Positions 1 through 64,000 of a stretch of DNA of 64,000 nucleotides are shown piece by piece. Source of the stretch: Aquimarina macrocephali JAMB N27 (lineage in GTDB: Bacteria > Bacteroidota > Bacteroidia > Flavobacteriales > Flavobacteriaceae); contig NZ_JACA01000005.1 in assembly GCF_000520995.1 (NCBI RefSeq), forward strand, positions 186,001 to 250,000, given 5' to 3'. Numbering within the stretch: the stretch's first letter is position 1; every line of letters starts with the position of its first letter. The notes beneath the pieces are model-generated. The model worked only from the letters and a program-made list of their open reading frames with translations, had not been told where the DNA came from and searched no databases. The position numbers and the translations under genes were made by a program.

Positions 1-1
1 T

Positions 2-331
2 AAGCAGTATAATTCAATTTCTTTAAAAGAATTAGCTGCTTATACCAATTTGGGTTATCGCCAGTTTGAAAGAAATTTTAAGTCCCAATTTGGGATTACA
101 CCAAAAAAAATTCAACGAATCATACGGTTTGAAGCAACCGTAAAAAAAATACTATTAAACAGGAATCCTGAATATTTATCTACTGCATTAGACCATGGTT
201 ATTATGATCAAAGCCATTTTATTAATGAATTTCAATTTTTTGCCGGAGAAAAACCTACTGATTATTTTATAACAAAGAATTATGATCATCACTTTTATGA
301 TAAATCGATAAAAGCACCAGGAAAATATTAA
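2..331 (+). CDS. AraC-family transcriptional regulator, C-terminal part (5' end outside window)
   Basis: The reading frame is open from the window edge, so the gene starts upstream and only about 109 residues are visible. They hold the two helix-turn-helix motifs of an AraC/XylS DNA-binding domain: the first around SLKELAAYTNLGYRQFERNFKSQFG-like residues, the second around the YLSTALDHGYYDQSHFINEF segment, followed by the usual FAGEKPTDY end. The sensory N-terminal domain is not visible, so the ligand is unknown. Its TAA stop shares the tetranucleotide TTAA (328-331) with the stop of the convergent SGNH gene. The HTH assignment is secure; the regulated genes are not known. Confidence 0.85.
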   Translation, partial: KQYNSISLKELAAYTNLGYRQFERNFKSQFGITPKKIQRIIRFEATVKKILLNRNPEYLSTALDHGYYDQSHFINEFQFFAGEKPTDYFITKNYDHHFYDKSIKAPGKY

Positions 332-1299
332 TTCTTTATAAAATTAGTATCTCTTAAATATTGAGTAATATTCTTTGCTATGACATCTCTACCGTGATTG
401 TTCCAGTGTCTGTCATAGATTAAAGTGGTAGAACGATCAGAGGTTTCAAAAGAAGTAGAGAAGTCAATATAATTATATTTATTTTCTTCTAAATACGATA
501 AAAATAAAGGACTTGTTATTCTTGAATCTAAAAGAAGTGTAAATCGTTTCTTATCATATCCATATTTAGAAACCAAACTTTTAAAATTTTCCAGATACTT
601 CCTTTCATTTTGATTTTTGATTTTTAAAATTTCAGTATCATCTTTAAGAACCGTCTTTTTTTTAGGTTTAAGAGCATTAATCAATCGGTACATTAGTTCT
701 TGAGGAGGATCCAAAATCCCAATACTTTTGCAGTATACTATTAGTTTACTTTTTTTTAGCATTCTGTTTATAGGCGATTCTAAAGCCAATCGACTATTGA
801 CGACCTGGTATTCTGCGCGAGTTAAATCGTTAGAGAATTTTATACCTAAAATAATGTGGTCAATAAGGTCGAATTGAGATGCATACGAATGCACAAGGTG
901 CAGTTGATCTGCAAAGTCATACCCAGCATATCCATATTCATATACTTCGATCTCTGGGAGAGTATTCTCAATCTTTTTACCAATAGAGTTGTAGTAGTTT
1001 TGGTGAAACCCTTCTATAAATGAATCTCCAACCAGTGCTATTTCTACTTTATCTTTTGTTGGAGTAAATTCTCTGTAGGAATTATACCCTGTCGTATTAA
1101 TATGATATTCTGAGAAATTTTGTCTTCTGTTTCCGGTAACTGAAAAACCATTTTGATTAGGCTTCCATTTTTCGACTTTGTGTTCATCGAGAAATCGAGT
1201 AGGAGTATCTTTTCCTAAATGAAAAACACGTACTAACCCTTCTAATACAATTAGTATTAGAAAAACATATAAGATGCTTTTGATTATAAGTTTTTTCAT
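328..1299 (-). CDS. SGNH/GDSL-like protein, partner of MBOAT acyltransferase
   Basis: A 323-residue protein with one N-terminal hydrophobic helix (about residues 5-23) that would anchor it in the membrane with a periplasmic body. The motif VGDSFIEG near residue 93 resembles the block I Ser motif of SGNH hydrolases, and DRHWNNHG near residue 300 supplies the Asp-x-x-His pair. Proteins of this build usually sit beside an MBOAT membrane acyltransferase and complete or modify acyl transfer to exported polysaccharide, like AlgX/AlgJ in alginate acetylation. Here the MBOAT gene lies 54 bp upstream on the same strand, so they are probably one operon. The substrate is not known; the locus opposite suggests an exopolysaccharide. 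Confidence 0.75.
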   Translation of the reverse strand: MKKLIIKSILYVFLILIVLEGLVRVFHLGKDTPTRFLDEHKVEKWKPNQNGFSVTGNRRQNFSEYHINTTGYNSYREFTPTKDKVEIALVGDSFIEGFHQNYYNSIGKKIENTLPEIEVYEYGYAGYDFADQLHLVHSYASQFDLIDHIILGIKFSNDLTRAEYQVVNSRLALESPINRMLKKSKLIVYCKSIGILDPPQELMYRLINALKPKKKTVLKDDTEILKIKNQNERKYLENFKSLVSKYGYDKKRFTLLLDSRITSPLFLSYLEENKYNYIDFSTSFETSDRSTTLIYDRHWNNHGRDVIAKNITQYLRDTNFIKN

Positions 1300-1353
1300 G
1301 TGATTTTAAAGTTATGTCGTAATGCTATTTTTGATGTCATTATCTATTTTTAA

Positions 1354-2805
1354 TTAGAATTGGAAATAAATAAATGATCTGTCTATATTGTCATCAAAGA
1401 ATAGTAACATTCCTAAAATTACTAAAGTATACGCGACAAATCTCACAATTCTTGATTTAAATTTAAAAGGGGCACGCTCGTCTCTCCTAATTCTAAATTC
1501 GTATAAAATAAAAAGGCCTAACAATATAAAGTAATCTATCATACGATACCCTAATGGATGTTGATAGGTTTCATATGAAAAATTAGAATACATCTGTTCT
1601 AAAAATCCAAAAGCATCAGTAATTGACTCAGATCTAAAGAATACTCTAGAGAATGTAACTACCGAAAAAGTAAGTAAGATTTGTAAGATTTCTGTTAAAG
1701 TGGGAAACCAACGATTTTCTGCCACCACTGTATTCATGTAAATGCGATTTCGTCCCATTAAAAAAACAGGAATGTATAAAGCTGCATGAATTGCTCCCCA
1801 TACGATAAAGGTCCAGTTTGCACCATGCCAAAAACCACTCACCAAGAAAATAATAATAATATTTCTCACCGATTTAAGTTTACTCACTCTGCTTCCGCCA
1901 AGAGGAATATATACATAATGTCTAAACCATGTGGATAAAGAAACGTGCCATCGTTGCCAGTATTCTGCAACGTTTCTAGAAAATGTAGGAAACTTAAAGT
2001 TAGACATTAATTCTATTCCAAATAGTTTGGCAGTTCCTATAGCGATATCAGAATACCCACTAAAATCTCCATAGACCTGAAAACTAAAAAGGGATACACC
2101 AAGGATTAAAGTAGAAGCAGAATAATCATTATAATTAAGAAAGATATCATCTACAATAGGAGCAATAGAATCTGCAATAACCACTTTTTTAAACAATCCC
2201 CAGAGTATAAGTCTTAGACCTTCAGTGCATTGTGCGTAATTAAAAATTCTTTTAGTAGTGATTTGTGATAAGAGATTAGAAGCCCTTTCTATGGGGCCGG
2301 CAACCAATTGAGGGAAAAAACTAACAAATGTGGCAAATGCAATAAAATTCTTGGTAGGTGTTAATCTTTTATAATAGATATCTAATGAATACGACATTGT
2401 TTGAAACGTATAAAAAGATATCCCTACAGGTAAAATAATCTGTAATGTCCATGTGCTTTTAAGTTCGTATCCGAAAATAGAAAGAAAATCTACCCAGGAC
2501 CCTATAAAGAAATTATAATATTTAAAGAAACCTAAAAGGCCGATGTTGAAAATAACACTTACCCATAACCAAGCTTTTCTTTTTACAGTAGAATCATTTG
2601 TATAAATAGTTTGACCAATAAAAAAATCAACAAGGGTACTTGCAAGTATAAGAAATAGAAACCTCCAATCCCATAAGCCATAAAAGATATAACTGGCAAT
2701 GAGTATGAACAAATTCTGGATTTGAATTTTTTTATAGAAAATAAACCAGTAGAGAACAAAAACCACTGGCAGAAATATGAAATAATCTAAAGAATTAAAT
2801 AACAT
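1354..2805 (-). CDS. MBOAT family membrane O-acyltransferase (AlgI-like)
   Basis: A 483-residue polytopic membrane protein. The order of segments matches AlgI-type MBOAT proteins: LFNSLDYFIFLP at the start, FPQLVAGPIERA in the middle, the RWHVSLSTWFRHYVYIPLGG segment, and SGFWHGANWTF with the invariant catalytic His. The family moves acyl groups, typically acetyl, across the inner membrane onto extracellular polymers. The following gene on the same strand is an SGNH protein, the normal partner. Placed divergently from a polysaccharide biosynthesis/export cluster, it likely decorates that polymer; this last step is inference. The start is the ATG just after an AT-rich leader. Confidence 0.9.
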   Translation of the reverse strand: MLFNSLDYFIFLPVVFVLYWFIFYKKIQIQNLFILIASYIFYGLWDWRFLFLILASTLVDFFIGQTIYTNDSTVKRKAWLWVSVIFNIGLLGFFKYYNFFIGSWVDFLSIFGYELKSTWTLQIILPVGISFYTFQTMSYSLDIYYKRLTPTKNFIAFATFVSFFPQLVAGPIERASNLLSQITTKRIFNYAQCTEGLRLILWGLFKKVVIADSIAPIVDDIFLNYNDYSASTLILGVSLFSFQVYGDFSGYSDIAIGTAKLFGIELMSNFKFPTFSRNVAEYWQRWHVSLSTWFRHYVYIPLGGSRVSKLKSVRNIIIIFLVSGFWHGANWTFIVWGAIHAALYIPVFLMGRNRIYMNTVVAENRWFPTLTEILQILLTFSVVTFSRVFFRSESITDAFGFLEQMYSNFSYETYQHPLGYRMIDYFILLGLFILYEFRIRRDERAPFKFKSRIVRFVAYTLVILGMLLFFDDNIDRSFIYFQF

Positions 2806-3000
2806 CTATACTTTATATAATTATAAAATTCGGGGAGGGATTATACAAATAAATTTTATGAAAAAATCTCATTGCTTTTGAAGGGTATAAATTTTGTGTA
2901 TTTAATTCTATAAATCAAATATTTGTTAAGTTATTTTTTTAATTCATGCAAAACAATAGGCTTTTTGATAAAAAGAATAATGGGGAGTAGGGGAAATGAC

Positions 3001-3025
3001 CCTATTCATAAATAGGTGTTACACC
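3001..3025. promoter_or_regulatory. Adjoining inverted repeats (possible operator)
   Basis: CCTATT-CATA-AATAGG (3001-3016) runs directly into GGTGT-T-ACACC (3015-3025). Two perfect short dyads sharing two bases, about 300 bp before the putative promoter of the sugar operon and about 195 bp upstream of the MBOAT start, suggest a protein binding site. No known motif is assigned. Confidence 0.35.
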
Positions 3026-3296
3026 CATAAAATTAATTAATTATTAAGGTATACTTGTACTACCCAAAATAGTTTACAAAAAAGTAATATGAAAAATGAA
3101 TTTAGAGGATGTGTTATGTTTAATTTTGTGATAAAATAGGATTTTGAATTTAAATTCGTTTTTTATTACAAGTAGTTTTATGACATATCTATAATACTTT
3201 TCTTACGGGATTTCCGTATTATGAGATGATATTTAGGCAAACGTGAGTCATTGAACGTTTTTTTCTAGTATTCTGTCTAAAAAATTAGATTTTGAG

Positions 3297-3326
3297 TTGT
3301 TAATTGATTTAACTAGACTATTTTAG
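3297..3326 (+). promoter_or_regulatory. Putative flavobacterial promoter for the aminotransferase/dehydratase genes
   Basis: TTG at 3297-3299, 19-nt spacer, TATTTTAG at 3319-3326, one mismatch from the TAnnTTTG -7 element used by the Bacteroidota primary sigma factor. It predicts a transcript start near 3333 and an untranslated leader of about 150 nt. Confidence 0.4.
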
Positions 3327-3486
3327 CCTTGGAAAACAAATATAAAGTAAGTTCAAAAAAGGAAGTTCTACCCCCCTTCTTCCAGCGTTTTTTAGATTGT
3401 CATCAAAAAGATTTGACTAGTGATTATATGTGTTATATAATTATTATGTCAATAGGAAATTATTGTTCATTATTAATGGGAAAATT

Positions 3487-4620
3487 ATGAATATAATTGA
3501 TTCAAAAAAAATATGGCTTTCTTCACCGCATATGGGTGGATCAGAGCAAAAATTTGTAAAAGAAGCATTCGACACAAACTGGGTAGCACCTTTGGGTCCA
3601 AACGTTAATGGATTTGAAAGTGATATTGAAAGTTATCTTGGAGAAGATGTTTATGCTGCAGCATTAAGCTCTGGTACAGCTGCATTACACCTTGGGTTAA
3701 AACTACTTGGTGTTACAGTAGGTGATGAGGTGTTATGCCAAAGTATGACATTTGCTGCTTCTGCAAATCCAATAGTATATCTTGGAGCTAAACCGGTATT
3801 TGTAGATAGCGAGAGAAGCACCTGGAATCTATGTCCAGACCAATTAGAGATAGCAATAAAAGACAGAATTGCAAAAGGTAAAAAGCCTAAAGCAATTATT
3901 GCCGTTCATTTATATGGAATGCCATATAATATAGATGCTATTCACAACATTGCTTCAGAATACAAAATTCCAATATTAGAAGATAGTGCAGAAGCCTTAG
4001 GAAGTTCTTATCAAGGAGTTAACTGTGGGACTTTTGGAGATATCGCAATCCTTTCTTTTAATGGGAATAAGATTATTACTACCTCTGGAGGTGGGTCACT
4101 TGTTTCTAAAAAACAAGAATATAAAGATAAAGCCATTTTTTTGGCAACTCAAGCCAGAGACAATGCACCTCATTATGAACATTCTGAAATAGGATATAAT
4201 TACAGAATGAGCAATATTACTGCAGGTATAGGAAGAGGACAGATGGAAGTTTTAGATGCCCATGTTAATAATAGACGTAGTAATTTTGAATTTTACAAAA
4301 AGAATCTTGAAGATTCCTCTGATATAAAATTTTTGGAAGAACCTTCTGGATATCATTCTAATAGATGGTTAACCTGTGTAGAAACCAGCTCTTATAAGCT
4401 AAGAGAAGGAATACGGTTATCATTAGCAGAAGAAAACATAGAATCAAGACCGTTATGGAAGCCCATGCATCAACAAGCTGTATTTGCAGATTGTGATGCT
4501 TACCTCAATGGAATTTCTGATGACCTATTTGATCGAGGCCTTTGCTTACCCAGCGGGTCTAATCTTGAAGAAGATGATTTATATAGAATTGTATCAGTAA
4601 TTAAAAATGTATTGAGATGA
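3487..4620 (+). CDS. DegT/DnrJ/EryC1/StrS family PLP-dependent sugar aminotransferase (PglE-like)
   Basis: This enzyme class transfers an amino group to C4 of a UDP-4-keto-6-deoxy sugar. I chose the ATG at 3487 (MNIIDSKKIWLSSPHMGG, 377 residues) because family members begin this way; a frame open from 3430 would add 19 unrelated residues. The PLP-binding Lys is about residue 195 in SFNGNKIITTSGGG, and SGTAALHLGLK is the substrate/PLP phosphate loop. Its stop overlaps the next start by ATGA (4617-4620), implying translational coupling to the dehydratase that makes its substrate. Together they resemble the PglF/PglE pair for UDP-4-amino-4,6-dideoxy-GlcNAc; sugar stereochemistry is inferred only. 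Confidence 0.88.
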   Translation: MNIIDSKKIWLSSPHMGGSEQKFVKEAFDTNWVAPLGPNVNGFESDIESYLGEDVYAAALSSGTAALHLGLKLLGVTVGDEVLCQSMTFAASANPIVYLGAKPVFVDSERSTWNLCPDQLEIAIKDRIAKGKKPKAIIAVHLYGMPYNIDAIHNIASEYKIPILEDSAEALGSSYQGVNCGTFGDIAILSFNGNKIITTSGGGSLVSKKQEYKDKAIFLATQARDNAPHYEHSEIGYNYRMSNITAGIGRGQMEVLDAHVNNRRSNFEFYKKNLEDSSDIKFLEEPSGYHSNRWLTCVETSSYKLREGIRLSLAEENIESRPLWKPMHQQAVFADCDAYLNGISDDLFDRGLCLPSGSNLEEDDLYRIVSVIKNVLR

Positions 4621-6545
4621 TAAAGAGCTACCTTATAAATAATTCGCATAAACACGCATCTAAATGGCTTGTTTTATCTATTGATGTGTTAATTACGATC
4701 TTTAATTTCTTTTTGGCGTACGTCATTAGATTTGGAATCACACTAAATTTTGATACCACTAATTTAATATACCAATTACCAATTATAGCTGGTTTATCTA
4801 CCTTAAGTTTTTTAATGATAGGATCCTATAAAGGAGTGGTTAGACATACAGGAATGAGAGATGCTTATAACCTGTTTGTTGCTGTAACTATCTTGATTAG
4901 TTTAATGGGATTTTTTATGGCATCCAGTAGGTTAGCACTATTGCCAGAATTATTGAATATTCCGGTATCTATAATTTGTGTGCACTATTTATTAAATATT
5001 ATAACACTTACTACAAGTCGTTTGGTATTTAAATATTGCTACTACTATGTGAAGTCAAAAATAGGAGAAACTTCTAGAATATTGATTTACGGGGCTGGAG
5101 ATTCTGGGTTAATAACCCTTGCAGCGGTTACTAATGATTCTAACAGATCCTTATCTGTAGTTGGTTTTGTTGATGATAATTCTCAAAAAATTGGTAAAAC
5201 AATTAATGGGATTAAGGTATATCCTTCGGGAATGATCGATCAAAGCTTTATTACAAAGAACAATGTTAAGGAGATCGTTGTATCAATTCCACATATAAGT
5301 AAAAAAAGACTCTCAGAAATTTCGGATAATTTACTTAAACTGCAAGTTACTGTTAAAATAATACCAGCAGTAAATGATTGGATTGATGGTAAATTAAAGG
5401 TTTCTCAGATTAAAGAAATTCAAATAGAAGACTTGTTAGAAAGAGCTCCTATTAATATGGATAATCAAAATATTACACAAGAGCTTAATGATAAGGTGAT
5501 TTTGATAACAGGAGCAGCTGGATCAATAGGAAGCGAAATAGTAAGACAAGCTTCATTTTATAACTATAGACATCTTGTTTTGGTTGATCAGGCAGAATCT
5601 CCTTTATATGATTTACAACAAGAGTTGTTAAGTAAAGGAGTGACTAATTTTACACCTATTGTTGCTGATATAAGAGATCATCAGAGAGTAGAAACTATAT
5701 TCGAAAAATATAGACCTAATATGGTTTTTCATGCTGCAGCATATAAGCATGTTCCTCTTATGGAAAATAATCCTTGTGAGGCAATTAAAATTAATGTGCT
5801 TGGAACCAGAAAGCTAGCAGACTTATCATCTGAGTTTGGTGTAGATAAGTTTGTTTTTGTGTCTACAGATAAAGCAGTTAACCCTACAAACGTAATGGGA
5901 GCAACTAAGAGAGTTGCCGAAATGTATATAAAATGTATTAACAGTAAGAGTAAAACTAAATTCATTACCACTAGATTCGGAAATGTACTGGGATCGAATG
6001 GATCTGTTATTCCATTATTTAAAAAACAAATCCAAAAAGGTGGACCATTAACAGTTACTCATAAAGATGTAACCCGTTTCTTTATGACCATACCGGAGGC
6101 TTCTCAATTAGTCATAGAAGCAGGAACAATGGGTAATGGTGGTGAAATATTTATTTTTGATATGGGGGAATCTGTAAAGATTTTTGACCTGGCAAAGAAA
6201 ATGGTACGATTATCAGGCCTTAGGTACCCAGAAGATATAGATATAAAAATAACTGGCCTTAGACCAGGAGAGAAATTATATGAAGAACTTCTGGCTGATA
6301 CAGAAAATACATTACCAACATATCATAAAAAAATAATGATAAGTAGATTTGATGATGATGATTGTATATTGATAAAAGATAAAATTGATGACCTTTGTAT
6401 TATGAATTTATTGAGTCAGGATCATCAAATTGTAGGGAAATTAAAAGAGATTGTTCCAGAATTTATTTCTAACAATTCTACTTTTGAGAGTATCGATAAA
6501 ATTAACAAAAAAAGTATTCGAGGTAAGCAAAAAGTTCTTGCATAG
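4617..6545 (+). CDS. Membrane-anchored UDP-N-acetylglucosamine 4,6-dehydratase (CapD/WbpM/PglF family)
   Basis: A 642-residue nucleoside-diphosphate-sugar epimerase/dehydratase. Four hydrophobic helices occupy roughly residues 15-130, then a CoA-binding-like Rossmann fold (RILIYGAGDSGL), then the catalytic SDR domain with TGAAGSIGSE at about 298-307 for NAD. The catalytic set is S416, M427 and K431 in VSTDKAVNPTNVMGATKR: Met instead of Tyr is the hallmark of the inverting/retaining dehydratases WbpM, FlaA1 and PglF. It oxidises UDP-GlcNAc to a 4-keto-6-deoxy sugar, the substrate for the coupled upstream aminotransferase. No PglD-type acetyltransferase or initiating sugar-phosphate transferase follows in the window. 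Confidence 0.92.
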   Translation: MIKSYLINNSHKHASKWLVLSIDVLITIFNFFLAYVIRFGITLNFDTTNLIYQLPIIAGLSTLSFLMIGSYKGVVRHTGMRDAYNLFVAVTILISLMGFFMASSRLALLPELLNIPVSIICVHYLLNIITLTTSRLVFKYCYYYVKSKIGETSRILIYGAGDSGLITLAAVTNDSNRSLSVVGFVDDNSQKIGKTINGIKVYPSGMIDQSFITKNNVKEIVVSIPHISKKRLSEISDNLLKLQVTVKIIPAVNDWIDGKLKVSQIKEIQIEDLLERAPINMDNQNITQELNDKVILITGAAGSIGSEIVRQASFYNYRHLVLVDQAESPLYDLQQELLSKGVTNFTPIVADIRDHQRVETIFEKYRPNMVFHAAAYKHVPLMENNPCEAIKINVLGTRKLADLSSEFGVDKFVFVSTDKAVNPTNVMGATKRVAEMYIKCINSKSKTKFITTRFGNVLGSNGSVIPLFKKQIQKGGPLTVTHKDVTRFFMTIPEASQLVIEAGTMGNGGEIFIFDMGESVKIFDLAKKMVRLSGLRYPEDIDIKITGLRPGEKLYEELLADTENTLPTYHKKIMISRFDDDDCILIKDKIDDLCIMNLLSQDHQIVGKLKEIVPEFISNNSTFESIDKINKKSIRGKQKVLA

Positions 6546-6623
6546 TACTTGATACAACAATATAGAGGTATTATAATAGTAAGGGGAAAAATACCTTCAA
6601 AACATTTTTAGTAAAAAGAGATT

Positions 6624-6679
6624 GGCTTGTCTAGGGGAATAGACTTGCCTATATGTTTTATGGTGTTCTTTTAGAACAC
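6624..6679 (+). other. Two consecutive hairpins in the leader between dehydratase and exporter genes
   Basis: GGCTTGTCTA (6624-6633) and TAGACTTGCC (6640-6649) form a stem with two mismatches; GTGTTCT (6663-6669) and AGAACAC (6673-6679) form a perfect 7-bp stem with a TTT loop. No U-run follows either, so simple intrinsic termination is unlikely. They may be an RNA processing or regulator site. Confidence 0.4.
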
Positions 6680-6715
6680 ATGAAAGGAAAAAAGTATAGA
6701 TAAAGCAAAATCTCA

Positions 6716-6744
6716 TTGCTAAATTAAATAAAGTTATATTTTTG
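6716..6744 (+). promoter_or_regulatory. Internal promoter for the wza/wzc-like genes
   Basis: TTG at 6716-6718, 18-nt spacer and TATTTTTG at 6737-6744 match the TTG-N17-23-TAnnTTTG consensus fully. A start near 6751 leaves a leader of about 30 nt before the ATG at 6782, so export genes can be expressed apart from the sugar-nucleotide genes. Confidence 0.6.
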
Positions 6745-6781
6745 TAACTTATTAAAAGGCTTACTTATAAAGTATTAAAAT

Positions 6782-7564
6782 ATGCGATGTAGATTTTTGT
6801 TATTATTTACGGTATTAATATCAGTTTTTTCCTGTAAAGTACCCGAGAATGTGGTTTATTTTCAAAATTCTGCAAATTTGGAGAAGATTTCTTCAACAAA
6901 TTCTTTTACTTCTGTTTTTAAAGTTGATGATATCGTTGGGATAATGGTTTCAGCAGCAGATATGGATGCAGTAAGGCCATTTAATCTAATGCAAGGCTCT
7001 TCTTCTTTAGGAGAAGGCGGTGGGGGAGATACAAGCTCTGCAGGGACAGGAGAACCTACTTACTTGATAAATGAAGAGGGAAATATTGATTTTCCTGTTT
7101 TAGGGGAGCTGAAAATTGCTGGCTTAACTCGAATTGAAGCTAAAAAAGTAATTAAAGAAAAACTAAAAATATATATTAATGATCCAATAGTAAGTGTAAG
7201 GTTAAAAAACTTTAAAATTACTGTTATGGGAGAAGTTTCAGAACCAGGTTCTTATACGATTCCTAATGAGAGAGTTACTATTATTGAAGCCCTTGGTTTG
7301 GCAGGAGATATGACGATTAAAGGAAGAAGAGAAAATGTAATAATCATTAGAGAAAATGAAGGGGTAAATACATATCATCGTGTAGACCTTACTTCTAAAT
7401 CAATTTTTGAATCTCCTGTATACTATTTAGCACAAAATGATGTTCTTTATGTTGAGCCAAATGACTCAAGAATAAAAGAATCCAAAACACGTAACAATAC
7501 CCTTGGTATAATTATCAGTATAGTTGGTGTTGTTTTATCTGTAGTTACTCTGGTCATAAGATAA
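6782..7564 (+). CDS. Polysaccharide export lipoprotein (Wza/BexD-like)
   Basis: A 260-residue outer-membrane polysaccharide export protein. The signal peptide ends in a lipobox at C18 (VFSC-K), so it is lipidated. A Poly_export domain (YLINEEGNIDFPVLGELKIAGLTR) spans about 100-150 and an SLBB-type fold (ITVMGEVSEPGSYTIP) about 155-185. A C-terminal hydrophobic helix (about 240-258) is typical for the Bacteroidota form and would take part in the outer-membrane pore. The tyrosine kinase follows 7 bp after the stop, so the two are co-transcribed. It is shorter than Escherichia coli Wza, which has further repeat domains. Confidence 0.9.
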   Translation: MRCRFLLLFTVLISVFSCKVPENVVYFQNSANLEKISSTNSFTSVFKVDDIVGIMVSAADMDAVRPFNLMQGSSSLGEGGGGDTSSAGTGEPTYLINEEGNIDFPVLGELKIAGLTRIEAKKVIKEKLKIYINDPIVSVRLKNFKITVMGEVSEPGSYTIPNERVTIIEALGLAGDMTIKGRRENVIIIRENEGVNTYHRVDLTSKSIFESPVYYLAQNDVLYVEPNDSRIKESKTRNNTLGIIISIVGVVLSVVTLVIR

Positions 7565-7571
7565 TAAACAT

Positions 7572-9932
7572 ATGATTTCTAATACCAATAATACTCCTAC
7601 AAAGGGTACTAATTTTGATTCGTCTTCTGGATTTAGTTTTAATCTTAGAGATCAGATTATAAAATACCTTAGACAATGGTATTGGTTTGTACTAAGTGTC
7701 TTTGTTTTTGTTTCTTTAGCGTATGTTAAAGTAAGATATACAATCCCTCAGTACAATGTTTCTTCTACCATTGCGATTTCTCAGGATGAAAGTATGAGTG
7801 AATCTGAATTATCTGCATTTAAAGATCTTGGGATATTAGATGATGGACAGAATAAAATTGAGAATGAAATTCAGATAATTAAATCAAGAACATTATTGAC
7901 CAATGTAGTTAATAATTTGAAGCTCAATGTTCGATATTTTAGTGAAGGAAGAATTTTAGAAGTAGAGAACTATCCAAAATCACTTATTGAAATCAACTTT
8001 TTATCAGATGATTCTATAGTACATAAAAAATCAAAGGTCTTTCATGTACGAATTGATTCTGGCACCACGTTTTCTTTTTTAGATGAAAAAGATCAAAAAT
8101 TAAGTGATCACTCCTTTGGGAAAACAATAACTACTAGTGTTGGAGATATTATTATCACACCAAGTGTGGATACTATGGATGCTAATAGTGGTAAGATCAT
8201 AAAAATTATAATAACACCAGTAAAATTTGTTGCAGAATCGTATAGAAACAGGTTATCTATTATACCAGGTAAAGGCTCATCAATTGTTAGATTGTCATTA
8301 AACGACCCGGTAAAGGAAAAAGCAAAAGATATTATTAACGATCTTGTAGAAGAATACAACAAGGCGACCATAGAAAATAAAAGACTAGCTTCGGCAAGAA
8401 CCGCAGATTTTATAAATGATCGTTTAGAGCTCATTTCAGGAGATTTGACTCAAGTAGACGATCAAGCTGCAACTTATCAATCTAGTAGGGGATTGACTAG
8501 TAGTGATGTGGCAGTTCAAGCCCAGCAATTCTCTGATTTAGATACAAAAAACTCTCAAGAAATAGCACGATTAAATACACAGCTTTATTTTATAGAATCA
8601 ATGCGAAAGTTTGTACTTAGCCAAGAGGGTAAGTTTGATCTTGTACCACAATCTAATTCAGGATTTAGTGATCCAACAGTTGCTACAACAATATCAAGAT
8701 ATAATGGGTTAATTCTTCAGAGACAACGTTTGTTAAAAACTTCGAGTATAAGGAATCCTGTTGTTGTAAATATAGATCAGCAAATTGGTGGATTAAGACA
8801 AGTTTTGATAGGAAGTTTAAATAGCTTAAAAAACTCACTTAACGGTCAATTACGAAGCTTAAATACTCAAAATCAATATTTTGGTGGTCAGATATATAGT
8901 GCGCCAACACGACAGAAAGATATTAGAGCTATTGAGCGGGAGCAGACTATAAAAGAACAATTATATCTTTACCTACTTCAAAAAAGAGAAGAAGCAGAGA
9001 TAAAAAGCCATATTACTCTTTCTAATGCCAGGGTAATAGATAAAGCATCTACATTGGGATCATATCCAGTATCTCCAAATAGGAAAACAGTATATGCAGG
9101 AGCTTTCTTTCTTGGTTTGATATTGCCTTTTCTTATTATTTATACTTCAGATTTATTGAATGTAAAAGTAAGTTCGAGAGAAGATCTTGAAAAAGTACTT
9201 TCTATGCCAATTATTGGATCTATACCAAAGGTGAAATCTAAAAATAAAATCTTGATTTCGCAAAATGATAGATCAGGAATAGCAGAGGCATTTAGGATCT
9301 TAAGAACTAATTTAGATTTCCTAATGGCAGGAATTAATAAAACTAAAGGGAAAGTTATTTTTGTTACGTCTACTATTTCTGGAGAAGGAAAGACTTTAAT
9401 CTCTTCAAATTTGACTAAAACTTTAGCTATTTCAGGAAAGAAAGTAGCTTTTTTAGGTACTGATTTAAGAGATCCTAAATTTCATCAGTTTTTTGAGTTG
9501 CCTAATGGGAAAGATTCTAAAGGACTTACTAATTTTATAATGAATGATGAGTTAACTCCAGAAGATATTATATATAAATATAAGAAAGAAGATTCATTTG
9601 ATATTATACCGTCTGGAGCAATACCGCCCAACCCAGCAGAGCTTCTAATGCAGGAAAGAGTGAATGTAATGTTTAAGTATTTAGAAGAGCACTATGATTA
9701 TATTGTTGTAGATACTGCTCCTGTTAGTCTTGTAACCGATACTCTTTTAATAGTAAAACATGCTGATTTAAGTATTTATATCGTAAGAGAAAATTATTCT
9801 GATAAAAGAGTATTACAGGTTCCAGAAAATTTCTATAGAGAAAAACGTTTACCAAATATTGCAGTTTTACTTAATGCCGCTGGTAATAAAACTGGTTATA
9901 ACTATGGATACGGTTATGGTAAAAAGAATTAA
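7572..9932 (+). CDS. Wzc-like polysaccharide co-polymerase / BY-type tyrosine autokinase
   Basis: A 786-residue inner-membrane protein controlling chain length and export. A Wzz domain with a transmembrane helix at about 35-55 is followed by a long periplasmic coiled coil, a second helix at about 508-528 and a cytoplasmic BY-kinase. Walker A is ISGEGKT with K607, Walker A' is LGTDLRDP, and Walker B is YIVVDTAP with D714. The C-terminus carries a tyrosine cluster (Y776, Y778, Y780, Y782), the normal autophosphorylation region. The stop codon shares TTAA (9929-9932) with that of the convergent CpsB-like phosphatase, so kinase and its likely phosphatase are encoded tail to tail. The fused single-chain form is typical of Bacteroidota. 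Confidence 0.93.
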   Translation: MISNTNNTPTKGTNFDSSSGFSFNLRDQIIKYLRQWYWFVLSVFVFVSLAYVKVRYTIPQYNVSSTIAISQDESMSESELSAFKDLGILDDGQNKIENEIQIIKSRTLLTNVVNNLKLNVRYFSEGRILEVENYPKSLIEINFLSDDSIVHKKSKVFHVRIDSGTTFSFLDEKDQKLSDHSFGKTITTSVGDIIITPSVDTMDANSGKIIKIIITPVKFVAESYRNRLSIIPGKGSSIVRLSLNDPVKEKAKDIINDLVEEYNKATIENKRLASARTADFINDRLELISGDLTQVDDQAATYQSSRGLTSSDVAVQAQQFSDLDTKNSQEIARLNTQLYFIESMRKFVLSQEGKFDLVPQSNSGFSDPTVATTISRYNGLILQRQRLLKTSSIRNPVVVNIDQQIGGLRQVLIGSLNSLKNSLNGQLRSLNTQNQYFGGQIYSAPTRQKDIRAIEREQTIKEQLYLYLLQKREEAEIKSHITLSNARVIDKASTLGSYPVSPNRKTVYAGAFFLGLILPFLIIYTSDLLNVKVSSREDLEKVLSMPIIGSIPKVKSKNKILISQNDRSGIAEAFRILRTNLDFLMAGINKTKGKVIFVTSTISGEGKTLISSNLTKTLAISGKKVAFLGTDLRDPKFHQFFELPNGKDSKGLTNFIMNDELTPEDIIYKYKKEDSFDIIPSGAIPPNPAELLMQERVNVMFKYLEEHYDYIVVDTAPVSLVTDTLLIVKHADLSIYIVRENYSDKRVLQVPENFYREKRLPNIAVLLNAAGNKTGYNYGYGYGKKN

Positions 9933-10666
9933 GAAAACTCGATATTGTTTTTCATTAACGAAGTAATCTTTTTAGCAACTTTATAATCAAATCCTTTTTC
10001 AAGGACTTCTAATTGATGATAGTTGTGTACATCTGTACCGGTAAAGTCGATATACCCTTGATCTATCAGTTTTTTAGCAAAGGATTTTATTTGCTCACCA
10101 TAATATCCTGATATTGATAATAGGTTAACCTGAAATAGAAAACCGGATTCTTTTAATTCATCATATTTTTTTAGATCATCTTGATAAAAAGAATACCGTT
10201 CTGGATGCGCCAAAATAGGAATATATCCTGCTAATTTAATTTCGAATAAGATTTCGCTTAGATTAATAGGAGGAGCAAAAGTAGACATTTCGACCAGGAT
10301 ATAATTTTTGTGTAATGGTAAAATGTCATTGTTTTTTATACGTTCATAAAACAAATCGTCCATCATATATTCTGCACTTGCCTGTAGTTCTATTTTTGTT
10401 ATCCCAAGAGGAGGAAGAACCTCTTTAAGTTTTTCTAAATTACTAGTTATGGTTTGCGAAGAATTTGGCCATATATCTTGCATTATATGGGGAGTAGTAA
10501 TTGCTTTTTTAAAACCAAAATTTTCAAATTGTTCCAGGATATAGCCGGATTGATAAATTGTCTTAACTCCATCATCAATACCCGGAAGCAAATGTGAATG
10601 AATATCAATGTAGCCATCGGGTACAATTTCTTTAAAAGGAATATCTTTTTTTGATAAGAACCGCAA
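9929..10666 (-). CDS. CpsB/YwqE-like PHP-domain tyrosine-protein phosphatase
   Basis: A 245-residue metal-dependent phosphatase of the PHP superfamily, expected to dephosphorylate the tyrosine tail of the Wzc-like kinase. Metal ligands are visible in DIHSHLLPGIDDG (about 22-34), HPERY (about 157) and GTDVHN (about 212). No ATG exists in frame after the upstream TAA; the first usable start is the TTG at 10666, giving MRFLSKKDIPFKEIVPDG, which fits family length. A different frame with an ATG at 10713 overlaps but would lose the PHP fold. An intrinsic terminator belonging to the next operon lies about 110 bp upstream. Confidence 0.88.
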   Translation of the reverse strand: MRFLSKKDIPFKEIVPDGYIDIHSHLLPGIDDGVKTIYQSGYILEQFENFGFKKAITTPHIMQDIWPNSSQTITSNLEKLKEVLPPLGITKIELQASAEYMMDDLFYERIKNNDILPLHKNYILVEMSTFAPPINLSEILFEIKLAGYIPILAHPERYSFYQDDLKKYDELKESGFLFQVNLLSISGYYGEQIKSFAKKLIDQGYIDFTGTDVHNYHQLEVLEKGFDYKVAKKITSLMKNNIEFS

Positions 10667-10772
10667 TTTGATTTTTGTTTTGGGGTGAACGTAAAATAAA
10701 ATACATCTGTCATAATAACATTATTAGTGCTTTATAACAAGTAAAATGTAAAAATAGAGATTTATTATTCAT

Positions 10773-10810
10773 AAAAAAACTGTTTAAGAATAGAGATTCT
10801 TAAACAGTTT
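10773..10810 (-). terminator. Intrinsic terminator after the ECF sigma operon
   Basis: A perfect 15-bp stem, 10777-10791 with 10796-10810, AGAG loop, followed on the minus strand by a run of T. It lies 25 bp beyond the stop of the GIN-domain gene. Confidence 0.85.
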
Positions 10811-10835
10811 ACTTTATTTGATAGTTATCTTAATA

Positions 10836-11570
10836 CTATCTTTTTGTAATATCTCCTGATCCAGATACTTTTTTATCTTCTTTTTGCGGGTCTCCTTTAT
10901 AGAATATGTCACCAGATCCAGATACACGAGCCTTTAAATAAGTAGTAGCCATTACTTCGATATCGCCAGATCCAGATACAGTAGCTGTTACATTCTTTGC
11001 ATTTAACTCATATGCAGAAAGATCACCAGATCCAGATACATTTCCATTAAAAGTGCCTGTGCTTCCTTTTAAAGCCAGATCACCAGACCCAGATACTTGT
11101 CCCCATATGTTTTCTGCATCTACAACAAGTTTAACATCACCAGACCCAGATACTCCAGTTTTAAAATCAGAGGCCTTAATTGGGTCAGAGCTATATACAT
11201 CCCCTGACCCTGAGAGTGTAACTTGAGTTAGATCTTTAAAAGGAACTGTAATAATTAGTTTTTTTCCTATAGAAGGTTTTAGGTAATACCCTTTTTTTAC
11301 ATAAACTTTTAGAGCATCTCCTTCGACCTTGGTTTCTATATAATCAATAAGGTTGCTTTCTCCCTTGATTGTGATCTTTCCTTCTGTACCTGATATTAAG
11401 GATACATCCAGGCTTCCTTTTACTTTTACCTGATCATAATCTGATGTAGTTCTGTTTTTGGTAACAGAATTACCATTACCGTTAATTTTTTTTCCATTTC
11501 CCCACCATTGTGCTTGCAGAGAAGTTATACTACATAATGTAAGTCCTATAATAAATGCTGCTGTTCTCAT
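10836..11570 (-). CDS. Secreted head GIN domain (DUF2807) protein with SGSGD repeats
   Basis: A 244-residue exported protein with a signal peptide ending near AQ (residue 21). The body is the DUF2807/GIN putative auto-transporter adhesin domain, and its second half carries seven copies of a V/L-SGSGD motif about 17-22 residues apart, each marking one turn of a predicted beta-helix. The function is unknown; it may act at the cell surface. It is the last gene of an operon led by an ECF sigma factor and lies 28 bp after the previous gene. The nucleotide repeats within the gene (CCAGATCCAGATAC-like) could promote recombination. Confidence 0.8.
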   Translation of the reverse strand: MRTAAFIIGLTLCSITSLQAQWWGNGKKINGNGNSVTKNRTTSDYDQVKVKGSLDVSLISGTEGKITIKGESNLIDYIETKVEGDALKVYVKKGYYLKPSIGKKLIITVPFKDLTQVTLSGSGDVYSSDPIKASDFKTGVSGSGDVKLVVDAENIWGQVSGSGDLALKGSTGTFNGNVSGSGDLSAYELNAKNVTATVSGSGDIEVMATTYLKARVSGSGDIFYKGDPQKEDKKVSGSGDITKR

Positions 11571-11598
11571 TTTATTGATGTATTAGTGTTTTGTTTGT

Positions 11599-12690
11599 TT
11601 AGTTTTTTCTTAATTTGATTCCACCATAGCTAGAGGTAATATTAATTGCTTTCCCACTATTAGCTTGGCCACTATATCCTTGATAATCTTTTTTAGAATC
11701 CTTAACGTATTTCTTTTGTACGTTTATACTTTCATCTAGTTTAATGCCGCCATACGAGGTTTTGATTGCAAAATCAAAAGTACATCCTTCTTCATATCCA
11801 ATATTAACGCTGGTATAATCTGTTTTAATTGTTACATTTTTGAAGGTTGGTTGTAATGAACGCACTTCGATAGATCCGTAATCAGAATCAATGCTTAGTT
11901 CTTCAGAAATACTTCCGAATTTTGTGTTAACATAATCTGAATACCCTATTATTTTACCACCATTTTCTATTCGAATTCCACCATAATCGCAGTTGTAGTT
12001 CAAGTTTTTTATAGATTTAAACTTTGATTGTGTATAATCTGCATTAAGATCAATACTATCACCATTTCCAACTTCAAAATCAGAATAGTCTGCATTGATT
12101 TTTCCATTTTTCATATAAGAGATAGTACTATTGTTAGTATAATCTATGTTGATATAATTGTTATCTCCTAGTAACTCTCCAATAATAATTTGACCGTAAT
12201 CACAGTTGATTTTAGCGCTACCTTTTATTTTATCCAGAGTGATGCTTCCGTAATCATTATTAAAATCTACGCTATTGGTTACAGGAACTTTTACAGTATA
12301 ATTGATTTTCATATTCATATTGTTATTCCATCCGCTAGTCCATTTATCCCACCAGGAACTATTATTTTTATTAAAAGTAGTTTTGGCGCTAACCATTTGA
12401 GAAGAAGAATCAAACTCAACATCAATAGATTCAAGTTTTTTGATCACTTTTTCTTCACTATTTCCACTTACTTCAATAGTGATTTCCATAACGATTCGAT
12501 TTTCGTTCCAGGAAGTAATGTCCAGGTTACCATAATCGTTACTGATTTTTAATAAGGCATCTGCGTTAACCGAGAAGTCCTTTTTTAGTATTTTTTCTTT
12601 AGTATATTTTCCTTTCAGATCTCCATTATTGGCCAATGCCAGAGCAGGAATCATCAATAAGAGGATTATATTATAGTATAAAGTTTTCAT
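11599..12690 (-). CDS. Secreted repeat protein with DYG/SYG turns (adhesin-like beta-helix)
   Basis: A 363-residue exported protein with a signal peptide ending at about ALA-N (residue 21). From about residue 50 it carries roughly eleven short repeats of the form (N/S/T)-x-DYG-x-I or variants (DYS, DYT, SYG), alternating with hydrophobic strands, consistent with a right-handed beta-helix similar to the DUF4097 and GIN families. I do not recognise a catalytic site. It overlaps the end of the anti-sigma-like gene by 20 bp, so both are in the sigma operon. The molecular role is unknown; a cell-envelope sensor or adhesin is possible. Confidence 0.72.
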   Translation of the reverse strand: MKTLYYNIILLLMIPALALANNGDLKGKYTKEKILKKDFSVNADALLKISNDYGNLDITSWNENRIVMEITIEVSGNSEEKVIKKLESIDVEFDSSSQMVSAKTTFNKNNSSWWDKWTSGWNNNMNMKINYTVKVPVTNSVDFNNDYGSITLDKIKGSAKINCDYGQIIIGELLGDNNYINIDYTNNSTISYMKNGKINADYSDFEVGNGDSIDLNADYTQSKFKSIKNLNYNCDYGGIRIENGGKIIGYSDYVNTKFGSISEELSIDSDYGSIEVRSLQPTFKNVTIKTDYTSVNIGYEEGCTFDFAIKTSYGGIKLDESINVQKKYVKDSKKDYQGYSGQANSGKAINITSSYGGIKLRKN

Positions 12691-13231
12691 TTTCTGTTAA
12701 TTTAAATTCGTTAATGCTGTTAATTTTTTGAAGTACTTCGTCTAATAAATTTGCACGTTTCTGGAAGTTCTTAATCATAGCGCTAATTACACGTTTATCG
12801 TTTCCACTATGAAAGAGATCTTTTTTAAGTGTTTCATAATCAGATTCCAGTTTTTCTAATTGATTCATTGCATCCAAAACCAATTCTTTGGTTTCTATAG
12901 AAGAAACTTTATCGATTTCTTCGAGTTGCAATTGAATAGCAGAGGTAAAAAAGCTTTGAGTTTCCTCCATTTGAGGAGAAACATTTGCCAGATCTACTTC
13001 TTCTTTTGGATTAAACATAAAAGTCATTGCTGCCATCCCAAATACTATAGCAATCGAAGCAGCTATTGCAAGTGGTTTATACCAATTCACCTTTTTAGGT
13101 TGCAACTGTACAACTTTGTTTTGTTGCTGCAACTTTTCTAAAAACCGTACTTGGTGATTAGCAGAAGGTTCATGTATGTCTAATTGATTTTGCATACGTT
13201 TAAATAACTTTTCTATTTTATCGGTATTCAT
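12671..13231 (-). CDS. Anti-sigma-factor-like single-pass membrane protein
   Basis: A 186-residue protein. I choose the ATG at 13231 (MNTDKIEKLFKRMQNQL) because it overlaps the sigma factor stop as ATGA, a sign of translational coupling. An N-terminal cytoplasmic part of about 45 residues (with an FLEKLQQQNK helix) precedes one transmembrane helix (about 51-72, IAASIAIVFGMAAMTF), then an external coiled-coil-rich domain. Position and topology fit an anti-sigma factor holding the ECF sigma at the membrane, but no classical zinc anti-sigma motif (HxxxCxxC) is present, so the role is inferred from context. Confidence 0.65.
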   Translation of the reverse strand: MNTDKIEKLFKRMQNQLDIHEPSANHQVRFLEKLQQQNKVVQLQPKKVNWYKPLAIAASIAIVFGMAAMTFMFNPKEEVDLANVSPQMEETQSFFTSAIQLQLEEIDKVSSIETKELVLDAMNQLEKLESDYETLKKDLFHSGNDKRVISAMIKNFQKRANLLDEVLQKINSINEFKLTENENFIL

Positions 13232-13776
13232 ACAAATTGTAATTTTTTTCGTAGGCTTTCTTTTGCGCGCGAAATAAGCGTACGACAATTAGAATATGAT
13301 ATATTCATAATCTGACAGATTTCTTCATAATCGTAACCTTCTATAAGGTGTAGTGATAATGCTGTACTATAGCTGTCTTTAAGTTGAGTTAGTGTATTTA
13401 GTACTGTATTTACTTTTACAGAAGCAAGATCTTCTTCTACAATTCCGTCGCTATCTGTAAGAGCATACTCAACAGTTTCTAGGGCTACCTCACGATGAAC
13501 ATCTTTTTTACGTGTTGCGGTTAAACTGGCATTAATAACAATCCTTTTTAACCAGGCCCCAAACATATTATTATCTTCTAGCATTGATAGTTTTGTAAAA
13601 GCTGTTAAAAAAGCTTCTTGCATAATATCTTCAGCTTCTGCTGTGTCCTTTATGATTCTCAATGCTGTATTGTACATTGCTTTATAATAACGATTGTATG
13701 TTTCGAGCTGCGCATTTTGATCTTGCTCGCGACATTTCGCAATTAATTGCTCTGTATTTAGTTGGGTTAGTGACAA
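13228..13776 (-). CDS. ECF-type RNA polymerase sigma factor
   Basis: A 182-residue sigma-70 family protein of the extracytoplasmic function group. Region 2 includes YNRYYKAMYNTALRIIKDTAEAEDIMQEAFLTAF (about 27-60), which binds core polymerase and the -10 element; region 4 has SLHLIEGYDYEEICQIMNISYSNCRTLISRAKESLRKKL with a helix-turn-helix for the -35 element. No ATG is available after the upstream stop; the start is TTG at 13776. It is the first gene of a four-gene operon with an anti-sigma-like partner and two secreted repeat proteins that it probably controls, including its own expression. Confidence 0.92.
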   Translation of the reverse strand: MSLTQLNTEQLIAKCREQDQNAQLETYNRYYKAMYNTALRIIKDTAEAEDIMQEAFLTAFTKLSMLEDNNMFGAWLKRIVINASLTATRKKDVHREVALETVEYALTDSDGIVEEDLASVKVNTVLNTLTQLKDSYSTALSLHLIEGYDYEEICQIMNISYSNCRTLISRAKESLRKKLQFV

Positions 13777-13958
13777 AAAATATAATTTACTTTAACATAA
13801 AGATATATATTGCATTGCTTTGTTACAGTTTTTTAATTTTTTTTTTAAAACTTGTGGCATAACAATTGAAATGTAAATAATGAATCTATAATAAAGGCCA
13901 TGTTTTAATGGGCTTTATAAGGTTTTTAATCAGTTTCATTAAATTCTAAAAAAAAATG

Positions 13959-13988
13959 TTGTTTTGTCGTGATGACAAAATGACTTTG
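13959..13988 (+). promoter_or_regulatory. Putative lon promoter containing an inverted repeat
   Basis: TTG at 13959-13961, 19-nt spacer, TGACTTTG at 13981-13988 (one mismatch from TAnnTTTG). The spacer contains TTTTGTC-GTGAT-GACAAAA (13962-13980), a perfect 7-bp dyad ideally placed for a repressor or stress regulator. The predicted start leaves an unusually short leader before the ATG at 13999. Confidence 0.45.
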
Positions 13989-13998
13989 ATATATACTT

Positions 13999-16449
13999 AT
14001 GGCTAAAACCAAATTTACGACACTTGACAGTTTGTCATTTCAGGGGATAGATGAAGATGCAGAATTAATTCCTTTAATGACGCCAGAAGATGAAGAAGAA
14101 ATAGACAAAGAAGATTTACCCGAAATATTACCAATATTACCTTTAAGAAATACTGTGCTATTTCCTGGAGTTGTTATTCCTATTACTGCAGGAAGAGATA
14201 AATCTATTAAACTTCTTAATGAAGCTAATAATGGTAATAAAACAATAGGGGTAGTTTCTCAGAAAGAAGAAGGTATAGAAAACCCATCTTTAAAAGATAT
14301 TAATAGAGTAGGTGTAGTAGCTCGCATTTTAAGAGTTTTAAAAATGCCTGACGGTAATACTACGGTAATACTACAAGGAAAGAAACGATTTCATATAGAT
14401 GAAGTTGTAGAAGAAGAACCTTATATTAAAGCTAAAGTTAAAGAAGTTCCTGAGGCAAGACCGGCAAAAGAGAATAAAGAATTTAGTGCTATAATCGATT
14501 CAATCAAAGATTTGGCTTTAGAAATCATAAAGGAAAGTCCGACGATACCTTCTGAAGCTTCATTTGCTATTAAAAATATAGAAAGTAATTCTTTTCTTAT
14601 CAATTTTGTGTCTTCTAATTTAAATCTTCCTGTAGAGGAGAAACAGAAATTGCTAGAGATCAATGACCTTAAGAAAAGAGCTTTAGCTACATTAAAATAT
14701 ATGAATGTAGAGTTTCAGAAATTGGAACTTAAAAATGTCATTCAGAGTAAGGTTCAACATGACATGAGCCAGCAACAGCGAGAGTATTTCTTACATCAAC
14801 AGATGAAAACCATTCAAGAAGAACTTGGTGGTGTCTCGCATGAAGATGAAATCGAAGAAATGCGCGTGCGTAGCAAGGATAAGAAATGGGATGAAAAAAT
14901 AAAAGAACATTTTGATAAAGAATTGTCCAAAATGCAACGTATGAACCCTCAAGTTGCAGAATATTCTATACAACGTAATTATTTAGACCTGTTTCTGGAT
15001 TTACCCTGGAATGAATTTAGTACGGATAAGTTTGATCTAAAACGAGCTATGAAGATTTTGGATAGAGATCATTATGGTTTGGATGAAGTAAAACGTCGAA
15101 TTATAGAATACCTCGCAGTATTAAAACTGCGTAATGATATGAAATCTCCGATATTATGTCTTTATGGCCCTCCTGGAGTAGGTAAAACTTCACTGGGAAA
15201 ATCTATAGCAGAGGCTCTGGGAAGAGAATATGTAAGGATTTCATTAGGAGGATTGCGTGATGAAGCAGAAATAAGAGGACATCGAAAGACGTATATAGGA
15301 GCAATGCCAGGTAGAATTATCCAAAGTCTCAAAAAAGCAGGAACCAGTAATCCTGTATTTGTATTAGACGAAATAGATAAATTATCAGTAGGTAATCAAG
15401 GCGATCCATCATCTGCTTTATTAGAGGTTTTAGACCCCGAGCAGAATTCTGAATTTCATGATAATTTCCTTGAAATGGGGTTTGATCTCTCTAAAGTAAT
15501 GTTTATCGCTACTTCTAACAGTCTGGGAACTATTCAGCCAGCACTTAGAGATCGTATGGAAATTATTAATGTAACTGGGTATACGATTGAAGAAAAAATA
15601 GAGATTGCCAAACAACATTTGTTGCCAAAACAGCTAGAAGAACACGGGTTGGATAAATCCCATATAAAAATAGGGAAAGCGCAACTAGAAAAAATAGTTG
15701 AAGGATATACCAGAGAATCTGGAGTACGTGGTCTAGAAAAGCAAATTGCTAAAATGGTACGTTATGCTGCTAAGAATATAGCAATGGAGGAGGAGTATAA
15801 TGTGAAAATTAGTAATGAAGATATTATTGAAGTTCTTGGAGCACCAAAGTTAGAACGTGATAAGTATGAAAATAATGATGTCGCAGGTGTAGTAACAGGA
15901 CTTGCTTGGACAAGCGTAGGTGGAGATATTCTATTTATAGAATCTATTCTGTCAAAAGGAAAAGGTAGTCTGACTATTACTGGGAATTTAGGGAAGGTGA
16001 TGAAAGAATCTGCTACCATTGCTATGGAATATATTAAGGCCAATGCTGTAGAATTAGGTATTAACCCAGATATTTTTGAAACCTATAATGTACACATACA
16101 CGTACCAGAAGGAGCTACTCCAAAAGATGGTCCTAGCGCAGGAGTTACAATGTTAACATCTCTAGTTTCTTTATTTACACAACGTAAGGTTAAGAAAAGC
16201 CTTGCCATGACAGGAGAGATTACATTAAGAGGAAAAGTATTACCTGTTGGTGGAATTAAAGAAAAAATCCTTGCTGCAAAAAGAGCACATATAAAAGAGA
16301 TATTACTTTGCGAAGATAACAGGAGAGATATTAATGAAATTAAATCTGAATATTTAAAAGGGCTTAAATTTCATTATGTTAAGGATATGGAAGATGTATT
16401 AAAACTTGCAATTACCAATACCAAGGTTAAGAATGCAAAGAAATTATAA
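13999..16449 (+). CDS. lon: ATP-dependent Lon protease
   Basis: An 816-residue LonA protease that degrades misfolded and regulatory proteins in the cytoplasm. The N-terminal LON substrate domain begins near [14 protein letters not shown] (about 43-56), the AAA+ ATPase has Walker [10 protein letters not shown] with K396 and Walker [10 protein letters not shown], and the C-terminal peptidase has the catalytic dyad S713 in [10 protein letters not shown] and K756 in GGIKEK, spaced 43 residues as in characterised Lon enzymes. Length fits the family. It stands alone between a divergent sigma operon and a convergent mreB-like gene, closed by a strong bidirectional terminator. Upstream dyad 13962-13980 may regulate it. 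Confidence 0.98.
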
Positions 16450-16471
16450 GAATATAATTTAATATAATTAT

Positions 16472-16514
16472 AAAAACAAAAGGCAGCGATTTTAAACGCT
16501 GCCTTTTGTTTTTT
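16472..16514. terminator. Bidirectional intrinsic terminator between lon and the mreB-like gene
   Basis: A 17-bp stem pairs 16472-16488 with 16497-16513, with AGGCAGCG/CGCTGCCT at its core, an 8-nt loop, and A- and T-runs on both flanks. It can stop lon (plus) and the mreB-like gene (minus). Confidence 0.92.
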
Positions 16515-16522
16515 ATGTGATT

Positions 16523-17563
16523 TTATGACCTTCTCTTTTTAATCAAGACATCTTTATATAGTTCCAGGTTTTTTAAAACAATGTCGCTTCCTTTTACAAC
16601 AGTTTCTAGTGGTTGATCTCCTAGGTGTACAGGAAGTTCTGTAGCTATAGATAATCGATTATCAAGCCCTCTTAGCATTGATCCACCACCTGTTAAATAA
16701 ATACCAGAATTATAGATATCAGCAGAGAGTTCTGGAGGAATTTCAGAAAGTGTTTCCATAATTGCATTTTCTATTTGTATAATAGACTTATCTAAACTTT
16801 TTTTAATCTCTTTATGTGATAATTGTATTTGTTTAGGTTTTCCTGTAAGAATGTCTCTTCCTTCTACCATCATTTTTTCTGGAGGTGATGCTAAGGTATC
16901 AATTGCAGAACCAATTTTTATTTTTATTTTCTCTGCCATAGACTCTCCTATATGTAGATTTCGAGATTCTCTTACATATTGAGTAATATCCTCATTAAAA
17001 ACATTTCCAGCAATTTTTACAGATTGGCCACTAATTATTCTCCCCAAAGAGATCACAGCAATTTCTGTAGTTCCTCCACCTATATCTACAACCATATTTC
17101 CTTTAGGTTCTAGAACATCTATCCCACCACCTATTGCGGCGGCTATAGGTTCTGGTATTAGAAATATATTTTTTGCATTGAGTCGTTTTGCAGATTCTTG
17201 TACCGCCCGCATTTCAACTTCGGTACTTCCGCAAGGAATAGCAATAATCATATTGTAAGAAGTAGCAAAAGCTGAAGTATTAAAAACTGATAACTTTTTG
17301 ATAAATGTCTTTAGCATTTTCTCTGCTGCATCAAAATTAGAAATAACACCATTATTAAATGGAGATATTGTTTTTATATTCTTGTTAATTTTGCCACGCA
17401 TCATACCTGCTTCTTTACCTACTGCAATAATTTTTCCGGTAATTTGATGAATTGATATGATAGAAGAGTTGTTTACTGCTATTTTTCCTTTATAGGTAAT
17501 AAGCGTATTTGAGGTGCCAAGATCTATTGCTATTTTTTCGTTTAAAAAATCAAAAAAGCCCAT
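16523..17563 (-). CDS. Divergent MreB/actin-like rod-shape protein
   Basis: A 346-residue bacterial actin. Nucleotide-binding motifs are clear: phosphate 1 IAIDLGTSNTLI (about 11-22), phosphate 2 VVDIGGGTTEIAVISLG (about 157-173) and the adenosine motif YLTGGGSMLRGLD (about 286-298). MreB polymerises under the inner membrane to guide peptidoglycan synthesis. Usual Flavobacteriaceae MreB lies with mreC, mreD, pbp2 and rodA; here it stands alone and has atypical residues, such as ITYKGKIAVNNSSIISI in the first subdomain. I take it as an additional paralogue, not the housekeeping copy, though the other copy is outside this window and was not seen. Confidence 0.85.
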   Translation of the reverse strand: MGFFDFLNEKIAIDLGTSNTLITYKGKIAVNNSSIISIHQITGKIIAVGKEAGMMRGKINKNIKTISPFNNGVISNFDAAEKMLKTFIKKLSVFNTSAFATSYNMIIAIPCGSTEVEMRAVQESAKRLNAKNIFLIPEPIAAAIGGGIDVLEPKGNMVVDIGGGTTEIAVISLGRIISGQSVKIAGNVFNEDITQYVRESRNLHIGESMAEKIKIKIGSAIDTLASPPEKMMVEGRDILTGKPKQIQLSHKEIKKSLDKSIIQIENAIMETLSEIPPELSADIYNSGIYLTGGGSMLRGLDNRLSIATELPVHLGDQPLETVVKGSDIVLKNLELYKDVLIKKRRS

Positions 17564-17842
17564 GATTTGTGTATACTTAGGTTAATGTGTGTTGATTTAA
17601 GGTATAATAAAGTAGCTTATATTCATGCAGTAGGGGTCTAAAGGTAGATAACTTCGATAAAACGTAATTATTGTGTTTCTAAACAAGTTTTAGTATCATT
17701 TCTTATAACGTCAAATGATTAGATGCCTTTGTTATAGCGTAGTAATCTTTATATTTTAATAAATAATTTATTAGATATAATCATTTCATTGATAATAACT
17801 TTTTTTAGATAATCTGTATTTTCCAAATAGTTTGGTTTATTT

Positions 17843-18577
17843 TTGATTTTTAATACAAATAGCATTTCTCACAAATTGGAAGACAATAAGATAATAATAG
17901 CTATAGATGGACATTCTTCTACAGGAAAAAGTACTGTCGCAAAACAGTTAGCCAAAGCATTAGGATATATTTATGTAGATACCGGGGCAATGTATCGAGC
18001 AGTTTCCTTATATGCTATGAGAAAAAAAATTATTGATGAACTTCATTTTGATCATGAAGCATTAGAAAAAGATCTTTCTACAATAGATCTTAGGTTTAAG
18101 ATAAATCCAGAAACTGGCCTGGCAGAAATCTTGCTTAATGGAGAGAATGTGGAAAGAGAAATCAGAACACTTACCGTTTCTAGATATGTGAGTAAAATTG
18201 CTGCTATTTCTAGTGTTCGTAAAAAATTAGTAGAGCAACAACAAAAAATGGGGATGGATAAAGGCATTGTCATGGATGGAAGAGATATAGGAACTGTTGT
18301 TTTTCCAGATGCCGAACTTAAACTATTTATGACTGCAACTGCAAAAGATCGTGCAGAACGTAGATTTCTGGAACTTAGAGAAAGAGGAGAAAATGTTACC
18401 TATGAAGATGTTCTAAAAAATGTTGTTAATAGAGACCATATAGATAGTACAAGAAAAGATTCACCACTTAAGAAAGCAGAAGATGCTATCAAGATTGATA
18501 ATTCTAACCTTACTTTAAAAGAGCAATTTGAACAAATTTTACAACTTGCTAAAACTTCTGTTATTGAGGCTACTTAG
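17843..18577 (+). CDS. cmk: Cytidylate kinase
   Basis: A 244-residue kinase that phosphorylates CMP and dCMP with ATP for nucleic acid synthesis. The P-loop is GHSSTGKST with K29; YVDTGAMYRAVSLYAM, GRDIGTVVFPDAELKLFMTA and the LID-like RDHIDSTRKDSPLKKAEDAIKID complete the family pattern. A stop at 17828 and lack of an in-frame ATG make the TTG at 17843 the likely start, adding about 14 residues before the conserved KIIIAIDG strand. The last codons overlap the convergent small secreted gene through the shared stop tetranucleotide TTAG (18574-18577). Confidence 0.96.
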   Translation: MIFNTNSISHKLEDNKIIIAIDGHSSTGKSTVAKQLAKALGYIYVDTGAMYRAVSLYAMRKKIIDELHFDHEALEKDLSTIDLRFKINPETGLAEILLNGENVEREIRTLTVSRYVSKIAAISSVRKKLVEQQQKMGMDKGIVMDGRDIGTVVFPDAELKLFMTATAKDRAERRFLELRERGENVTYEDVLKNVVNRDHIDSTRKDSPLKKAEDAIKIDNSNLTLKEQFEQILQLAKTSVIEAT

Positions 18578-18942
18578 TTTTTTGGAGCAACAAGAGAATC
18601 TGAAATATTATTTTCTTTTAGATTAAAATCAGAAATCTCACGAGATTCATATAATTTCATGTCTCCTTTTACCCATTCGATTAATTCTATATACTCCTCA
18701 TCATTACTAATAATAAGAACACGGTTTAATCGTAAAAGATGGTGATTAGCATATTGTTTATATTTTTTTATCGTAGTATCAGAAACTGAATAAAATGGTT
18801 TGTTAACCAGGATTTTGTATTGCTTTCCGTTATCCATTACTATTTTATCTTTATGCTCATATATAATCCTTGTTTTGGATAAGGACTGTGCGTAATTTTG
18901 TAATGAAATAAATAAGAAAACTAAAAGTAATAATTTTTTCAT
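18574..18942 (-). CDS. Small secreted protein of unknown function
   Basis: A 122-residue protein with a clear signal peptide (MKKLLLLVFLFISLQNYAQ). The mature part is about 103 residues, charged, without cysteines, and contains IIYEHKDKIVMDNGKQYKILVNK, a beta-rich pattern. I do not recognise a family. It is convergent with cmk and shares its stop region. Being monocistronic with a normal signal peptide suggests a real gene. Confidence 0.65.
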   Translation of the reverse strand: MKKLLLLVFLFISLQNYAQSLSKTRIIYEHKDKIVMDNGKQYKILVNKPFYSVSDTTIKKYKQYANHHLLRLNRVLIISNDEEYIELIEWVKGDMKLYESREISDFNLKENNISDSLVAPKN

Positions 18943-19070
18943 ATAAATATTCTATCGATTTGGAAAACAAAAGTACGGTAAAACCGTAAAAAAGCAAGTT
19001 TTGTGTTGTTTAGATCGTCATTTTTTCGATGAAATGCATGATTTTGCCCGTTTAACTTACTTAAAATGGA

Positions 19071-19106
19071 TAAAAAGCCATTAAAAATATTTTTTAATGG
19101 CTTTTT
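19071..19106. terminator. Intrinsic terminator downstream of the metalloprotease gene
   Basis: A 16-bp perfect stem (19072-19087 with 19091-19106, core AAAAGCCATTAAA) with a 3-nt loop, A-rich and T-rich flanks on both sides. On the minus strand it follows the metalloprotease stop by 33 bp. Confidence 0.88.
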
Positions 19107-19139
19107 ATTCATGCTTTGATTACTAAAATTAATTCATAA

Positions 19140-22100
19140 CTAGTTCATAATTAGCTTATGAACTGATGTTTTGTGATCAGTTTTAAGATTTACCAAATAT
19201 GCTCCATTGGCAAGATTTCCAGGATTAAATGATTTATTACTTACATTGTCATTTTTGTATACACTTCTTCCAAATAGATCAAAAATGGTAACTGAAATAT
19301 TATCAGTTGGAGAAGTAACTCTAAGGATTGTATTAGTACCACTTATTACTGGGTTTGGTGTTATAGAAACCTGAGAAGCTTTTGTAGTATTAAAACTGTC
19401 TACTGTTACACCTCTAGCAGTACCACCTATAGTAAATGCAGTATTTTCTGAACTACCAAAAGAACCACCAGATGCTAGTGTTGTACTACCTGCTGTTAGT
19501 GAATAAGATCCATTACCATATTGGCAGCAAATACCATCTCCATAAACATCACTTATTGTAAATGTATAAGAACCAGCAGCTAAACACTCTGTAAGAGTTA
19601 GTGTAGAACCATCTGCCTGAGAACCATATGTTCCTCCAGAGGCTACAACTTGATTACTACTATTAGTAATTTGCCAGCTTGTTTCTTCTGGGTAGTTATC
19701 AAATGTAATAGATAAGTTTACATCTGTACAAGAAGGATTAACTGTTCCTGTAGTTAGCTTAACATCATCAAAAGTGATATCACCACTCCAAGATGTACTG
19801 GTGATTCCATTAAATCTTAATTTAACTGTAGCTCCAGTATATGATGCTAAATCTACACTAGCTGATTTCCAAGAGTTGCCTTGATTTCCAGATTTAGTCC
19901 ATAAAGAAGTCCAGTTAGATCCATTATCTGTGCTTGCTTCTAGTGTTAATGTTCCTATACTAGTACCATACATATGGTATTGAAAAGTAAATGTTGCTTG
20001 AGATGCAGCACTAAGATCAAAACAAGGAGAGTTTAATATTGCTCTTTTGTTAGGGAATCCTGAACCATTTCCAGAAGCTTCTGTATATACATAATATGTA
20101 CCTTCTGCAGCACTTGATGGTCCGGTATTATTTGATGGAGTTCCATTAGAATCTATAGTCCAGTTAATATCATCACCAGTGGCTTGAGACCATGCTCCAA
20201 GCGTATTTTCGAATCCTTCAGCATATGGGAAAGAAGAAATCTCTCCTGTACATCCTCCACCAGTATTTCCTGGTAGGGTAGTTGCTGTTGCTGTATTACT
20301 AAAACCAGATTGATTTCCTGCCGCATCTTTAGCTTTTACTCTAAAAGAATATGATGTATTAGCAGATAACCCAGTAGCTTGATAAGTTGTGGTTGTAGCT
20401 GTTCCTATAACTGTACTACCTTGATATACATCGTATCCACTTACTCCAACATTATCTGTAGAAGCGCTCCAAGATAGATCAATAGTAGTTTGTGTTGCAT
20501 TAGAGGTAGCTAAACTTGCAGGAGTTGTAGGTGCTTGTGTATCTCCTCCGGTTCCTCCAGTAATTTCAAAGTTAGCATTAGAAATATCAAAGAATATATT
20601 TCCTGACCCTTTTACCATGATTCTGTTTTGTGTTCCTTGAGAATTTGGAACTGTTATACTATGAGAACCATCGTTAGGTACTGCAGTAGCGATAACCGTT
20701 GGATAGGTATTTCCTCCATCTGTAGATAATAAAATATCGACATTGGCAGCATTAATTCCGTTTCCAGTTGTACCAGCAACATTCCAGGTTACGGTTTGCG
20801 TAGAACCTGCAGACCAGCTAACATTAGTATTAGGAGCATTAACAACAAAAGGTCCTGCAGAAGCAGTAACATTAACTTTCATATTATCACTATTATTTGC
20901 ACCACCACCAGCTTTATTATCTCTAACCGTTAATCTGAAATTTAAAGCTCTCGTTACATCTGGTACAGCTTCCCATTTCCATGAGGTAGCACCAGTTTTA
21001 ATAGTTTCTAGTCTTGGAAAATATCTTTGATTAGATGCTGTAGGTGTATAAGATCTGAAGGCAACACCAGAAGTTACAGTTGGCCCAGGATATGTTCCTA
21101 CACGATTATCCATTTGTTCCCAGCAGTAAGTAAGTGCATCTCCACTATTAGCATCAGTACCTTGACCTGTTAATACAAATGCAGTTCCTTTTGGAACTGT
21201 ATAATCAGCTCCTGCATTTGCGGTAGGAATAGCATTACCTGTATTAGTATTGGTCTGACAACTTGTTGATTTTACATAATTTGTTATCTGTTGGATTGTT
21301 GCTGCATGAAAATAAGGATCACTATTCTGTTGTACGTCTGTAGCACCAGTAATTCCTGCATACCCCATTATAGTAGTACCACTTCCTGGTTCCATTTGTA
21401 CATTTGTTCCTTCACTACGGAATGTATACGTATGATTTCCACCAAATTGATGTCCCATTTCGTGCGCTACATAATCTACATCATAAATATCTCCCTGAGG
21501 TGTATTTCTTGAAGAAAAACCACTTCCTTTTTTCCCATTTACACATACACATCCGATACATCCTGCATTACCATTTTTTGGAGCAAGAACAAATACATGA
21601 CCAATATCATAATTAGCTTCTCCGATTACACTGGTTAATGTAGATTGCAATTGACTGTTATAACTTCCTGTATAAGGATCAGTATTTGCATCTGTATAAA
21701 CAACAGCGTCGTTGTTAGCAATAAGTACCATTGTAACTCCAAAATCGGTCTCATATATTCCGTTTACACGAGTCATAGTAGCATTGATAGCAGCCATTGC
21801 ACCTGCCTTAGTACCTCCATGAAATTGAGTATATTCTCCAGTAGTGGAAACAGCTAATTTATAAGTTCTTAAAACACCGTCATCAGCATTTTTTTGATTA
21901 ATCCCACCTTTATTAGAAAAGTTAGGAGTATTCTCATCAACAGAACAATTCAATCTATCGATTGTACCTGATCTCTGATCTCTAGAATAAATAGTATATA
22001 CAGAACCACTTGTTGTATATGGCTCTATAAATACAGTTTTAGAATTACCAGATAGACGCATACTTTGCAATCCAGAAGGAGCAATACTAAATCTGATTGT

Positions 22101-22463
22101 AGCTGTCGGGTCATCGATCCCCTGACCAGCATACGATTTAATTTCAGGATATTTGGCTGCAAGATCAGGATGCATTACAGGAGCCTCTACTATTCTAAAA
22201 GATTCCATTTTACCTTGCTCATTTGGAAACTGCATTATAACAGTAGAACCATTTGATGATTTTCCTCGCAATTGAGAATCCTGAAGTGCTTTTTTCAGAA
22301 TTTCAATATTAAGATCAAAAAGAGTGTTTGATGGTAAATCTGTCTTTGTCTTAATAACATTAAGACTTTTTGAAGAACTAGTTCTTTGCCAAGGGTTATT
22401 ACCTTGTGCGAATACGTGGCCTACAATGAATAAGCTCACGAATAAAAATAATCGCGTTTTCAT
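19140..22463 (-). CDS. Secreted reprolysin-like (M12B) metalloprotease with FN3, MAM-like and type IX sorting domains
   Basis: About 1107 residues when started at ATG 22463 (MKTRLFLFVSLFIVGHVFAQ, a signal peptide); the longer frame from 22490 would overlap the promoter. The zinc site is H334-E-x-x-H338-x5-H344 (HEMGHQFGGNH) with a Met-turn IMGYAG, typical of metzincin M12 peptidases. Then follow a beta-sandwich region, a fibronectin type III domain (APTTPASLATSNATQTTIDLSW), a MAM-like region with FPYAEGFENTLGAW, and a C-terminal type IX secretion signal (SITPNPV...IFDLFGRSVY...GAYLVNL). It should be exported to the surface or medium to degrade protein; the targets are unknown. Confidence 0.92.
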   Translation of the reverse strand: MKTRLFLFVSLFIVGHVFAQGNNPWQRTSSSKSLNVIKTKTDLPSNTLFDLNIEILKKALQDSQLRGKSSNGSTVIMQFPNEQGKMESFRIVEAPVMHPDLAAKYPEIKSYAGQGIDDPTATIRFSIAPSGLQSMRLSGNSKTVFIEPYTTSGSVYTIYSRDQRSGTIDRLNCSVDENTPNFSNKGGINQKNADDGVLRTYKLAVSTTGEYTQFHGGTKAGAMAAINATMTRVNGIYETDFGVTMVLIANNDAVVYTDANTDPYTGSYNSQLQSTLTSVIGEANYDIGHVFVLAPKNGNAGCIGCVCVNGKKGSGFSSRNTPQGDIYDVDYVAHEMGHQFGGNHTYTFRSEGTNVQMEPGSGTTIMGYAGITGATDVQQNSDPYFHAATIQQITNYVKSTSCQTNTNTGNAIPTANAGADYTVPKGTAFVLTGQGTDANSGDALTYCWEQMDNRVGTYPGPTVTSGVAFRSYTPTASNQRYFPRLETIKTGATSWKWEAVPDVTRALNFRLTVRDNKAGGGANNSDNMKVNVTASAGPFVVNAPNTNVSWSAGSTQTVTWNVAGTTGNGINAANVDILLSTDGGNTYPTVIATAVPNDGSHSITVPNSQGTQNRIMVKGSGNIFFDISNANFEITGGTGGDTQAPTTPASLATSNATQTTIDLSWSASTDNVGVSGYDVYQGSTVIGTATTTTYQATGLSANTSYSFRVKAKDAAGNQSGFSNTATATTLPGNTGGGCTGEISSFPYAEGFENTLGAWSQATGDDINWTIDSNGTPSNNTGPSSAAEGTYYVYTEASGNGSGFPNKRAILNSPCFDLSAASQATFTFQYHMYGTSIGTLTLEASTDNGSNWTSLWTKSGNQGNSWKSASVDLASYTGATVKLRFNGITSTSWSGDITFDDVKLTTGTVNPSCTDVNLSITFDNYPEETSWQITNSSNQVVASGGTYGSQADGSTLTLTECLAAGSYTFTISDVYGDGICCQYGNGSYSLTAGSTTLASGGSFGSSENTAFTIGGTARGVTVDSFNTTKASQVSITPNPVISGTNTILRVTSPTDNISVTIFDLFGRSVYKNDNVSNKSFNPGNLANGAYLVNLKTDHKTSVHKLIMN

Positions 22464-22487
22464 ATAAGTTGAGTTTGAGTTAAGCGG

Positions 22488-22495
22488 CAAAAGTA
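22488..22495 (-). promoter_or_regulatory. Putative -7 element for the metalloprotease gene
   Basis: On the minus strand TACTTTTG matches TAnnTTTG. It predicts a start near 22482, 19 nt before the ATG at 22463, supporting that start. No clean TTG lies at the right spacing upstream, so confidence is limited. Confidence 0.4.
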
Positions 22496-22704
22496 GAAAT
22501 ATTATCTAATTTTTTGCTAAATGTTTAAAGATTTGTTAACATTTTGTTATTATTTGTGGTTTTTACGTAATTTAATAACGGTTTTAGGGTGGGTTTTTAT
22601 GATAAATATGATTTCATAAATGACTTTTGATGCACAAAACTTAGAAAAGTTTGTTTTTTGAAAGAAGAATTCTCAAAAGAGGTAGGTAGGCTATATATTG
22701 AAAT

Positions 22705-22738
22705 AAAAAAAGACCACTATACTAAGTGGTCTTTTTTT
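22705..22738. terminator. Intrinsic terminator downstream of the LysM gene
   Basis: A perfect 14-bp stem (22705-22718 with 22725-22738, core AGACCACT/AGTGGTCT), 6-nt loop and U-run, 19 bp beyond the LysM stop on the minus strand. Confidence 0.9.
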
Positions 22739-22756
22739 ATTTTTAAATATATGATA

Positions 22757-23134
22757 TTATAAATTAGGAATAACAAGTTCCTGATCTGGGTGAATAACGT
22801 CTGGGTTTTTAAGAATATTTGTATTTGCTTCAAAAATAGCCTTGTATTTCATTGCATCACCATAATAGTGCTTTGCAATTTTGCTTAATGATTCACCGCT
22901 TTTTACTGTATGTCTATGATATACAGAAGTATCAGCAACTTTGATATCCGCCATAATATCAGAAGGAGAACTACCACCTATTTCTTTTATTTTATCCCAA
23001 AGTTGATTTTTTTCATACTGCGTATTTGCAGTACCTTTTATCTTAAGAGTTCCATTTTCTTCAGATACATCACCGTCCTGGATTTTTAATTCTTGTCCTA
23101 AATCCAGAACACTTTGATATTTTGACTTCACCAT
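22757..23134 (-). CDS. LysM peptidoglycan-binding protein with BON-like domain (Kbp/YgaU-like)
   Basis: A 125-residue protein without an export signal. Residues 1-65 resemble a BON-like domain (VLDLGQELKIQDGDVSEENGTLKIKGTANTQYEKNQLWDKIKEI), and residues 73-124 form a LysM domain (RHTVKSGESLSKIAKHYYGDAMKYKAIFEANTNIL...IHPDQELVIP). The arrangement is that of E. coli Kbp, a potassium-binding protein, but homology to Kbp does not prove the same ligand. It is monocistronic, with a TATATTTG element upstream and a terminator downstream. Confidence 0.88.
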   Translation of the reverse strand: MVKSKYQSVLDLGQELKIQDGDVSEENGTLKIKGTANTQYEKNQLWDKIKEIGGSSPSDIMADIKVADTSVYHRHTVKSGESLSKIAKHYYGDAMKYKAIFEANTNILKNPDVIHPDQELVIPNL

Positions 23135-23170
23135 AACTAAGTTGATTTTAAATTATTAATTAGCTTTACC

Positions 23171-23178
23171 CAAATATA
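23171..23178 (-). promoter_or_regulatory. Putative -7 element for the LysM gene
   Basis: TATATTTG on the minus strand fits TAnnTTTG exactly and predicts a start about 30 nt before the LysM ATG. The -33 TTG is not clear. Confidence 0.4.
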
Positions 23179-23284
23179 ACAAATAATAGAATGGTGTTCA
23201 CATAATTTTAGGATTAAAAATTGATCAATTATCGTTGAAATGCATAATTTATCTATATTCGGACACTTTTTAATACTATATTCA

Positions 23285-24073
23285 ATGTTCCGTAAACGTT
23301 ATTATTACATCATTCAGTTGCAATACCTTGGTTTTAGATATCATGGTTGGCAGAAACAACCTACAGTAAATACTCTTCAGCGAATGGTAGAACGAACAAT
23401 CGCTTATGTACTGGAACATAAAGATTTTAAAGTTCTGGCAACAGGAAGAACAGATGCTAAAGTGTCGGTTAATCAAACTTATATTGAGTTATTTGTAGAT
23501 CATCAACCTTTGGATATCGAAGTTTTTTATCCTTTATTTAATCAAAATCTTCCTCAGGATATTAAGGCTTTGGGGATTGAAGAAACTAACGAGCAGTTTA
23601 ATATTATTCAATCTCCGAAGAGCAAAGAATATTTATATTTATTCTCCTTTGGAGATAAATTTCATCCTTTTTGTGCTCCGTTTATGTATAATATTACAGA
23701 AGAACTTAATATAAATCTAATGCAAGAAGCAGCTATGCTATTTGTAGGAAAACATAATTTTAGATCATATTGTCACAGACCCACAGAAAATACAATTTTG
23801 GAAGGCGAAATAACACATTGTGAAATTAAAAAAAATGAAGTGTATACTGCTAGTTTTTTTCCAAAAGAAAGCTATCTTTTACGAGTAAAAGGTGAAGGGT
23901 TTAAAAGAAACCAAATTCGCTTAATGATGGGAGTATTATTGGATTTAGGAAAAGGAAAAATATCCCTTGATTTTATCAGACAAACACTTGATCCTAAAGC
24001 AGAAGAAATTGTATTAGAACATATAGTTCCCGGTTCTGGATTAATATTAAACTCGGTTGAATTTAAAACATAA
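23285..24073 (+). CDS. TruA-like tRNA pseudouridine synthase, divergent paralogue
   Basis: A 262-residue protein started at ATG 23285 (MFRKRYYYIIQLQYLGFRYHGWQKQP), which puts the conserved Y-x-G-x-x-Y-x-G-W-Q motif at the usual place; a frame from 23240 adds 15 non-conserved residues. The catalytic Asp lies in ATGRTDAKVSV, where TruA normally has AGRTDAGVHA, so the residue context is changed. The C-terminal half shows GKHNFRSYCHRP and VKGEGFKRNQIRLMMG, the RNA-binding site. It should isomerise uridine in RNA. It heads an operon with MOSC and aldose-epimerase genes (3-bp gaps). The position modified may differ from 38-40. Confidence 0.82.
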   Translation: MFRKRYYYIIQLQYLGFRYHGWQKQPTVNTLQRMVERTIAYVLEHKDFKVLATGRTDAKVSVNQTYIELFVDHQPLDIEVFYPLFNQNLPQDIKALGIEETNEQFNIIQSPKSKEYLYLFSFGDKFHPFCAPFMYNITEELNINLMQEAAMLFVGKHNFRSYCHRPTENTILEGEITHCEIKKNEVYTASFFPKESYLLRVKGEGFKRNQIRLMMGVLLDLGKGKISLDFIRQTLDPKAEEIVLEHIVPGSGLILNSVEFKT

Positions 24074-24076
24074 ATC

Positions 24077-24724
24077 ATGAAAGTTTTATCTACTAATATT
24101 GCAACTCCTCGCAGTATACATTGGAAAGGAAGAGAAGAAAAAACAGGGATCTATAAGCTTCCAGTCAAAGATCCTATATATTTAGAGAAAGAAGATGTTC
24201 GAAATGATCATGTTATAGATAGAAGATATCATGGTGGAGTTGATAAAGCTTGCTATTTATATTCGGCAGATCATTATCCTTATTGGAAAACAAAATATCC
24301 TGATTTAGAATGGAATCATGGAATGTTTGGTGAGAATATTACGGTAGAAGGATTTGATGAAAAAAACATAAAAATTGGATCTGTTTATAAACTTGGAGGA
24401 GCTACAATACAGGTTTCACGCCCAAGACAACCTTGTTACAAACTAGGTATTCGTTTTGGCAATCATGCAGTATTAAAACAGATGATAGATTCGCTGCTTT
24501 CTGGAGTGTATGTACGAATAATCCACCCAGGACCTGTTTCTGTTGGTGATGAGTTACAACTAATAAAAGAAAACGATGATGGAATATCTATTGCCGAATT
24601 AAATACATTACTATTTCATTATGATGAAAACACACATCTAGAGCTTGCAAAAAAAGCTCTTATGGACACTTTGGTTTCTGATAGTGATAAAAAATATTTC
24701 AGAAAGAAAATAAAAGCCTGCTAG
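24077..24724 (+). CDS. MOSC domain protein (YiiM-like)
   Basis: A 215-residue cytoplasmic protein with the MOSC fold: DRRYHGGVDKACYLYS (about 54-69), HGMFGENITVEG (about 85-96) and SRPRQPCYKLGIRFG (about 116-130) with the single conserved Cys. MOSC proteins handle molybdenum cofactor or carry out cofactor-dependent reductions, as YiiM does with 6-N-hydroxylaminopurine. The protein lies in a tight operon between a TruA-like enzyme and an aldose-epimerase. The substrate is unknown. Confidence 0.88.
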   Translation: MKVLSTNIATPRSIHWKGREEKTGIYKLPVKDPIYLEKEDVRNDHVIDRRYHGGVDKACYLYSADHYPYWKTKYPDLEWNHGMFGENITVEGFDEKNIKIGSVYKLGGATIQVSRPRQPCYKLGIRFGNHAVLKQMIDSLLSGVYVRIIHPGPVSVGDELQLIKENDDGISIAELNTLLFHYDENTHLELAKKALMDTLVSDSDKKYFRKKIKAC

Positions 24725-24727
24725 TAT

Positions 24728-25528
24728 ATGCCAGACAAGACAACATTGTATAGTCCTGATAAAAAAACTATAGTTACTATTGATAAAGGTGAATTAATAA
24801 GTTATCTGGTAGATGGTATAGAGGTAATGCATCAAAAAGGAGATACAGGATGGGGAAACACAGAAATCGAAATGTTTCCTACGATTGGCTCGACTAAAGA
24901 AAATCAGTTTTCAGTTCAAACTCCAAAAGGAGACGCAAAACTGGATCAGCACGGGATTTTAAGAGTTATGGACTATCTTCCTGTAACAATTGAGAAGAGT
25001 AGTGCTTGTTTTCAAAAAAAATATGTTGCAAATACGCAGTTGTCTAATCATAAATATCCTAATAGATCTTCGCAACAATGGCTTAATTGGCCATATGATT
25101 TTGAGTTTATAAAAACTTTTGAATTATCGAATGAGGCTTTAAAAATTATCTTTGAGATAAAATCAGAAAAGAATATGCCATTGATGTTAGGTTTTCACCC
25201 TGCATTTAAAATTTATAGCCAGAATATCATAATGAAAACTGCAAGTCAGAATATTTCTTTACATACTATTTTAGAAGCTGGAGCATCTGCCTTCTTATTA
25301 GAAGATTGTAAAGAGATATCTCTCACAAATAATGGTAGCCTTGCTGTTAATTTAAAAACAAATGGTTTTAGACATATAATGTTATGGAGTGAAGTGACAA
25401 ATATGATTTGTATAGAACCCATTACATTTTATCCCTCAAGTGTTCCTGTACATGAATTACATACGGGGTTTGACTATAGTTCGGGATATGAAAAATTTGA
25501 GGTTATCATTTCTCCTTCCTGCGATTAG
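24728..25528 (+). CDS. Aldose 1-epimerase family protein
   Basis: A 266-residue member of the galactose mutarotase-like superfamily. GNTEIEMFPTIGS, KLDQHGILRVMDYLP (probable His), LMLGFHPAFKI (second His) and the late ICIEPITFYPSS (catalytic Glu region) match this fold. Such enzymes interconvert the anomers of sugars or sugar phosphates. It ends the truA-like/MOSC operon. The exact sugar is unknown. Confidence 0.82.
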   Translation: MPDKTTLYSPDKKTIVTIDKGELISYLVDGIEVMHQKGDTGWGNTEIEMFPTIGSTKENQFSVQTPKGDAKLDQHGILRVMDYLPVTIEKSSACFQKKYVANTQLSNHKYPNRSSQQWLNWPYDFEFIKTFELSNEALKIIFEIKSEKNMPLMLGFHPAFKIYSQNIIMKTASQNISLHTILEAGASAFLLEDCKEISLTNNGSLAVNLKTNGFRHIMLWSEVTNMICIEPITFYPSSVPVHELHTGFDYSSGYEKFEVIISPSCD

Positions 25529-25776
25529 TCGTATTACTTTTATTTTTTGGGCAGTATAACACAATTAATTCATGAAATTTTAGTTACTATAGGGTTGATT
25601 CTTAAAAAATTAAGTTTTATTAACGCCCCAAAATCTTGTAATAGAGGTTACTCTATATTGTTAATATTTTAATTTAGCTATTTCATAGGTCTTAAATTAT
25701 GATACATTACAAAGCTTCAATTTTTGTAATTATTTTATGGTAGACTATAAACGGTAATAACACAAACTCAATACTT

Positions 25777-26721
25777 TTGAAAAGGGGATTTTACATACTA
25801 ATTTTTATTTACACTATTTTCTTGTCCTGTAGTAATGATGATAAACTTTTAGACGATAAATATGTTCGAGGTGTTCGTCTAACTAATAATTATGCAGAGA
25901 AATCAAATGATTATAAGTTTTTAAGATATATACTCAATGATGATTATATAATTACTGGAGTACATAAAGTTGAAATAAAGCCAGGTATTTCAAAAAAAGA
26001 AGATTCTATAGCGGAAAAGAAAGAAAAATCCTTTGAAAAAAAAACAAAGGAAAAAAATAAAAAAATAAGAAAGGAAGTAAAGAAAGAAATAGAAAGTGAT
26101 TCTATTGAAATCAAATATAGAAGGTATCATTTTATTGGATTACCAGAAGAAATTACGAATCAAATAGTAACACTGCCCAAAAGAGAAGGTTTTGAGAGGC
26201 TGATACAACAGCAAGAAGCTACACTAGAAATATTAAAAGAAAAGTTGATAAGCAGAGAAGATGCTGGCGGTAAAGTATATAAGGATATAGCTATTGATTA
26301 CCTCGTGCAAATTGACAATCATTTAAAATTTATAGAATTTTATAATGAAAGATTGTACGATGCTTATTTAAAATTAGTAATAGAAGCAAAACAACTTGAT
26401 CGTTCTATAGAAGAAGAATATAATGTGGTATACGGGAAAATAAATAGCAGTAAAGTTAAAGATTCTGTAGATGTAGAAAGACTAGTAGTTTTAGAAAAAA
26501 AATATACATCTCATAAAGAATTATTAAAAACACTCTTGGATTGGAACTTAAAGTTAGAAGATTTTCAAAACTCCATTGATGATTTTAAGATATTAAAAGA
26601 TCGTAATATTGCAGAAACATTTGAGATGTACAAAAATAAAACTTCGCAAAAAGAAGTAATTCATTATTTAGAAATACGATTAGCAGATTTATTTCATAAT
26701 ACTATAGGATCTACAGAATAA
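25777..26721 (+). CDS. Putative lipoprotein with extended charged coiled coil
   Basis: A 314-residue orphan. The frame starts with TTG at 25777, giving MKRGFYILIFIYTIFLSCSNDD: a short signal and lipobox with C18. Residues about 70-110 are an extremely Lys/Glu-rich helix (KEDSIAEKKEKSFEKKTKEK), and much of the rest is predicted helical. A low-complexity A-run rich DNA segment encodes it. I do not recognise a family. Its stop is 2 bp from the convergent recQ stop. The lipoprotein call rests on the lipobox. Confidence 0.68.
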   Translation: MKRGFYILIFIYTIFLSCSNDDKLLDDKYVRGVRLTNNYAEKSNDYKFLRYILNDDYIITGVHKVEIKPGISKKEDSIAEKKEKSFEKKTKEKNKKIRKEVKKEIESDSIEIKYRRYHFIGLPEEITNQIVTLPKREGFERLIQQQEATLEILKEKLISREDAGGKVYKDIAIDYLVQIDNHLKFIEFYNERLYDAYLKLVIEAKQLDRSIEEEYNVVYGKINSSKVKDSVDVERLVVLEKKYTSHKELLKTLLDWNLKLEDFQNSIDDFKILKDRNIAETFEMYKNKTSQKEVIHYLEIRLADLFHNTIGSTE

Positions 26722-26723
26722 TA

Positions 26724-28853
26724 TTAAGAGTCTGAATTTTCTTCGTCTAAAATTATTAATACTAATTTGATAGTATTGTAATCTATAGCTCCTTCAAAAT
26801 GTTCAAAATATGGTTTTAAGGTTTCTGGATTGTCCAATTCTTTTTTAGCCTTTTTTACGGTATTAAAATCTTCTTTATTTACAAATTGCTTTAAATCAAT
26901 ATTTTCACCATTTTCATATAGTTTCATAATATGTGAGAAGATGGTAGATTCTGCCAGTCGACGTTGCAGCGCTATTTCTTCTATAGAGAGTCCTTGCTGG
27001 TACAAGGCTAAAGTTTCTAAATGTGTATTCCCTTTTTTAGTACTTTTCTTTTTTTTCTTTTTTGTTTTTTCTGCCGAAAAATCAATAATAGCTTTGATGA
27101 ATTGGTACCCGTAGTTTTGCATCTTTTGTCGTCCAACTCCATTAATCTGCATAAATTCTTCATCACTCATTGGACGAAATTTCTCCATTTCTTTAAGGGT
27201 TGCATCACTAAAAATCTGATAGGCAGGAATACCTGCTTCTTTTGCTAATTCTAGTCGTAGTTGACGTAGTTTCTCAAATAGATTAGGTGCCGCTCCCTGA
27301 TCCACTTGTTTTATGACATTTGCTTGTTTTGCTTTTTCAAACTCTTGCAAATGTGCAAGACTCACTTTTTCTCCTTCATATAGTACTTTTTGCGAAAGCG
27401 AAGTGAGTTTTATTTTGTTATTTTGATGAAAAGCAATCTCCAAATATCCTAGATTGATTAATTGTATGATGTATTGTTGCCAATCTCTCCATGCCATATC
27501 GCCACCAATACCATATGTTTTTATATTTTGATATTCTTTATCATATACTGCAGCATTTTGTGCACCTCGTAATATATCAATCACAGTACCAATAGGTTCT
27601 TGTTCTTTGATTCGGGTTACTGTAGATAATGCTTTTTGAGCAATAATAGTCCCATCGATAAAAGTTGGAGGGTTCTTACATACATCACAATTACCGCAAT
27701 CTTCTTCGATTAATTCTCCGAAATAACTAAGTAAAATTTTACGTCGACAACTCAGGGAATCAGCATATTGCTTCATGCGATCTAGTTTGGCTAATTGTAC
27801 TTCTTGATTACCAGACATATTAGCAAATTTTTGTAATTGTACTACATCTGCATAACTATGAAAGAGTAGAGTAGAAGATGGTAAACTATCCCGACCGGCA
27901 CGACCAATTTCTTGATAATACCCTTCAATATTTTTTGGCAAATTGTAATGAATTACCCAACGCACATTAGATTTATCTATACCCATACCAAAAGCGATTG
28001 TAGCACAAACAATCTGAACAGTATCATTAATAAAACCTTCCTGAACAGAAGATCGTTTTTGATGATCGATTCCTGCATGATATGCTTCTGCATTAAATCC
28101 CTGATTTTGCAATTTTTCAGATAGCATTTCGGTAGTTTTTCTACTTAAGCAATAGATAATCCCACTATCATTAGGTTTATCTTTGAGGAAATCAATGATT
28201 TGTTCAATTCTTTTATTTCCAGGACGTACTTCTAGGCTAAGATTTTTACGATCGAACGAAGCAAGATATTGTTTGGCTTTCGTAATATTTAACTGATCAC
28301 AAATATCTTGACGTGTCGCTTTATCTGCTGTAGCAGTTAGTGCAATAACCGGTGTTTTAGGAAACCTGTTTTTAAGATATCCCAGTTGTGTATATGCTGG
28401 CCTAAAATCATGACCCCAGGCAGAAATACAATGAGCTTCATCTATTGCGATTAAACTAATTTCTATTTGTGAAAATATCACTTCTAAAAACGATAAACTC
28501 TCTGGAGCGATATATAGTAACTTAATTTCTTTATCCGATAATTTTTGATAAATTTCCTGTTGCTCGGTTTCAGTCTGGCTACTATTGATAAAAGCTGCTT
28601 TGATACCGTTTGCCAATAAACCATCAACCTGATCTTTCATTAAAGCAATTAGAGGAGAAATAACCAGAGTTACTCCAGGTAACAATAAAGCAGGTAGCTG
28701 GTAACATATTGATTTACCACCTCCTGTAGGCATAATAACAAGATTATCATCTCCGGCAAAAACAGAGTTAATGATATCCTGTTGTAATGGGCGAAAGCTA
28801 TCATACCCAAAATATTCTTTTAAAGTATGTAAAACGAGTTGTTGATCTGGCAT
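26724..28853 (-). CDS. recQ: ATP-dependent DNA helicase RecQ
   Basis: A 709-residue 3'-5' superfamily 2 helicase for recombination and repair. Motif I is PTGGGKS with K47, motif II is DEAH (138-141), and aromatic-rich loop HCISAWGHDFRPAY follows. RecA-like domain 2 includes AFGMGIDKSNVRWVIH and QEIGRAGRD; a zinc-binding set C-R-R-K...C-G-N-C-D-V-C lies about 375-398. A winged-helix region, an HRDC domain (about 530-595, DEEFMQINGVGRQKM) and a C-terminal helix-turn-helix (ALYQQGLSIEEIALQRRLAEST) complete it. The HTH tail is common in Bacteroidota RecQ. Length agrees. Confidence 0.97.
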   Translation of the reverse strand: MPDQQLVLHTLKEYFGYDSFRPLQQDIINSVFAGDDNLVIMPTGGGKSICYQLPALLLPGVTLVISPLIALMKDQVDGLLANGIKAAFINSSQTETEQQEIYQKLSDKEIKLLYIAPESLSFLEVIFSQIEISLIAIDEAHCISAWGHDFRPAYTQLGYLKNRFPKTPVIALTATADKATRQDICDQLNITKAKQYLASFDRKNLSLEVRPGNKRIEQIIDFLKDKPNDSGIIYCLSRKTTEMLSEKLQNQGFNAEAYHAGIDHQKRSSVQEGFINDTVQIVCATIAFGMGIDKSNVRWVIHYNLPKNIEGYYQEIGRAGRDSLPSSTLLFHSYADVVQLQKFANMSGNQEVQLAKLDRMKQYADSLSCRRKILLSYFGELIEEDCGNCDVCKNPPTFIDGTIIAQKALSTVTRIKEQEPIGTVIDILRGAQNAAVYDKEYQNIKTYGIGGDMAWRDWQQYIIQLINLGYLEIAFHQNNKIKLTSLSQKVLYEGEKVSLAHLQEFEKAKQANVIKQVDQGAAPNLFEKLRQLRLELAKEAGIPAYQIFSDATLKEMEKFRPMSDEEFMQINGVGRQKMQNYGYQFIKAIIDFSAEKTKKKKKKSTKKGNTHLETLALYQQGLSIEEIALQRRLAESTIFSHIMKLYENGENIDLKQFVNKEDFNTVKKAKKELDNPETLKPYFEHFEGAIDYNTIKLVLIILDEENSDS

Positions 28854-28893
28854 AACTGCAAAGAAAAGAAAAATAGCTTGAGAAATAAATTAG

Positions 28894-29301
28894 TTAATGC
28901 TCATCGCCTTTATAAATCCACATAGGTTCGGTTTCACCGGCTCTAACGAATCCGACTTTTTGATAAAAATCAATTGCTTTGCCATCTGCTGTTAACATTT
29001 GCATATGAAAATGGCCATATTTTTCCTGCATTTTATCTACTATCATTTTTCCAATACCTTTTCCCTGATAATCAGGATGAATAAGTAAATGAGGATAATA
29101 CACAACTAAATACCCATCAGATATTGCATTACCTAATCCAACCAGGTGATCTCCGCTCCAGGCAGAAACTAATGAATGAGAATTCAGTAATGCATTATAT
29201 AATTCTTTAGGCTTATCTGCCGAGCTCCATTCATTGGCTCTATATAAATCAATTATTTGTTCTAGTTCTATATTCTTTGTTTCTGAAATTTTTATTTCCA
29301 T
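28894..29301 (-). CDS. GNAT family N-acetyltransferase
   Basis: A 135-residue acyltransferase. The acetyl-CoA binding motif A is HPDYQGKGIGKMIVDKM (about 77-93), with IDFYQKVGFVRAGE as motif B. Substrate unknown. It follows the methyltransferase on the same strand after 40 bp and precedes recQ after another 40 bp, so the three may be transcribed together. Confidence 0.88.
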   Translation of the reverse strand: MEIKISETKNIELEQIIDLYRANEWSSADKPKELYNALLNSHSLVSAWSGDHLVGLGNAISDGYLVVYYPHLLIHPDYQGKGIGKMIVDKMQEKYGHFHMQMLTADGKAIDFYQKVGFVRAGETEPMWIYKGDEH

Positions 29302-29341
29302 CTAATTCTATTGGTACTAGTATTATATATATTATATAATG

Positions 29342-29980
29342 TTATTCGTTTAATTTTTCAGCAATAAGTATGGTATGAATTTCTTCGATATCATCTGCTT
29401 TTTTATATTTTTTTTGAAATGATTCTTTTATTTTGAAAGATGCAGTCATTAGGCTTTCTTCAATACTTTTTAACTCATGATAGTAAAAATAGACCCTATC
29501 TCCACTACTTCCTGATAGATACCCCGAGTCGTCTTGGTTTCCAGCTACAAAACTTATATAAAGTATTCCTGAATCATTGAGCAATTTATTGCAATCCAGT
29601 ATCATTTTTAAACAATCTGATTGTGATAAGTAGGGGATACAAAATCCGCAAATAATAGCATCAAATTTATTAGGGATAGTATGTATTTCCCGACTATCCA
29701 TCACCAGTACTTCGGCGGTTGGATTGTTTTTTCTAGCCAGTTTAATCATATTCTCCGAATTATCTATGGCCGTTATCCTAAAATTAGGATTTTTGGCTAG
29801 AAGATATTGAGTTATGTTCCCTGGTCCGCAACCGATTTCAAGAATGTTGGAGTTACCATTAGAGATGGATTCACAGAATATATCATAGGTATCATTATAC
29901 AGGTCCAAATCCATAAATTTGTTCTCATAAATTTGAGCTACTTTATCCCAAGTTTTAAATGTTTCCTGATATCTATCCAT
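29342..29980 (-). CDS. Class I SAM-dependent methyltransferase
   Basis: A 212-residue methyltransferase. The SAM-binding glycine loop is LEIGCGPGNITQYLL (about 46-60), with the acidic residue in ITAIDNSENMIKLARK and the motif VMDSREIHTIPNKFDAIICGFCIPYL. The substrate is unknown; the fold suits a small-molecule or lipid-like acceptor. It lies upstream of a GNAT gene on the same strand. Confidence 0.88.
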   Translation of the reverse strand: MDRYQETFKTWDKVAQIYENKFMDLDLYNDTYDIFCESISNGNSNILEIGCGPGNITQYLLAKNPNFRITAIDNSENMIKLARKNNPTAEVLVMDSREIHTIPNKFDAIICGFCIPYLSQSDCLKMILDCNKLLNDSGILYISFVAGNQDDSGYLSGSSGDRVYFYYHELKSIEESLMTASFKIKESFQKKYKKADDIEEIHTILIAEKLNE

Positions 29981-30127
29981 TTTTTGCTTCTTTAAGAAGT
30001 ATATAAAGAATGATTTATGATATAATTTGGTGTTTTTCGTTTTTAAGCTTTTCTATTAATTGCTGAAAAACTTCAAATGTTATATGATTCTTTATTTGGG
30101 AGAGTATATATAATGAGTATTTTTATA

Positions 30128-30466
30128 TTAAATTTCGATTATAGTAGATTTTCCAGAACTACAATCTTTACATGTCCATTGCCAAAATTCGTTCAATTTT
30201 ATTTTTCCATCTTCAATATATTCTGGGTATGATTTACACTTTCCAGTCATTAACTCATATTCTTTATTTATATGTTGATACACAAATTCGAGATGATCAT
30301 TAACCAATTTCCCTATCAAATTTCCCTTTATAATTTGTCCACCATCATAATTAGCCCAAATGATATTTTCATTTTGGCTATATCTGAAAATGGTTTCATC
30401 TGATACTTCTCCATTATTTGTATTAGATTGAGTCTTGAATTTTTTGTTATTTAAATCAATCTTCAT
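30128..30466 (-). CDS. Small conserved protein of the family often annotated as N-acetylglutamate synthase-like
   Basis: A 112-residue soluble protein with pattern KKFKTQSNTNNGEVSDETIFRYSQ, GQIIKGNLIGKL and GKIKLNEFWQWTCKD. I recall a widespread small family with these motifs that databases label N-acetylglutamate synthase by poor transfer; there is no GNAT acetyl-CoA site here, so that name should not be trusted. The protein looks like a small beta-rich fold. Function unknown. The promoter region is unremarkable. Confidence 0.7.
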   Translation of the reverse strand: MKIDLNNKKFKTQSNTNNGEVSDETIFRYSQNENIIWANYDGGQIIKGNLIGKLVNDHLEFVYQHINKEYELMTGKCKSYPEYIEDGKIKLNEFWQWTCKDCSSGKSTIIEI

Positions 30467-30748
30467 TTTTTAATTTTATTACATTTATAATTAGTGGATT
30501 ATCCATGAATTATTTAAACTTTTGAAACAGAGCATATATCAAAATTATCAATTTTTATTTTGTATCCATTAAACATTATAAAATAATAAAAAGAAGTATA
30601 TATAATATTATGCCAAATTTCATTTTTTTGAGTCAGATTACTCATTTTTGAAATCTAAAGAAACCAGAAGTGATATACATCTGAATCAGAAAAACTTAAA
30701 TAAAAAAAGAAGAATTACAAAGTATACTAAAAAGGGAAAAAATAGACA

Positions 30749-31633
30749 TTACTCAAATAAATCAGAACTTAGGTATCGATCTCCACGATCACAGATAATA
30801 GCAACCAGCACTCCGCTTTTTAGAGTTTTTGCTAATTTTAAAGCAGCGGTAACAGAACCACCACTACTCATACCAGAGAAAACGCCTTCTTCTTTTGCTA
30901 ATCGTTTTGCCATAATAGTAGCTTCTTCCTGGCTTACTTCGATAACCTGATCTACTTTATTTGGATTAAAAATCTTAGGAAGGTATTCTTTTGGCCATTT
31001 GCGTATTCCGGGAATTCTGGATTCGTCGGTAGGTTGCACTCCGACAATTTGTATATCTTTTGATTGTTCTTTGAGGTAAGTAGATGTTCCCATAATCGTT
31101 CCTGTAGTTCCCATAGAGGATACAAAATGTGTGATTTTACCTTGAGTATCTTTCCAGATTTCTGGTCCGGTAGTTTTATAATGGGCGCGCCAATTATCAT
31201 CATTAGCAAATTGATTAAGCATTACGTACCCTTCTTTATTAACTTTATCTTCTGCATAGTCTCTTGAGCCTTCTATCCCTATATCTGCAGAGGTAAGTGT
31301 TACTTTTGCGCCAAATGCACGCATGGTCTGCACTCGTTCTTTGGTAGAATTCTCGGGCATTACCAATTCAATATCCAGTTTAAAAATTCCTGCGATCATT
31401 GCCAAAGCAATTCCTGTGTTACCACTTGTTGCTTCGATAAGTCTAGTGTTTTGATCAATATCACCACGATCCAATGCAGATTGAATCATATTATAAGCGG
31501 CACGATCTTTAACACTTCCTCCTGGATTATGGCCTTCTAGTTTTAGATATAATGTAATATTGGGATTGTCGATTAGCGAAGAAGCCTTTACCAAAGGAGT
31601 GTTTCCTATCAGGTCTAAAATAGTATGTGACAT
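30749..31633 (-). CDS. cysM: Cysteine synthase B (O-acetylserine sulfhydrylase)
   Basis: A 294-residue PLP enzyme forming L-cysteine from O-acetylserine and sulfide. The PLP Lys is K42 in GHNPGGSVKDRAA, the substrate loop is EATSGNTGIAL and the phosphate-binding loop is SSMGTTGTIMGTS. The EGVFSGMSSGG motif follows. Its start overlaps the cysE stop by one base (TAATG at 31633), so translation is coupled with the enzyme making its substrate. The CysM group is assigned from sequence similarity to CysM rather than CysK. Confidence 0.94.
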   Translation of the reverse strand: MSHTILDLIGNTPLVKASSLIDNPNITLYLKLEGHNPGGSVKDRAAYNMIQSALDRGDIDQNTRLIEATSGNTGIALAMIAGIFKLDIELVMPENSTKERVQTMRAFGAKVTLTSADIGIEGSRDYAEDKVNKEGYVMLNQFANDDNWRAHYKTTGPEIWKDTQGKITHFVSSMGTTGTIMGTSTYLKEQSKDIQIVGVQPTDESRIPGIRKWPKEYLPKIFNPNKVDQVIEVSQEEATIMAKRLAKEEGVFSGMSSGGSVTAALKLAKTLKSGVLVAIICDRGDRYLSSDLFE

Positions 31634-32424
31634 TAAATAACTTTTTTGATCTTAATTTCTGCTGTATTTGAAATAATCGAATTTTCGGGAACCGAAGAGG
31701 TAATCCATGCATTACCCCCAATGGTGCTATTAGCTCCAATAACGGTACTTCCACCTAATATAGTTGCATTAGCATAGATGGTTACATTGTTTTCTACTGT
31801 TGGATGACGTTTTACATTACGAAGTTTTCGGTCTACATATAATCCGCCTAGAGTTACTCCTTGATATATCTTCACATTATCTTTTATAATTACTGTTTCT
31901 CCGATAACAATACCTGTTGCATGATCAATAAAAAACGATTCTCCGATTTCTGCTCCCGGGTTAATGTCGGTACCTGTTAATCGATGTGAATATTCTGTCA
32001 TCAAACGAGGGACAAGTGGTAAACCGAACTTAAGAAGCTCATGGCTTAATCTATAGATTGCTATAGCATAAAACCCCGGGTAGGCCATGTATATTTCTTC
32101 TATAGAGTTTGCTGCCGGATCACTTTTCATAAAGGCCTGGGCATCCAGGTTTAGTTTTTCTAATATACCTGGTAACTTCTCTAGATAAGATTGCCAAAGT
32201 TTACTACATGGTTTCTCGGTTTCCCAACAAGCTAAATCTACAAGCTGTTCAAAAGTTCTTTCAAGACGATCTATATTTTTGGCTACTTCTGTATCTGTAT
32301 CGAATAATGTATAGAAAAGTAATTTCGTAAAATATTCGGTTTTTTCTTTTAGCTCAAGTTTAAGATTTGGATTCTTTTTCAGCTCTTTTATCTTAGCGAT
32401 AATTTGATCTCTCTCTTTAGTCAT
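31633..32424 (-). CDS. cysE: Serine O-acetyltransferase (CysE/EpsC type)
   Basis: A 263-residue acetyl-CoA-dependent enzyme for the first step of cysteine biosynthesis. The C-terminal left-handed beta-helix of hexapeptide repeats includes DINPGAEIGESFFIDHATGIVIGETVIIKDNVKIYQGVTLGG with the catalytic His/Asp region HATG. The N-terminal helical domain (about 1-130) is longer than in Bacillus enzymes. It is translationally coupled with cysM. The divergent norC gene starts 285 bp upstream. Confidence 0.95.
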   Translation of the reverse strand: MTKERDQIIAKIKELKKNPNLKLELKEKTEYFTKLLFYTLFDTDTEVAKNIDRLERTFEQLVDLACWETEKPCSKLWQSYLEKLPGILEKLNLDAQAFMKSDPAANSIEEIYMAYPGFYAIAIYRLSHELLKFGLPLVPRLMTEYSHRLTGTDINPGAEIGESFFIDHATGIVIGETVIIKDNVKIYQGVTLGGLYVDRKLRNVKRHPTVENNVTIYANATILGGSTVIGANSTIGGNAWITSSVPENSIISNTAEIKIKKVI

Positions 32425-32612
32425 TACAGTTTATTTGAAAACTCTAGTAAATATATAGAATAAAAGGTATAAAAGTCTCTATAAATCGTAAATCCTTACA
32501 TTTTTAAAATAATAATAACATTAGAAGGTCATAATTACTTGTATTCTATAATTTTTAGTTAAACTTTTATAATCATATAACATGCAACTAATGAATCATT
32601 ATGGATAGATTT

Positions 32613-32626
32613 ATGATTTAAATCAT
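32613..32626 (+). promoter_or_regulatory. FNR/CRP-like palindrome upstream of norC
   Basis: ATGATTTAAATCAT is a perfect 14-bp dyad matching TTGAT-N4-ATCAA except for its outer base pair. A promoter-like TTG (32629-32631), 17-nt spacer and TATTTTTA (32649-32656) follow, which would centre the box near -43, a class II activation position. It suggests low-oxygen or NO control of the nor locus. Confidence 0.6.
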
Positions 32627-32709
32627 ATTTGAAAGCTTTGTGTTTATATATTTTTACATCGATAAAAGATAAAAAGGTCTTTTTATACTAATTTAAATCA
32701 ATAACAACT

Positions 32710-33144
32710 ATGTTATCTAAAAAACAAGCACGAAATTTCTTTCTGGGAGGAACATTGGTCACTTTTTTAGCATTTATAGGATTGACAATATACTCTTTTA
32801 GTGAGGATCAGGATCAATCAAATTACTCTGAAATAACAGAACAAGTGGTGCGAGGAAAACACTTGTGGGAAACCAACAATTGTATGGGATGTCATACTCT
32901 TCTAGGAGAGGGAGGATATTATGCTCCAGAACTAACCAAGGTCCTCGATAGAAGAGGAGAAGGGTATGTAAAAGCAGTATTAATGACTCCTGTTCCCTGG
33001 GCGCCAAATGGCAGAAAGATGGTAGCCTATGGTTTCTCTGAAGAAGAAGCAAAAGACCTTATCGCCTTTTTTGATTGGATTGATGATATTGATCTAAATG
33101 GTTTTGATAGAGTTGTATCTCCATTAGCAAAAGATGAAAACTAA
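32710..33144 (+). CDS. norC: Nitric oxide reductase cytochrome c subunit
   Basis: A 144-residue membrane-anchored cytochrome c. One N-terminal helix (about 10-30, FFLGGTLVTFLAFIGLTIYS) anchors it to the periplasmic face, then a single haem site C58-M-G-C61-H62 and the probable axial M104 in GRKMVAYGF. It passes electrons to haem b of NorB. The large subunit follows after 21 bp. An FNR-like palindrome lies about 85 bp upstream. Confidence 0.95.
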   Translation: MLSKKQARNFFLGGTLVTFLAFIGLTIYSFSEDQDQSNYSEITEQVVRGKHLWETNNCMGCHTLLGEGGYYAPELTKVLDRRGEGYVKAVLMTPVPWAPNGRKMVAYGFSEEEAKDLIAFFDWIDDIDLNGFDRVVSPLAKDEN

Positions 33145-33165
33145 ATAACTTAAAAATATAGATAG

Positions 33166-34506
33166 ATGAAATACAAATCGCAAAAAGTAGCATACTGGTT
33201 CTTTGCTTTATCCATGTTACTACTGGTCTTACAAATTACCTATGGATTTATTATGGGTTTTGCCCGTATTGGCCTGGATGGATTACATGATTTTATTCCC
33301 TTTAATACAGCTAGAGCTGTACATACAAATTTATTAGTAGTCTGGTTATTATCCGGCTTCATGGGAGCAGCATATTATATTATTCCCGAAGAGGCCCAAC
33401 GTGAACTTGTAAATGTAAAATTGGCTTATGTACAATTAATTTCACTTGCGTTGGTTGGTGTTACTGCTATCGTTGGATACCACTTTAATTGGTGGGAGGG
33501 ACGTAAATTTTTAGAAATACCAAGGCAATTAGATTTCTTGGTTGTTGCTAATGTACTACTCTTTTTAGGATTGATACTCATGACTCTCTTTAAAGGAAAA
33601 CGTAGAACTACTACATCATTAGTACTATCTATGGGGTTATTGTTCGCTGCTCTATTGTATTTACCCGGGATGTTACCATTCGATAGCCAGGTGACTGATT
33701 CGTTCTTTCGTTGGTGGGTTGTACATTTATGGGTAGAAGGAGTTTGGGAACTTATTATGGGAGGTATACTTTCTTTCTTATTAATTAAGCTTACTGGAGT
33801 TGATAGAGAGGTTATAGAAAAATGGTTATATGTTATTGTGGGTCTAACTTTTTTATCAGGAGTTTTAGGTACCGGTCATCATTATTATTATATAGGAGTT
33901 AATAAAATATGGTTAATTGTAGGAGGTATATTTTCTGCTCTAGAGCCTTTAGCCTTTTTGGCAATGGCACTTTTTGCAGTAAATATGTATCGAAAAGGAG
34001 AGAAAAAACACCCTAACACCATAGCGTTATTCTGGACTATAGGATCAGCGATTGTATCTTTTGTAGGAGCAGGGCTATTAGGTTTCGCTCATACATTACC
34101 ACAAACTAATTTATATACTCACGGAACTCTCGTTACTGCTATGCATGGTCACCTTGCTTTTTGGGGAGCATATGCAATGATCGTACTTGCGATTATAAGT
34201 TATTCTTTGCCAAATCTAACAGGAAGGAAATTATACAATAGTATAAGAGGAAGAGCTTCATTCTGGGTATCAAATATAGGAATGATTGGTATGACAGTTG
34301 CATTTGGTGTCGCTGGCGTAGCTCAAGTATATTTAGAACGTAAGTTTAAAATGGAATTTATGGCTGTACAAAACGAGATTAGCATTCATTTTGTCGTGTT
34401 GATTCTTTGTGCAACACTATTTACCATTGGAATCATATTATATATAATTGATTTTATAAAGCATGGCCGTCCTACTGATGAAGCTATGGAGGCTGATGAT
34501 GTCTAA
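33166..34506 (+). CDS. norB: Nitric oxide reductase large subunit (cNOR)
   Basis: A 446-residue haem-copper superfamily enzyme with about 12 helices that reduces two NO to N2O. The non-haem iron ligands H187, H238 and H239 with E191 match those of Pseudomonas NorB in spacing; E195 and E260 of the proton/active-site network are also kept. Haem ligands are H53 (low spin) and H327/H329 in MHGHLAFWGA. Because the electron donor NorC is adjacent and no N-terminal quinol-oxidising extension is present, this is the cytochrome c-dependent type. A structured inverted repeat separates it from norQ. Confidence 0.97.
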   Translation: MKYKSQKVAYWFFALSMLLLVLQITYGFIMGFARIGLDGLHDFIPFNTARAVHTNLLVVWLLSGFMGAAYYIIPEEAQRELVNVKLAYVQLISLALVGVTAIVGYHFNWWEGRKFLEIPRQLDFLVVANVLLFLGLILMTLFKGKRRTTTSLVLSMGLLFAALLYLPGMLPFDSQVTDSFFRWWVVHLWVEGVWELIMGGILSFLLIKLTGVDREVIEKWLYVIVGLTFLSGVLGTGHHYYYIGVNKIWLIVGGIFSALEPLAFLAMALFAVNMYRKGEKKHPNTIALFWTIGSAIVSFVGAGLLGFAHTLPQTNLYTHGTLVTAMHGHLAFWGAYAMIVLAIISYSLPNLTGRKLYNSIRGRASFWVSNIGMIGMTVAFGVAGVAQVYLERKFKMEFMAVQNEISIHFVVLILCATLFTIGIILYIIDFIKHGRPTDEAMEADDV

Positions 34507-34540
34507 TTGATATTAAAATATAGTTTTCTTTATTCAGAAT

Positions 34541-34675
34541 AAGGCCTAAAAAGAACATGTTGTGTTTATGTATCTACCTTTCCCCCATATAATGTAGATG
34601 TACTATTGATGTTAAAGTGATAAAATGGTTTGATAGACTTCATTTGTCACTACTTATAACTTTTTAGGCCTTTTT
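34541..34675 (+). other. Structured three-way-junction inverted repeat between norB and norQ
   Basis: AAGGCCTAAAAAG (34541-34553) pairs perfectly with CTTTTTAGGCCTT (34660-34672), and U-run TTTTT follows. Inside, TGTATCTAC (34569-34577) pairs with GTAGATGTA (34594-34602), two G-U pairs, and 34616-34627 pairs with 34641-34651 with one bulge. The 132-nt RNA could be a large terminator, an mRNA-stabilising element, or a small mobile repeat. Confidence 0.6.
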
Positions 34676-34696
34676 CAATTTAAAAACAATAAAATT

Positions 34697-35533
34697 ATGG
34701 ACCATATTGCTCCCAACGGAAACAAAACAGCACTATCCAAAATGACTACTGAAGTACCAATTAGTCCCCCTTTTTATAAACCCATTGCCAAAGAGATAGA
34801 AGTTTTTGAACATTCTTATAAAAGCAAAATCCCATTTTTATTAAAAGGGCCTACAGGTACTGGTAAATCAAGATTTATCGAGTATATGACATATCAATTA
34901 GGTAAGCCCCTAATTACAGTTAGTTGCCATGAAGAAACCTCTTCTACCGATTTAATCGGAAGGTATATTATCAAAGGAGCCGAGACCATCTGGCTGGATG
35001 GCCCATTAACCACCGCAGTTAAAAAAGGAGCGATTCTTTATTTGGACGAAATTGCAGAAGCAAGACCAGATGTGATTGTTGCCATTCATTCACTTACAGA
35101 TCATAGAAGAGAGTTGTTCGTTGATAAGTTAGGAGAAACCATAAAAGCACATCCCGATTTTATGTTAGTCGCTTCTTTTAATCCAGGATATCAAAGAGGG
35201 TTTAAAGAGTTAAAACCTTCAACCAGGCAACGTTTTGTAGCTGTATCTTTTGATTATCCAGAGGCCAAAATTGAAACTGATATTTTGATAAATGAAACAG
35301 ATGTTCTTCCGGCAGATGCCAAGAAGCTGGTAAACATTGCAAACAAAATAAGAAACTTAACCGAGTTAGGTCTAACCGAAACCGTTTCGACACGATTGCT
35401 GGTTGACGCAGCAAAATTAATCCATTCTGGATTACCAAAACGTCTTGCAGTACATGTAGCTATTGTAGAACCTCTCACAGATGATCTAGAGGTGATAAGT
35501 GCTTTAAAAGATCTGTGTGATTTGATGATATAA
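34697..35533 (+). CDS. norQ: MoxR/NorQ-type AAA+ ATPase for nitric oxide reductase maturation
   Basis: A 278-residue AAA+ protein of the MoxR/CbbQ/NorQ group. Walker A is GPTGTGKS with K57, Walker B is ILYLDEIAEARPD (about 113-125) and sensor 1 FMLVASFNPGYQRG (about 155-168). NorQ works with the VWA protein NorD to insert the non-haem iron in NorB; that role is known for other nor operons. It lies upstream of norD by 74 bp, consistent with the pair. Confidence 0.93.
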   Translation: MDHIAPNGNKTALSKMTTEVPISPPFYKPIAKEIEVFEHSYKSKIPFLLKGPTGTGKSRFIEYMTYQLGKPLITVSCHEETSSTDLIGRYIIKGAETIWLDGPLTTAVKKGAILYLDEIAEARPDVIVAIHSLTDHRRELFVDKLGETIKAHPDFMLVASFNPGYQRGFKELKPSTRQRFVAVSFDYPEAKIETDILINETDVLPADAKKLVNIANKIRNLTELGLTETVSTRLLVDAAKLIHSGLPKRLAVHVAIVEPLTDDLEVISALKDLCDLMI

Positions 35534-35607
35534 TTTAAAATGCAAAATGTTTGGTAATGAGCATTTAGCTACTCTAAACCAAAATGTAACATATCAATAC
35601 TAAAATC

Positions 35608-37383
35608 ATGTTTGAGTTTGAACCAGATGAATACATCTTTACCAAATTTGCCCATTATTTCAAGTGCCGCAGAAAGAAAAAAGAAGCAAATTTAGCTTAC
35701 GCAGTAAAGTTAAACGATATAAAACCTCGTTTGACCATTTTTGCGAGAGCTATTACTGGTAAACCTATAGAAATTTATGAAGCAGAAAGAGAAGGTGGTT
35801 ATAAGAATAATAACTTCTTTCTGCCTTCAAAATATGCTGAATTTTTAACAATCGAAGAAAATATTTCTTTTTATCTATTTAGAGTACTATATCTGGCTAC
35901 TCAAAAAAACCTGGATCTGAACTGGAATGATACTTTAGAACATTCAGTAGAAGAGTCCCGAATCCTAGCCTCGGATACTTCATCAAAAGTGTTAAAACGC
36001 TTATTCGAAGAATTCCCGATCACCGAGAATTATTTCCAAAAATTCATAGCGTATTATGCTGGAAAAGCTAAAAAAGACACACAAATAGATTATTCATTTA
36101 TTTATGGAAAGTGGATGCGCAATATTCCTGAAGAAATGCTTAACGAAACTTTGAATAATTTTACTGAAAAAATAAAAACTGCCAACCCAGAGCAGCCAAA
36201 AACGACCTTGAAAGCTAATGCTGTAGAAGAAATAATTTCGATTCAAGTAGATGAAAAACAAGTAGAAGATGCTGTTTTGCAACATCAGTTTGAAAAGGTG
36301 GAAACGGCAGATGAATTTGGAGGGAATTTCAAAGACATGGATGGAGATGATGAGATAGATGATCATGCTAATGCTTTAGAAGATTTGAATATGAAGTACA
36401 CTGTGCGAGTTGATGACACTGCACATTCTGTTTATCAGGCAGATTTCATTGAAAATACAACTATAGCAGAAAGTGCCGAAAGAAATGAAAAAGGGTATTT
36501 TATTCCTTATGATGAATGGAATTATGCAAAGCGTACGTATAAAGACAATTTTTGTAAAGTATATCCCAAAACCATTCTAAAAACTGATGTTGGATATTAT
36601 AAAAAAACAATATCAAAAAATGGGTCTACACTGCTTGGTCTAAGAAAAATGTTGACAACAGTTAATAATAAATATCAACAACAACGCAGACAGACACAAG
36701 GAGAGGAGTTTGATTTAGATGCCATAACCGATTTGTTTGTCGATGTACATTCTGGTATAACTCCATCAGAGAAAATATATTTATCTAAACAAAAAAAAGA
36801 AAAAGATCTATCTATTTTATTGTTGTTAGACATTAGTTTATCTAGCGATGGTTATGCTGCCGGTAATCGAGTTATCGATGTAGAAAAACAAGTTTCCATT
36901 CTTTTTGGTGAAATATTAGATGAATTTAATATCGATTTCTCGATCAATTGTTTCTATTCTAAAACCAGAAATCATTCTAGTTACATAACGATTAAGGGTT
37001 TTGATGATCATTGGAGTAAAGCAAAATTTAAAATAGGAGCTGTAGAACCTGGCGGATATACTCGCATTGGACCTGCACTTCGACATTCGGGGGCATTGTT
37101 GGATAAAAGAAATACTAAGAATAAATGGATTATTCTTATTTCTGATGGAAAGCCAAATGATTATGATAGATATGAAGGGAAATATGGTATCAATGATATA
37201 AAACAAGCCTTACGAGAACTCAATGAACGTCAAATAAATTCATATGCCCTGGCAATTGAAGCACAGGCAAAATATTATTTGCCGCAAATGTTTGGACAAA
37301 ACCATTATCAAATTTTAACAACACCAGTAGAACTACTACAATCATTAGTAAAACTCTACGAGAAGATTAAACACCAAAATTAA
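35608..37383 (+). CDS. norD: NorD-like von Willebrand factor A protein
   Basis: A 591-residue cytoplasmic protein whose C-terminal third is a VWA domain: the MIDAS begins LLLLDISLSSDGYAAG (about 408-423, D-x-S-x-S) and later has IILISDGKPNDYDRYEGKYG (about 510-529). The N-terminal two thirds are helical and acidic (for example FKDMDGDDEIDDHANALEDL). In cNOR systems NorD and the AAA+ protein NorQ form a chaperone that installs FeB in NorB. DUF438 gene follows directly at the stop codon, so translation of the two is likely coupled. Confidence 0.92.
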   Translation: MFEFEPDEYIFTKFAHYFKCRRKKKEANLAYAVKLNDIKPRLTIFARAITGKPIEIYEAEREGGYKNNNFFLPSKYAEFLTIEENISFYLFRVLYLATQKNLDLNWNDTLEHSVEESRILASDTSSKVLKRLFEEFPITENYFQKFIAYYAGKAKKDTQIDYSFIYGKWMRNIPEEMLNETLNNFTEKIKTANPEQPKTTLKANAVEEIISIQVDEKQVEDAVLQHQFEKVETADEFGGNFKDMDGDDEIDDHANALEDLNMKYTVRVDDTAHSVYQADFIENTTIAESAERNEKGYFIPYDEWNYAKRTYKDNFCKVYPKTILKTDVGYYKKTISKNGSTLLGLRKMLTTVNNKYQQQRRQTQGEEFDLDAITDLFVDVHSGITPSEKIYLSKQKKEKDLSILLLLDISLSSDGYAAGNRVIDVEKQVSILFGEILDEFNIDFSINCFYSKTRNHSSYITIKGFDDHWSKAKFKIGAVEPGGYTRIGPALRHSGALLDKRNTKNKWIILISDGKPNDYDRYEGKYGINDIKQALRELNERQINSYALAIEAQAKYYLPQMFGQNHYQILTTPVELLQSLVKLYEKIKHQN

Positions 37384-38358
37384 ATGAACTCTTTTTTATC
37401 AGAAATAGAAAAATTACCAGAGGGACACCCGGTAAAAGTGTATTATCAGGAAAGTGAACTAATTCAGGAATTATTATCAGAATTATATGAAGCAGATGCG
37501 GTAAAAGATTTTCAAAAGTATTTTAATATATTCAATCAGTTAACTACAATAGAAAAACGATTTGCTCGAAAAGAAAACCAATTATTTCCCTACTTAGAAA
37601 AACATGGTTGGAATGGTCCCAGTCGTGGTATGTGGTCGTTTCATGATAATTTAAGAGACCAGATTAGATTATTGAATACGTACAATGCAGAGAGAAATAC
37701 TTCTAAAATATCAGAAAACCTTCCATATTTAATTGAGGGTATAAAACGTCTTTTGATTATCGAAGATATGCGACTATTTCCTAATGCTATGCAAATACTT
37801 TCCGAAGCGGACTGGGAAGAATTTTATGAAGGAGATGAAGAAATGGGGTGGATGTTACTCCAAAAACCAAAACCATATCCCGCAATAGAATCAGAATATA
37901 TTCATCCAAGCAAGGATTTTACCGAACGTGATTTACCATTTTCTCTAGAAGACACTTTTCATTATGATGAGGGCTATATGACTCCAAATCAGGTAAACTT
38001 ATTGCTTCGCTATTTACCTGTTGATATTACTTATGTAGATGAAAACGACAAAGTTATTTTTTATAATCGGGGAGAGGATCGTGTTTTTCCAAGAAGCAAA
38101 GGAATTATAGGAAGAGAAGTTCGTTTTTGTCACCCTCCAAAAAGCGTAGATATGGTATTGCGTATTGTAGACGAATTTAGAGCAGGAACAAAAGATGTGG
38201 CAGAATTCTGGTTTAATTACAGAGGCCAGGTAATCCATATCCGATATTTTGCAATTAGAGACAATCACAAAAATTATAAAGGAGTTATCGAAATGTCTCA
38301 GGATGTAACCGAAATTCAAAAATTGAAAGGAGAAAAACGATTGTTAGATTGGGATTAA
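37384..38358 (+). CDS. DUF438/hemerythrin-like protein with PAS domain in the nor locus
   Basis: A 324-residue soluble protein directly abutting norD. Residues about 15-160 resemble the DUF438/hemerythrin-like helical bundle: EGHPVKVYYQESELIQELL, FARKENQLFPYLEKHGWNGP and MWSFHDNLRDQIR supply His and Glu residues fit for a di-iron site. Residues about 215-315 form a PAS domain (VDITYVDENDKVIFYNRGEDRVFPRSKGIIGREVRFCHPP...). Such proteins may sense NO or oxygen, or help repair iron centres. The role in NO reduction is inferred from position only; no output domain follows. Confidence 0.8.
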   Translation: MNSFLSEIEKLPEGHPVKVYYQESELIQELLSELYEADAVKDFQKYFNIFNQLTTIEKRFARKENQLFPYLEKHGWNGPSRGMWSFHDNLRDQIRLLNTYNAERNTSKISENLPYLIEGIKRLLIIEDMRLFPNAMQILSEADWEEFYEGDEEMGWMLLQKPKPYPAIESEYIHPSKDFTERDLPFSLEDTFHYDEGYMTPNQVNLLLRYLPVDITYVDENDKVIFYNRGEDRVFPRSKGIIGREVRFCHPPKSVDMVLRIVDEFRAGTKDVAEFWFNYRGQVIHIRYFAIRDNHKNYKGVIEMSQDVTEIQKLKGEKRLLDWD

Positions 38359-38405
38359 AAAACATGGATATAAACAATTTAGTGAAGGAAGTTTAAAAAA
38401 GATAA

Positions 38406-38981
38406 ATGAAACAAGAACCTATTAACTATAGAAATATATACTACCCACCGGGAGGGATCCTTATGTGGATCATTGTTTTTTTAGAATTAATAACTTTTGG
38501 AATGGCTATAATAGCAATGGTATACTGTGGCAAACAAGAACCTGAAATTTTTCATGAATCAAGATTACTGTTAAATCCAGTCTACGGAATTATTAATACT
38601 ATTCTTTTAATTACCAGTGGTTTTTGTATGGCTATTTCCGTTCATTATTTAAAAATCAACACCCTCCAAAAATCTAAAGTACTATTGTTAGCAACAATGC
38701 TGTTTGGAATGTTATTTTTAATAGTAAAAACCTTTGAATACAACGAAAAAATAAATTTGGGTCTTGACATTAATCATGACTTGTTTTTTACCTTTTATTG
38801 GTTACTTACGTTATTTCATGTCATACATGTTATTGTTGGTTTGGTGATATTAGGCTCTGTTTACTTTGGACTAAGAAAAGAGAAAACAAATATAGAAGAT
38901 GTTGAGGCTAGTGCTACGTTTTGGCATATGTGTGATCTAATATGGTTATTAATTTTTCCTATCATTTATTTGTTTTTTTGA
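38406..38981 (+). CDS. norE: Cytochrome c oxidase subunit III-like protein (NorE)
   Basis: A 191-residue membrane protein with five predicted helices, homologous to haem-copper oxidase subunit III. YYPPGGILMWIIVFLELITFGMA and the terminal LITSGFCM, LFHVIHVIVGL and ATFWHMCDLIWLLIFPIIYLFF motifs are typical. NorE is an accessory of cNOR operons whose presence increases NO reductase activity; it is not catalytic. It precedes the NorF-like gene by 55 bp. Confidence 0.9.
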   Translation: MKQEPINYRNIYYPPGGILMWIIVFLELITFGMAIIAMVYCGKQEPEIFHESRLLLNPVYGIINTILLITSGFCMAISVHYLKINTLQKSKVLLLATMLFGMLFLIVKTFEYNEKINLGLDINHDLFFTFYWLLTLFHVIHVIVGLVILGSVYFGLRKEKTNIEDVEASATFWHMCDLIWLLIFPIIYLFF

Positions 38982-39036
38982 TAGAAAACGGCACTTCTAT
39001 TTTAGGAGTTATACATTAATTTAAAAAGGTATCCCC

Positions 39037-39270
39037 ATGAAAAAAAGCATAACTATTACCTATATATTTTTAATACTACTAACCGTTATTTCGGGAATAA
39101 TTTCTGGGGTGATAAATAAAAATATCTCTTTTATAATTTTACTACTTTCTGCATTAAAATTTATCGCTGTATCGTTTTATTTTATGGACTTAAAAAAAGC
39201 ACATATTTTCTGGAGATCTATTATAATAGGTTATGCAATAGCATTGATCATCATTGTTTTAATGATATGA
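39037..39270 (+). CDS. Small prokaryotic cytochrome oxidase subunit IV-like protein (NorF-like)
   Basis: A 77-residue protein with three hydrophobic helices. The motif LLSALKFIAVSFYFMDLKKAHIFWR resembles the subunit IV/NorF family, in which this helix carries a Lys/Asp/His pattern. It sits just after norE, the usual place for norF. The short length and limited conservation leave some doubt about the exact name, so no symbol is given. Confidence 0.75.
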   Translation: MKKSITITYIFLILLTVISGIISGVINKNISFIILLLSALKFIAVSFYFMDLKKAHIFWRSIIIGYAIALIIIVLMI

Positions 39271-39424
39271 AAGTGTTGCTGTATGACTACTGTAAATTGA
39301 ACTAGAATACGTATAAGTGATACTTTGAAAATTCTAAACAAATTTTGGATACATTAACTGATATTTGTCATAATTATTTTGTGAGTTTGATCCTATCTTT
39401 AGTATAGAATTTAAACCTAATAGA

Positions 39425-39844
39425 ATGAAAAAAAGAACACCTGTTTCCAAAATTATGACTTCCGATGTAATTACCTTAAATCATACTAATGGTTTAGAAA
39501 CAGCGGAAATGCTATTTAAAGAAAATAATATCCGCCATATTCCTGTGGTTAGTGGAGATGCTATTATTGGTATGTTAAGTTATACAGATTTACTACGTAT
39601 AAGCTTTGCCGATGCAGTGGATGTAGAAGAACATGATGTTGATACTGTAGTTTATGAAATGTTTACTATAGAACAGGTAATGGCAAAAAACCTAATTAGC
39701 GTAAACTCTAATACTACAATCAAGGAAGTTGCAGAAATATTATCGAAAAAAGAATTTCATGCACTACCAGTAGTAGATAATGATAAATTAGTCGGTATAG
39801 TAACCACGACAGATTTGATAAATTATTTAATAGACCAATTCTAG
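39425..39844 (+). CDS. Tandem CBS domain protein
   Basis: A 139-residue protein made of two CBS motifs (about 6-60 and 80-139): VSKIMTSDVITLNHTNGLETAEMLFKENNIRHIPVVSGDAIIGMLSYTDLLR and VMAKNLISVNSNTTIKEVAEILSKKEFHALPVVDNDKLVGIVTTTDLI. Such pairs bind adenine nucleotides and regulate another protein. It follows the norF-like gene after 154 bp and precedes the terminator at 39871, so it may be the last gene of the nor locus or separate. No partner is identified. Confidence 0.9.
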   Translation: MKKRTPVSKIMTSDVITLNHTNGLETAEMLFKENNIRHIPVVSGDAIIGMLSYTDLLRISFADAVDVEEHDVDTVVYEMFTIEQVMAKNLISVNSNTTIKEVAEILSKKEFHALPVVDNDKLVGIVTTTDLINYLIDQF

Positions 39845-39870
39845 TAACTCGGTTTTTAGGAAATGTAAAG

Positions 39871-39898
39871 AATGGGAAGTAATAAGCTTCCCATTTTT
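39871..39898 (+). terminator. Intrinsic terminator after the CBS gene
   Basis: AATGGGAAG (39871-39879) pairs with CTTCCCATT (39887-39895), 7-nt loop, followed by a T-run. It is 27 bp after the CBS stop. Confidence 0.85.
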
Positions 39899-40000
39899 GT
39901 TGAAATAACTCAAGGTTTTAATCTATCGTATACCATAAAATTTAGTTAAACTTCTATAGAGAAAACAGATTTTAGTATTTTTAAGATCAAAGTATATTTT

Positions 40001-40678
40001 ATGAGTACCATACCAAAAACAATATTTGAATTTTTAAAAGACCTAAAACAGAACAATCATCGAGATTGGATGACAGAAAACAAGAAGCAATATCAGAGTA
40101 ATGAAAAAATACTCAAAACGTTTTATGCATCTGTAGTTGAACGATTAAGTGAGAAAGATGAGATCGAAAAAACTAAAGTATTTAGAATTAACAGAGATGT
40201 TCGTTTTAGTAAGAATAAAACGCCATATAATGTACATCGCAGTGTAAGTTTTAGCAGAGCAGGAGCACATAGACGAGGAGGCTATTATCTAAGACTAGAG
40301 CCTGGTAATTCGCTTATGGCAGGAGGTTTTTTTAGTCCAGAATCAGCAGATTTATTGCGTGTTAGGAAAGAATTCGAAATGGATGATCAAGAGATTCGTG
40401 ATATATTATCAAATGCAGATTTTAAGAAAGCATTTAGTGGTTTTGACTCTTCAAACCAGGTAAAAACAGCTCCCAAAGGATTTAGTAAAGACCATCCCAA
40501 TATTGATTTGATCAAAAATAAATCATTTTTTGTTGCTCATAATTTTACAGATGCTGAGGTTTTTGCACCTGATTTTTTGGATAAAGTAGTATATCATTAT
40601 GAACTATTAAGACCATTTTTTGATTACATGAGTGATGTGCTTACTACTGACCTTAATGGTGTTTCTTTAATTGATTAA
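40001..40678 (+). CDS. DUF2461 family protein
   Basis: A 225-residue conserved protein of the DUF2461/TIGR02453 family: FLKDLKQNNHRDWMTENKKQYQ (about 10-31), FRINRDVRFSKNKTPYNVHRSVSFSR (about 66-91) and YYLRLEPGNSLMAGGFF (about 98-114). The family is soluble and functionally uncharacterised, although common in bacteria and fungi. It stands alone; a dyad at 40761-40803 follows. Confidence 0.9.
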   Translation: MSTIPKTIFEFLKDLKQNNHRDWMTENKKQYQSNEKILKTFYASVVERLSEKDEIEKTKVFRINRDVRFSKNKTPYNVHRSVSFSRAGAHRRGGYYLRLEPGNSLMAGGFFSPESADLLRVRKEFEMDDQEIRDILSNADFKKAFSGFDSSNQVKTAPKGFSKDHPNIDLIKNKSFFVAHNFTDAEVFAPDFLDKVVYHYELLRPFFDYMSDVLTTDLNGVSLID

Positions 40679-40760
40679 AGAATAATAGAAACAATTATCT
40701 GATCATGATAGTCTAAGCTTGATATTTTAAAAATAGTTTTACCATTAATATTGGAAAGTT

Positions 40761-40803
40761 CTGTGAGGTTTTTAAATCTTAGAATAATTTAAAAACCTCA
40801 CAG
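40761..40803. terminator. Perfect 16-bp inverted repeat between convergent genes
   Basis: CTGTGAGGTTTTTAAA (40761-40776) pairs with TTTAAAAACCTCACAG (40788-40803), 11-nt loop. The position between the convergent DUF2461 and SDR genes suits a bidirectional terminator, but no U-run follows. It might be a dispersed repeat. Confidence 0.5.
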
Positions 40804-40889
40804 ATATACCTGTCAGTGAACAACGAGCTATTCGATCTTGATTTGATGTTGTCGTTTTAACTTATGTTGTAATAAAAATATAACAGGAA

Positions 40890-41642
40890 CTAAACCTGGC
40901 TCATTCCTCCATCGACTTCCAATTCTACACCATTGATATAAGATGCATCATCTGATGCCAGAAATAATGCGGATTTAGCAATTTCTTCAGGGGTCCCAAA
41001 ACGACCTAACGGTACTTGTTTAGCAAAACCTTTGCCCATTTCTTCTGAAACATCTTTCGGTAATCCCATTTTACTAAAAATAGGAGTAGTAATAGGTCCT
41101 GGAGAAATAGAATTAACACGAATACTTCTGGATTTCACTTCTGATGTTAAAACCCTTTGATAAGCACGTAACGCACCCTTGGTAGCAGAATATATAGCCA
41201 GACCATCAAAGGCTCGATGTGTTACTACAGAGTTATTAAAAAGGATTGTACCTTCATCATTAATGTGTGGTAACGCCTCTTTAATAGCTAATATTGGACC
41301 TTTCACATTAATATTAAAGATCTCTTCATAATGTTCTTCTGTGATCTCGTGTGTTGGAGTAGGATGTAAAACAACGCCCGCATTAAGAAATAGGATATCA
41401 ATTTTACCATATTTATCGATAGCTTCTTTAATTAATCTTTTATTATCTTCTGGTTTGGCTACATCTGCAGTAACGGTTATAAAATCCCCTACAAGAGTTT
41501 CTGAAACTTCATCCAATGCTTCCTGGCGTCTTCCTGAGAGTACCACTTTGGCACCTTCTTGTAAATACAGCTTGGCCGTTGCTAACCCGATTCCGCTATT
41601 CGCTCCTGTAATAACGGCTACTTTGTTGTGCAGTTTTTTCAT
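40890..41642 (-). CDS. SDR family NAD(P)-dependent oxidoreductase, copy 1
   Basis: A 250-residue classical short-chain dehydrogenase. The coenzyme motif is TGANSGIGLA (12-21), NNSV is the catalytic Ser region (about 137-140), and YSATK (about 151-155) supplies Tyr and Lys; NAG is at about 88-90. It is roughly 80% identical over its whole length to the SDR at 42271-43020, the same orientation, so these arose by recent tandem duplication. The Arg residues in SGRRQEAL after strand 2 favour NADPH. Substrate unknown. Unlike copy 2 it has no copy of the TetR operator in front. Confidence 0.92.
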   Translation of the reverse strand: MKKLHNKVAVITGANSGIGLATAKLYLQEGAKVVLSGRRQEALDEVSETLVGDFITVTADVAKPEDNKRLIKEAIDKYGKIDILFLNAGVVLHPTPTHEITEEHYEEIFNINVKGPILAIKEALPHINDEGTILFNNSVVTHRAFDGLAIYSATKGALRAYQRVLTSEVKSRSIRVNSISPGPITTPIFSKMGLPKDVSEEMGKGFAKQVPLGRFGTPEEIAKSALFLASDDASYINGVELEVDGGMSQV

Positions 41643-42270
41643 TCTAATTGTTTTTGTTAATAAATTTTACCTGAGGCAATTATTTTGAATATGTTAAACG
41701 ATAAATATGACAATCCGATAACTCCCTTATAGAATTTCTACCGGGGAAGTAGAACTATTTTATCGAATGGAAACATCATTGCAATTATGTAAATGATGTA
41801 TACTGTTAGAATAAAGTTTGTGTATTAAGAAATTCTTGGGATTGAAGAATAAGTGATATATCCAAATGAATAAACCTGAGGTTGGCTTACTATTCTGAAA
41901 TAGTATTACTTTATGATGAACATAGTTATGACTGTTTGTTCTAACAGGTAATTTTTTTTTGAAGAAATTCCTACGTAATTCTGTTTGATAGGGCCATTTT
42001 TGAGTATCATTTTTCTCTCCCATAGTATAGTAGTTTTAAGAAATATATACCAGATGGGATTTGTCTGGAGATTGTGCAAAAAAACAGGTGTTTTTTATAT
42101 ATTTAATTGGTTTTAAGATGATAATATACAAATAATCAAAATGTTATGCAAAAAACTGATATTGAGAGTCTTTGTGGATTCGTGATATTAAGAAAATTAT
42201 AAAAAGAATTGAAGCAAATTTAAAAAGGCTGATTTTGATAGAAATCAGCCTTTTTTTACTGAGAGGTATT
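41643..42270. other. 628-bp gap between the duplicated SDR genes
   Basis: A gene-poor stretch. A minus-strand open frame at 41760-42023 has no recognisable composition or signal and I do not call it. The region might be the remains of a decayed gene carried within the duplication. The only clear element is the terminator at 42222-42255. Confidence 0.4.
42222..42255 (-). terminator. Intrinsic terminator after SDR copy 2
   Basis: A 14-bp perfect stem (42222-42235 with 42242-42255, core AGGCTGATTT), 6-nt loop, U-runs either side, 16 bp beyond the SDR stop on the minus strand. Confidence 0.9.
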
Positions 42271-43020
42271 TTATATTTGGCTTAGTCCACCATCAATTTC
42301 TAAATCCACACCATTAATAAAGGATGCATCTTCCGAAGCTAGAAATAAAGCTGATTTTGCAACTTCTTCAGAAGTTCCAAAACGGCCTAATGGTACTTGT
42401 TGAGCAAAACCTTTCCCCATTTCTTCTACAACATCTTCTGGCAATCCCATTTTATCATAAAGTGGTGTTTCGATAGGCCCTGGTGCAATAGAATTAACAC
42501 GAATACCTCTAGATTTTACTTCAGAGGTTAAAACACGCTGGTAAGCTCGTAATGCTCCTTTGGTTGCAGAATAGACACCTAATCCATCAAACCCTTTTTG
42601 AGTAACAACAGAGTTAGTGAACAATATAGTTCCACCATCATTTATATGTGGTAAAGCTTCTTTGGTTGCTAATATTGGGCCTTTTACATTAGTATTAAAT
42701 AGAGTATCGTAATGCTCTTCTGTTATTTCATGTGCAGGAGCTATTGGTGCAATTCCGGCATTTAGAAAGAGAATATCAATTTTTCCGTACTTAATAGTCG
42801 CTTCTTCAATTAATCTTTTATTATCTCCTGCATTGGCTACATCAGCTTTTACGGTAATAAAATCACCTTCAAGTTTCTCTGCAACTTCATCTAGTGCCTC
42901 TTGGCGTCTTCCCGAAAGTACCACTTTGGCTCCTTCCTGTAAATACAGTTTTGCTGTTGCCAATCCTATTCCGCTGTTGGCTCCCGTAATAACTGCTACT
43001 TTGTTTTGTAACTTTTTCAT
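42271..43020 (-). CDS. SDR family NAD(P)-dependent oxidoreductase, copy 2
   Basis: A 249-residue short-chain dehydrogenase. TGANSGIGLA (12-21) binds the coenzyme, NAG is at 88-90, TNSV (about 136-139) and YSATK (about 150-154) form the catalytic site. It lies 65 bp after the tetR gene, with a TetR-like operator (43052-43069) in the gap, so it is the probable target of that regulator. It is about 80% identical to copy 1. Likely role: reduction of a small reactive carbonyl or a ketone; no specific substrate is supported. Confidence 0.93.
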   Translation of the reverse strand: MKKLQNKVAVITGANSGIGLATAKLYLQEGAKVVLSGRRQEALDEVAEKLEGDFITVKADVANAGDNKRLIEEATIKYGKIDILFLNAGIAPIAPAHEITEEHYDTLFNTNVKGPILATKEALPHINDGGTILFTNSVVTQKGFDGLGVYSATKGALRAYQRVLTSEVKSRGIRVNSIAPGPIETPLYDKMGLPEDVVEEMGKGFAQQVPLGRFGTSEEVAKSALFLASEDASFINGVDLEIDGGLSQI

Positions 43021-43050
43021 TGTATTATTTTTGTATTTATAAATAGTTTA

Positions 43051-43070
43051 TTTGAAACAATCGTTTCAAA
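43051..43070 (-). promoter_or_regulatory. Putative TetR operator upstream of SDR copy 2
   Basis: TTTGAAAC-AATC-GTTTCAAA is a perfect 8-bp dyad with a 4-bp spacer. It lies 31-50 bp before the SDR start. The core is 16/18 identical to the site in front of tetR at 43675-43692. Confidence 0.7.
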
Positions 43071-43085
43071 ATAGGTTAAAAAAAA

Positions 43086-43667
43086 TTAGTATAGCACTTT
43101 AAGTATAATACGAATGAGATTTCTTAAATCTTCTTCATTTTTGTTTAGTATTCCTGTCATTCTAAGTCCTTGTATAGATGAAAAGAGGTAAAGTGCGTAT
43201 TGGCTGGCTGTTTGGTTCTGGTTAAAAATCTTTTCCATTTGTCCTTTGGTCACGATATCTTCGAGCATCGCAATCATTCGATCTTGGTTTTTTTCCATAA
43301 AGGATTTGATCAAAGGCTCTTGGTTTGTCATTTCTGATTTACAATTGGTAACCAAACAACCTTTACGATCATTGTCATTAACAATTTCATAAACGTATAA
43401 ATCAAAAATTGCTTCTACAGCCTCGGTAGCATTATAAGATTGTGCTAACTTTTGGCTAAAACTGTTTCCATACAAAGATTGATAATGCGAAAGAACTTCC
43501 ATGAACATATTCAATTTACTTCCAAAAGAATTATAAATACTTGATCGATTTAAAGAAGTTGCATCTACTAAATCTTGCATAGAAGTGCCATTATATCCCT
43601 TTTTATGAAATACTTCGGTAGCTTTTTGCAAAACTATGTTTCTATCAAATGTTTCTACTTTTGGCAT
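43086..43667 (-). CDS. TetR/AcrR family transcriptional repressor
   Basis: A 193-residue regulator. Its N-terminal helix-turn-helix is KATEVFHKKGYNGTSMQDLVDATSLNRSSIYNSFGSKLNMF (about 14-55). The C-terminal ligand domain includes DRKGCLVTNCKSEM (about 104-117), a feature of TetR subfamilies that control SDR or alkene/carbonyl reductases. Operator-like dyads lie in front of its own start and in front of the next gene, an SDR, predicting autoregulation plus control of the oxidoreductase. The ligand is unknown. Confidence 0.93.
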   Translation of the reverse strand: MPKVETFDRNIVLQKATEVFHKKGYNGTSMQDLVDATSLNRSSIYNSFGSKLNMFMEVLSHYQSLYGNSFSQKLAQSYNATEAVEAIFDLYVYEIVNDNDRKGCLVTNCKSEMTNQEPLIKSFMEKNQDRMIAMLEDIVTKGQMEKIFNQNQTASQYALYLFSSIQGLRMTGILNKNEEDLRNLIRIILKVLY

Positions 43668-43674
43668 AGTTTAA

Positions 43675-43692
43675 TTGAAATGATCGTTTCAA
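43675..43692 (-). promoter_or_regulatory. Putative TetR operator upstream of tetR
   Basis: TTGAAATGATCGTTTCAA differs at two positions from the SDR operator (43052-43069). It ends 8 bp before the tetR start codon, fitting autorepression. Confidence 0.7.
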
Positions 43693-43738
43693 AAATAATT
43701 AAAATTTGCAACGCATATTGTTATAAAAATCATAAAAT

Positions 43739-44266
43739 TTATAAAACCAGTTTCATCATCATATCCGTTTGGAGATCTGTTCCCAGCATAAATTGGTGGG
43801 TATCAAAGATTTTAAAACCATTTCTTTTATAAAACTTTATTGCTCCAAGGTTTTTCTCCCAGACTCCTAGCCAGATAAACTCAATAGACTTTTCTTTTGC
43901 TATTTGTAAAACCTTTTGAAAGAGTAATTGTCCAATTTTTTTCCCCTGATGCTCCTTTACCACATATATCCGTTCTATTTCCAGGGCACTGCCTTCTACA
44001 GGTTCTGTTTGGGCATTACCAGAGTTTATTTTTATATATCCTGCAACTTGGTTATTAATCCATGCAAAGTAAAATTTAGATTTTGGATTATGAAGCTCTT
44101 CTGCAATGTTATCTAAAGTGAATTTTTCATCAAGGTAACTACTAATATTTTCTTCTGTGTTATGAGGAGGTCCAAAAGCATCATAAAATGTCTGACGCCC
44201 GATATCCAGTAATTTATGGCTATCCTTAGGCTGTACTGGTTTGATTTGAATTTCTTTCAACATCAT
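43739..44266 (-). CDS. GNAT family N-acetyltransferase
   Basis: A 175-residue acyltransferase. Motif A is IERIYVVKEHQGKKIGQLLFQKVLQIAKEK (about 93-122), and motif B GVWEKNLGAIKFYKRNGFKIFDTHQF (about 130-155). The double MM start leaves one-residue uncertainty. It resembles PaiA-type spermidine/spermine acetyltransferases in length and IERIYV motif, but the substrate is not established. It is upstream of tetR by 71 bp on the same strand. Confidence 0.9.
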   Translation of the reverse strand: MMLKEIQIKPVQPKDSHKLLDIGRQTFYDAFGPPHNTEENISSYLDEKFTLDNIAEELHNPKSKFYFAWINNQVAGYIKINSGNAQTEPVEGSALEIERIYVVKEHQGKKIGQLLFQKVLQIAKEKSIEFIWLGVWEKNLGAIKFYKRNGFKIFDTHQFMLGTDLQTDMMMKLVL

Positions 44267-44373
44267 TTTGACTATAAATTAATGTTACATAGTAGGTATA
44301 CTCATTTTTAGAATGGTATACATTTACAAGTCATAACATTTGTTTGATGAACTATAATTATACGTGCTAAAAG

Positions 44374-44404
44374 ACCGAAGTGGACTTATCATTTCGGTTT
44401 TTTT
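44374..44404. terminator. Intrinsic terminator between GNAT and NlpC/P60 genes
   Basis: ACCGAAGTG (44374-44382) pairs with CATTTCGGT (44390-44398) with one G-U, 7-nt loop, followed by a T-run (44398-44404). Although the T-run is on the plus strand, position beyond the NlpC/P60 stop suggests use on the minus strand where AAAAG gives CTTTT. Confidence 0.65.
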
Positions 44405-44407
44405 AAA

Positions 44408-45157
44408 TTAGATAATACGTTTGATCACTCTTAATTTATGAGTATGTGTGCGTTTTTCGGGGTTATAAATCCCAGTGTGATCTATACGATCTACACGTAC
44501 TTTACCATGAGCATGGATGATGTAATTATCTTTCATTATGATACCCACGTGAGTAATTGCGCCTTCTTCATTATCAAAAAATGCCAGATCTCCAGGTTCA
44601 CTTTCCTCAATAAAACTTAGTGGATCCCCTTGCGTTGCTTGTTGAGATGCATCTCTTAACAACTTATAACCATTAAGTTTATATACCATTTGAGAAAACC
44701 CGCTACAATCAATACCAAAATTTGTTTTTCCCCCCCACAGGTATGGAGCATTAAGAAATAGAAAAGCGGTATCCACTATATTTTCTTTGGATTGTTTTTC
44801 TACAATTGTGGTCCCTTCATATTGATGGCTAAAAAAATCCAATGCTTTTAGAGAAGCTCCGAGAGGGATAGGCATTAGTTGATTATCATCACAACTCACA
44901 AATTCGACCATATCTCCCACCATGCAGAGGGGGTGTTCATCAAATTTGTTATACTCTTCTTCGGTGATTTCTATGTATTGTTTGTTATCAACCCAGCCTT
45001 CGTAATGATCAAAGGCCAAACGAACTTTACTCCATTTTTTACGTTTTTCTAACACCTTAAAATGTTCGCCATACAATATTTGGGAAACCATTTCACTGGG
45101 ATCCTGAGGCTCGAAACGTAATGGGACAATACTTAGATTACAAATACCGTATTGCAT
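44408..45157 (-). CDS. NlpC/P60 family cell-wall endopeptidase with SH3-like domain
   Basis: A 249-residue C40 peptidase without an obvious signal peptide. Bacterial SH3-like repeats occupy about residues 1-110 (YGEHFKVLEKRKKWSKVRLAFDHYEGWVD), and the catalytic domain follows: C151 in GIDCSGFSQMVYKLNG, His in GAITHVGIIMKDNYIIHAHG. It should cleave the gamma-D-Glu-diamino-acid bond of peptidoglycan stem peptides, like YkfC. The absence of a clear export signal suggests a role in recycling muropeptides in the cytoplasm, though this is inference. Confidence 0.92.
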   Translation of the reverse strand: MQYGICNLSIVPLRFEPQDPSEMVSQILYGEHFKVLEKRKKWSKVRLAFDHYEGWVDNKQYIEITEEEYNKFDEHPLCMVGDMVEFVSCDDNQLMPIPLGASLKALDFFSHQYEGTTIVEKQSKENIVDTAFLFLNAPYLWGGKTNFGIDCSGFSQMVYKLNGYKLLRDASQQATQGDPLSFIEESEPGDLAFFDNEEGAITHVGIIMKDNYIIHAHGKVRVDRIDHTGIYNPEKRTHTHKLRVIKRII

Positions 45158-45224
45158 GAATTTTTATAGAAAATAGACGAATAAACGTCAGATATTAGAC
45201 AATTACATTGAGATTCAGAAGAAC

Positions 45225-45259
45225 AAAGTTAAGGGTAGAAGGTTCTTGCCCTTAACTTT
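45225..45259 (-). terminator. Hairpin terminator after the thiolase gene
   Basis: AAAGTTAAGGG (45225-45235) pairs with CCCTTAACTTT (45249-45259), 13-nt loop; it lies 17 bp after the thiolase stop on the minus strand. Confidence 0.7.
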
Positions 45260-45276
45260 TATTTCCTGATTTACAA

Positions 45277-46455
45277 TTATACTCTTTCGATTACCATAGC
45301 CGATGCACCACCACCACCATTACAGATAGCTGCAGCACCGATCTTGGCGTTATTTTGTTCTAATACATTGATTAGAGTAATCAATATTCGTACTCCAGAA
45401 CATCCTAGAGGATGTCCCAGGGAAACGGCACCACCATTTACATTGGTATTAGTATCATTAAGTCCTAGGATTTTTTGATTAGCTAATCCAACAACAGAGA
45501 ATGCTTCGTTAAATTCAAAGAAATCTACATCATCAAGAGCGATTCCTGCTTTTTCTATTGCTTTTGGTAATGCTTTTGCAGGAGCAGTAGTAAACCATTT
45601 TGGTTCTTGCGCAGCATCAGCATAACTTTTTATTTTTACAAGAGGTTCTAATCCAAGTTCTTTAGCTTTTTCGGCACTCATAACAACAACCGCTCCGGCT
45701 CCGTCATTAATTGTAGAAGCATTTGCAGCAGTAACTGTTCCTTCTTTAGAAAAAGCAGGGCGTAAAGTAGGTATCTTTTCCATTTTTACGTTTTTATACT
45801 CTTCATCTTCAGTAATCATAACTGGTTCCCCACGACGTTGTGGTACTGCTACAGGAACTACTTCATTATTAAATTTACCATCTGCCCAAGCCTTTGCAGA
45901 ACGTTCATAGGATTGGATAGCAAATGCATCCTGATCTTCTCTACTAAAATTATGTTCTGTTGCACAAAGGTCTGCACAAACTCCCATTGCATTATGGTCA
46001 TAAGCATCTACTAATCCATCTCTCTGCATACCATCTTCCATAGTCTGAGGTCCAAATTTATGTCCCGCTCTTAATCGCACATAATGAGGTATTAAACTCA
46101 TATTTTCCATTCCTCCGGCAACCACAATATCTGCATCACCCAAAGCAATAGTTTGTGCAGCGTGCATAACAGCTTTCATACCGCTAGAACATACTTTATT
46201 TACAGTTGTACAAGGAACAGTATCTTTGATACCTGCTCCTAATGCAGCTTGTCTGGCTGGAGCTTGACCGTTTCCGGCCTGAACTGCATTACCCATAAAT
46301 ACCTCCTGAACTAATGAAGGGTCCAGATTTATTTTATCTAATGCACCTTTGATTGCAGTGGCTCCCAATTGAGTAGCTGGAACGGTAGACAGGCTACCCA
46401 TAAAACTTCCAATTGGTGTACGTACCGCAGATACGATTACTACTTCTTTACTCAT
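45277..46455 (-). CDS. Acetyl-CoA C-acyltransferase (thiolase)
   Basis: A 392-residue thiolase. The acyl-binding Cys is C89 in NKVCSSGMKAV; the His of GGAVSLGHPLGCSG (about 348) and Cys of AICNGGGGASAMVIERV (about 378) complete the active site. It either condenses two acetyl-CoA to acetoacetyl-CoA or cleaves 3-ketoacyl-CoA in beta-oxidation; the short chain form fits acetoacetyl-CoA thiolase (AtoB). No beta-oxidation partner genes are adjacent. The terminator at 45225-45259 follows. Confidence 0.94.
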   Translation of the reverse strand: MSKEVVIVSAVRTPIGSFMGSLSTVPATQLGATAIKGALDKINLDPSLVQEVFMGNAVQAGNGQAPARQAALGAGIKDTVPCTTVNKVCSSGMKAVMHAAQTIALGDADIVVAGGMENMSLIPHYVRLRAGHKFGPQTMEDGMQRDGLVDAYDHNAMGVCADLCATEHNFSREDQDAFAIQSYERSAKAWADGKFNNEVVPVAVPQRRGEPVMITEDEEYKNVKMEKIPTLRPAFSKEGTVTAANASTINDGAGAVVVMSAEKAKELGLEPLVKIKSYADAAQEPKWFTTAPAKALPKAIEKAGIALDDVDFFEFNEAFSVVGLANQKILGLNDTNTNVNGGAVSLGHPLGCSGVRILITLINVLEQNNAKIGAAAICNGGGGASAMVIERV

Positions 46456-46746
46456 TATTTATGTTTTAAAAATGTGTGTATTGATTTTTGCGAATTTAGT
46501 GATTTTTAAAGGATATGCATAGCGAAGTTACTAACAAGAATACAAATGTGGTACTGACTTATTTTTTATTACTTTTGAGTAATTTTATATAATAATACTT
46601 GTGAAACGAACAAGAGTAAAGTTTTGCCATTGCATTTTGTGAATTATGAACTAAAATGTTTGATAGGAGAACAACGCTATGAAGACTTTACAAGTAATAT
46701 TAAATTTTTAATCAATGAACTATAATTGATTAAAAAAGGCAATATC

Positions 46747-48792
46747 ATGAAAAGATTTTTAAATAGATTATATAAAAGGCAATCCTCTATATATAGGATT
46801 TTTCTTTTTCTATGTACTACAGCACTCATTGTATATTTATTCCCTAAAGGAGGGATATTTAAATACGAATTTACAAAAGGTAAACCTTGGCAATATGAGA
46901 ATTTATATGCTCCTTTTGATTTTGCCATTGCAAAAACCGAAGCAGAAATTGAAGCAGAGAAAAAACGAATTAATGATGATGTAATTCCTTATTTTGAGTA
47001 TGATACTATAATTGCTAATACGGCTAAAGAATCTTATGATAATGCATTTTCTAATTACTTAAAAGTACTTGATCAAAGCGGCAGTAGAGATCAGGCAAAA
47101 CTTTTTGGTAGAATATTGCTAAATGATATATATAGACATGGAGTTTTACAGGAAAAATACTCTTATGATGATGACAGGCAAATTTTTTTAAATAAAGGAA
47201 ATACGGCAGAAGCAATAACATATGGCCAAATTCTAACCTCTGATGTTTTAACCAAAACAATTAATTCTCGTATTAATAAGAGTGAATATACGAAGTTTAA
47301 AAGTGATTATGTAGCTCTTTTTTATGACTTGGTAAAACCAAATGTTAGACTAAATAATAAGCTAACAGAGAGTACTTTAGAGATAGAATTAGAGAAAGTT
47401 CTTACTACAAGAGGAGGTGTGTCCAGAGGGAGTAGGATTATAGCCAAAGGAGAGGTAGTAGAAGGAGATGAGCTGCAAATATTAAATTCGTTAAAAGCAG
47501 AATATGAATCCCAGGTTTGGAGTGATAAAAACTTCTATTGGATCGTATTAGGGTATTGCTTATTGGTTTCATTAGCACTTATGATGCTTCTATTGTTTAT
47601 TAAAAAATATCGATCAGATATATATGAAAACAATACTCAGGTAACTTTTATTTTCTTTAATGTTCTTTTCTTGGTATTGATAACCACGTTGGTGGTTAAA
47701 TATCGATCAGATTATATCTATGTTGTTCCTTTGTGTATTCTTCCTTTGGTTCTTAAAGCATTTTTTGATTCGAGATTAGGATTGTTTACTCATGTAATTA
47801 CGGTGCTTATATTAGGGTTTGTTGTCCCTAATAGCTATGAATATACTTTTTTACAAATTATAGCCGGAATTGTAACAATACTAACAATTTCAGAATCTTT
47901 TAAGAGGGCTAATTTATTTATTTCTGTAGGGCAGATCACATTAATTTATATTCTGGCATATATCGCGTTTCATATTATTCATGAAGGTAGTATAAGCAAT
48001 ATCGACTGGATTACAGTTGGATTGTTTGTGATAAGTGGGTTTGCAACTCTTATAGTACATCCTTTAATCTATGCTTACGAAAAGATTTTTGGATTGATTT
48101 CTGATGTTTCACTATTAGAGCTTAGTGATACAAATTCTGTTTTACTTAAGGAATTGTCTAATAAAGCACCAGGAACATTTCACCATTCTCTTAATGTGGC
48201 TAATATTGCAGAAGCTGCAGCTAATGAAATAGGAGCTAATGCAATGCTGGTAAGGGTAGGAGCATTGTATCATGATATTGGTAAGATGGCAAATCCTACA
48301 TATTTTACCGAAAATCAATCTGCCTCTGGTAATGCACATGATGTATTATCTCCAAAAGAGAGTGCAAAAATTATTATTGATCACGTGATAAGAGGTATAG
48401 AGATAGCCAAAAAAAATAACTTACCTGATCGTGTCATCGATTTTATTAGAACTCACCATGGGACTAGTACTGTTTACTATTTTTATAGTAAAGAAAAAGA
48501 AACTAATGAAAATGTAAATATTGAAGATTTCAGGTATCCCGGGCCAAGACCATTTTCTAAAGAAACTGCCATTTTGATGATGAGTGATAGTGTAGAAGCA
48601 GCTTCAAAAAGTCTTAAAAATCCAACAAGTAGTTTAATTGATTCTTTTGTAGAAAAAATAGTAAGTAAACAAATGGAGGATAATCAGTTCCTGAATGCCA
48701 ATATTACTTTTAAAGAAATTCAACAGATAAAAAAAGTCTTTAAACGTAAATTAACCAATATTTATCATCTTAGAATAGAGTATCCAGAGTAA
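46747..48792 (+). CDS. 7TM-HD receptor-type phosphodiesterase (PgpH-like)
   Basis: About 681 residues when started at ATG 46747 (MKRFLNRLYKRQSSIYRIF); a TTG at 46726 would add seven residues. An N-terminal helix, an extracytoplasmic 7TMR-HDED domain of about 220 residues, seven transmembrane helices (about 255-440) and an HD domain (about 470-660) follow in order. HD motifs: KAPGTFHHSLNVANIAEAAANEIG, VRVGALYHDIGKM, FIRTHHGTSTVYYFY. Its closest known relatives hydrolyse the second messenger c-di-AMP. The external domain suggests that an envelope signal controls turnover. No other c-di-AMP gene is in the window. Confidence 0.93.
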   Translation: MKRFLNRLYKRQSSIYRIFLFLCTTALIVYLFPKGGIFKYEFTKGKPWQYENLYAPFDFAIAKTEAEIEAEKKRINDDVIPYFEYDTIIANTAKESYDNAFSNYLKVLDQSGSRDQAKLFGRILLNDIYRHGVLQEKYSYDDDRQIFLNKGNTAEAITYGQILTSDVLTKTINSRINKSEYTKFKSDYVALFYDLVKPNVRLNNKLTESTLEIELEKVLTTRGGVSRGSRIIAKGEVVEGDELQILNSLKAEYESQVWSDKNFYWIVLGYCLLVSLALMMLLLFIKKYRSDIYENNTQVTFIFFNVLFLVLITTLVVKYRSDYIYVVPLCILPLVLKAFFDSRLGLFTHVITVLILGFVVPNSYEYTFLQIIAGIVTILTISESFKRANLFISVGQITLIYILAYIAFHIIHEGSISNIDWITVGLFVISGFATLIVHPLIYAYEKIFGLISDVSLLELSDTNSVLLKELSNKAPGTFHHSLNVANIAEAAANEIGANAMLVRVGALYHDIGKMANPTYFTENQSASGNAHDVLSPKESAKIIIDHVIRGIEIAKKNNLPDRVIDFIRTHHGTSTVYYFYSKEKETNENVNIEDFRYPGPRPFSKETAILMMSDSVEAASKSLKNPTSSLIDSFVEKIVSKQMEDNQFLNANITFKEIQQIKKVFKRKLTNIYHLRIEYPE

Positions 48793-48849
48793 TCCTTAGA
48801 CTTGGATACTGATTATCGAAGTAGTGATTACTATAGTTTCAATGATCAA

Positions 48850-49131
48850 TTACTCAGTCTTCTTCAAGTATTTTTGATCCATCCAAAAAGTTCCAAAAGG
48901 GATAATAGAGCAAGCCAAAACAATCATAAGCGTTTTGATGTTCCATTTTTTTTCTGGTTTCACAAGAAATGCAAATACAATATAAATTAGGAAAAGAAAC
49001 CCATGAGCCATTCCTATAATTTGATTAGGTTCTGGAGATTCAAAAATATATTTTAATGGCATAGTTACAAAAAGGATAAGTAGGTATGAAATACCCTCAA
49101 GGTAGCTTATTAGTCTGAAACTGGTAATCAT
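48850..49131 (-). CDS. DUF3817 membrane protein
   Basis: A 93-residue protein with three hydrophobic helices. FRLISYLEGISYLLILFVTMPLKYIF...IGMAHGFLFLIYIVFAF is the DUF3817 pattern, with Arg/Glu and a His in membrane positions. Function unknown. It is downstream of the MscS-like gene by 18 bp on the same strand, so they form an operon, and convergent with the 7TM-HD gene. Confidence 0.88.
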   Translation of the reverse strand: MITSFRLISYLEGISYLLILFVTMPLKYIFESPEPNQIIGMAHGFLFLIYIVFAFLVKPEKKWNIKTLMIVLACSIIPFGTFWMDQKYLKKTE

Positions 49132-49149
49132 AAAATTATTGGTGTTAAG

Positions 49150-50388
49150 TTATTTTTCTGAAGTATAATTTAATTCGAATACTTCTAGATTAAAATATGG
49201 TATAGCAGATAGTAAATGGTCAAAAATATCTGCCATTATTTGCTCATAGTTTTTCCAAACTTTATTATTACTAAAAGCATATATTTCTAAAGGTGTTCCT
49301 TGTGCAGAAGGAGGTAGTTGACGACTCATAATAGTCATTTCTTTATTGATAAACGGATGATTTTCTAGATATAATTCTACATACATTCTAAAAACCCCCA
49401 TATTAGTCAGGTTTCTTCCATTCATCAATACACTTTTATCAATCTTAGATTCCTGGTTATAAGAGTCTATATCTTGTTGAATTCTAGTAAGGTAAGATTC
49501 AATAAGTTCAATTTTTTTTAATTTATTGAGATCGTCTTCAGATAAAAATGAAATGCTGGATGTTTTGATTAACAATGCTCTTTTAATTCTTCTTCCGCCA
49601 GAATTCATCATACCTCTCCAGTTTTTAAATGACTGTGATGTAAGATAATATGTTGGGATTGTAGTGATAGTTTTGTCAAAATTCTGAACTTTTACTGAAG
49701 ATAGATTAATCTCGATCACGTCTCCATCGGCTCCATATTTTTGCATAGTGATCCAATCCCCAATTCTAACGGTATCATTTACTGCTACTTGTATACTTGC
49801 AACAAACCCCAGAATTGTGTCTTTAAAAATTAGAAGAATAACTGCCGACATTGCTCCAAGAGCTGTTAAGAATGTCCATATTGATTTTCCTGTCATTGAC
49901 GAGAATACCAGAATAGCTCCTATAAACCATACAAATATCATAAATACCTGTACATAGCTATCGATGGGTTTATCTCTAAAAGAATCTAAAGATTTTAAAA
50001 AATCTCTAAACGTTCTAAGGATACTTCTTAAAATCCATATTGTCAATACAATAACCATGATGTTAAACAGGATTTCTAAGTATTTTTCTGCTGTAGGAAA
50101 AGCAATAAATAGCATAGGAACAATCCATACTGTTAGTGATAATGGTACTATATGTGCCAGGTAATCAAAAGTTTTATTTTTGACTAAATAATCGTCGAAA
50201 GTATTTTTAGATTTTGAAGCATAACTTTTAAAGATGGCTACAATAACTTTTTTCATTACAAAATCTAATACAAAAAGTACAATTACCAGAATGCATATTC
50301 CTATAAGAAGGTTTAAGTATTCTGCTGTATTTTCTGAAATACCTTTTGAAACAAGAAGGTTGTAGAAGTAACGGGTTAAATCTTTCAT
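49150..50388 (-). CDS. MscS family mechanosensitive ion channel
   Basis: A 412-residue inner-membrane channel. About four transmembrane helices at the N-terminus lead to the pore helix FLTALGAMSAVILLIFKDTILGFVASIQVAVNDTVRIGDWITM (about 172-215), the typical TM3 to beta-domain junction, followed by cytoplasmic domain with VQNFDKTITTIPTYYLTSQSFKNWRGM. The channel should relieve turgor on hypo-osmotic shock. It is most like the longer YbdG-type MscS-like channels, not the 286-residue MscS. It shares an operon with DUF3817. Confidence 0.92.
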   Translation of the reverse strand: MKDLTRYFYNLLVSKGISENTAEYLNLLIGICILVIVLFVLDFVMKKVIVAIFKSYASKSKNTFDDYLVKNKTFDYLAHIVPLSLTVWIVPMLFIAFPTAEKYLEILFNIMVIVLTIWILRSILRTFRDFLKSLDSFRDKPIDSYVQVFMIFVWFIGAILVFSSMTGKSIWTFLTALGAMSAVILLIFKDTILGFVASIQVAVNDTVRIGDWITMQKYGADGDVIEINLSSVKVQNFDKTITTIPTYYLTSQSFKNWRGMMNSGGRRIKRALLIKTSSISFLSEDDLNKLKKIELIESYLTRIQQDIDSYNQESKIDKSVLMNGRNLTNMGVFRMYVELYLENHPFINKEMTIMSRQLPPSAQGTPLEIYAFSNNKVWKNYEQIMADIFDHLLSAIPYFNLEVFELNYTSEK

Positions 50389-50419
50389 GAATGTCTGGTA
50401 CTAAAATTCATGCAAAAAT

Positions 50420-50629
50420 ATGATTCTAGCTTTTGATAAAGTAAATAAAACGAAAGATTTTGTTTTTTTTAAGATTATAGAAGAAGTAAGGAAACCTGAA
50501 AAGTTTATTTTTCTGCCATTTAAAGCAGAGTCGATGGACAATCATCTTTTACTATTAGTATATTTCGACTCTGCTCAATATGACAGAATGGATGTTTTTT
50601 TGGATAATATTCAAAACAATCCATTCTAA
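50420..50629 (+). CDS. Possible small orphan protein
   Basis: A 69-residue frame (MILAFDKVNKTKDFVFFKII...FLDNIQNNPF), starting with ATG 31 bp from the divergent MscS gene. The composition, with LFLPFKAESMDNHLLLLVYFDSAQYDRM, looks protein-like, but there is no known family, no signal peptide and no clear promoter. A real but lineage-specific gene is possible. Confidence 0.35.
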   Translation: MILAFDKVNKTKDFVFFKIIEEVRKPEKFIFLPFKAESMDNHLLLLVYFDSAQYDRMDVFLDNIQNNPF

Positions 50630-50651
50630 TATAATTAGATCTAAGTTGTTA

Positions 50652-53621
50652 CTATAATTTATAGTTTAACGATATATTAAACATAGTTCCTAATTGACTA
50701 AAATGAAAACCATTATAAGTCATTTGAGAATACCTTTGGTTGAAAGTGATTAAATTAGAACGGGTTTTTAATTCTGCAGGATCATTCATAAGTACATCAC
50801 CAGCAGCGTTAAGAGATTTAAACTCCCATTCTGGTAAAACGTTTAATAGGTTATTCACATTTACAGCAACAGTAAATTTATCTGTTGCATTAAAGTTAAT
50901 CCCTAAATCGGTAACAATTTTTGGGATAAACTCAGTTTTTAAATTAGGGCCCAGACCTTGTTGTCTGAATTCTGTTTTTCCGAAATATGTATTATTTATC
51001 GAAAAACCAAATTTACCAATATCATAACTAGTTCCCAAAATCCATTTAGTCTTAGGTCTAGAAGTAAAGAATAAAGCTTCCTGAGTTAGGTTAACTACAG
51101 ATTGTCCTGCACTAGAAACAATTGCCGGGTTCTTAACGTCCCCATCTCTTTCGTTTTCTATTGTGTAATTACCAGATAAACTAAACCCAAGATTACCACC
51201 AGCAAGATTTATATTTTTATAATTAGCAACGACGTCAATACCAGAAGTTCTGGTATCTAATGCATTAACAAAAAAACTTAAATCATTTAAGTTATTGTCA
51301 TTTAGCAATTGATCTAGGCTTGTATTACCAATACTATTACCAACAGCATCGGTAGCAGTTTTTCCAATTTCGGTACTTAGTACAATCCTGTCTTCAACCT
51401 GAATATTATAATAATCAATAGTAAAGTTTATATTACTATTAATCTTAGCACCAATACCTACAGTGATATTTGTAGATTCTTCTGCATCTAATTGTGGAAT
51501 ATCTAATAATTTTGCTTGAGGAGAAACATTATTTATTAATCCACCAACTTGAATTCCTGCTCCTGGAACAAAACTATACTGCGCTTTTTGAGTATAAATT
51601 TGATGAAGTGTTGGTGCTCTAAATCCTGTAGAGATAGAGGCTCTTAATGTTAATCTATCTTCTAAAAATTTGTAGCGCGAACTCAGTTTCCACACAAAAG
51701 CATCACCAAAATCACTATAATCTTCTAATCTAACCGTACCGTTAACCAGAAAATCTTCGGTAATATCATACGCTATATCCAAATATCCACCAAAATTATA
51801 ACGATTAAAAGTTCCAGAATTTTCAGGGCTATTACCAGCAAATGAATCGGCTCCACCACCATCATACGAAGCAAGATCTCCTTCAATGATTTCAAAAGTT
51901 TCTGTTCTAAATTCTGCTCCAAAACCAATACTTATTTTATCGGTAACTAATTTTGCAATATCAATATTTCCTACACTATGTCTAAATCCAGTTCCTCCCG
52001 GATCAAATGATATGGGGCTATTTTCTCTATACAACTCAGATCCTTGTGTGAGTTCACCGGGATCTACAGAACCATTGTTATTTGTATCAATCCATGTAGA
52101 CGGAGAATATACAGTATTACGATTGTGCGAATTGTTTACTTTATAGGTTTGTGTGTTTCCACCAGTAGTATAACTTAGGTCATAATTCCAACCATTCTTT
52201 ATGGTTTTAAAACCAATAGTAGCATTATAATCATTTAGATCTCCTTCAAAAGTAGGTACATATCCAATATACTGACCATTTGGTCCATCAGGGAAAAAAT
52301 CAGCTAAGTAAGGAAAAGCAGCTTCTGTTCTCCAATATGGAGTTCTGTAATTAGCGAAGCTATTTATTTTTTTATAGACATATGCTGCATTTAGATAGAT
52401 CTGTGTATGTTTATTTATATCATACCCACCATTTACCAAAAATTTTGCTGCTGCTGTTTCTGGTGATCCATTGATATTTCCTGCATCAGGTTTGAGAGCT
52501 AAAAATTGATCAACATCTGCTCTTCCTTGTGTATTTGAAGCATTGATTTCTGCAAGTCTGGTAGTATGATTAGGAGTACCTACGTAGTTATCAATAAATT
52601 CTTGCTGAGCTTGTTCGGCTGTAAGACCTGTTAGAGTAGCTCCTCCGTTTAAAGCTTGCCCTCCAGCATCTAAATAGCTACTATAGCTATCAGGATTTGT
52701 GAAAACGAAATCATCAAATTCTCCCTGTGCATCTACAGTTCCTGGTCTGTTAGCAAGACTTACCTTAGAGAAATCTACGGTATAGTTAAAGAACCCTTTA
52801 TCTTCTCCTATAGAACTACCATTATTTAAACTAATTCCAATCGTCTCTCCATCTCCTTCAGATGTAATTCCTGATCTAATAGTCACAGAGCCTTCTTCGG
52901 GATTGTCTTTTAAAATAATATTCATTACACCTGCAATGGCATCAGAACCATATTGTGCAGATGCACCATCTCTTAATATTTCTACTCGTTTTATGGCATC
53001 TGTTGGTATTGCAGAAATATCAGAACCAGTTTCACCTCTTCCCGGAGAGGTTTGAGTATACAATAAAGCACTTAGGTTTTTACGTTTTCCATTAATAAGA
53101 ATTAGGGTTCTACTAGGTCCCATATTTCTAATCTCATAAGGATCTAATAATGAAGTAGCATCATTAACTGGTGTCTGCACAGTATTAAATGATGGTATTT
53201 TATATTGTAATGCTTTATCGAATGTAATTTGACCAGTAGAAGTTAATTCTTTTGCCGGCAATACATCAACAGGGAGCGAAGAAGTAGTATTACTTCTTGG
53301 TAGCGCTCTGGATCCAACTAAAATAATCTCATCAAGTTCTGCTCCACCACTTAATGAGATATTGATGGTTGTTTGAGAATTTACAGGTACTTCTTTAGAA
53401 TTAAAGCCTACATAGCTAAAAACTAGAATACCTTCGGGGTTAACTTCAATGCTGTATTTACCATCAAAATCGGTTGTAGAACCATTACTGGTTCCTTTTT
53501 CAATAATATTTACTCCAGGTAAAGGAGACCCATCTGCATCCGAGACGACTCCTGTTACTATCTGTTGCGAAAAGCACAGACTTGTGGATAGTACGATTAA
53601 AATAAATGCGAGTTTTTTCAT
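50652..53621 (-). CDS. TonB-dependent receptor with carboxypeptidase-D-like domain, copy 1
   Basis: A 989-residue outer-membrane receptor. Signal peptide MKKLAFILIVLSTSLCFSQQ; a CarboxypepD_reg-like domain (about 23-100, GVVSDADGSPLPGVNIIEKGTSNGSTTDFDGKYSI) precedes the plug (about 110-240, GPSRTLILINGKRKN, VEILRDGASAQYGSDAIAGVMNIIL) and the beta-barrel ending in a C-terminal ISLNYKL strand. It takes up an unknown ligand using TonB energy. No SusD-like lipoprotein gene follows. It is about one-third similar to the receptor at 54073-56694, with near-identical N-terminal and plug motifs. Confidence 0.93.
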   Translation of the reverse strand: MKKLAFILIVLSTSLCFSQQIVTGVVSDADGSPLPGVNIIEKGTSNGSTTDFDGKYSIEVNPEGILVFSYVGFNSKEVPVNSQTTINISLSGGAELDEIILVGSRALPRSNTTSSLPVDVLPAKELTSTGQITFDKALQYKIPSFNTVQTPVNDATSLLDPYEIRNMGPSRTLILINGKRKNLSALLYTQTSPGRGETGSDISAIPTDAIKRVEILRDGASAQYGSDAIAGVMNIILKDNPEEGSVTIRSGITSEGDGETIGISLNNGSSIGEDKGFFNYTVDFSKVSLANRPGTVDAQGEFDDFVFTNPDSYSSYLDAGGQALNGGATLTGLTAEQAQQEFIDNYVGTPNHTTRLAEINASNTQGRADVDQFLALKPDAGNINGSPETAAAKFLVNGGYDINKHTQIYLNAAYVYKKINSFANYRTPYWRTEAAFPYLADFFPDGPNGQYIGYVPTFEGDLNDYNATIGFKTIKNGWNYDLSYTTGGNTQTYKVNNSHNRNTVYSPSTWIDTNNNGSVDPGELTQGSELYRENSPISFDPGGTGFRHSVGNIDIAKLVTDKISIGFGAEFRTETFEIIEGDLASYDGGGADSFAGNSPENSGTFNRYNFGGYLDIAYDITEDFLVNGTVRLEDYSDFGDAFVWKLSSRYKFLEDRLTLRASISTGFRAPTLHQIYTQKAQYSFVPGAGIQVGGLINNVSPQAKLLDIPQLDAEESTNITVGIGAKINSNINFTIDYYNIQVEDRIVLSTEIGKTATDAVGNSIGNTSLDQLLNDNNLNDLSFFVNALDTRTSGIDVVANYKNINLAGGNLGFSLSGNYTIENERDGDVKNPAIVSSAGQSVVNLTQEALFFTSRPKTKWILGTSYDIGKFGFSINNTYFGKTEFRQQGLGPNLKTEFIPKIVTDLGINFNATDKFTVAVNVNNLLNVLPEWEFKSLNAAGDVLMNDPAELKTRSNLITFNQRYSQMTYNGFHFSQLGTMFNISLNYKL

Positions 53622-53666
53622 GTAATAATTTGTGTTTAAATGATGTTGGTTTAAAATGATTGTCGG

Positions 53667-53708
53667 TTAAATATATTTAAAAATGCTAGTATTTAACATA
53701 AAGTATTA
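53667..53708 (-). promoter_or_regulatory. Conserved block upstream of receptor copy 1
   Basis: About 42 bp (TTAAATATATTTAAAAATGC at its left end) are alike, at roughly 80%, to 56724-56764 upstream of receptor copy 2. It lies 45 bp before this start and probably holds the promoter or a leader element. Confidence 0.5.
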
Positions 53709-54022
53709 TGAATTTTTCAAAATATATGTGAAAAAATCATAAAAAAATGTATTTCTTTCACTCTGTAAGTGTTGTGAATTTGTATTTATAATATTTAGTA
53801 AATAGTGGCTGTTTTCGAGGGCTAGTAACTAAGTTTTGTTGTTGTATTTTGGATGCCAAAACGATGAATCGACGTAAGGAAATAGTGCATGATCGTTATG
53901 AAGAAGATAAAATTATAATGTATTTAGTAAAGTTTTTCTTTTTATGTTTAAAAGTGAAAAAATTATAAATAAGGAAATCAGAAATATCAATATTTCTTAT
54001 TTCTGAATATTTAAAAAATAAA

Positions 54023-54050
54023 AAGACCGCCTAAATATTTAGGCGGTCTT
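54023..54050. terminator. Palindromic terminator after receptor copy 2
   Basis: A perfect 28-bp palindrome of AAGACCGCCTAAAT and its complement, immediately followed by the receptor stop 22 bp further on. On the minus strand an A/T-rich tail follows. Confidence 0.82.
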
Positions 54051-54072
54051 CTAATATATGTTTTGGTGTTTT

Positions 54073-56694
54073 TTAGAAATTAAAATCTAATCTAGCATAG
54101 TAATAAGCTCCACCAAATCCCATTTGAACAGCATCCCAGTATCCACCAGCTTCTGTTTCACCATCATTTTGTTGATCGGGATATTCATTAAAAATATTGT
54201 TTCCTCCGATAGTAAACTTTAGGTTATCGGTTAGCTTGTATCCTACATTTAGGTCTGCAGTAATTTTAGCACCGTATACATCTTCTGCATCCGTGAAATC
54301 GATAAGAACAATCTCACTAAAATGTGTTAAACCAACCCCGGCATTAAATTTATTTTTGCTGTAATTGGCATTAAAAGAAAACTTACTTTCTGGAGCAGAA
54401 GCCAATAAAAATGCTTTTTCTCTTTCTCCAAAGAAGGTAGCTTGGTCTAAACCTCCATTGTTTATATCCTCAATAGTCATATTATTAATGTTTCCGGCTA
54501 GTGTTGCTGATATATTACCAAAATCAAAGTTTCCTTTCCAGGATAGTATTAAATCTAGCCCAATAGTTTCTGTATCTACACCATTGGCAAAGAATTGTGC
54601 TTCTGCCACATTTGGTATTTGAGGAGCAGCAAATGTTCCTGTTAATACAATTCTATCTTTAACATTAATATAATACCCATCTACTGTAGCTGTAAAACCA
54701 CCAAAAGTGGCTGTTGCTCCTAAGGCTCCGTTTAATGCTGTTTCTTCGTCGAGTTGTTGAATCCCAAAAGAAGCAGTTACAGGACTATTATTAGCAGATA
54801 ATAAGGTTTCTGTTGCGACTCCGCCCTGGAAATCAGTAAATCTAAGGTTGTAGTATATCTGAGCCAGAGAAGGAGCTCTAAAACCTGTACTTACAGATCC
54901 ACGAATATTAACACCTTCTGTAGCTTTAATTCTAAAAGCTAATTTACCATTAGTAGTACTTCCAAAATCACTATATTCTTCAAACCTTCCTGCAACGCCT
55001 AATAAAAAACTATCAGAAATATCTAATTCTGCATCTGCATATATTGAAAGGTTAGATCTTGAACGATCTACTTCGTTTGCAGGACTATACCCGGGGAACC
55101 CTTGTGATCCACCAGGTCTCAATTCTCCAGAAAGTGGATCGGTAGGCTGTGTTTGACTTCCTGGATCTGTAATAGGTAAGCCATTAACATCATATGTTGC
55201 ATAAGACCCTTCTTCGCCAGCAAAAATTTCGAAATTTTCAATTCTGTACTCTGTACCAAAAGCGATGTTTAATCCTTTAAGAATGTTTGGATAATATTTA
55301 GAAAGGTCAAGACTGGTTGTATTTTGACTTAGGCTGTGTCCACCAGCATCAAAATCTGTTGGTGAAGAGCCCTGTAACGAGGCATTTAAAGTTCCTTTTA
55401 TGAAATAATGAAAATTATTTTTACCCCAGGTATTATTAATATCAATTTTCCAACCACCTTCAGTTTCGGTTCTAACACCAGCAGAAACAGAATTATCGAT
55501 AATATTTGATGTTATCCTTGGTGTAAAACCGTTTGAATAAATAGAAGGTACAACACGTTCTCCATCATTACGAGTAAATGCAAAAGCATCGGTATCACGA
55601 TAATTTCTACCTCCAAAAGCGTATATTTCAGTTTTTTTGGATATAGGAATTGCAGCATTAGCAAAGAAATTAAAACCATCTATAGCAGCCTCTCCAAAAC
55701 CTCTCCTGAAATCAAAACCAGGGCGTAGTGTTTTGTTTTTGCTAATATATTCTGTAGTAAAGTTTGCGTAACCATCTTCTCCGATTTCTACTCCATAGTT
55801 AGCGGTTATTTTTACTGATCCTCCATCAAGGCTTTTATCATCAGCAATGATGTTTCCATCATTTTCGGTATCGAGTCGATTTCCATCGGTATTAGGAGTT
55901 CCCGCAGGAAAATCTCCTTTTGCATTCGCATTATAAGCACCATAACTGATACTTCCTGTTAATTTATTTACATTATCTTTTAGAACAATATTAATAACAC
56001 CAGCAATAGCATCAGATCCATACTGTGCTGCAGCGCCATCTCTTAAAACTTCAATTCTTTTTATAGCAGATGCAGGAATAGCATTGAGATCTGTTCCAGA
56101 GTTCCCTCTTCCACGAGTTCCAAAAACATTAATCAAAGAAGAAGAATGCCTTCTTTTTCCGTTTATTAAAACCAAAGTTTGATCGGGTCCAAGACCACGT
56201 AAAGTTGCTGGGTCGATATGATCTGCACCATCTGATCCAGATTGTTTATTAGCATTAAAAGAAGGAGCGGCATACTGCAAGAGTTCATTAATTTCTATTT
56301 TACCACTTTTGGTAATAACGTCTTGCATATCGATAATGTCAATTGCTACAGGAGTATCGGTTGCAGTTCTTTTTGGACTTCTGGATCCAACCACAATAAT
56401 AGTACTTAATGCTTCTCCTTCGAGGAGGGTGACATCAATTTTTTCTTGTGTTCCTACTTCTATTTCTTGTGTCTCAAAACCAATATAGCTATATACAAGA
56501 ATAGCATTTGCATCTATGGCAATTGAGTAATTACCTTGACTGTCTGTTGTTGTACCTTTTGCAGATCCTTTTTCTATAATATTTACATAAGGTATTGGAG
56601 ATCCTGAAGAGTCAGTAACTGTTCCTGTTACTACTTGTTGACTAAAACACCAACTGGTGAATAAGCAAAATAAAATGAGTGTGATTTTTTTCAT
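54073..56694 (-). CDS. TonB-dependent receptor with carboxypeptidase-D-like domain, copy 2
   Basis: An 873-residue outer-membrane receptor with signal peptide MKKITLILFCLFTSWCFSQQ, CarboxypepD_reg-like domain (about 23-95, SGSPIPYVNIIEKGSAKGTTTDSQGNYSI), plug with LRGLGPDQTLVLINGKRRH and IKRIEVLRDGAAAQYGSDAIAGVINIVL, and a barrel ending in the aromatic strand YYARLDFNF. Substrate unknown. It is paralogous to copy 1, shorter by 116 residues in the barrel, and no SusD-like partner is seen. The four-cysteine peptide gene lies 244 bp upstream on the same strand. Confidence 0.93.
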   Translation of the reverse strand: MKKITLILFCLFTSWCFSQQVVTGTVTDSSGSPIPYVNIIEKGSAKGTTTDSQGNYSIAIDANAILVYSYIGFETQEIEVGTQEKIDVTLLEGEALSTIIVVGSRSPKRTATDTPVAIDIIDMQDVITKSGKIEINELLQYAAPSFNANKQSGSDGADHIDPATLRGLGPDQTLVLINGKRRHSSSLINVFGTRGRGNSGTDLNAIPASAIKRIEVLRDGAAAQYGSDAIAGVINIVLKDNVNKLTGSISYGAYNANAKGDFPAGTPNTDGNRLDTENDGNIIADDKSLDGGSVKITANYGVEIGEDGYANFTTEYISKNKTLRPGFDFRRGFGEAAIDGFNFFANAAIPISKKTEIYAFGGRNYRDTDAFAFTRNDGERVVPSIYSNGFTPRITSNIIDNSVSAGVRTETEGGWKIDINNTWGKNNFHYFIKGTLNASLQGSSPTDFDAGGHSLSQNTTSLDLSKYYPNILKGLNIAFGTEYRIENFEIFAGEEGSYATYDVNGLPITDPGSQTQPTDPLSGELRPGGSQGFPGYSPANEVDRSRSNLSIYADAELDISDSFLLGVAGRFEEYSDFGSTTNGKLAFRIKATEGVNIRGSVSTGFRAPSLAQIYYNLRFTDFQGGVATETLLSANNSPVTASFGIQQLDEETALNGALGATATFGGFTATVDGYYINVKDRIVLTGTFAAPQIPNVAEAQFFANGVDTETIGLDLILSWKGNFDFGNISATLAGNINNMTIEDINNGGLDQATFFGEREKAFLLASAPESKFSFNANYSKNKFNAGVGLTHFSEIVLIDFTDAEDVYGAKITADLNVGYKLTDNLKFTIGGNNIFNEYPDQQNDGETEAGGYWDAVQMGFGGAYYYARLDFNF

Positions 56695-56723
56695 AAAAAA
56701 TGTTTATTAAGGTGATTGTGTCC

Positions 56724-56764
56724 TTAAATATATCTAAAAGGTTGGTATTTAGCATAAACTGTTA
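56724..56764 (-). promoter_or_regulatory. Conserved block upstream of receptor copy 2
   Basis: Counterpart of 53667-53708, 29 bp before the receptor start. Shared positions include TTAAATATAT, TAAAA, GTATTTA and CATAAA. Confidence 0.5.
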
Positions 56765-56938
56765 GGTGTTTTTTAATTAGATCCTTGATTTTATTGATGA
56801 TTTCAGTTAAAAAGAAGAAATAGTAAAATTGCCTATAAAGCCCAAAAACATAGTCATTATTCATAAATTAAGGATGTAAAGATTTACTTTAATATTTTTA
56901 CACCCTTAATTCTCGAAATATTCAGTTACTTTCATTAG

Positions 56939-57106
56939 TTATACACACGGAGAATTCCATGGTAATGCACATAGGGGGGCACTCCATTCACCACCACAGG
57001 CAAGACAATCTTGTTCATTTCTAGGCCATCCAGAACCCTTAATAATCTGAAGTTGTTTTCTGTTAAGTTTCTGAACTCCTTTAAAATTTAAAATGGTTTG
57101 TAACAT
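56939..57106 (-). CDS. Four-cysteine peptide with double-glycine-like leader (RiPP/bacteriocin-like precursor)
   Basis: A 55-codon gene read on the minus strand with ATG at 57106 and TAA at 56941-56939. The product begins MLQTILNFKGVQKLNRKQLQ and continues IIKGSGWPRNEQDC, so the leader resembles the L-x-K-x-x-x-K-x-I-x-G-G form of Bacteroidota secreted peptides, with GSG in place of GGG at 24-26. The core holds C34, C37, C46 and C54, three Trp (27, 41, 50) and two Gly (CGG). It is likely cut after G24 or G26 and exported by a peptidase-containing ABC transporter, but no such transporter, modifying enzyme or immunity gene is adjacent. I recall similar short GG-leader peptides in flavobacteria, but cannot verify the family. 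Confidence 0.7.
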   Translation of the reverse strand: MLQTILNFKGVQKLNRKQLQIIKGSGWPRNEQDCLACGGEWSAPLCALPWNSPCV

Positions 57107-57251
57107 GATTTTTGGTTTTAAGATTTATACTATGATTTTAAATAATTACTTAAATTTAGGTTTTTCAAATAAAGTGGAGTCTACTATTCATCATAAATTA
57201 TTTGTAAATAGAGATTTATGCAGAAAAATCTATGTGATACATATCATAAAA

Positions 57252-57278
57252 AAAGCCGAGTCCTATAGACTCGGCTTT
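57252..57278 (-). terminator. Intrinsic terminator after the small secreted orphan gene
   Basis: GCCGAGTC (57255-57262) pairs with GACTCGGC (57268-57275), extended by AAA/TTT, 5-nt loop and T-run on the minus strand. It isolates the peptide gene from the upstream transcript. Confidence 0.88.
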
Positions 57279-57304
57279 AACTATTAATTAGTATTAGTAA
57301 ATAT

Positions 57305-57829
57305 TTAGTTTGCTTGATATTTATAGACAATTGTAGTTACCTTGTCTATTTTAGAATCATACATTTCTAGAATAAAATTTTTATCTGTATCAAAATGCCC
57401 AAGACAATTATCATTACCTCCTGAGTTTACAATATAATACCCGTTCTTTAGTGGCCTTACTTTAGCGACTTTATCTCCGGATTTATTTAAAAAAGTTATT
57501 ATAAAACCTTTCTCATCAGCAACTTTAGTGTAACCCACCATATCCGAAGTAGTTTCAAACTTTTGTACTACTACTTCATCATCTTCATAAATAGCGGATT
57601 GATTAATTTGATCTTCACCGTCAGGGCTAAACGTTATTTTGCTTTTTTTAGTAATAACTTCCTGTTTTTTAATAACTTTTTCTTCACCATTAGGTCCTTT
57701 GATACGAATCGTTTTAGTCACTGTTTCTTGTGAAGAATTTTGTTTATCTTTTTTTTCGTCAGATTGCGCGTGATTAACAGCAGTACAAATCATAAATAAT
57801 GCTGTAATTAGAGTCTTTAAAGCTTTCAT
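57305..57829 (-). CDS. Secreted protein of unknown function
   Basis: A 174-residue exported protein (signal peptide MKALKTLITALFMICTAVNHAQ). Residues 23-80 are charged with repeats of the T-K-T-I-R-I-K-G-P-N-G-E-E-K type; the C-terminal half (GFIITFLNKSGDKVAKVRPLKNGYYIVNS) looks beta-rich. I do not recognise a family. It stands alone with a terminator behind and the ychF promoter divergently upstream. Confidence 0.7.
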   Translation of the reverse strand: MKALKTLITALFMICTAVNHAQSDEKKDKQNSSQETVTKTIRIKGPNGEEKVIKKQEVITKKSKITFSPDGEDQINQSAIYEDDEVVVQKFETTSDMVGYTKVADEKGFIITFLNKSGDKVAKVRPLKNGYYIVNSGGNDNCLGHFDTDKNFILEMYDSKIDKVTTIVYKYQAN

Positions 57830-57965
57830 TTGTGTGTTTGTTAGGTATAAATTTACAAAAAAACAGAAATATGCTAAAATCTAAGTGCCAGTATCAAGAG
57901 AATAAATGTTTAGACTAGTAATTTTTACTGTAAACTATTTATTAAATAATCTTATGAATCTGTAC

Positions 57966-57997
57966 TTGTTTACTATATATGAATAGCATTATCTTTG
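57966..57997 (+). promoter_or_regulatory. Strong consensus promoter for ychF
   Basis: TTG (57966-57968), 21-nt spacer and TATCTTTG (57990-57997) match TTG-N17-23-TAnnTTTG fully. A transcript from about 58003 would contain a TTGGGA/TCCCAA pair (58010-58015, 58033-58038) before the ATG at 58059. Confidence 0.7.
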
Positions 57998-58058
57998 CAC
58001 TCTTAAAAATTGGGAGTGAACTATAGAAAATATCCCAACCATTATTAATATACGTACC

Positions 58059-59153
58059 ATGAAAGCAGGAATCGTAGGGTTGCCAAATGTTGGAAAATCA
58101 ACATTGTTTAATTGTTTATCTAATGCAAAAGCACAGAGTGCTAATTTTCCTTTTTGTACCATAGAACCAAATATTGGTGTGGTGAATGTACCAGACCATA
58201 GGCTGGAAAAGCTAGAGGAATTAGTAGTGCCCGAACGGGTAATCCCCGCAACGGTCGAAATTGTGGATATTGCAGGTTTAGTAAAAGGAGCGAGTAAAGG
58301 AGAAGGATTAGGAAATCAGTTTTTAGGTAATATTAGAGAAACAGATGCTATAATACATGTATTGCGTTGTTTTGATAATGATAATATTGTTCATGTAGAT
58401 GGATCGATAGACCCAATTAGAGATAAAGAAACGATTGATATCGAATTACAGCTTAAAGATCTGGAGAGCATAGAAAAAAAACTGGATAAAGTAAAAAGGG
58501 CTGCAAAAACTGGTAATAAAGAGGCCCAGAAAGAAGAAGCAATTTTACTAAAACTTAAAGAAGGATTAGAAGCTGGAGTATCGGTTAGAGCAATTGATGT
58601 TTCTGAAGACGATCATACGGCATATGTGAAACCATCTCAGTTTATAACAGATAAGCCTGTACTTTATGTTTGTAATGTTGATGAAGGATCTGCGGTAGAC
58701 GGAAACGATTATGTGAAAAAGGTAAAAGAAACTGTAGCTTCAGAAAAAGCAGAAGTAATAGTGTTAGCTGTTGGTACTGAGGCTGATATTACTGAATTGG
58801 ATGATTATGAAGAACGTCAATTATTTTTGCAGGATATGGGATTAGAAGAAGCAGGTGCATCAGTACTAATTCGCGCAGCATATAAATTGTTAAACCAGCA
58901 AACTTATTTTACAGCTGGTGTTAAGGAAGTAAGAGCATGGACAGTTAATGTGGGGGCTACTGCACCACAAGCAGCAGGAGTGATTCATACCGATTTTGAG
59001 AAAGGTTTTATACGAGCAGAAGTTATCAAATATGATGATTTTGTAAAATATGGCAGTGAATCCAAAGTAAGAGAAGCAGGAAAACTAGGAGTAGAAGGAA
59101 AGGCATATATCGTGAATGATGGAGATGTAATGCATTTCTTATTTAATGTATAA
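58059..59153 (+). CDS. ychF: Ribosome-binding ATPase YchF (OLA1 family)
   Basis: A 364-residue Obg-related P-loop protein. G1 is GLPNVGKST with K13, G3 is DIAGLVKGASKGEGLGNQFL (about 67-86) and G4 is NVDE (about 206) where ATP-specific NVxE replaces the usual NKxD. The C-terminal TGS-like domain ends YIVNDGDVMHFLFNV. It binds ribosomes and ATP and takes part in translational and oxidative stress control. Length matches the family. It has its own promoter and terminator. Confidence 0.98.
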   Translation: MKAGIVGLPNVGKSTLFNCLSNAKAQSANFPFCTIEPNIGVVNVPDHRLEKLEELVVPERVIPATVEIVDIAGLVKGASKGEGLGNQFLGNIRETDAIIHVLRCFDNDNIVHVDGSIDPIRDKETIDIELQLKDLESIEKKLDKVKRAAKTGNKEAQKEEAILLKLKEGLEAGVSVRAIDVSEDDHTAYVKPSQFITDKPVLYVCNVDEGSAVDGNDYVKKVKETVASEKAEVIVLAVGTEADITELDDYEERQLFLQDMGLEEAGASVLIRAAYKLLNQQTYFTAGVKEVRAWTVNVGATAPQAAGVIHTDFEKGFIRAEVIKYDDFVKYGSESKVREAGKLGVEGKAYIVNDGDVMHFLFNV

Positions 59154-59173
59154 AAAATACTTTATTTATTTAT

Positions 59174-59204
59174 AAAACCTTTCTGGGAATACCAGAAAGG
59201 TTTT
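59174..59204 (+). terminator. Intrinsic terminator after ychF
   Basis: AAAACCTTTCTGG (59174-59186) pairs with CCAGAAAGGTTTT (59192-59204), 5-nt loop, followed by a T-run; 20 bp after the ychF stop. Confidence 0.92.
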
Positions 59205-59238
59205 TTGTTGGGTATCGTAATTAGAAAGTTTTTAGATT

Positions 59239-59270
59239 TTTCAAAAATAACGATACTACTATTTTTGAAA
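59239..59270. promoter_or_regulatory. Perfect inverted repeat at the start of the DMT transporter gene
   Basis: TTTCAAAAATA (59239-59249) and TATTTTTGAAA (59260-59270) are perfect 11-bp arms with a 10-bp spacer, ending 1 bp before the ATG at 59272. The right arm contains TATTTTTG, a -7-like element. A repressor site or an mRNA hairpin hiding the start codon is possible. Confidence 0.5.
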
Positions 59271-59271
59271 G

Positions 59272-60162
59272 ATGCAAAATAGTAAGTTATCCTCGTACGG
59301 AATTGCACTGGCGATTATTGGTATCGTTTTATTCTCTGCAAAAGCAGTATTAGTCAAATTAGTATATAAATTTGAGATAAGCTCAGAACATCTATTACTG
59401 TTTAGAATGTTATTTTCTTTACCTATATACATTGTATTAGCCTTGTATAAAAAGCCTGTAGAAAAAGATAAAATTAGAAGAATAGATTACTTGTGGATTT
59501 TGTTTTTTGGGTTTGTTGGGTATTACTTGGCAAGTTATTTTGATTTCCTTGGATTGAAATACATTAAGGCAGGATTAGAACGAATAATTCTTTTTATTTA
59601 TCCAACACTAGTTATTATTATTTCCCGGATTTTTTTGAAGAGCATAATTACAAAGCAACAACTGTTAGCTATTTTACTAACATATATAGGAGTGATTGTT
59701 ACGTTTTGGGGAGAGCTTCAAATAGAAACTAGTCATATCGTTTTAGGAGGATCTTTGATTTTCTTGAGTGCATTAACCTATGCAATTTATCTCGTAGGGA
59801 GTGGGTGGTTAATTCCTAAGTTTGGAGTAGTAACTTTTACCTCATATGCTATGATAGTTTCATCTTTATGTATAATTATTCAATATTTGATTTTTGATAG
59901 ACAAAATATAATGAACTACCCGTTAGAAGTATATCTTATTTGTATAATCATGGCTGTTTTTTCTACAATTATACCTTCTTATTTGGTATCTGCAGCTATT
60001 GCTAAACTTGGGGCATCTAATTTTTCGATTATAGCAAGTTTGGGTCCTGTATCTACTATCCTTTTGGCTTATTTCGTTTTGGGAGAAAATTTGTCAACAG
60101 TCCAGGTAATCGGAGCAGCAATAGTGATTTTCGGAGTATATGTAATCTCAAAGAAAAAATGA
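59272..60162 (+). CDS. EamA/DMT family transporter
   Basis: A 296-residue inner-membrane protein with about ten helices in two EamA repeats (about 8-145 and 155-294). The second repeat includes LGASNFSIIASLGPVSTILLAYFVLGENLSTVQVIGAAIVIFGVYVI, the typical family ending. DMT exporters move metabolites such as amino acids or nucleosides; the substrate is unknown. The start is preceded closely by an inverted repeat. Confidence 0.9.
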   Translation: MQNSKLSSYGIALAIIGIVLFSAKAVLVKLVYKFEISSEHLLLFRMLFSLPIYIVLALYKKPVEKDKIRRIDYLWILFFGFVGYYLASYFDFLGLKYIKAGLERIILFIYPTLVIIISRIFLKSIITKQQLLAILLTYIGVIVTFWGELQIETSHIVLGGSLIFLSALTYAIYLVGSGWLIPKFGVVTFTSYAMIVSSLCIIIQYLIFDRQNIMNYPLEVYLICIIMAVFSTIIPSYLVSAAIAKLGASNFSIIASLGPVSTILLAYFVLGENLSTVQVIGAAIVIFGVYVISKKK

Positions 60163-60252
60163 AACAAAGTAAAATCTATTCACCTATAAAAAGTTTCAAT
60201 GTTATTTTTAAACGTTTTTTAATGTTTTTTCATTAATTTAACACTCTAATTA

Positions 60253-60268
60253 GTAAGTGTTTACTTAC
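60253..60268 (+). promoter_or_regulatory. Inverted repeat upstream of the hybrid kinase gene
   Basis: GTAAGT-GTTT-ACTTAC is a perfect 6-bp dyad with a 4-bp spacer, 61-76 bp before the start of the hybrid kinase gene. It has the form of a TetR-type operator. A TAGATTTG element (60313-60320) follows. Confidence 0.4.
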
Positions 60269-60328
60269 GTTGATGGGGATTACTTTCCAAAGAAAATATT
60301 GGAAACGTAAATTAGATTTGTAATATTT

Positions 60329-61831
60329 ATGGGTAAAGGGGGTTTAAGAATAATAGTATTGTACTGTTTTGTATATATGGGTATTGTCGGTTACGGACAA
60401 ATAAACTATAGTACTGATGGCAACAAAGTGTCATCACTAGAGAAATCAGGTAAAGAAAAATCGAAACCGTTAGAAGTTAAAAAGGTGACCTTTGATGAAG
60501 ATAGTTATCAAAGAGATCTTGAATACAATGAGAAAGAAGCGTATTTGGCAGAAATAGCCAGAAAAGACACTATTATTAATGTGCTACTGGTTGGCCTTGT
60601 TCTGCTACTAATAGCTTTGTTTTTCTTTTATTGGAAATATAGAGTAAGAAAAAAAAGTAGTGATGTCTTAAAAGAAAAAAATAAACAACTCATTGAAGCA
60701 AAGGCGGAAGCAGAAAAACTCACCAATACAAAATCTCAATTTATTTCTACTGTAAGTCATGAACTAAGAACTCCTCTTTATGGTGTGGTAGGAATTACGA
60801 CATTATTATTAGAAGAAAAAGATATTTTACCAAAGCATAAAAAATTGCTTAATTCATTAAAGTTTTCTGGAGACTACCTTTTGGATTTAATAAATAAGGT
60901 ATTGAAAATAAGCAAGATTGAGTCTAATAATGAAAAACTTACAAAGACTCCTACAAATCTACTTAAGCTTTCTCAGAACTTATTATATTCTTTTGAGTAT
61001 CAGGCAAAAAACAAAAACAATGAACTTGTTTTAGAAATACCAAATGAATTACCCGATGTATTAGATGTTGATTCTCTTAAGATATCCGAAGTTCTAATTA
61101 ATCTGATCGGAAATTCATCAAAGTTTACCGAAAATGGAAAGATATGGCTTAGAATAAAAATCCTCTCTTTAGAGAATGAAATGATTACAATTAGATATGA
61201 AGTAGAAGATAATGGTGTAGGAATCCCAGAGGATAAAAAAGAGTTTGTATTCGAGAAGTTTTCTCAGGTTGGTAGAGAGTTTAATAAATCTGAAGGAACG
61301 GGATTAGGTTTATCTATTGTTAAAAACCTTTTAGAAATGATGGATAGCGAAATTTATCTGGATAGTAAAGAAGGTAGGGGGACCAAGTTTCATTTTGATT
61401 TACAATTAGAAATCATAGACGAAAAGGAAGAGAAAGAAATAGATTTGAATAGTAGTAGTATGAATACTATTTATAGACGAATATTAGTCGCAGAGGACAA
61501 CAAAATAAATCAAATCGTTACCAAAAACCTTTTAAATATAATTGGATATGACTGTACTATTGTAGAGAATGGCTTTAATGCACTGCAAATGGTTAAAAAA
61601 GAGGATTTTGATCTTATTCTGATGGATCTAAATATGCCCTATCTTAATGGGACAGAAGCCACCAGACGTATACGAGAATTTAATCAGATCACACCTATTA
61701 TTGCTCTTACGGCTTCCGAGTTAAGTGAAGTGCAAGAAGAATGTATGGAAATAGGAATGAATGATATTATTAATAAACCATTAAATAAGAATGATCTTAA
61801 AAATATTATAACAAAGCATTTGCTGCCCTAA
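60329..61831 (+). CDS. Hybrid sensor histidine kinase with receiver domain
   Basis: A 500-residue kinase. A signal peptide-like N-terminus (MGKGGLRIIVLYCFVYMGIVGYGQ) and one transmembrane helix (about 84-107, NVLLVGLVLLLIALFFFYWKY) bracket a short periplasmic part of 60 residues. Cytoplasmic HisKA has H144 in SHELRTP; HATPase_c has NLIGNSSKFTENG, DNGVGIPE and GTGLGLSI; the C-terminal receiver has EDN at about 391-393 and phosphoacceptor D433 in LILMDLNMP, with T/S in LTAS and K in NKPLN. There is no DNA-binding output or phosphotransfer domain, so an external partner is needed. Confidence 0.94.
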   Translation: MGKGGLRIIVLYCFVYMGIVGYGQINYSTDGNKVSSLEKSGKEKSKPLEVKKVTFDEDSYQRDLEYNEKEAYLAEIARKDTIINVLLVGLVLLLIALFFFYWKYRVRKKSSDVLKEKNKQLIEAKAEAEKLTNTKSQFISTVSHELRTPLYGVVGITTLLLEEKDILPKHKKLLNSLKFSGDYLLDLINKVLKISKIESNNEKLTKTPTNLLKLSQNLLYSFEYQAKNKNNELVLEIPNELPDVLDVDSLKISEVLINLIGNSSKFTENGKIWLRIKILSLENEMITIRYEVEDNGVGIPEDKKEFVFEKFSQVGREFNKSEGTGLGLSIVKNLLEMMDSEIYLDSKEGRGTKFHFDLQLEIIDEKEEKEIDLNSSSMNTIYRRILVAEDNKINQIVTKNLLNIIGYDCTIVENGFNALQMVKKEDFDLILMDLNMPYLNGTEATRRIREFNQITPIIALTASELSEVQEECMEIGMNDIINKPLNKNDLKNIITKHLLP

Positions 61832-61865
61832 TTTATTAATGAGAAGGAAATATCTCATTAATAAA
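61832..61865. terminator. Inverted repeat between hybrid kinase and hydrolase genes
   Basis: TTTATTAATGAGA (61832-61844) and TCTCATTAATAAA (61853-61865) are perfect 13-bp arms with an 8-nt loop, covering the stop of the convergent hydrolase gene. AT-rich, no long T-run, so termination is plausible but not certain. Confidence 0.5.
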
Positions 61866-62612
61866 TGAAATGACATTCTTAATCACAATTTCTGAATTCT
61901 CTTTGTGTGGCGTATGCCCAATATCTGGAATTAGTAAAGCTTTGGAGTGCCCCGATGTGTTTTTTACAATAGAGTTTACTTGATCCAGTGTTCCATATTC
62001 ATCTTTTTCACCCTGAATTATTAGTGAAGGACATTCAATCTTAGATAAATATTCTTCAATATTCCAGGATTGATAAGTTTCAGAAAGCCATGTCTCTGCC
62101 CATAATCTAAAAACTGCATCCGTCTTATCTCCGTGGTATTTATATAATTTCTCTTTAAGAGAAGTATTTTGGTACGCAAGGACTGCTGCTTTAATACCAT
62201 TAATGGTTTCTTGTTCTACAAATACATGGGCTCCTTCGGTAATAATACCAATAACTTTTTCTGGAAACAAAGCTGCAGTTAATAAAGCAATACTTCCGCC
62301 ATCACTATGACCAAATAGTATAACGTTTTTTAATTCTAGATTCTGTATTATTTTTGCTAGAATATAAGCTTCTTCTTTTAAGTAATCATTATTTCTTTTC
62401 GAAGTAATAAAAGGAGCAGATTTACCATAGCCTTGGCGATCATAAGAAATAATATTACACCCTGTTTTTAATGCTATTTGTTTGGGAAAATCTTTCCATA
62501 ATTCAACACATCCTAAAGAATCATGTAAGAAAATAATGGTTGCCTTTCCTGGTACTAGTAACTCAGGGCTTTTAGAGAATTGTAATCGCTGTTTATCAAT
62601 TATTAAATCCAA
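61836..62612 (-). CDS. Alpha/beta hydrolase
   Basis: A 258-residue soluble hydrolase. The nucleophile is S103 in FGHSDGGSIAL, the oxyanion region is IIFLHDSLGC, the acid likely lies in IIQGEKDEYGTLDQ (about 200), and the His in IPDIGHTPHKE (about 236). Family chemistry covers esters, amides and lactones; substrate unknown. Convergent with the hybrid kinase, 4 bp between stops, with the 61832-61865 hairpin across its end. Confidence 0.92.
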   Translation of the reverse strand: MDLIIDKQRLQFSKSPELLVPGKATIIFLHDSLGCVELWKDFPKQIALKTGCNIISYDRQGYGKSAPFITSKRNNDYLKEEAYILAKIIQNLELKNVILFGHSDGGSIALLTAALFPEKVIGIITEGAHVFVEQETINGIKAAVLAYQNTSLKEKLYKYHGDKTDAVFRLWAETWLSETYQSWNIEEYLSKIECPSLIIQGEKDEYGTLDQVNSIVKNTSGHSKALLIPDIGHTPHKENSEIVIKNVISFINEIFPSH

Positions 62613-62743
62613 AATAGTGGTTTTGTTATAAAAAGTGCTAAAAATAAGCTAAAGTCTATGCAAATTGTATAATTTGCGCCATTAAAGTTGAAACACTAGA
62701 CATTTTTTTAAGTCTAGCTATAGTAAATAGTTAATCCAATACA

Positions 62744-64000
62744 ATGAAAAAAACATTAGCCAAGATTTCCATTGGTGTATTATTAATTGGTTGTGGAACC
62801 AGTAACCTTACAAATGATATAGCAACAAATGTACCTATAGCAACAGCTATAGATTTAACTCAAGTAAAAGACGATAAAGTTCCGGTTACTATAAATCCAG
62901 GACGCTTTATTCAGGATACCGTAAAATATCGTATTCCCAAAGTGGTTCAAGGTACTTATGCTGTAAGTGATTTTGGGAAATTTGTAGATGATTTTAAGGC
63001 TTTTGATTATCAGGGAAATGAAATTAAAACAGAAAAAAAAGATACCAATACATGGTTGATTCCGAATGCCAAGCAGCTTGATAGAATTAGTTACCTGGTA
63101 AATGATACCTATGATATAGAGAACACAGACATCGGTACGCCTTTCTCTCCTTCTGGAACTAATATAGAACCAGAAAATTATGTATTGAACCTTCACGGAT
63201 TTATTGGATATTTTGATGTACTGAAAAATAACCAGTATGCATTAGAGGTAAAAGCTCCATCTGAAATGAAGAGAACTTCTGCGTTACAAAAAGTAGGGTC
63301 AGAAGTTAGTGATGATAAGGTAATTACCGTAGATAAATATTTGGCAACACGGTATTTCGAAATTACAGACAATCCAATGATGTATGGAGATCTTGATGTC
63401 GAAGAATTTATGGTAGGAGATATCAAAATTGTGTTAAGTATATATTCACCAAATAAAGTACATACAGCAGCTAAGATAAAAGAAACTGTATTTAAAATGA
63501 TGAAAGGGCAAAAGGCATATCTTGGAGATATCAATAGTACTCCTCGTTATGATATATATTTATATTTAGCACCTAGCACTGAAAATGCCCCTGCGGGATT
63601 TGGAGCACTAGAGCATCATACGTCTACCGTAGTAGTATTACCAGAACAAATGCCCGATGAAGCGTTGGCATCTGCAATGATTGATGTCGTTTCTCATGAG
63701 TTTTTCCATATTGTAACCCCTCTTAGTGTTCATTCTGAAGATGTACATTATTTCGATTATAACAAGCCCACTTTTTCAAAACATTTATGGATGTATGAAG
63801 GAGTAACCGAATATTTTGCGACCTTATTTCAGGTTAACCAAGGATTGGTAGAAGAGCAGGAGTTTTATGATAAAATCATGGGTAAAATTCAGAGTGCAAG
63901 TGGATTTGATGATACAATGAGTTTTACGGTAATGAGTGAAAATATATTGGATCAACCTTATGCAGCTAACTATGTTAATGTATATGAAAAAGGAGCATTA
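62744..64000 (+). CDS. M61 family (glycyl aminopeptidase-like) metallopeptidase lipoprotein, 3' end outside window
   Basis: The frame starts at ATG 62744 and is open to the window end (419 residues seen). MKKTLAKISIGVLLIGC gives a lipobox with C17, so the protein is a lipoprotein. The M61 catalytic region is seen as H318-E-F-F-H322 (VVSHEFFHIVTPLSVHS) with a third zinc ligand E352 in WMYEGVTEYF. A beta-rich N-terminal domain (about 45-200) precedes it, and a PDZ domain is expected beyond the window. Frames on the opposite strand here are antisense shadows. Confidence 0.92.
   Translation, partial: MKKTLAKISIGVLLIGCGTSNLTNDIATNVPIATAIDLTQVKDDKVPVTINPGRFIQDTVKYRIPKVVQGTYAVSDFGKFVDDFKAFDYQGNEIKTEKKDTNTWLIPNAKQLDRISYLVNDTYDIENTDIGTPFSPSGTNIEPENYVLNLHGFIGYFDVLKNNQYALEVKAPSEMKRTSALQKVGSEVSDDKVITVDKYLATRYFEITDNPMMYGDLDVEEFMVGDIKIVLSIYSPNKVHTAAKIKETVFKMMKGQKAYLGDINSTPRYDIYLYLAPSTENAPAGFGALEHHTSTVVVLPEQMPDEALASAMIDVVSHEFFHIVTPLSVHSEDVHYFDYNKPTFSKHLWMYEGVTEYFATLFQVNQGLVEEQEFYDKIMGKIQSASGFDDTMSFTVMSENILDQPYAANYVNVYEKGAL

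Follow-up and report, generated by a model that had tools for sequence, protein, structure and literature searches.

By architecture, the closest known system to the small peptide gene studied here is that of the bacteroidetocins (class IIf), for which the sections of the source at hand describe a GG leader, four cysteines, a thiol oxidoreductase and a PCAT exporter (PMC6671954). Bacteroidetocins A and B have four cysteines, other members of the wider set two or more, deletion of the thiol oxidoreductase attenuates the toxin and, according to the same sections, an immunity gene was not found (PMC6671954). The focal gene, located in a 64-kb stretch of the genome of Aquimarina macrocephali JAMB N27 (64,000 nucleotides, hereafter the window), shares with this system, as far as those sections describe it, the double-glycine leader, a small four-cysteine core, a PCAT, a thiol oxidoreductase and the occurrence in Bacteroidota. 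Its leader, however, comprises 25 residues ending in GS (GG in several orthologues) instead of 15–16 ending in GG, its family consists of dispersed genes instead of a compact four-gene locus with a 5-TM protein, and its oxidoreductase is a C39-like/VKOR/thioredoxin fusion, perhaps a further difference. Tens of precursors per genome, many of them preceded by a shared RNA element, are likewise unlike the bacteroidetocins of these sections, and the focal gene does not lie in a single bacteroidetocin-type region with PCAT and oxidoreductase. Since leader length and gene organisation differ from what the source sections report and the likeness is drawn from architecture, we do not file the peptide as a bacteroidetocin, although it is probably produced like one.

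Further comparisons are looser. The NCBIfam model NF047798 (leader_Chryseo, bacteriocin-like) contains a similar short GG leader motif and aligns to residues 12–24 of the focal peptide, at 13 bits against a cut-off of 23.5 and with a model of 18 leader positions only; this sub-threshold match was the sole one in NCBIfam, Pfam gave none, and the YGNGVXC motif of class IIa bacteriocins is absent from the focal sequence. Known C39/PCAT-HlyD exporters feature the same domains as the exporter considered below, but the proposed substrates in Aquimarina are mostly encoded far away. Prochlorosins and conotoxins illustrate how one machinery or one conserved leader can go along with many variable cores; given the different chemistry and organisms, this is an analogy only and no homology is claimed.

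We consider it likely that the focal gene encodes the precursor of a small secreted disulfide peptide, which is served in trans by a shared PCAT-HlyD exporter and an oxidoreductase. The 25-residue leader would direct the precursor to a pathway whose genes lie in other parts of the genome, where a PCAT (734 aa) with its HlyD adaptor could cut after Gly-Ser and export the 30-residue core, while a fused C39-like/VKOR/DsbA-like oxidoreductase, whose C39-like domain has no cysteine and probably reads the leader, could close two disulfides. A single pathway of this kind would serve dozens of mostly unlinked precursors, sharing the leader and differing in their cores. The first-pass annotation had reported no visible export or maturation partners, which is true within the window (the C39 hits of this genome lie on other contigs, and the window contains no C39 peptidase-ABC transporter), but an oxidoreductase and an exporter can be named in trans. 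The gene thus looks partnerless as an effect of the window, its candidate partners being encoded elsewhere, and the earlier suggestion that a transporter elsewhere processes the peptide gained support from a 734-aa C39 PCAT that tracks the leader family and is its likely processor.

Translation of the focal frame (MLQTILNFKGVQKLNRKQLQIIKGSGWPRNEQDCLACGGEWSAPLCALPWNSPCV; Table 1) agrees exactly with the 55-codon minus-strand frame described before, including cysteines 34, 37, 46 and 54 and three tryptophans (27, 41 and 50). Sequence comparison confirmed a real gene under purifying selection: dN/dS was 0 to 0.26 for the own sequence against each of 11 gap-free orthologues, where a value near 1 had been named as the mark of non-coding drift, and the 90 differences in the six nearest orthologues fall 65/17/8 on codon positions 3/1/2. 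Relatives in Aquimarina were already recovered by a single-sequence search with the focal peptide, and near-identical public copies exist in Aquimarina sp. Aq78 (100%), AU58 and A. atlantica (both 98%) and A. megaterium (96%). A profile, A1, built from an alignment of 17 focal homologues from Aquimarina genomes, matched 19 of 66 Aquimarina genomes (own included) at E ≤ 1.2e-19, these E-values being partly circular since the A1 rows were drawn from the same 66 genomes. The homologue search proposed earlier thus returned strong matches with conserved leader and cysteines; the four cysteines are invariant in 17/17 rows, and the orthologue alignment agrees with the earlier description of a GG-type leader peptide with a four-cysteine core, which when mature would carry two disulfides. 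For the predicted mature peptide GWPRNEQDCLACGGEWSAPLCALPWNSPCV, we computed a mass of 3254.383 Da with two disulfides and 3258.414 Da in reduced form. The AlphaFold model of the focal peptide was poor (mean pLDDT 63.9) and was not interpreted.

Table 1. Positions of the focal gene and of adjacent features in the window.
Feature	Position	Strand	Basis
Focal gene of the precursor peptide (55 codons and a stop)	56939..57106	-	Translation, orthologues, dN/dS
Leader peptide, residues 1-25 (MLQ...IIKGS)	57032..57106	-	Alignment A1; predicted cleavage site
Predicted mature core, 30 residues GWPR...SPCV, Cys 34/37/46/54	56942..57031	-	A1 alignment
CTTAAAACC box directly 5' of focal start codon	57114..57122	-	Common to other family genes
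Intrinsic-terminator-like hairpin between upstream 174-aa gene and focal gene	57252..57278	-	
174-aa protein, signal-peptide-like N-terminus by eye	57305..57829	-	Context neighbour

A terminator-like hairpin separates the 174-aa gene from the focal gene, which is therefore likely a transcription unit of its own; one hairpin was observed upstream of the focal gene against a mean of 0.4 (sd 0.7) in shuffles. The 174-aa gene, whose product gave no Pfam match, adjoins the peptide gene in 15 of 18 orthologue loci checked and was not found in the other three (L019, L021, L022); its retention perhaps reflects vertical synteny only. On the other side, two adjacent TonB-receptor-like genes (by eye; window 50652-53621 and 54073-56694), approximately 42% identical over the aligned N-terminal part, adjoin the focal gene. 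In locus L012, the peptide is followed by a gene that is more similar to the other one of the two, and the 3-kb loci L018 and L020 gave neither.

A G/A-G/S pair after the leader, which is kept in the orthologues, is a feature of double-glycine (C39-processed) peptides. Orthologues read KGSGW, KGGGW, KGGAW, HGGRW, HGGGW or KAGGW at this site, with a few others, e.g., KGRGF (alignment A1), and A1 row L017 reads GRG at the processing position. The glycine pair had been given as GSG before; the GG-type leader stands, but since orthologues carry GG or AG at that place, it is better taken as a Gly-Ser pair at which processing occurs, with Gly as the next residue. A C39-type cut is therefore likely to fall at Gly-Ser|Gly-Trp and would release the 30-residue core.

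The focal gene is a member of a large leader family and not an orphan, at variance with the stand-alone peptide that had been considered: 23 A1 hits occur in the own genome at E ≤ 1e-3, and at the same threshold 52 of 66 Aquimarina genomes are leader-positive, with a maximum of 39 hits in one genome. In the 64-kb window, by comparison, a strict GG-leader plus cysteine expression matched the focal ORF alone on both strands. From the 38 own-genome A1 matches at E ≤ 10 we tabulated 28 precursors (five with E 0.002–0.05), leaving out eight without a locus and two with an unclear start (L075, L076). Their common leader type is MLxNILNLxGVxxLxKxxQxxIxGG, and the number of core cysteines is 4, 6 or 8 in 27 precursors and 7 in one. 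Cores change faster than leaders, as shown by median pairwise identities of 0.48 for leaders and 0.26 for cores (378 pairs); positive selection is no part of this claim. Within the own genome's C48 tandem array, dN is 0.02–0.05 for leaders and 0.37–0.81 for cores, with core dS (0.67–1.40, one pair not computable) mostly above leader dS (0.33–0.73), and the C11 array is mixed, with core dN of 0.00–0.82 and one pair with identical cores. Family genes also share upstream sequence: of 27 own family genes, 11, the focal one among them, have CTTAAAAC within 30 nt 5' of the start, compared with 0 of 92 large ORFs, and TTAAAAC occurs in the same stretch in 17 of these 27 versus 2 of the 92. Aside from the variable cores, one near-unchanged core, C[ND]P[AN]L[SN]CCYHNG[TY]TWVQGPPCF, was seen in 18 genomes in a peptide adjoining an oxidoreductase gene (L090, L092-L095, L097-L100, L111, L113-L115, L118-L120, L122, L123), and is a candidate for a conserved signal.

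As first partner, we propose P0002, a 543-aa protein adjoining the C48 array. It matches Pfam VKOR with 47.1 bits (cut-off 27.5) and Thioredoxin_4 with 23.9 bits, while its C39-like score of 17.2 bits is below the cut-off of 22. Among 33 oxidoreductase members scanned singly at E ≤ 0.01, VKOR was matched in 33, Thioredoxin_4 in 32 and Peptidase_C39 in 31 (best E 6.3e-9), the match beginning no earlier than position 28 of the C39 profile among the members listed with ranges. The six cysteines of P0002 comprise two within the VKOR match, the VKOR CxxC and the thioredoxin CxxC, and, as expected for a VKOR, C193, C201, C268 and C271 are invariant in alignment A4. Its first cysteine is residue 206, in the VKOR part; with no cysteine before it to act as the catalytic one, the C39-like domain, as read from the sequence, cannot be a cysteine peptidase. 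HlyB has a C39-like domain that binds the leader, and by analogy the cysteine-free domain probably reads the leader as well.

Structure searches used the model of a 99%-identical orthologue of P0002 (pLDDT 81.9), which matched ScsC/DsbA proteins over 161 residues (Z 17.3, rmsd 2.8) and Synechococcus VKOR over 129 residues (Z 14.2, rmsd 2.6). The C39-like region was covered by PCAT1 alone among 50 structural rows (Z 12.6, 161 residues), a match that, at an rmsd of 19.4, was not used for the C39 reading. When the C39-like domain was searched as a profile against the PDB, no C39 was recovered; matches to 22 LEDGF/PSIP1 sequences (E 2e-4 to 4e-3) and to a single histidyl-tRNA synthetase were rejected as spurious and are of no help to the C39 reading.

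Candidate for the second partner is a PCAT of 734 aa encoded on contig C20 of the own genome, which matches C39, ABC_membrane and ABC_tran in full and has a 430-aa HlyD-family gene nearby; a GG peptide was not found in the 18 kb around it, and in this genome neither oxidoreductase nor exporter adjoins the focal gene. Both partners co-occur with the leader family in per-genome counts that ignore phylogeny and genome size: the oxidoreductase was found at E ≤ 1e-150 in 48 of 66 Aquimarina genomes, all 48 leader-positive, and the PCAT at ≥ 80% identity in 50 of 66 (a fragment in G062), again all leader-positive. Four leader-positive genomes have no oxidoreductase at this threshold (G013, G017, G023, G036), and in three of them a diverged copy adjoins the exporter. 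Among the 16 genomes without the 734-aa PCAT, leader hits occur in two (G046 and G013, both incomplete, one hit each), and the 14 leader-negative genomes measure 1.9–4.4 Mb, five being <90% complete. Strict GG peptides lie ≤ 1.5 kb downstream of the oxidoreductase in 25 of 48 Aquimarina loci. In eight Aquimarina genomes, chosen for the known adjacency of oxidase and exporter (L261-L268), a diverged oxidase (30–32% identical to P0002) directly precedes the PCAT, with HlyD after it. The own genome encodes two more PCATs, and it is probably the 734-aa PCAT rather than one of these that would export the family peptides. The other PCAT clusters (L082 and L080, contigs C1 and C11) carry other GG leaders; in one, a second VKOR protein is accompanied by lantibiotic dehydratase halves (PF04738, PF14028), and the other contains a LanC-like protein (PF05147, 136 bits).

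At E ≤ 1e-4, A1 matched 18 of 299 family genomes, two of the 18 in Aquimarina, and the four closest other-genus focal homologues (G411, G201, G302, G420; E ≤ 3.5e-19) lie ≤ 1.3 kb from an oxidase gene with which they share the strand; three are downstream of it, the one in G302 upstream. No other evidence ties the focal peptide to the pathway as strongly as this adjacency. The conserved-neighbour check proposed earlier was thus borne out for the oxidoreductase (4/4), but no PCAT734 or HlyD430 match occurred in the 10–12 kb around these homologues (L257-L260). With PCAT734 not matched near them, the case for the exporter comes from co-occurrence and from five other clusters, and its putative role in the focal pathway is supported more indirectly. 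In those clusters, from five genera (L270-L274), oxidase, several GG peptides, a PCAT (73–76% identical) and HlyD form one cluster. Of 21 tested non-Aquimarina genomes positive for element or leader, 20 have a P0002 homologue (exception G152), against none of 18 tested negatives, which were not a random choice; the 21 were taken from 33 positives, those left out being element-positive (G157, G162, G252, G319, G328, G369, G400) or positive for the leader only (G077, G193, G200, G262, G386).

Many sister genes are preceded by an element of the form AGACAyAAA-stem-TGTCTnTAAAwG-stem approximately 61 nt 5' of the start (L165 and L182-L201 in the own genome, L152-L181 in the genus, L203-L220 in the family). 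First copies were collected with a pattern that made no demand on the variable helix (49 distinct). Four were dropped by hand as chance (L004, L068, L087 at 6824, L093 at 6873), three having no peptide ORF downstream and L068 one 104 nt on. In 26 diverse copies (MAFFT alignment A3), the variable helix showed 30 double-sided cells versus 12.0 in shuffles (reached in 0/500), and its covariation score was 0.296 versus 0.016–0.147 when slid. With permuted 3' arms, the observed mean helix of 6.8 was reached in 0/2000; L107 was dropped before this permutation, as only two pairs were parsed, although five pairs with a gap of two can form between its arms. Among 104 distinct copies (A6), 123 double-sided cells contrast with 27.9 (sd 7.7) in shuffles (0/500), in an alignment fitted to model R1, which was trained on copies near peptides; whole-genome scans with it were unrestricted. 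Pairs with change on both sides were not above shuffles (351/500 on A3, 101/500 on A6), nor were further pair types on A3 (37/500). The GACA/TGTC arms are invariant on A3, and on A6 their four pairs show one double-sided and eight one-sided pairing-keeping changes next to four breaking cells, so that a second helix, and hence an H-type pseudoknot, is likely from these alignments.

Whole-genome scans located the element in 53 of 66 Aquimarina genomes (E ≤ 0.1) and in 29 of 299 family genomes (E ≤ 0.01), 27 of these outside Aquimarina. The 21 own copies with E < 0.05 precede GG-leader small ORFs (17), one broken leader gene and three lipoprotein-like genes, and the best copies in 29 other Aquimarina genomes lie upstream of GG-leader ORFs in 27. 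At 18 family loci outside Aquimarina, 13 copies are clearly before a GG-leader ORF, two before a short one and three before none by script, and 109 distinct contexts comprise 94 GG-type small ORFs (by a loose rule), 4 large ORFs, 3 others and 8 with none. In tested non-Aquimarina genomes, 22 of 33 oxidase genes have an element 25–124 nt past the aligned end, counted with part of the element coordinate list. Leaders behind the element include lanthipeptide-like ones (by eye), and the element therefore marks GG peptides in general; G022 has leaders and no element hit, G003 and G052 the reverse. An Rfam search of seven element-bearing loci gave no match on the element, matches there falling elsewhere, and a further scan gave one partial overlap on the opposite strand (E 7.8); the element is apparently undescribed. 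The promoter box TAnnTTTG, a Bacteroidota motif, is absent from the 70 nt before 65 copies. Short palindromes (e.g., TTCGCGAA or CTTGCAAGG) occur directly 5' of the element at L061, L087, L143, L144 and L222 and are a possible regulator site. Lipoprotein-like genes (by eye) follow approximately 60 nt behind the element at L187, L190, L193 and L158, and the L187 ORF starts with the first GG-leader residues (MLSNILNLTNGKT), as if a regulatory region had been captured.

The focal gene itself has no element: the model found no match in the 64-kb window at E ≤ 0.1, which rules the element out as part of this gene. It is present at the other-genus homologues G411 and G201 (L221, L222), was not seen at G302 and G420, and is carried by two divergent same-genus homologues (L022, L149). 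Loss of the element from the focal gene in the main Aquimarina clade would be the simplest reading.

As to function, antagonism of related bacteria seems slightly likelier than signalling, each at somewhat below an even chance. Tentatively, the product could be a class IIf-like antibacterial peptide acting on related bacteria with no dedicated immunity gene; GG leader, four cysteines, thiol oxidoreductase and PCAT resemble the bacteroidetocin architecture in the sections at hand (PMC6671954), and the near-constant leaders and diverging cores of the C48 array look as if from an arms race. The focal core, however, is under strong purifying selection in a mostly fixed chromosomal place and has a net charge of -2, and positive selection is not established, given the mostly higher core dS in C48 and the mixed C11 array. 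A core kept across species at such low dN/dS and the 174-aa neighbour kept in 15/18 loci would rather suit a secreted signal or a matrix/surface peptide with a conserved receptor, the paralogues being different signals; this we hold with a little less confidence still, as nothing next to the focal gene was recognised as a receptor or sensor and the sister cores vary more than their leaders.

Other readings concern what the sequences are. An enzymatically crosslinked RiPP core (lanthipeptide, sactipeptide) devoid of disulfides could be imagined from the LanC-like protein and lantibiotic dehydratase halves of the other own PCAT clusters, but is improbable in view of even cysteine numbers in 27/28 precursors, the linkage of homologues to a VKOR-DsbA-like oxidase and a focal core with two Ser and no Thr. 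That the frame is merely spurious, or decaying, has a negligible probability: the absent Pfam and sub-threshold NCBIfam matches would allow it, yet dN/dS, the codon-position pattern, invariant cysteines, the conserved neighbour and homologues adjoining the oxidoreductase contradict it. For the sister-gene element, a DNA operator instead of an RNA structure would account for the near-fixed distance to the start codon (GACA to ATG 55–64 nt in 85 of 94 copies before GG-type ORFs) and for the hardly varying GACA/TGTC arms; we regard this as unlikely, because the variable arms keep pairing while changing in both alignments and permuted 3' arms never reach the observed helix length. A disulfide peptide served in trans remains our preferred reading of the focal gene.

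Beyond this gene, we are evenly divided on a wider proposal, namely a modular diversification system of Flavobacteriaceae, in which a leader-reading oxidase and a PCAT-HlyD exporter would handle tens of even-cysteine peptides per genome, many of their mRNAs being under joint control of a new H-type pseudoknot in the 5' leader, with the focal gene as a conserved but orphaned member from which the pseudoknot was lost. Its logic would be that of conotoxins, with conserved leaders and fast-changing cores, scattered or arrayed. Independently of this proposal, an apparently partnerless small ORF becomes an entry to a hidden secreted peptidome with nameable export and disulfide machinery. Should leaders indeed be read by the oxidase through its C39-like domain, disulfide formation would be leader-guided, for which we know of no other system and found nothing relevant among the open-licence literature searched. 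The element upstream of the sister genes, in turn, would represent a new small RNA structure, and its regulon would be easy to test.
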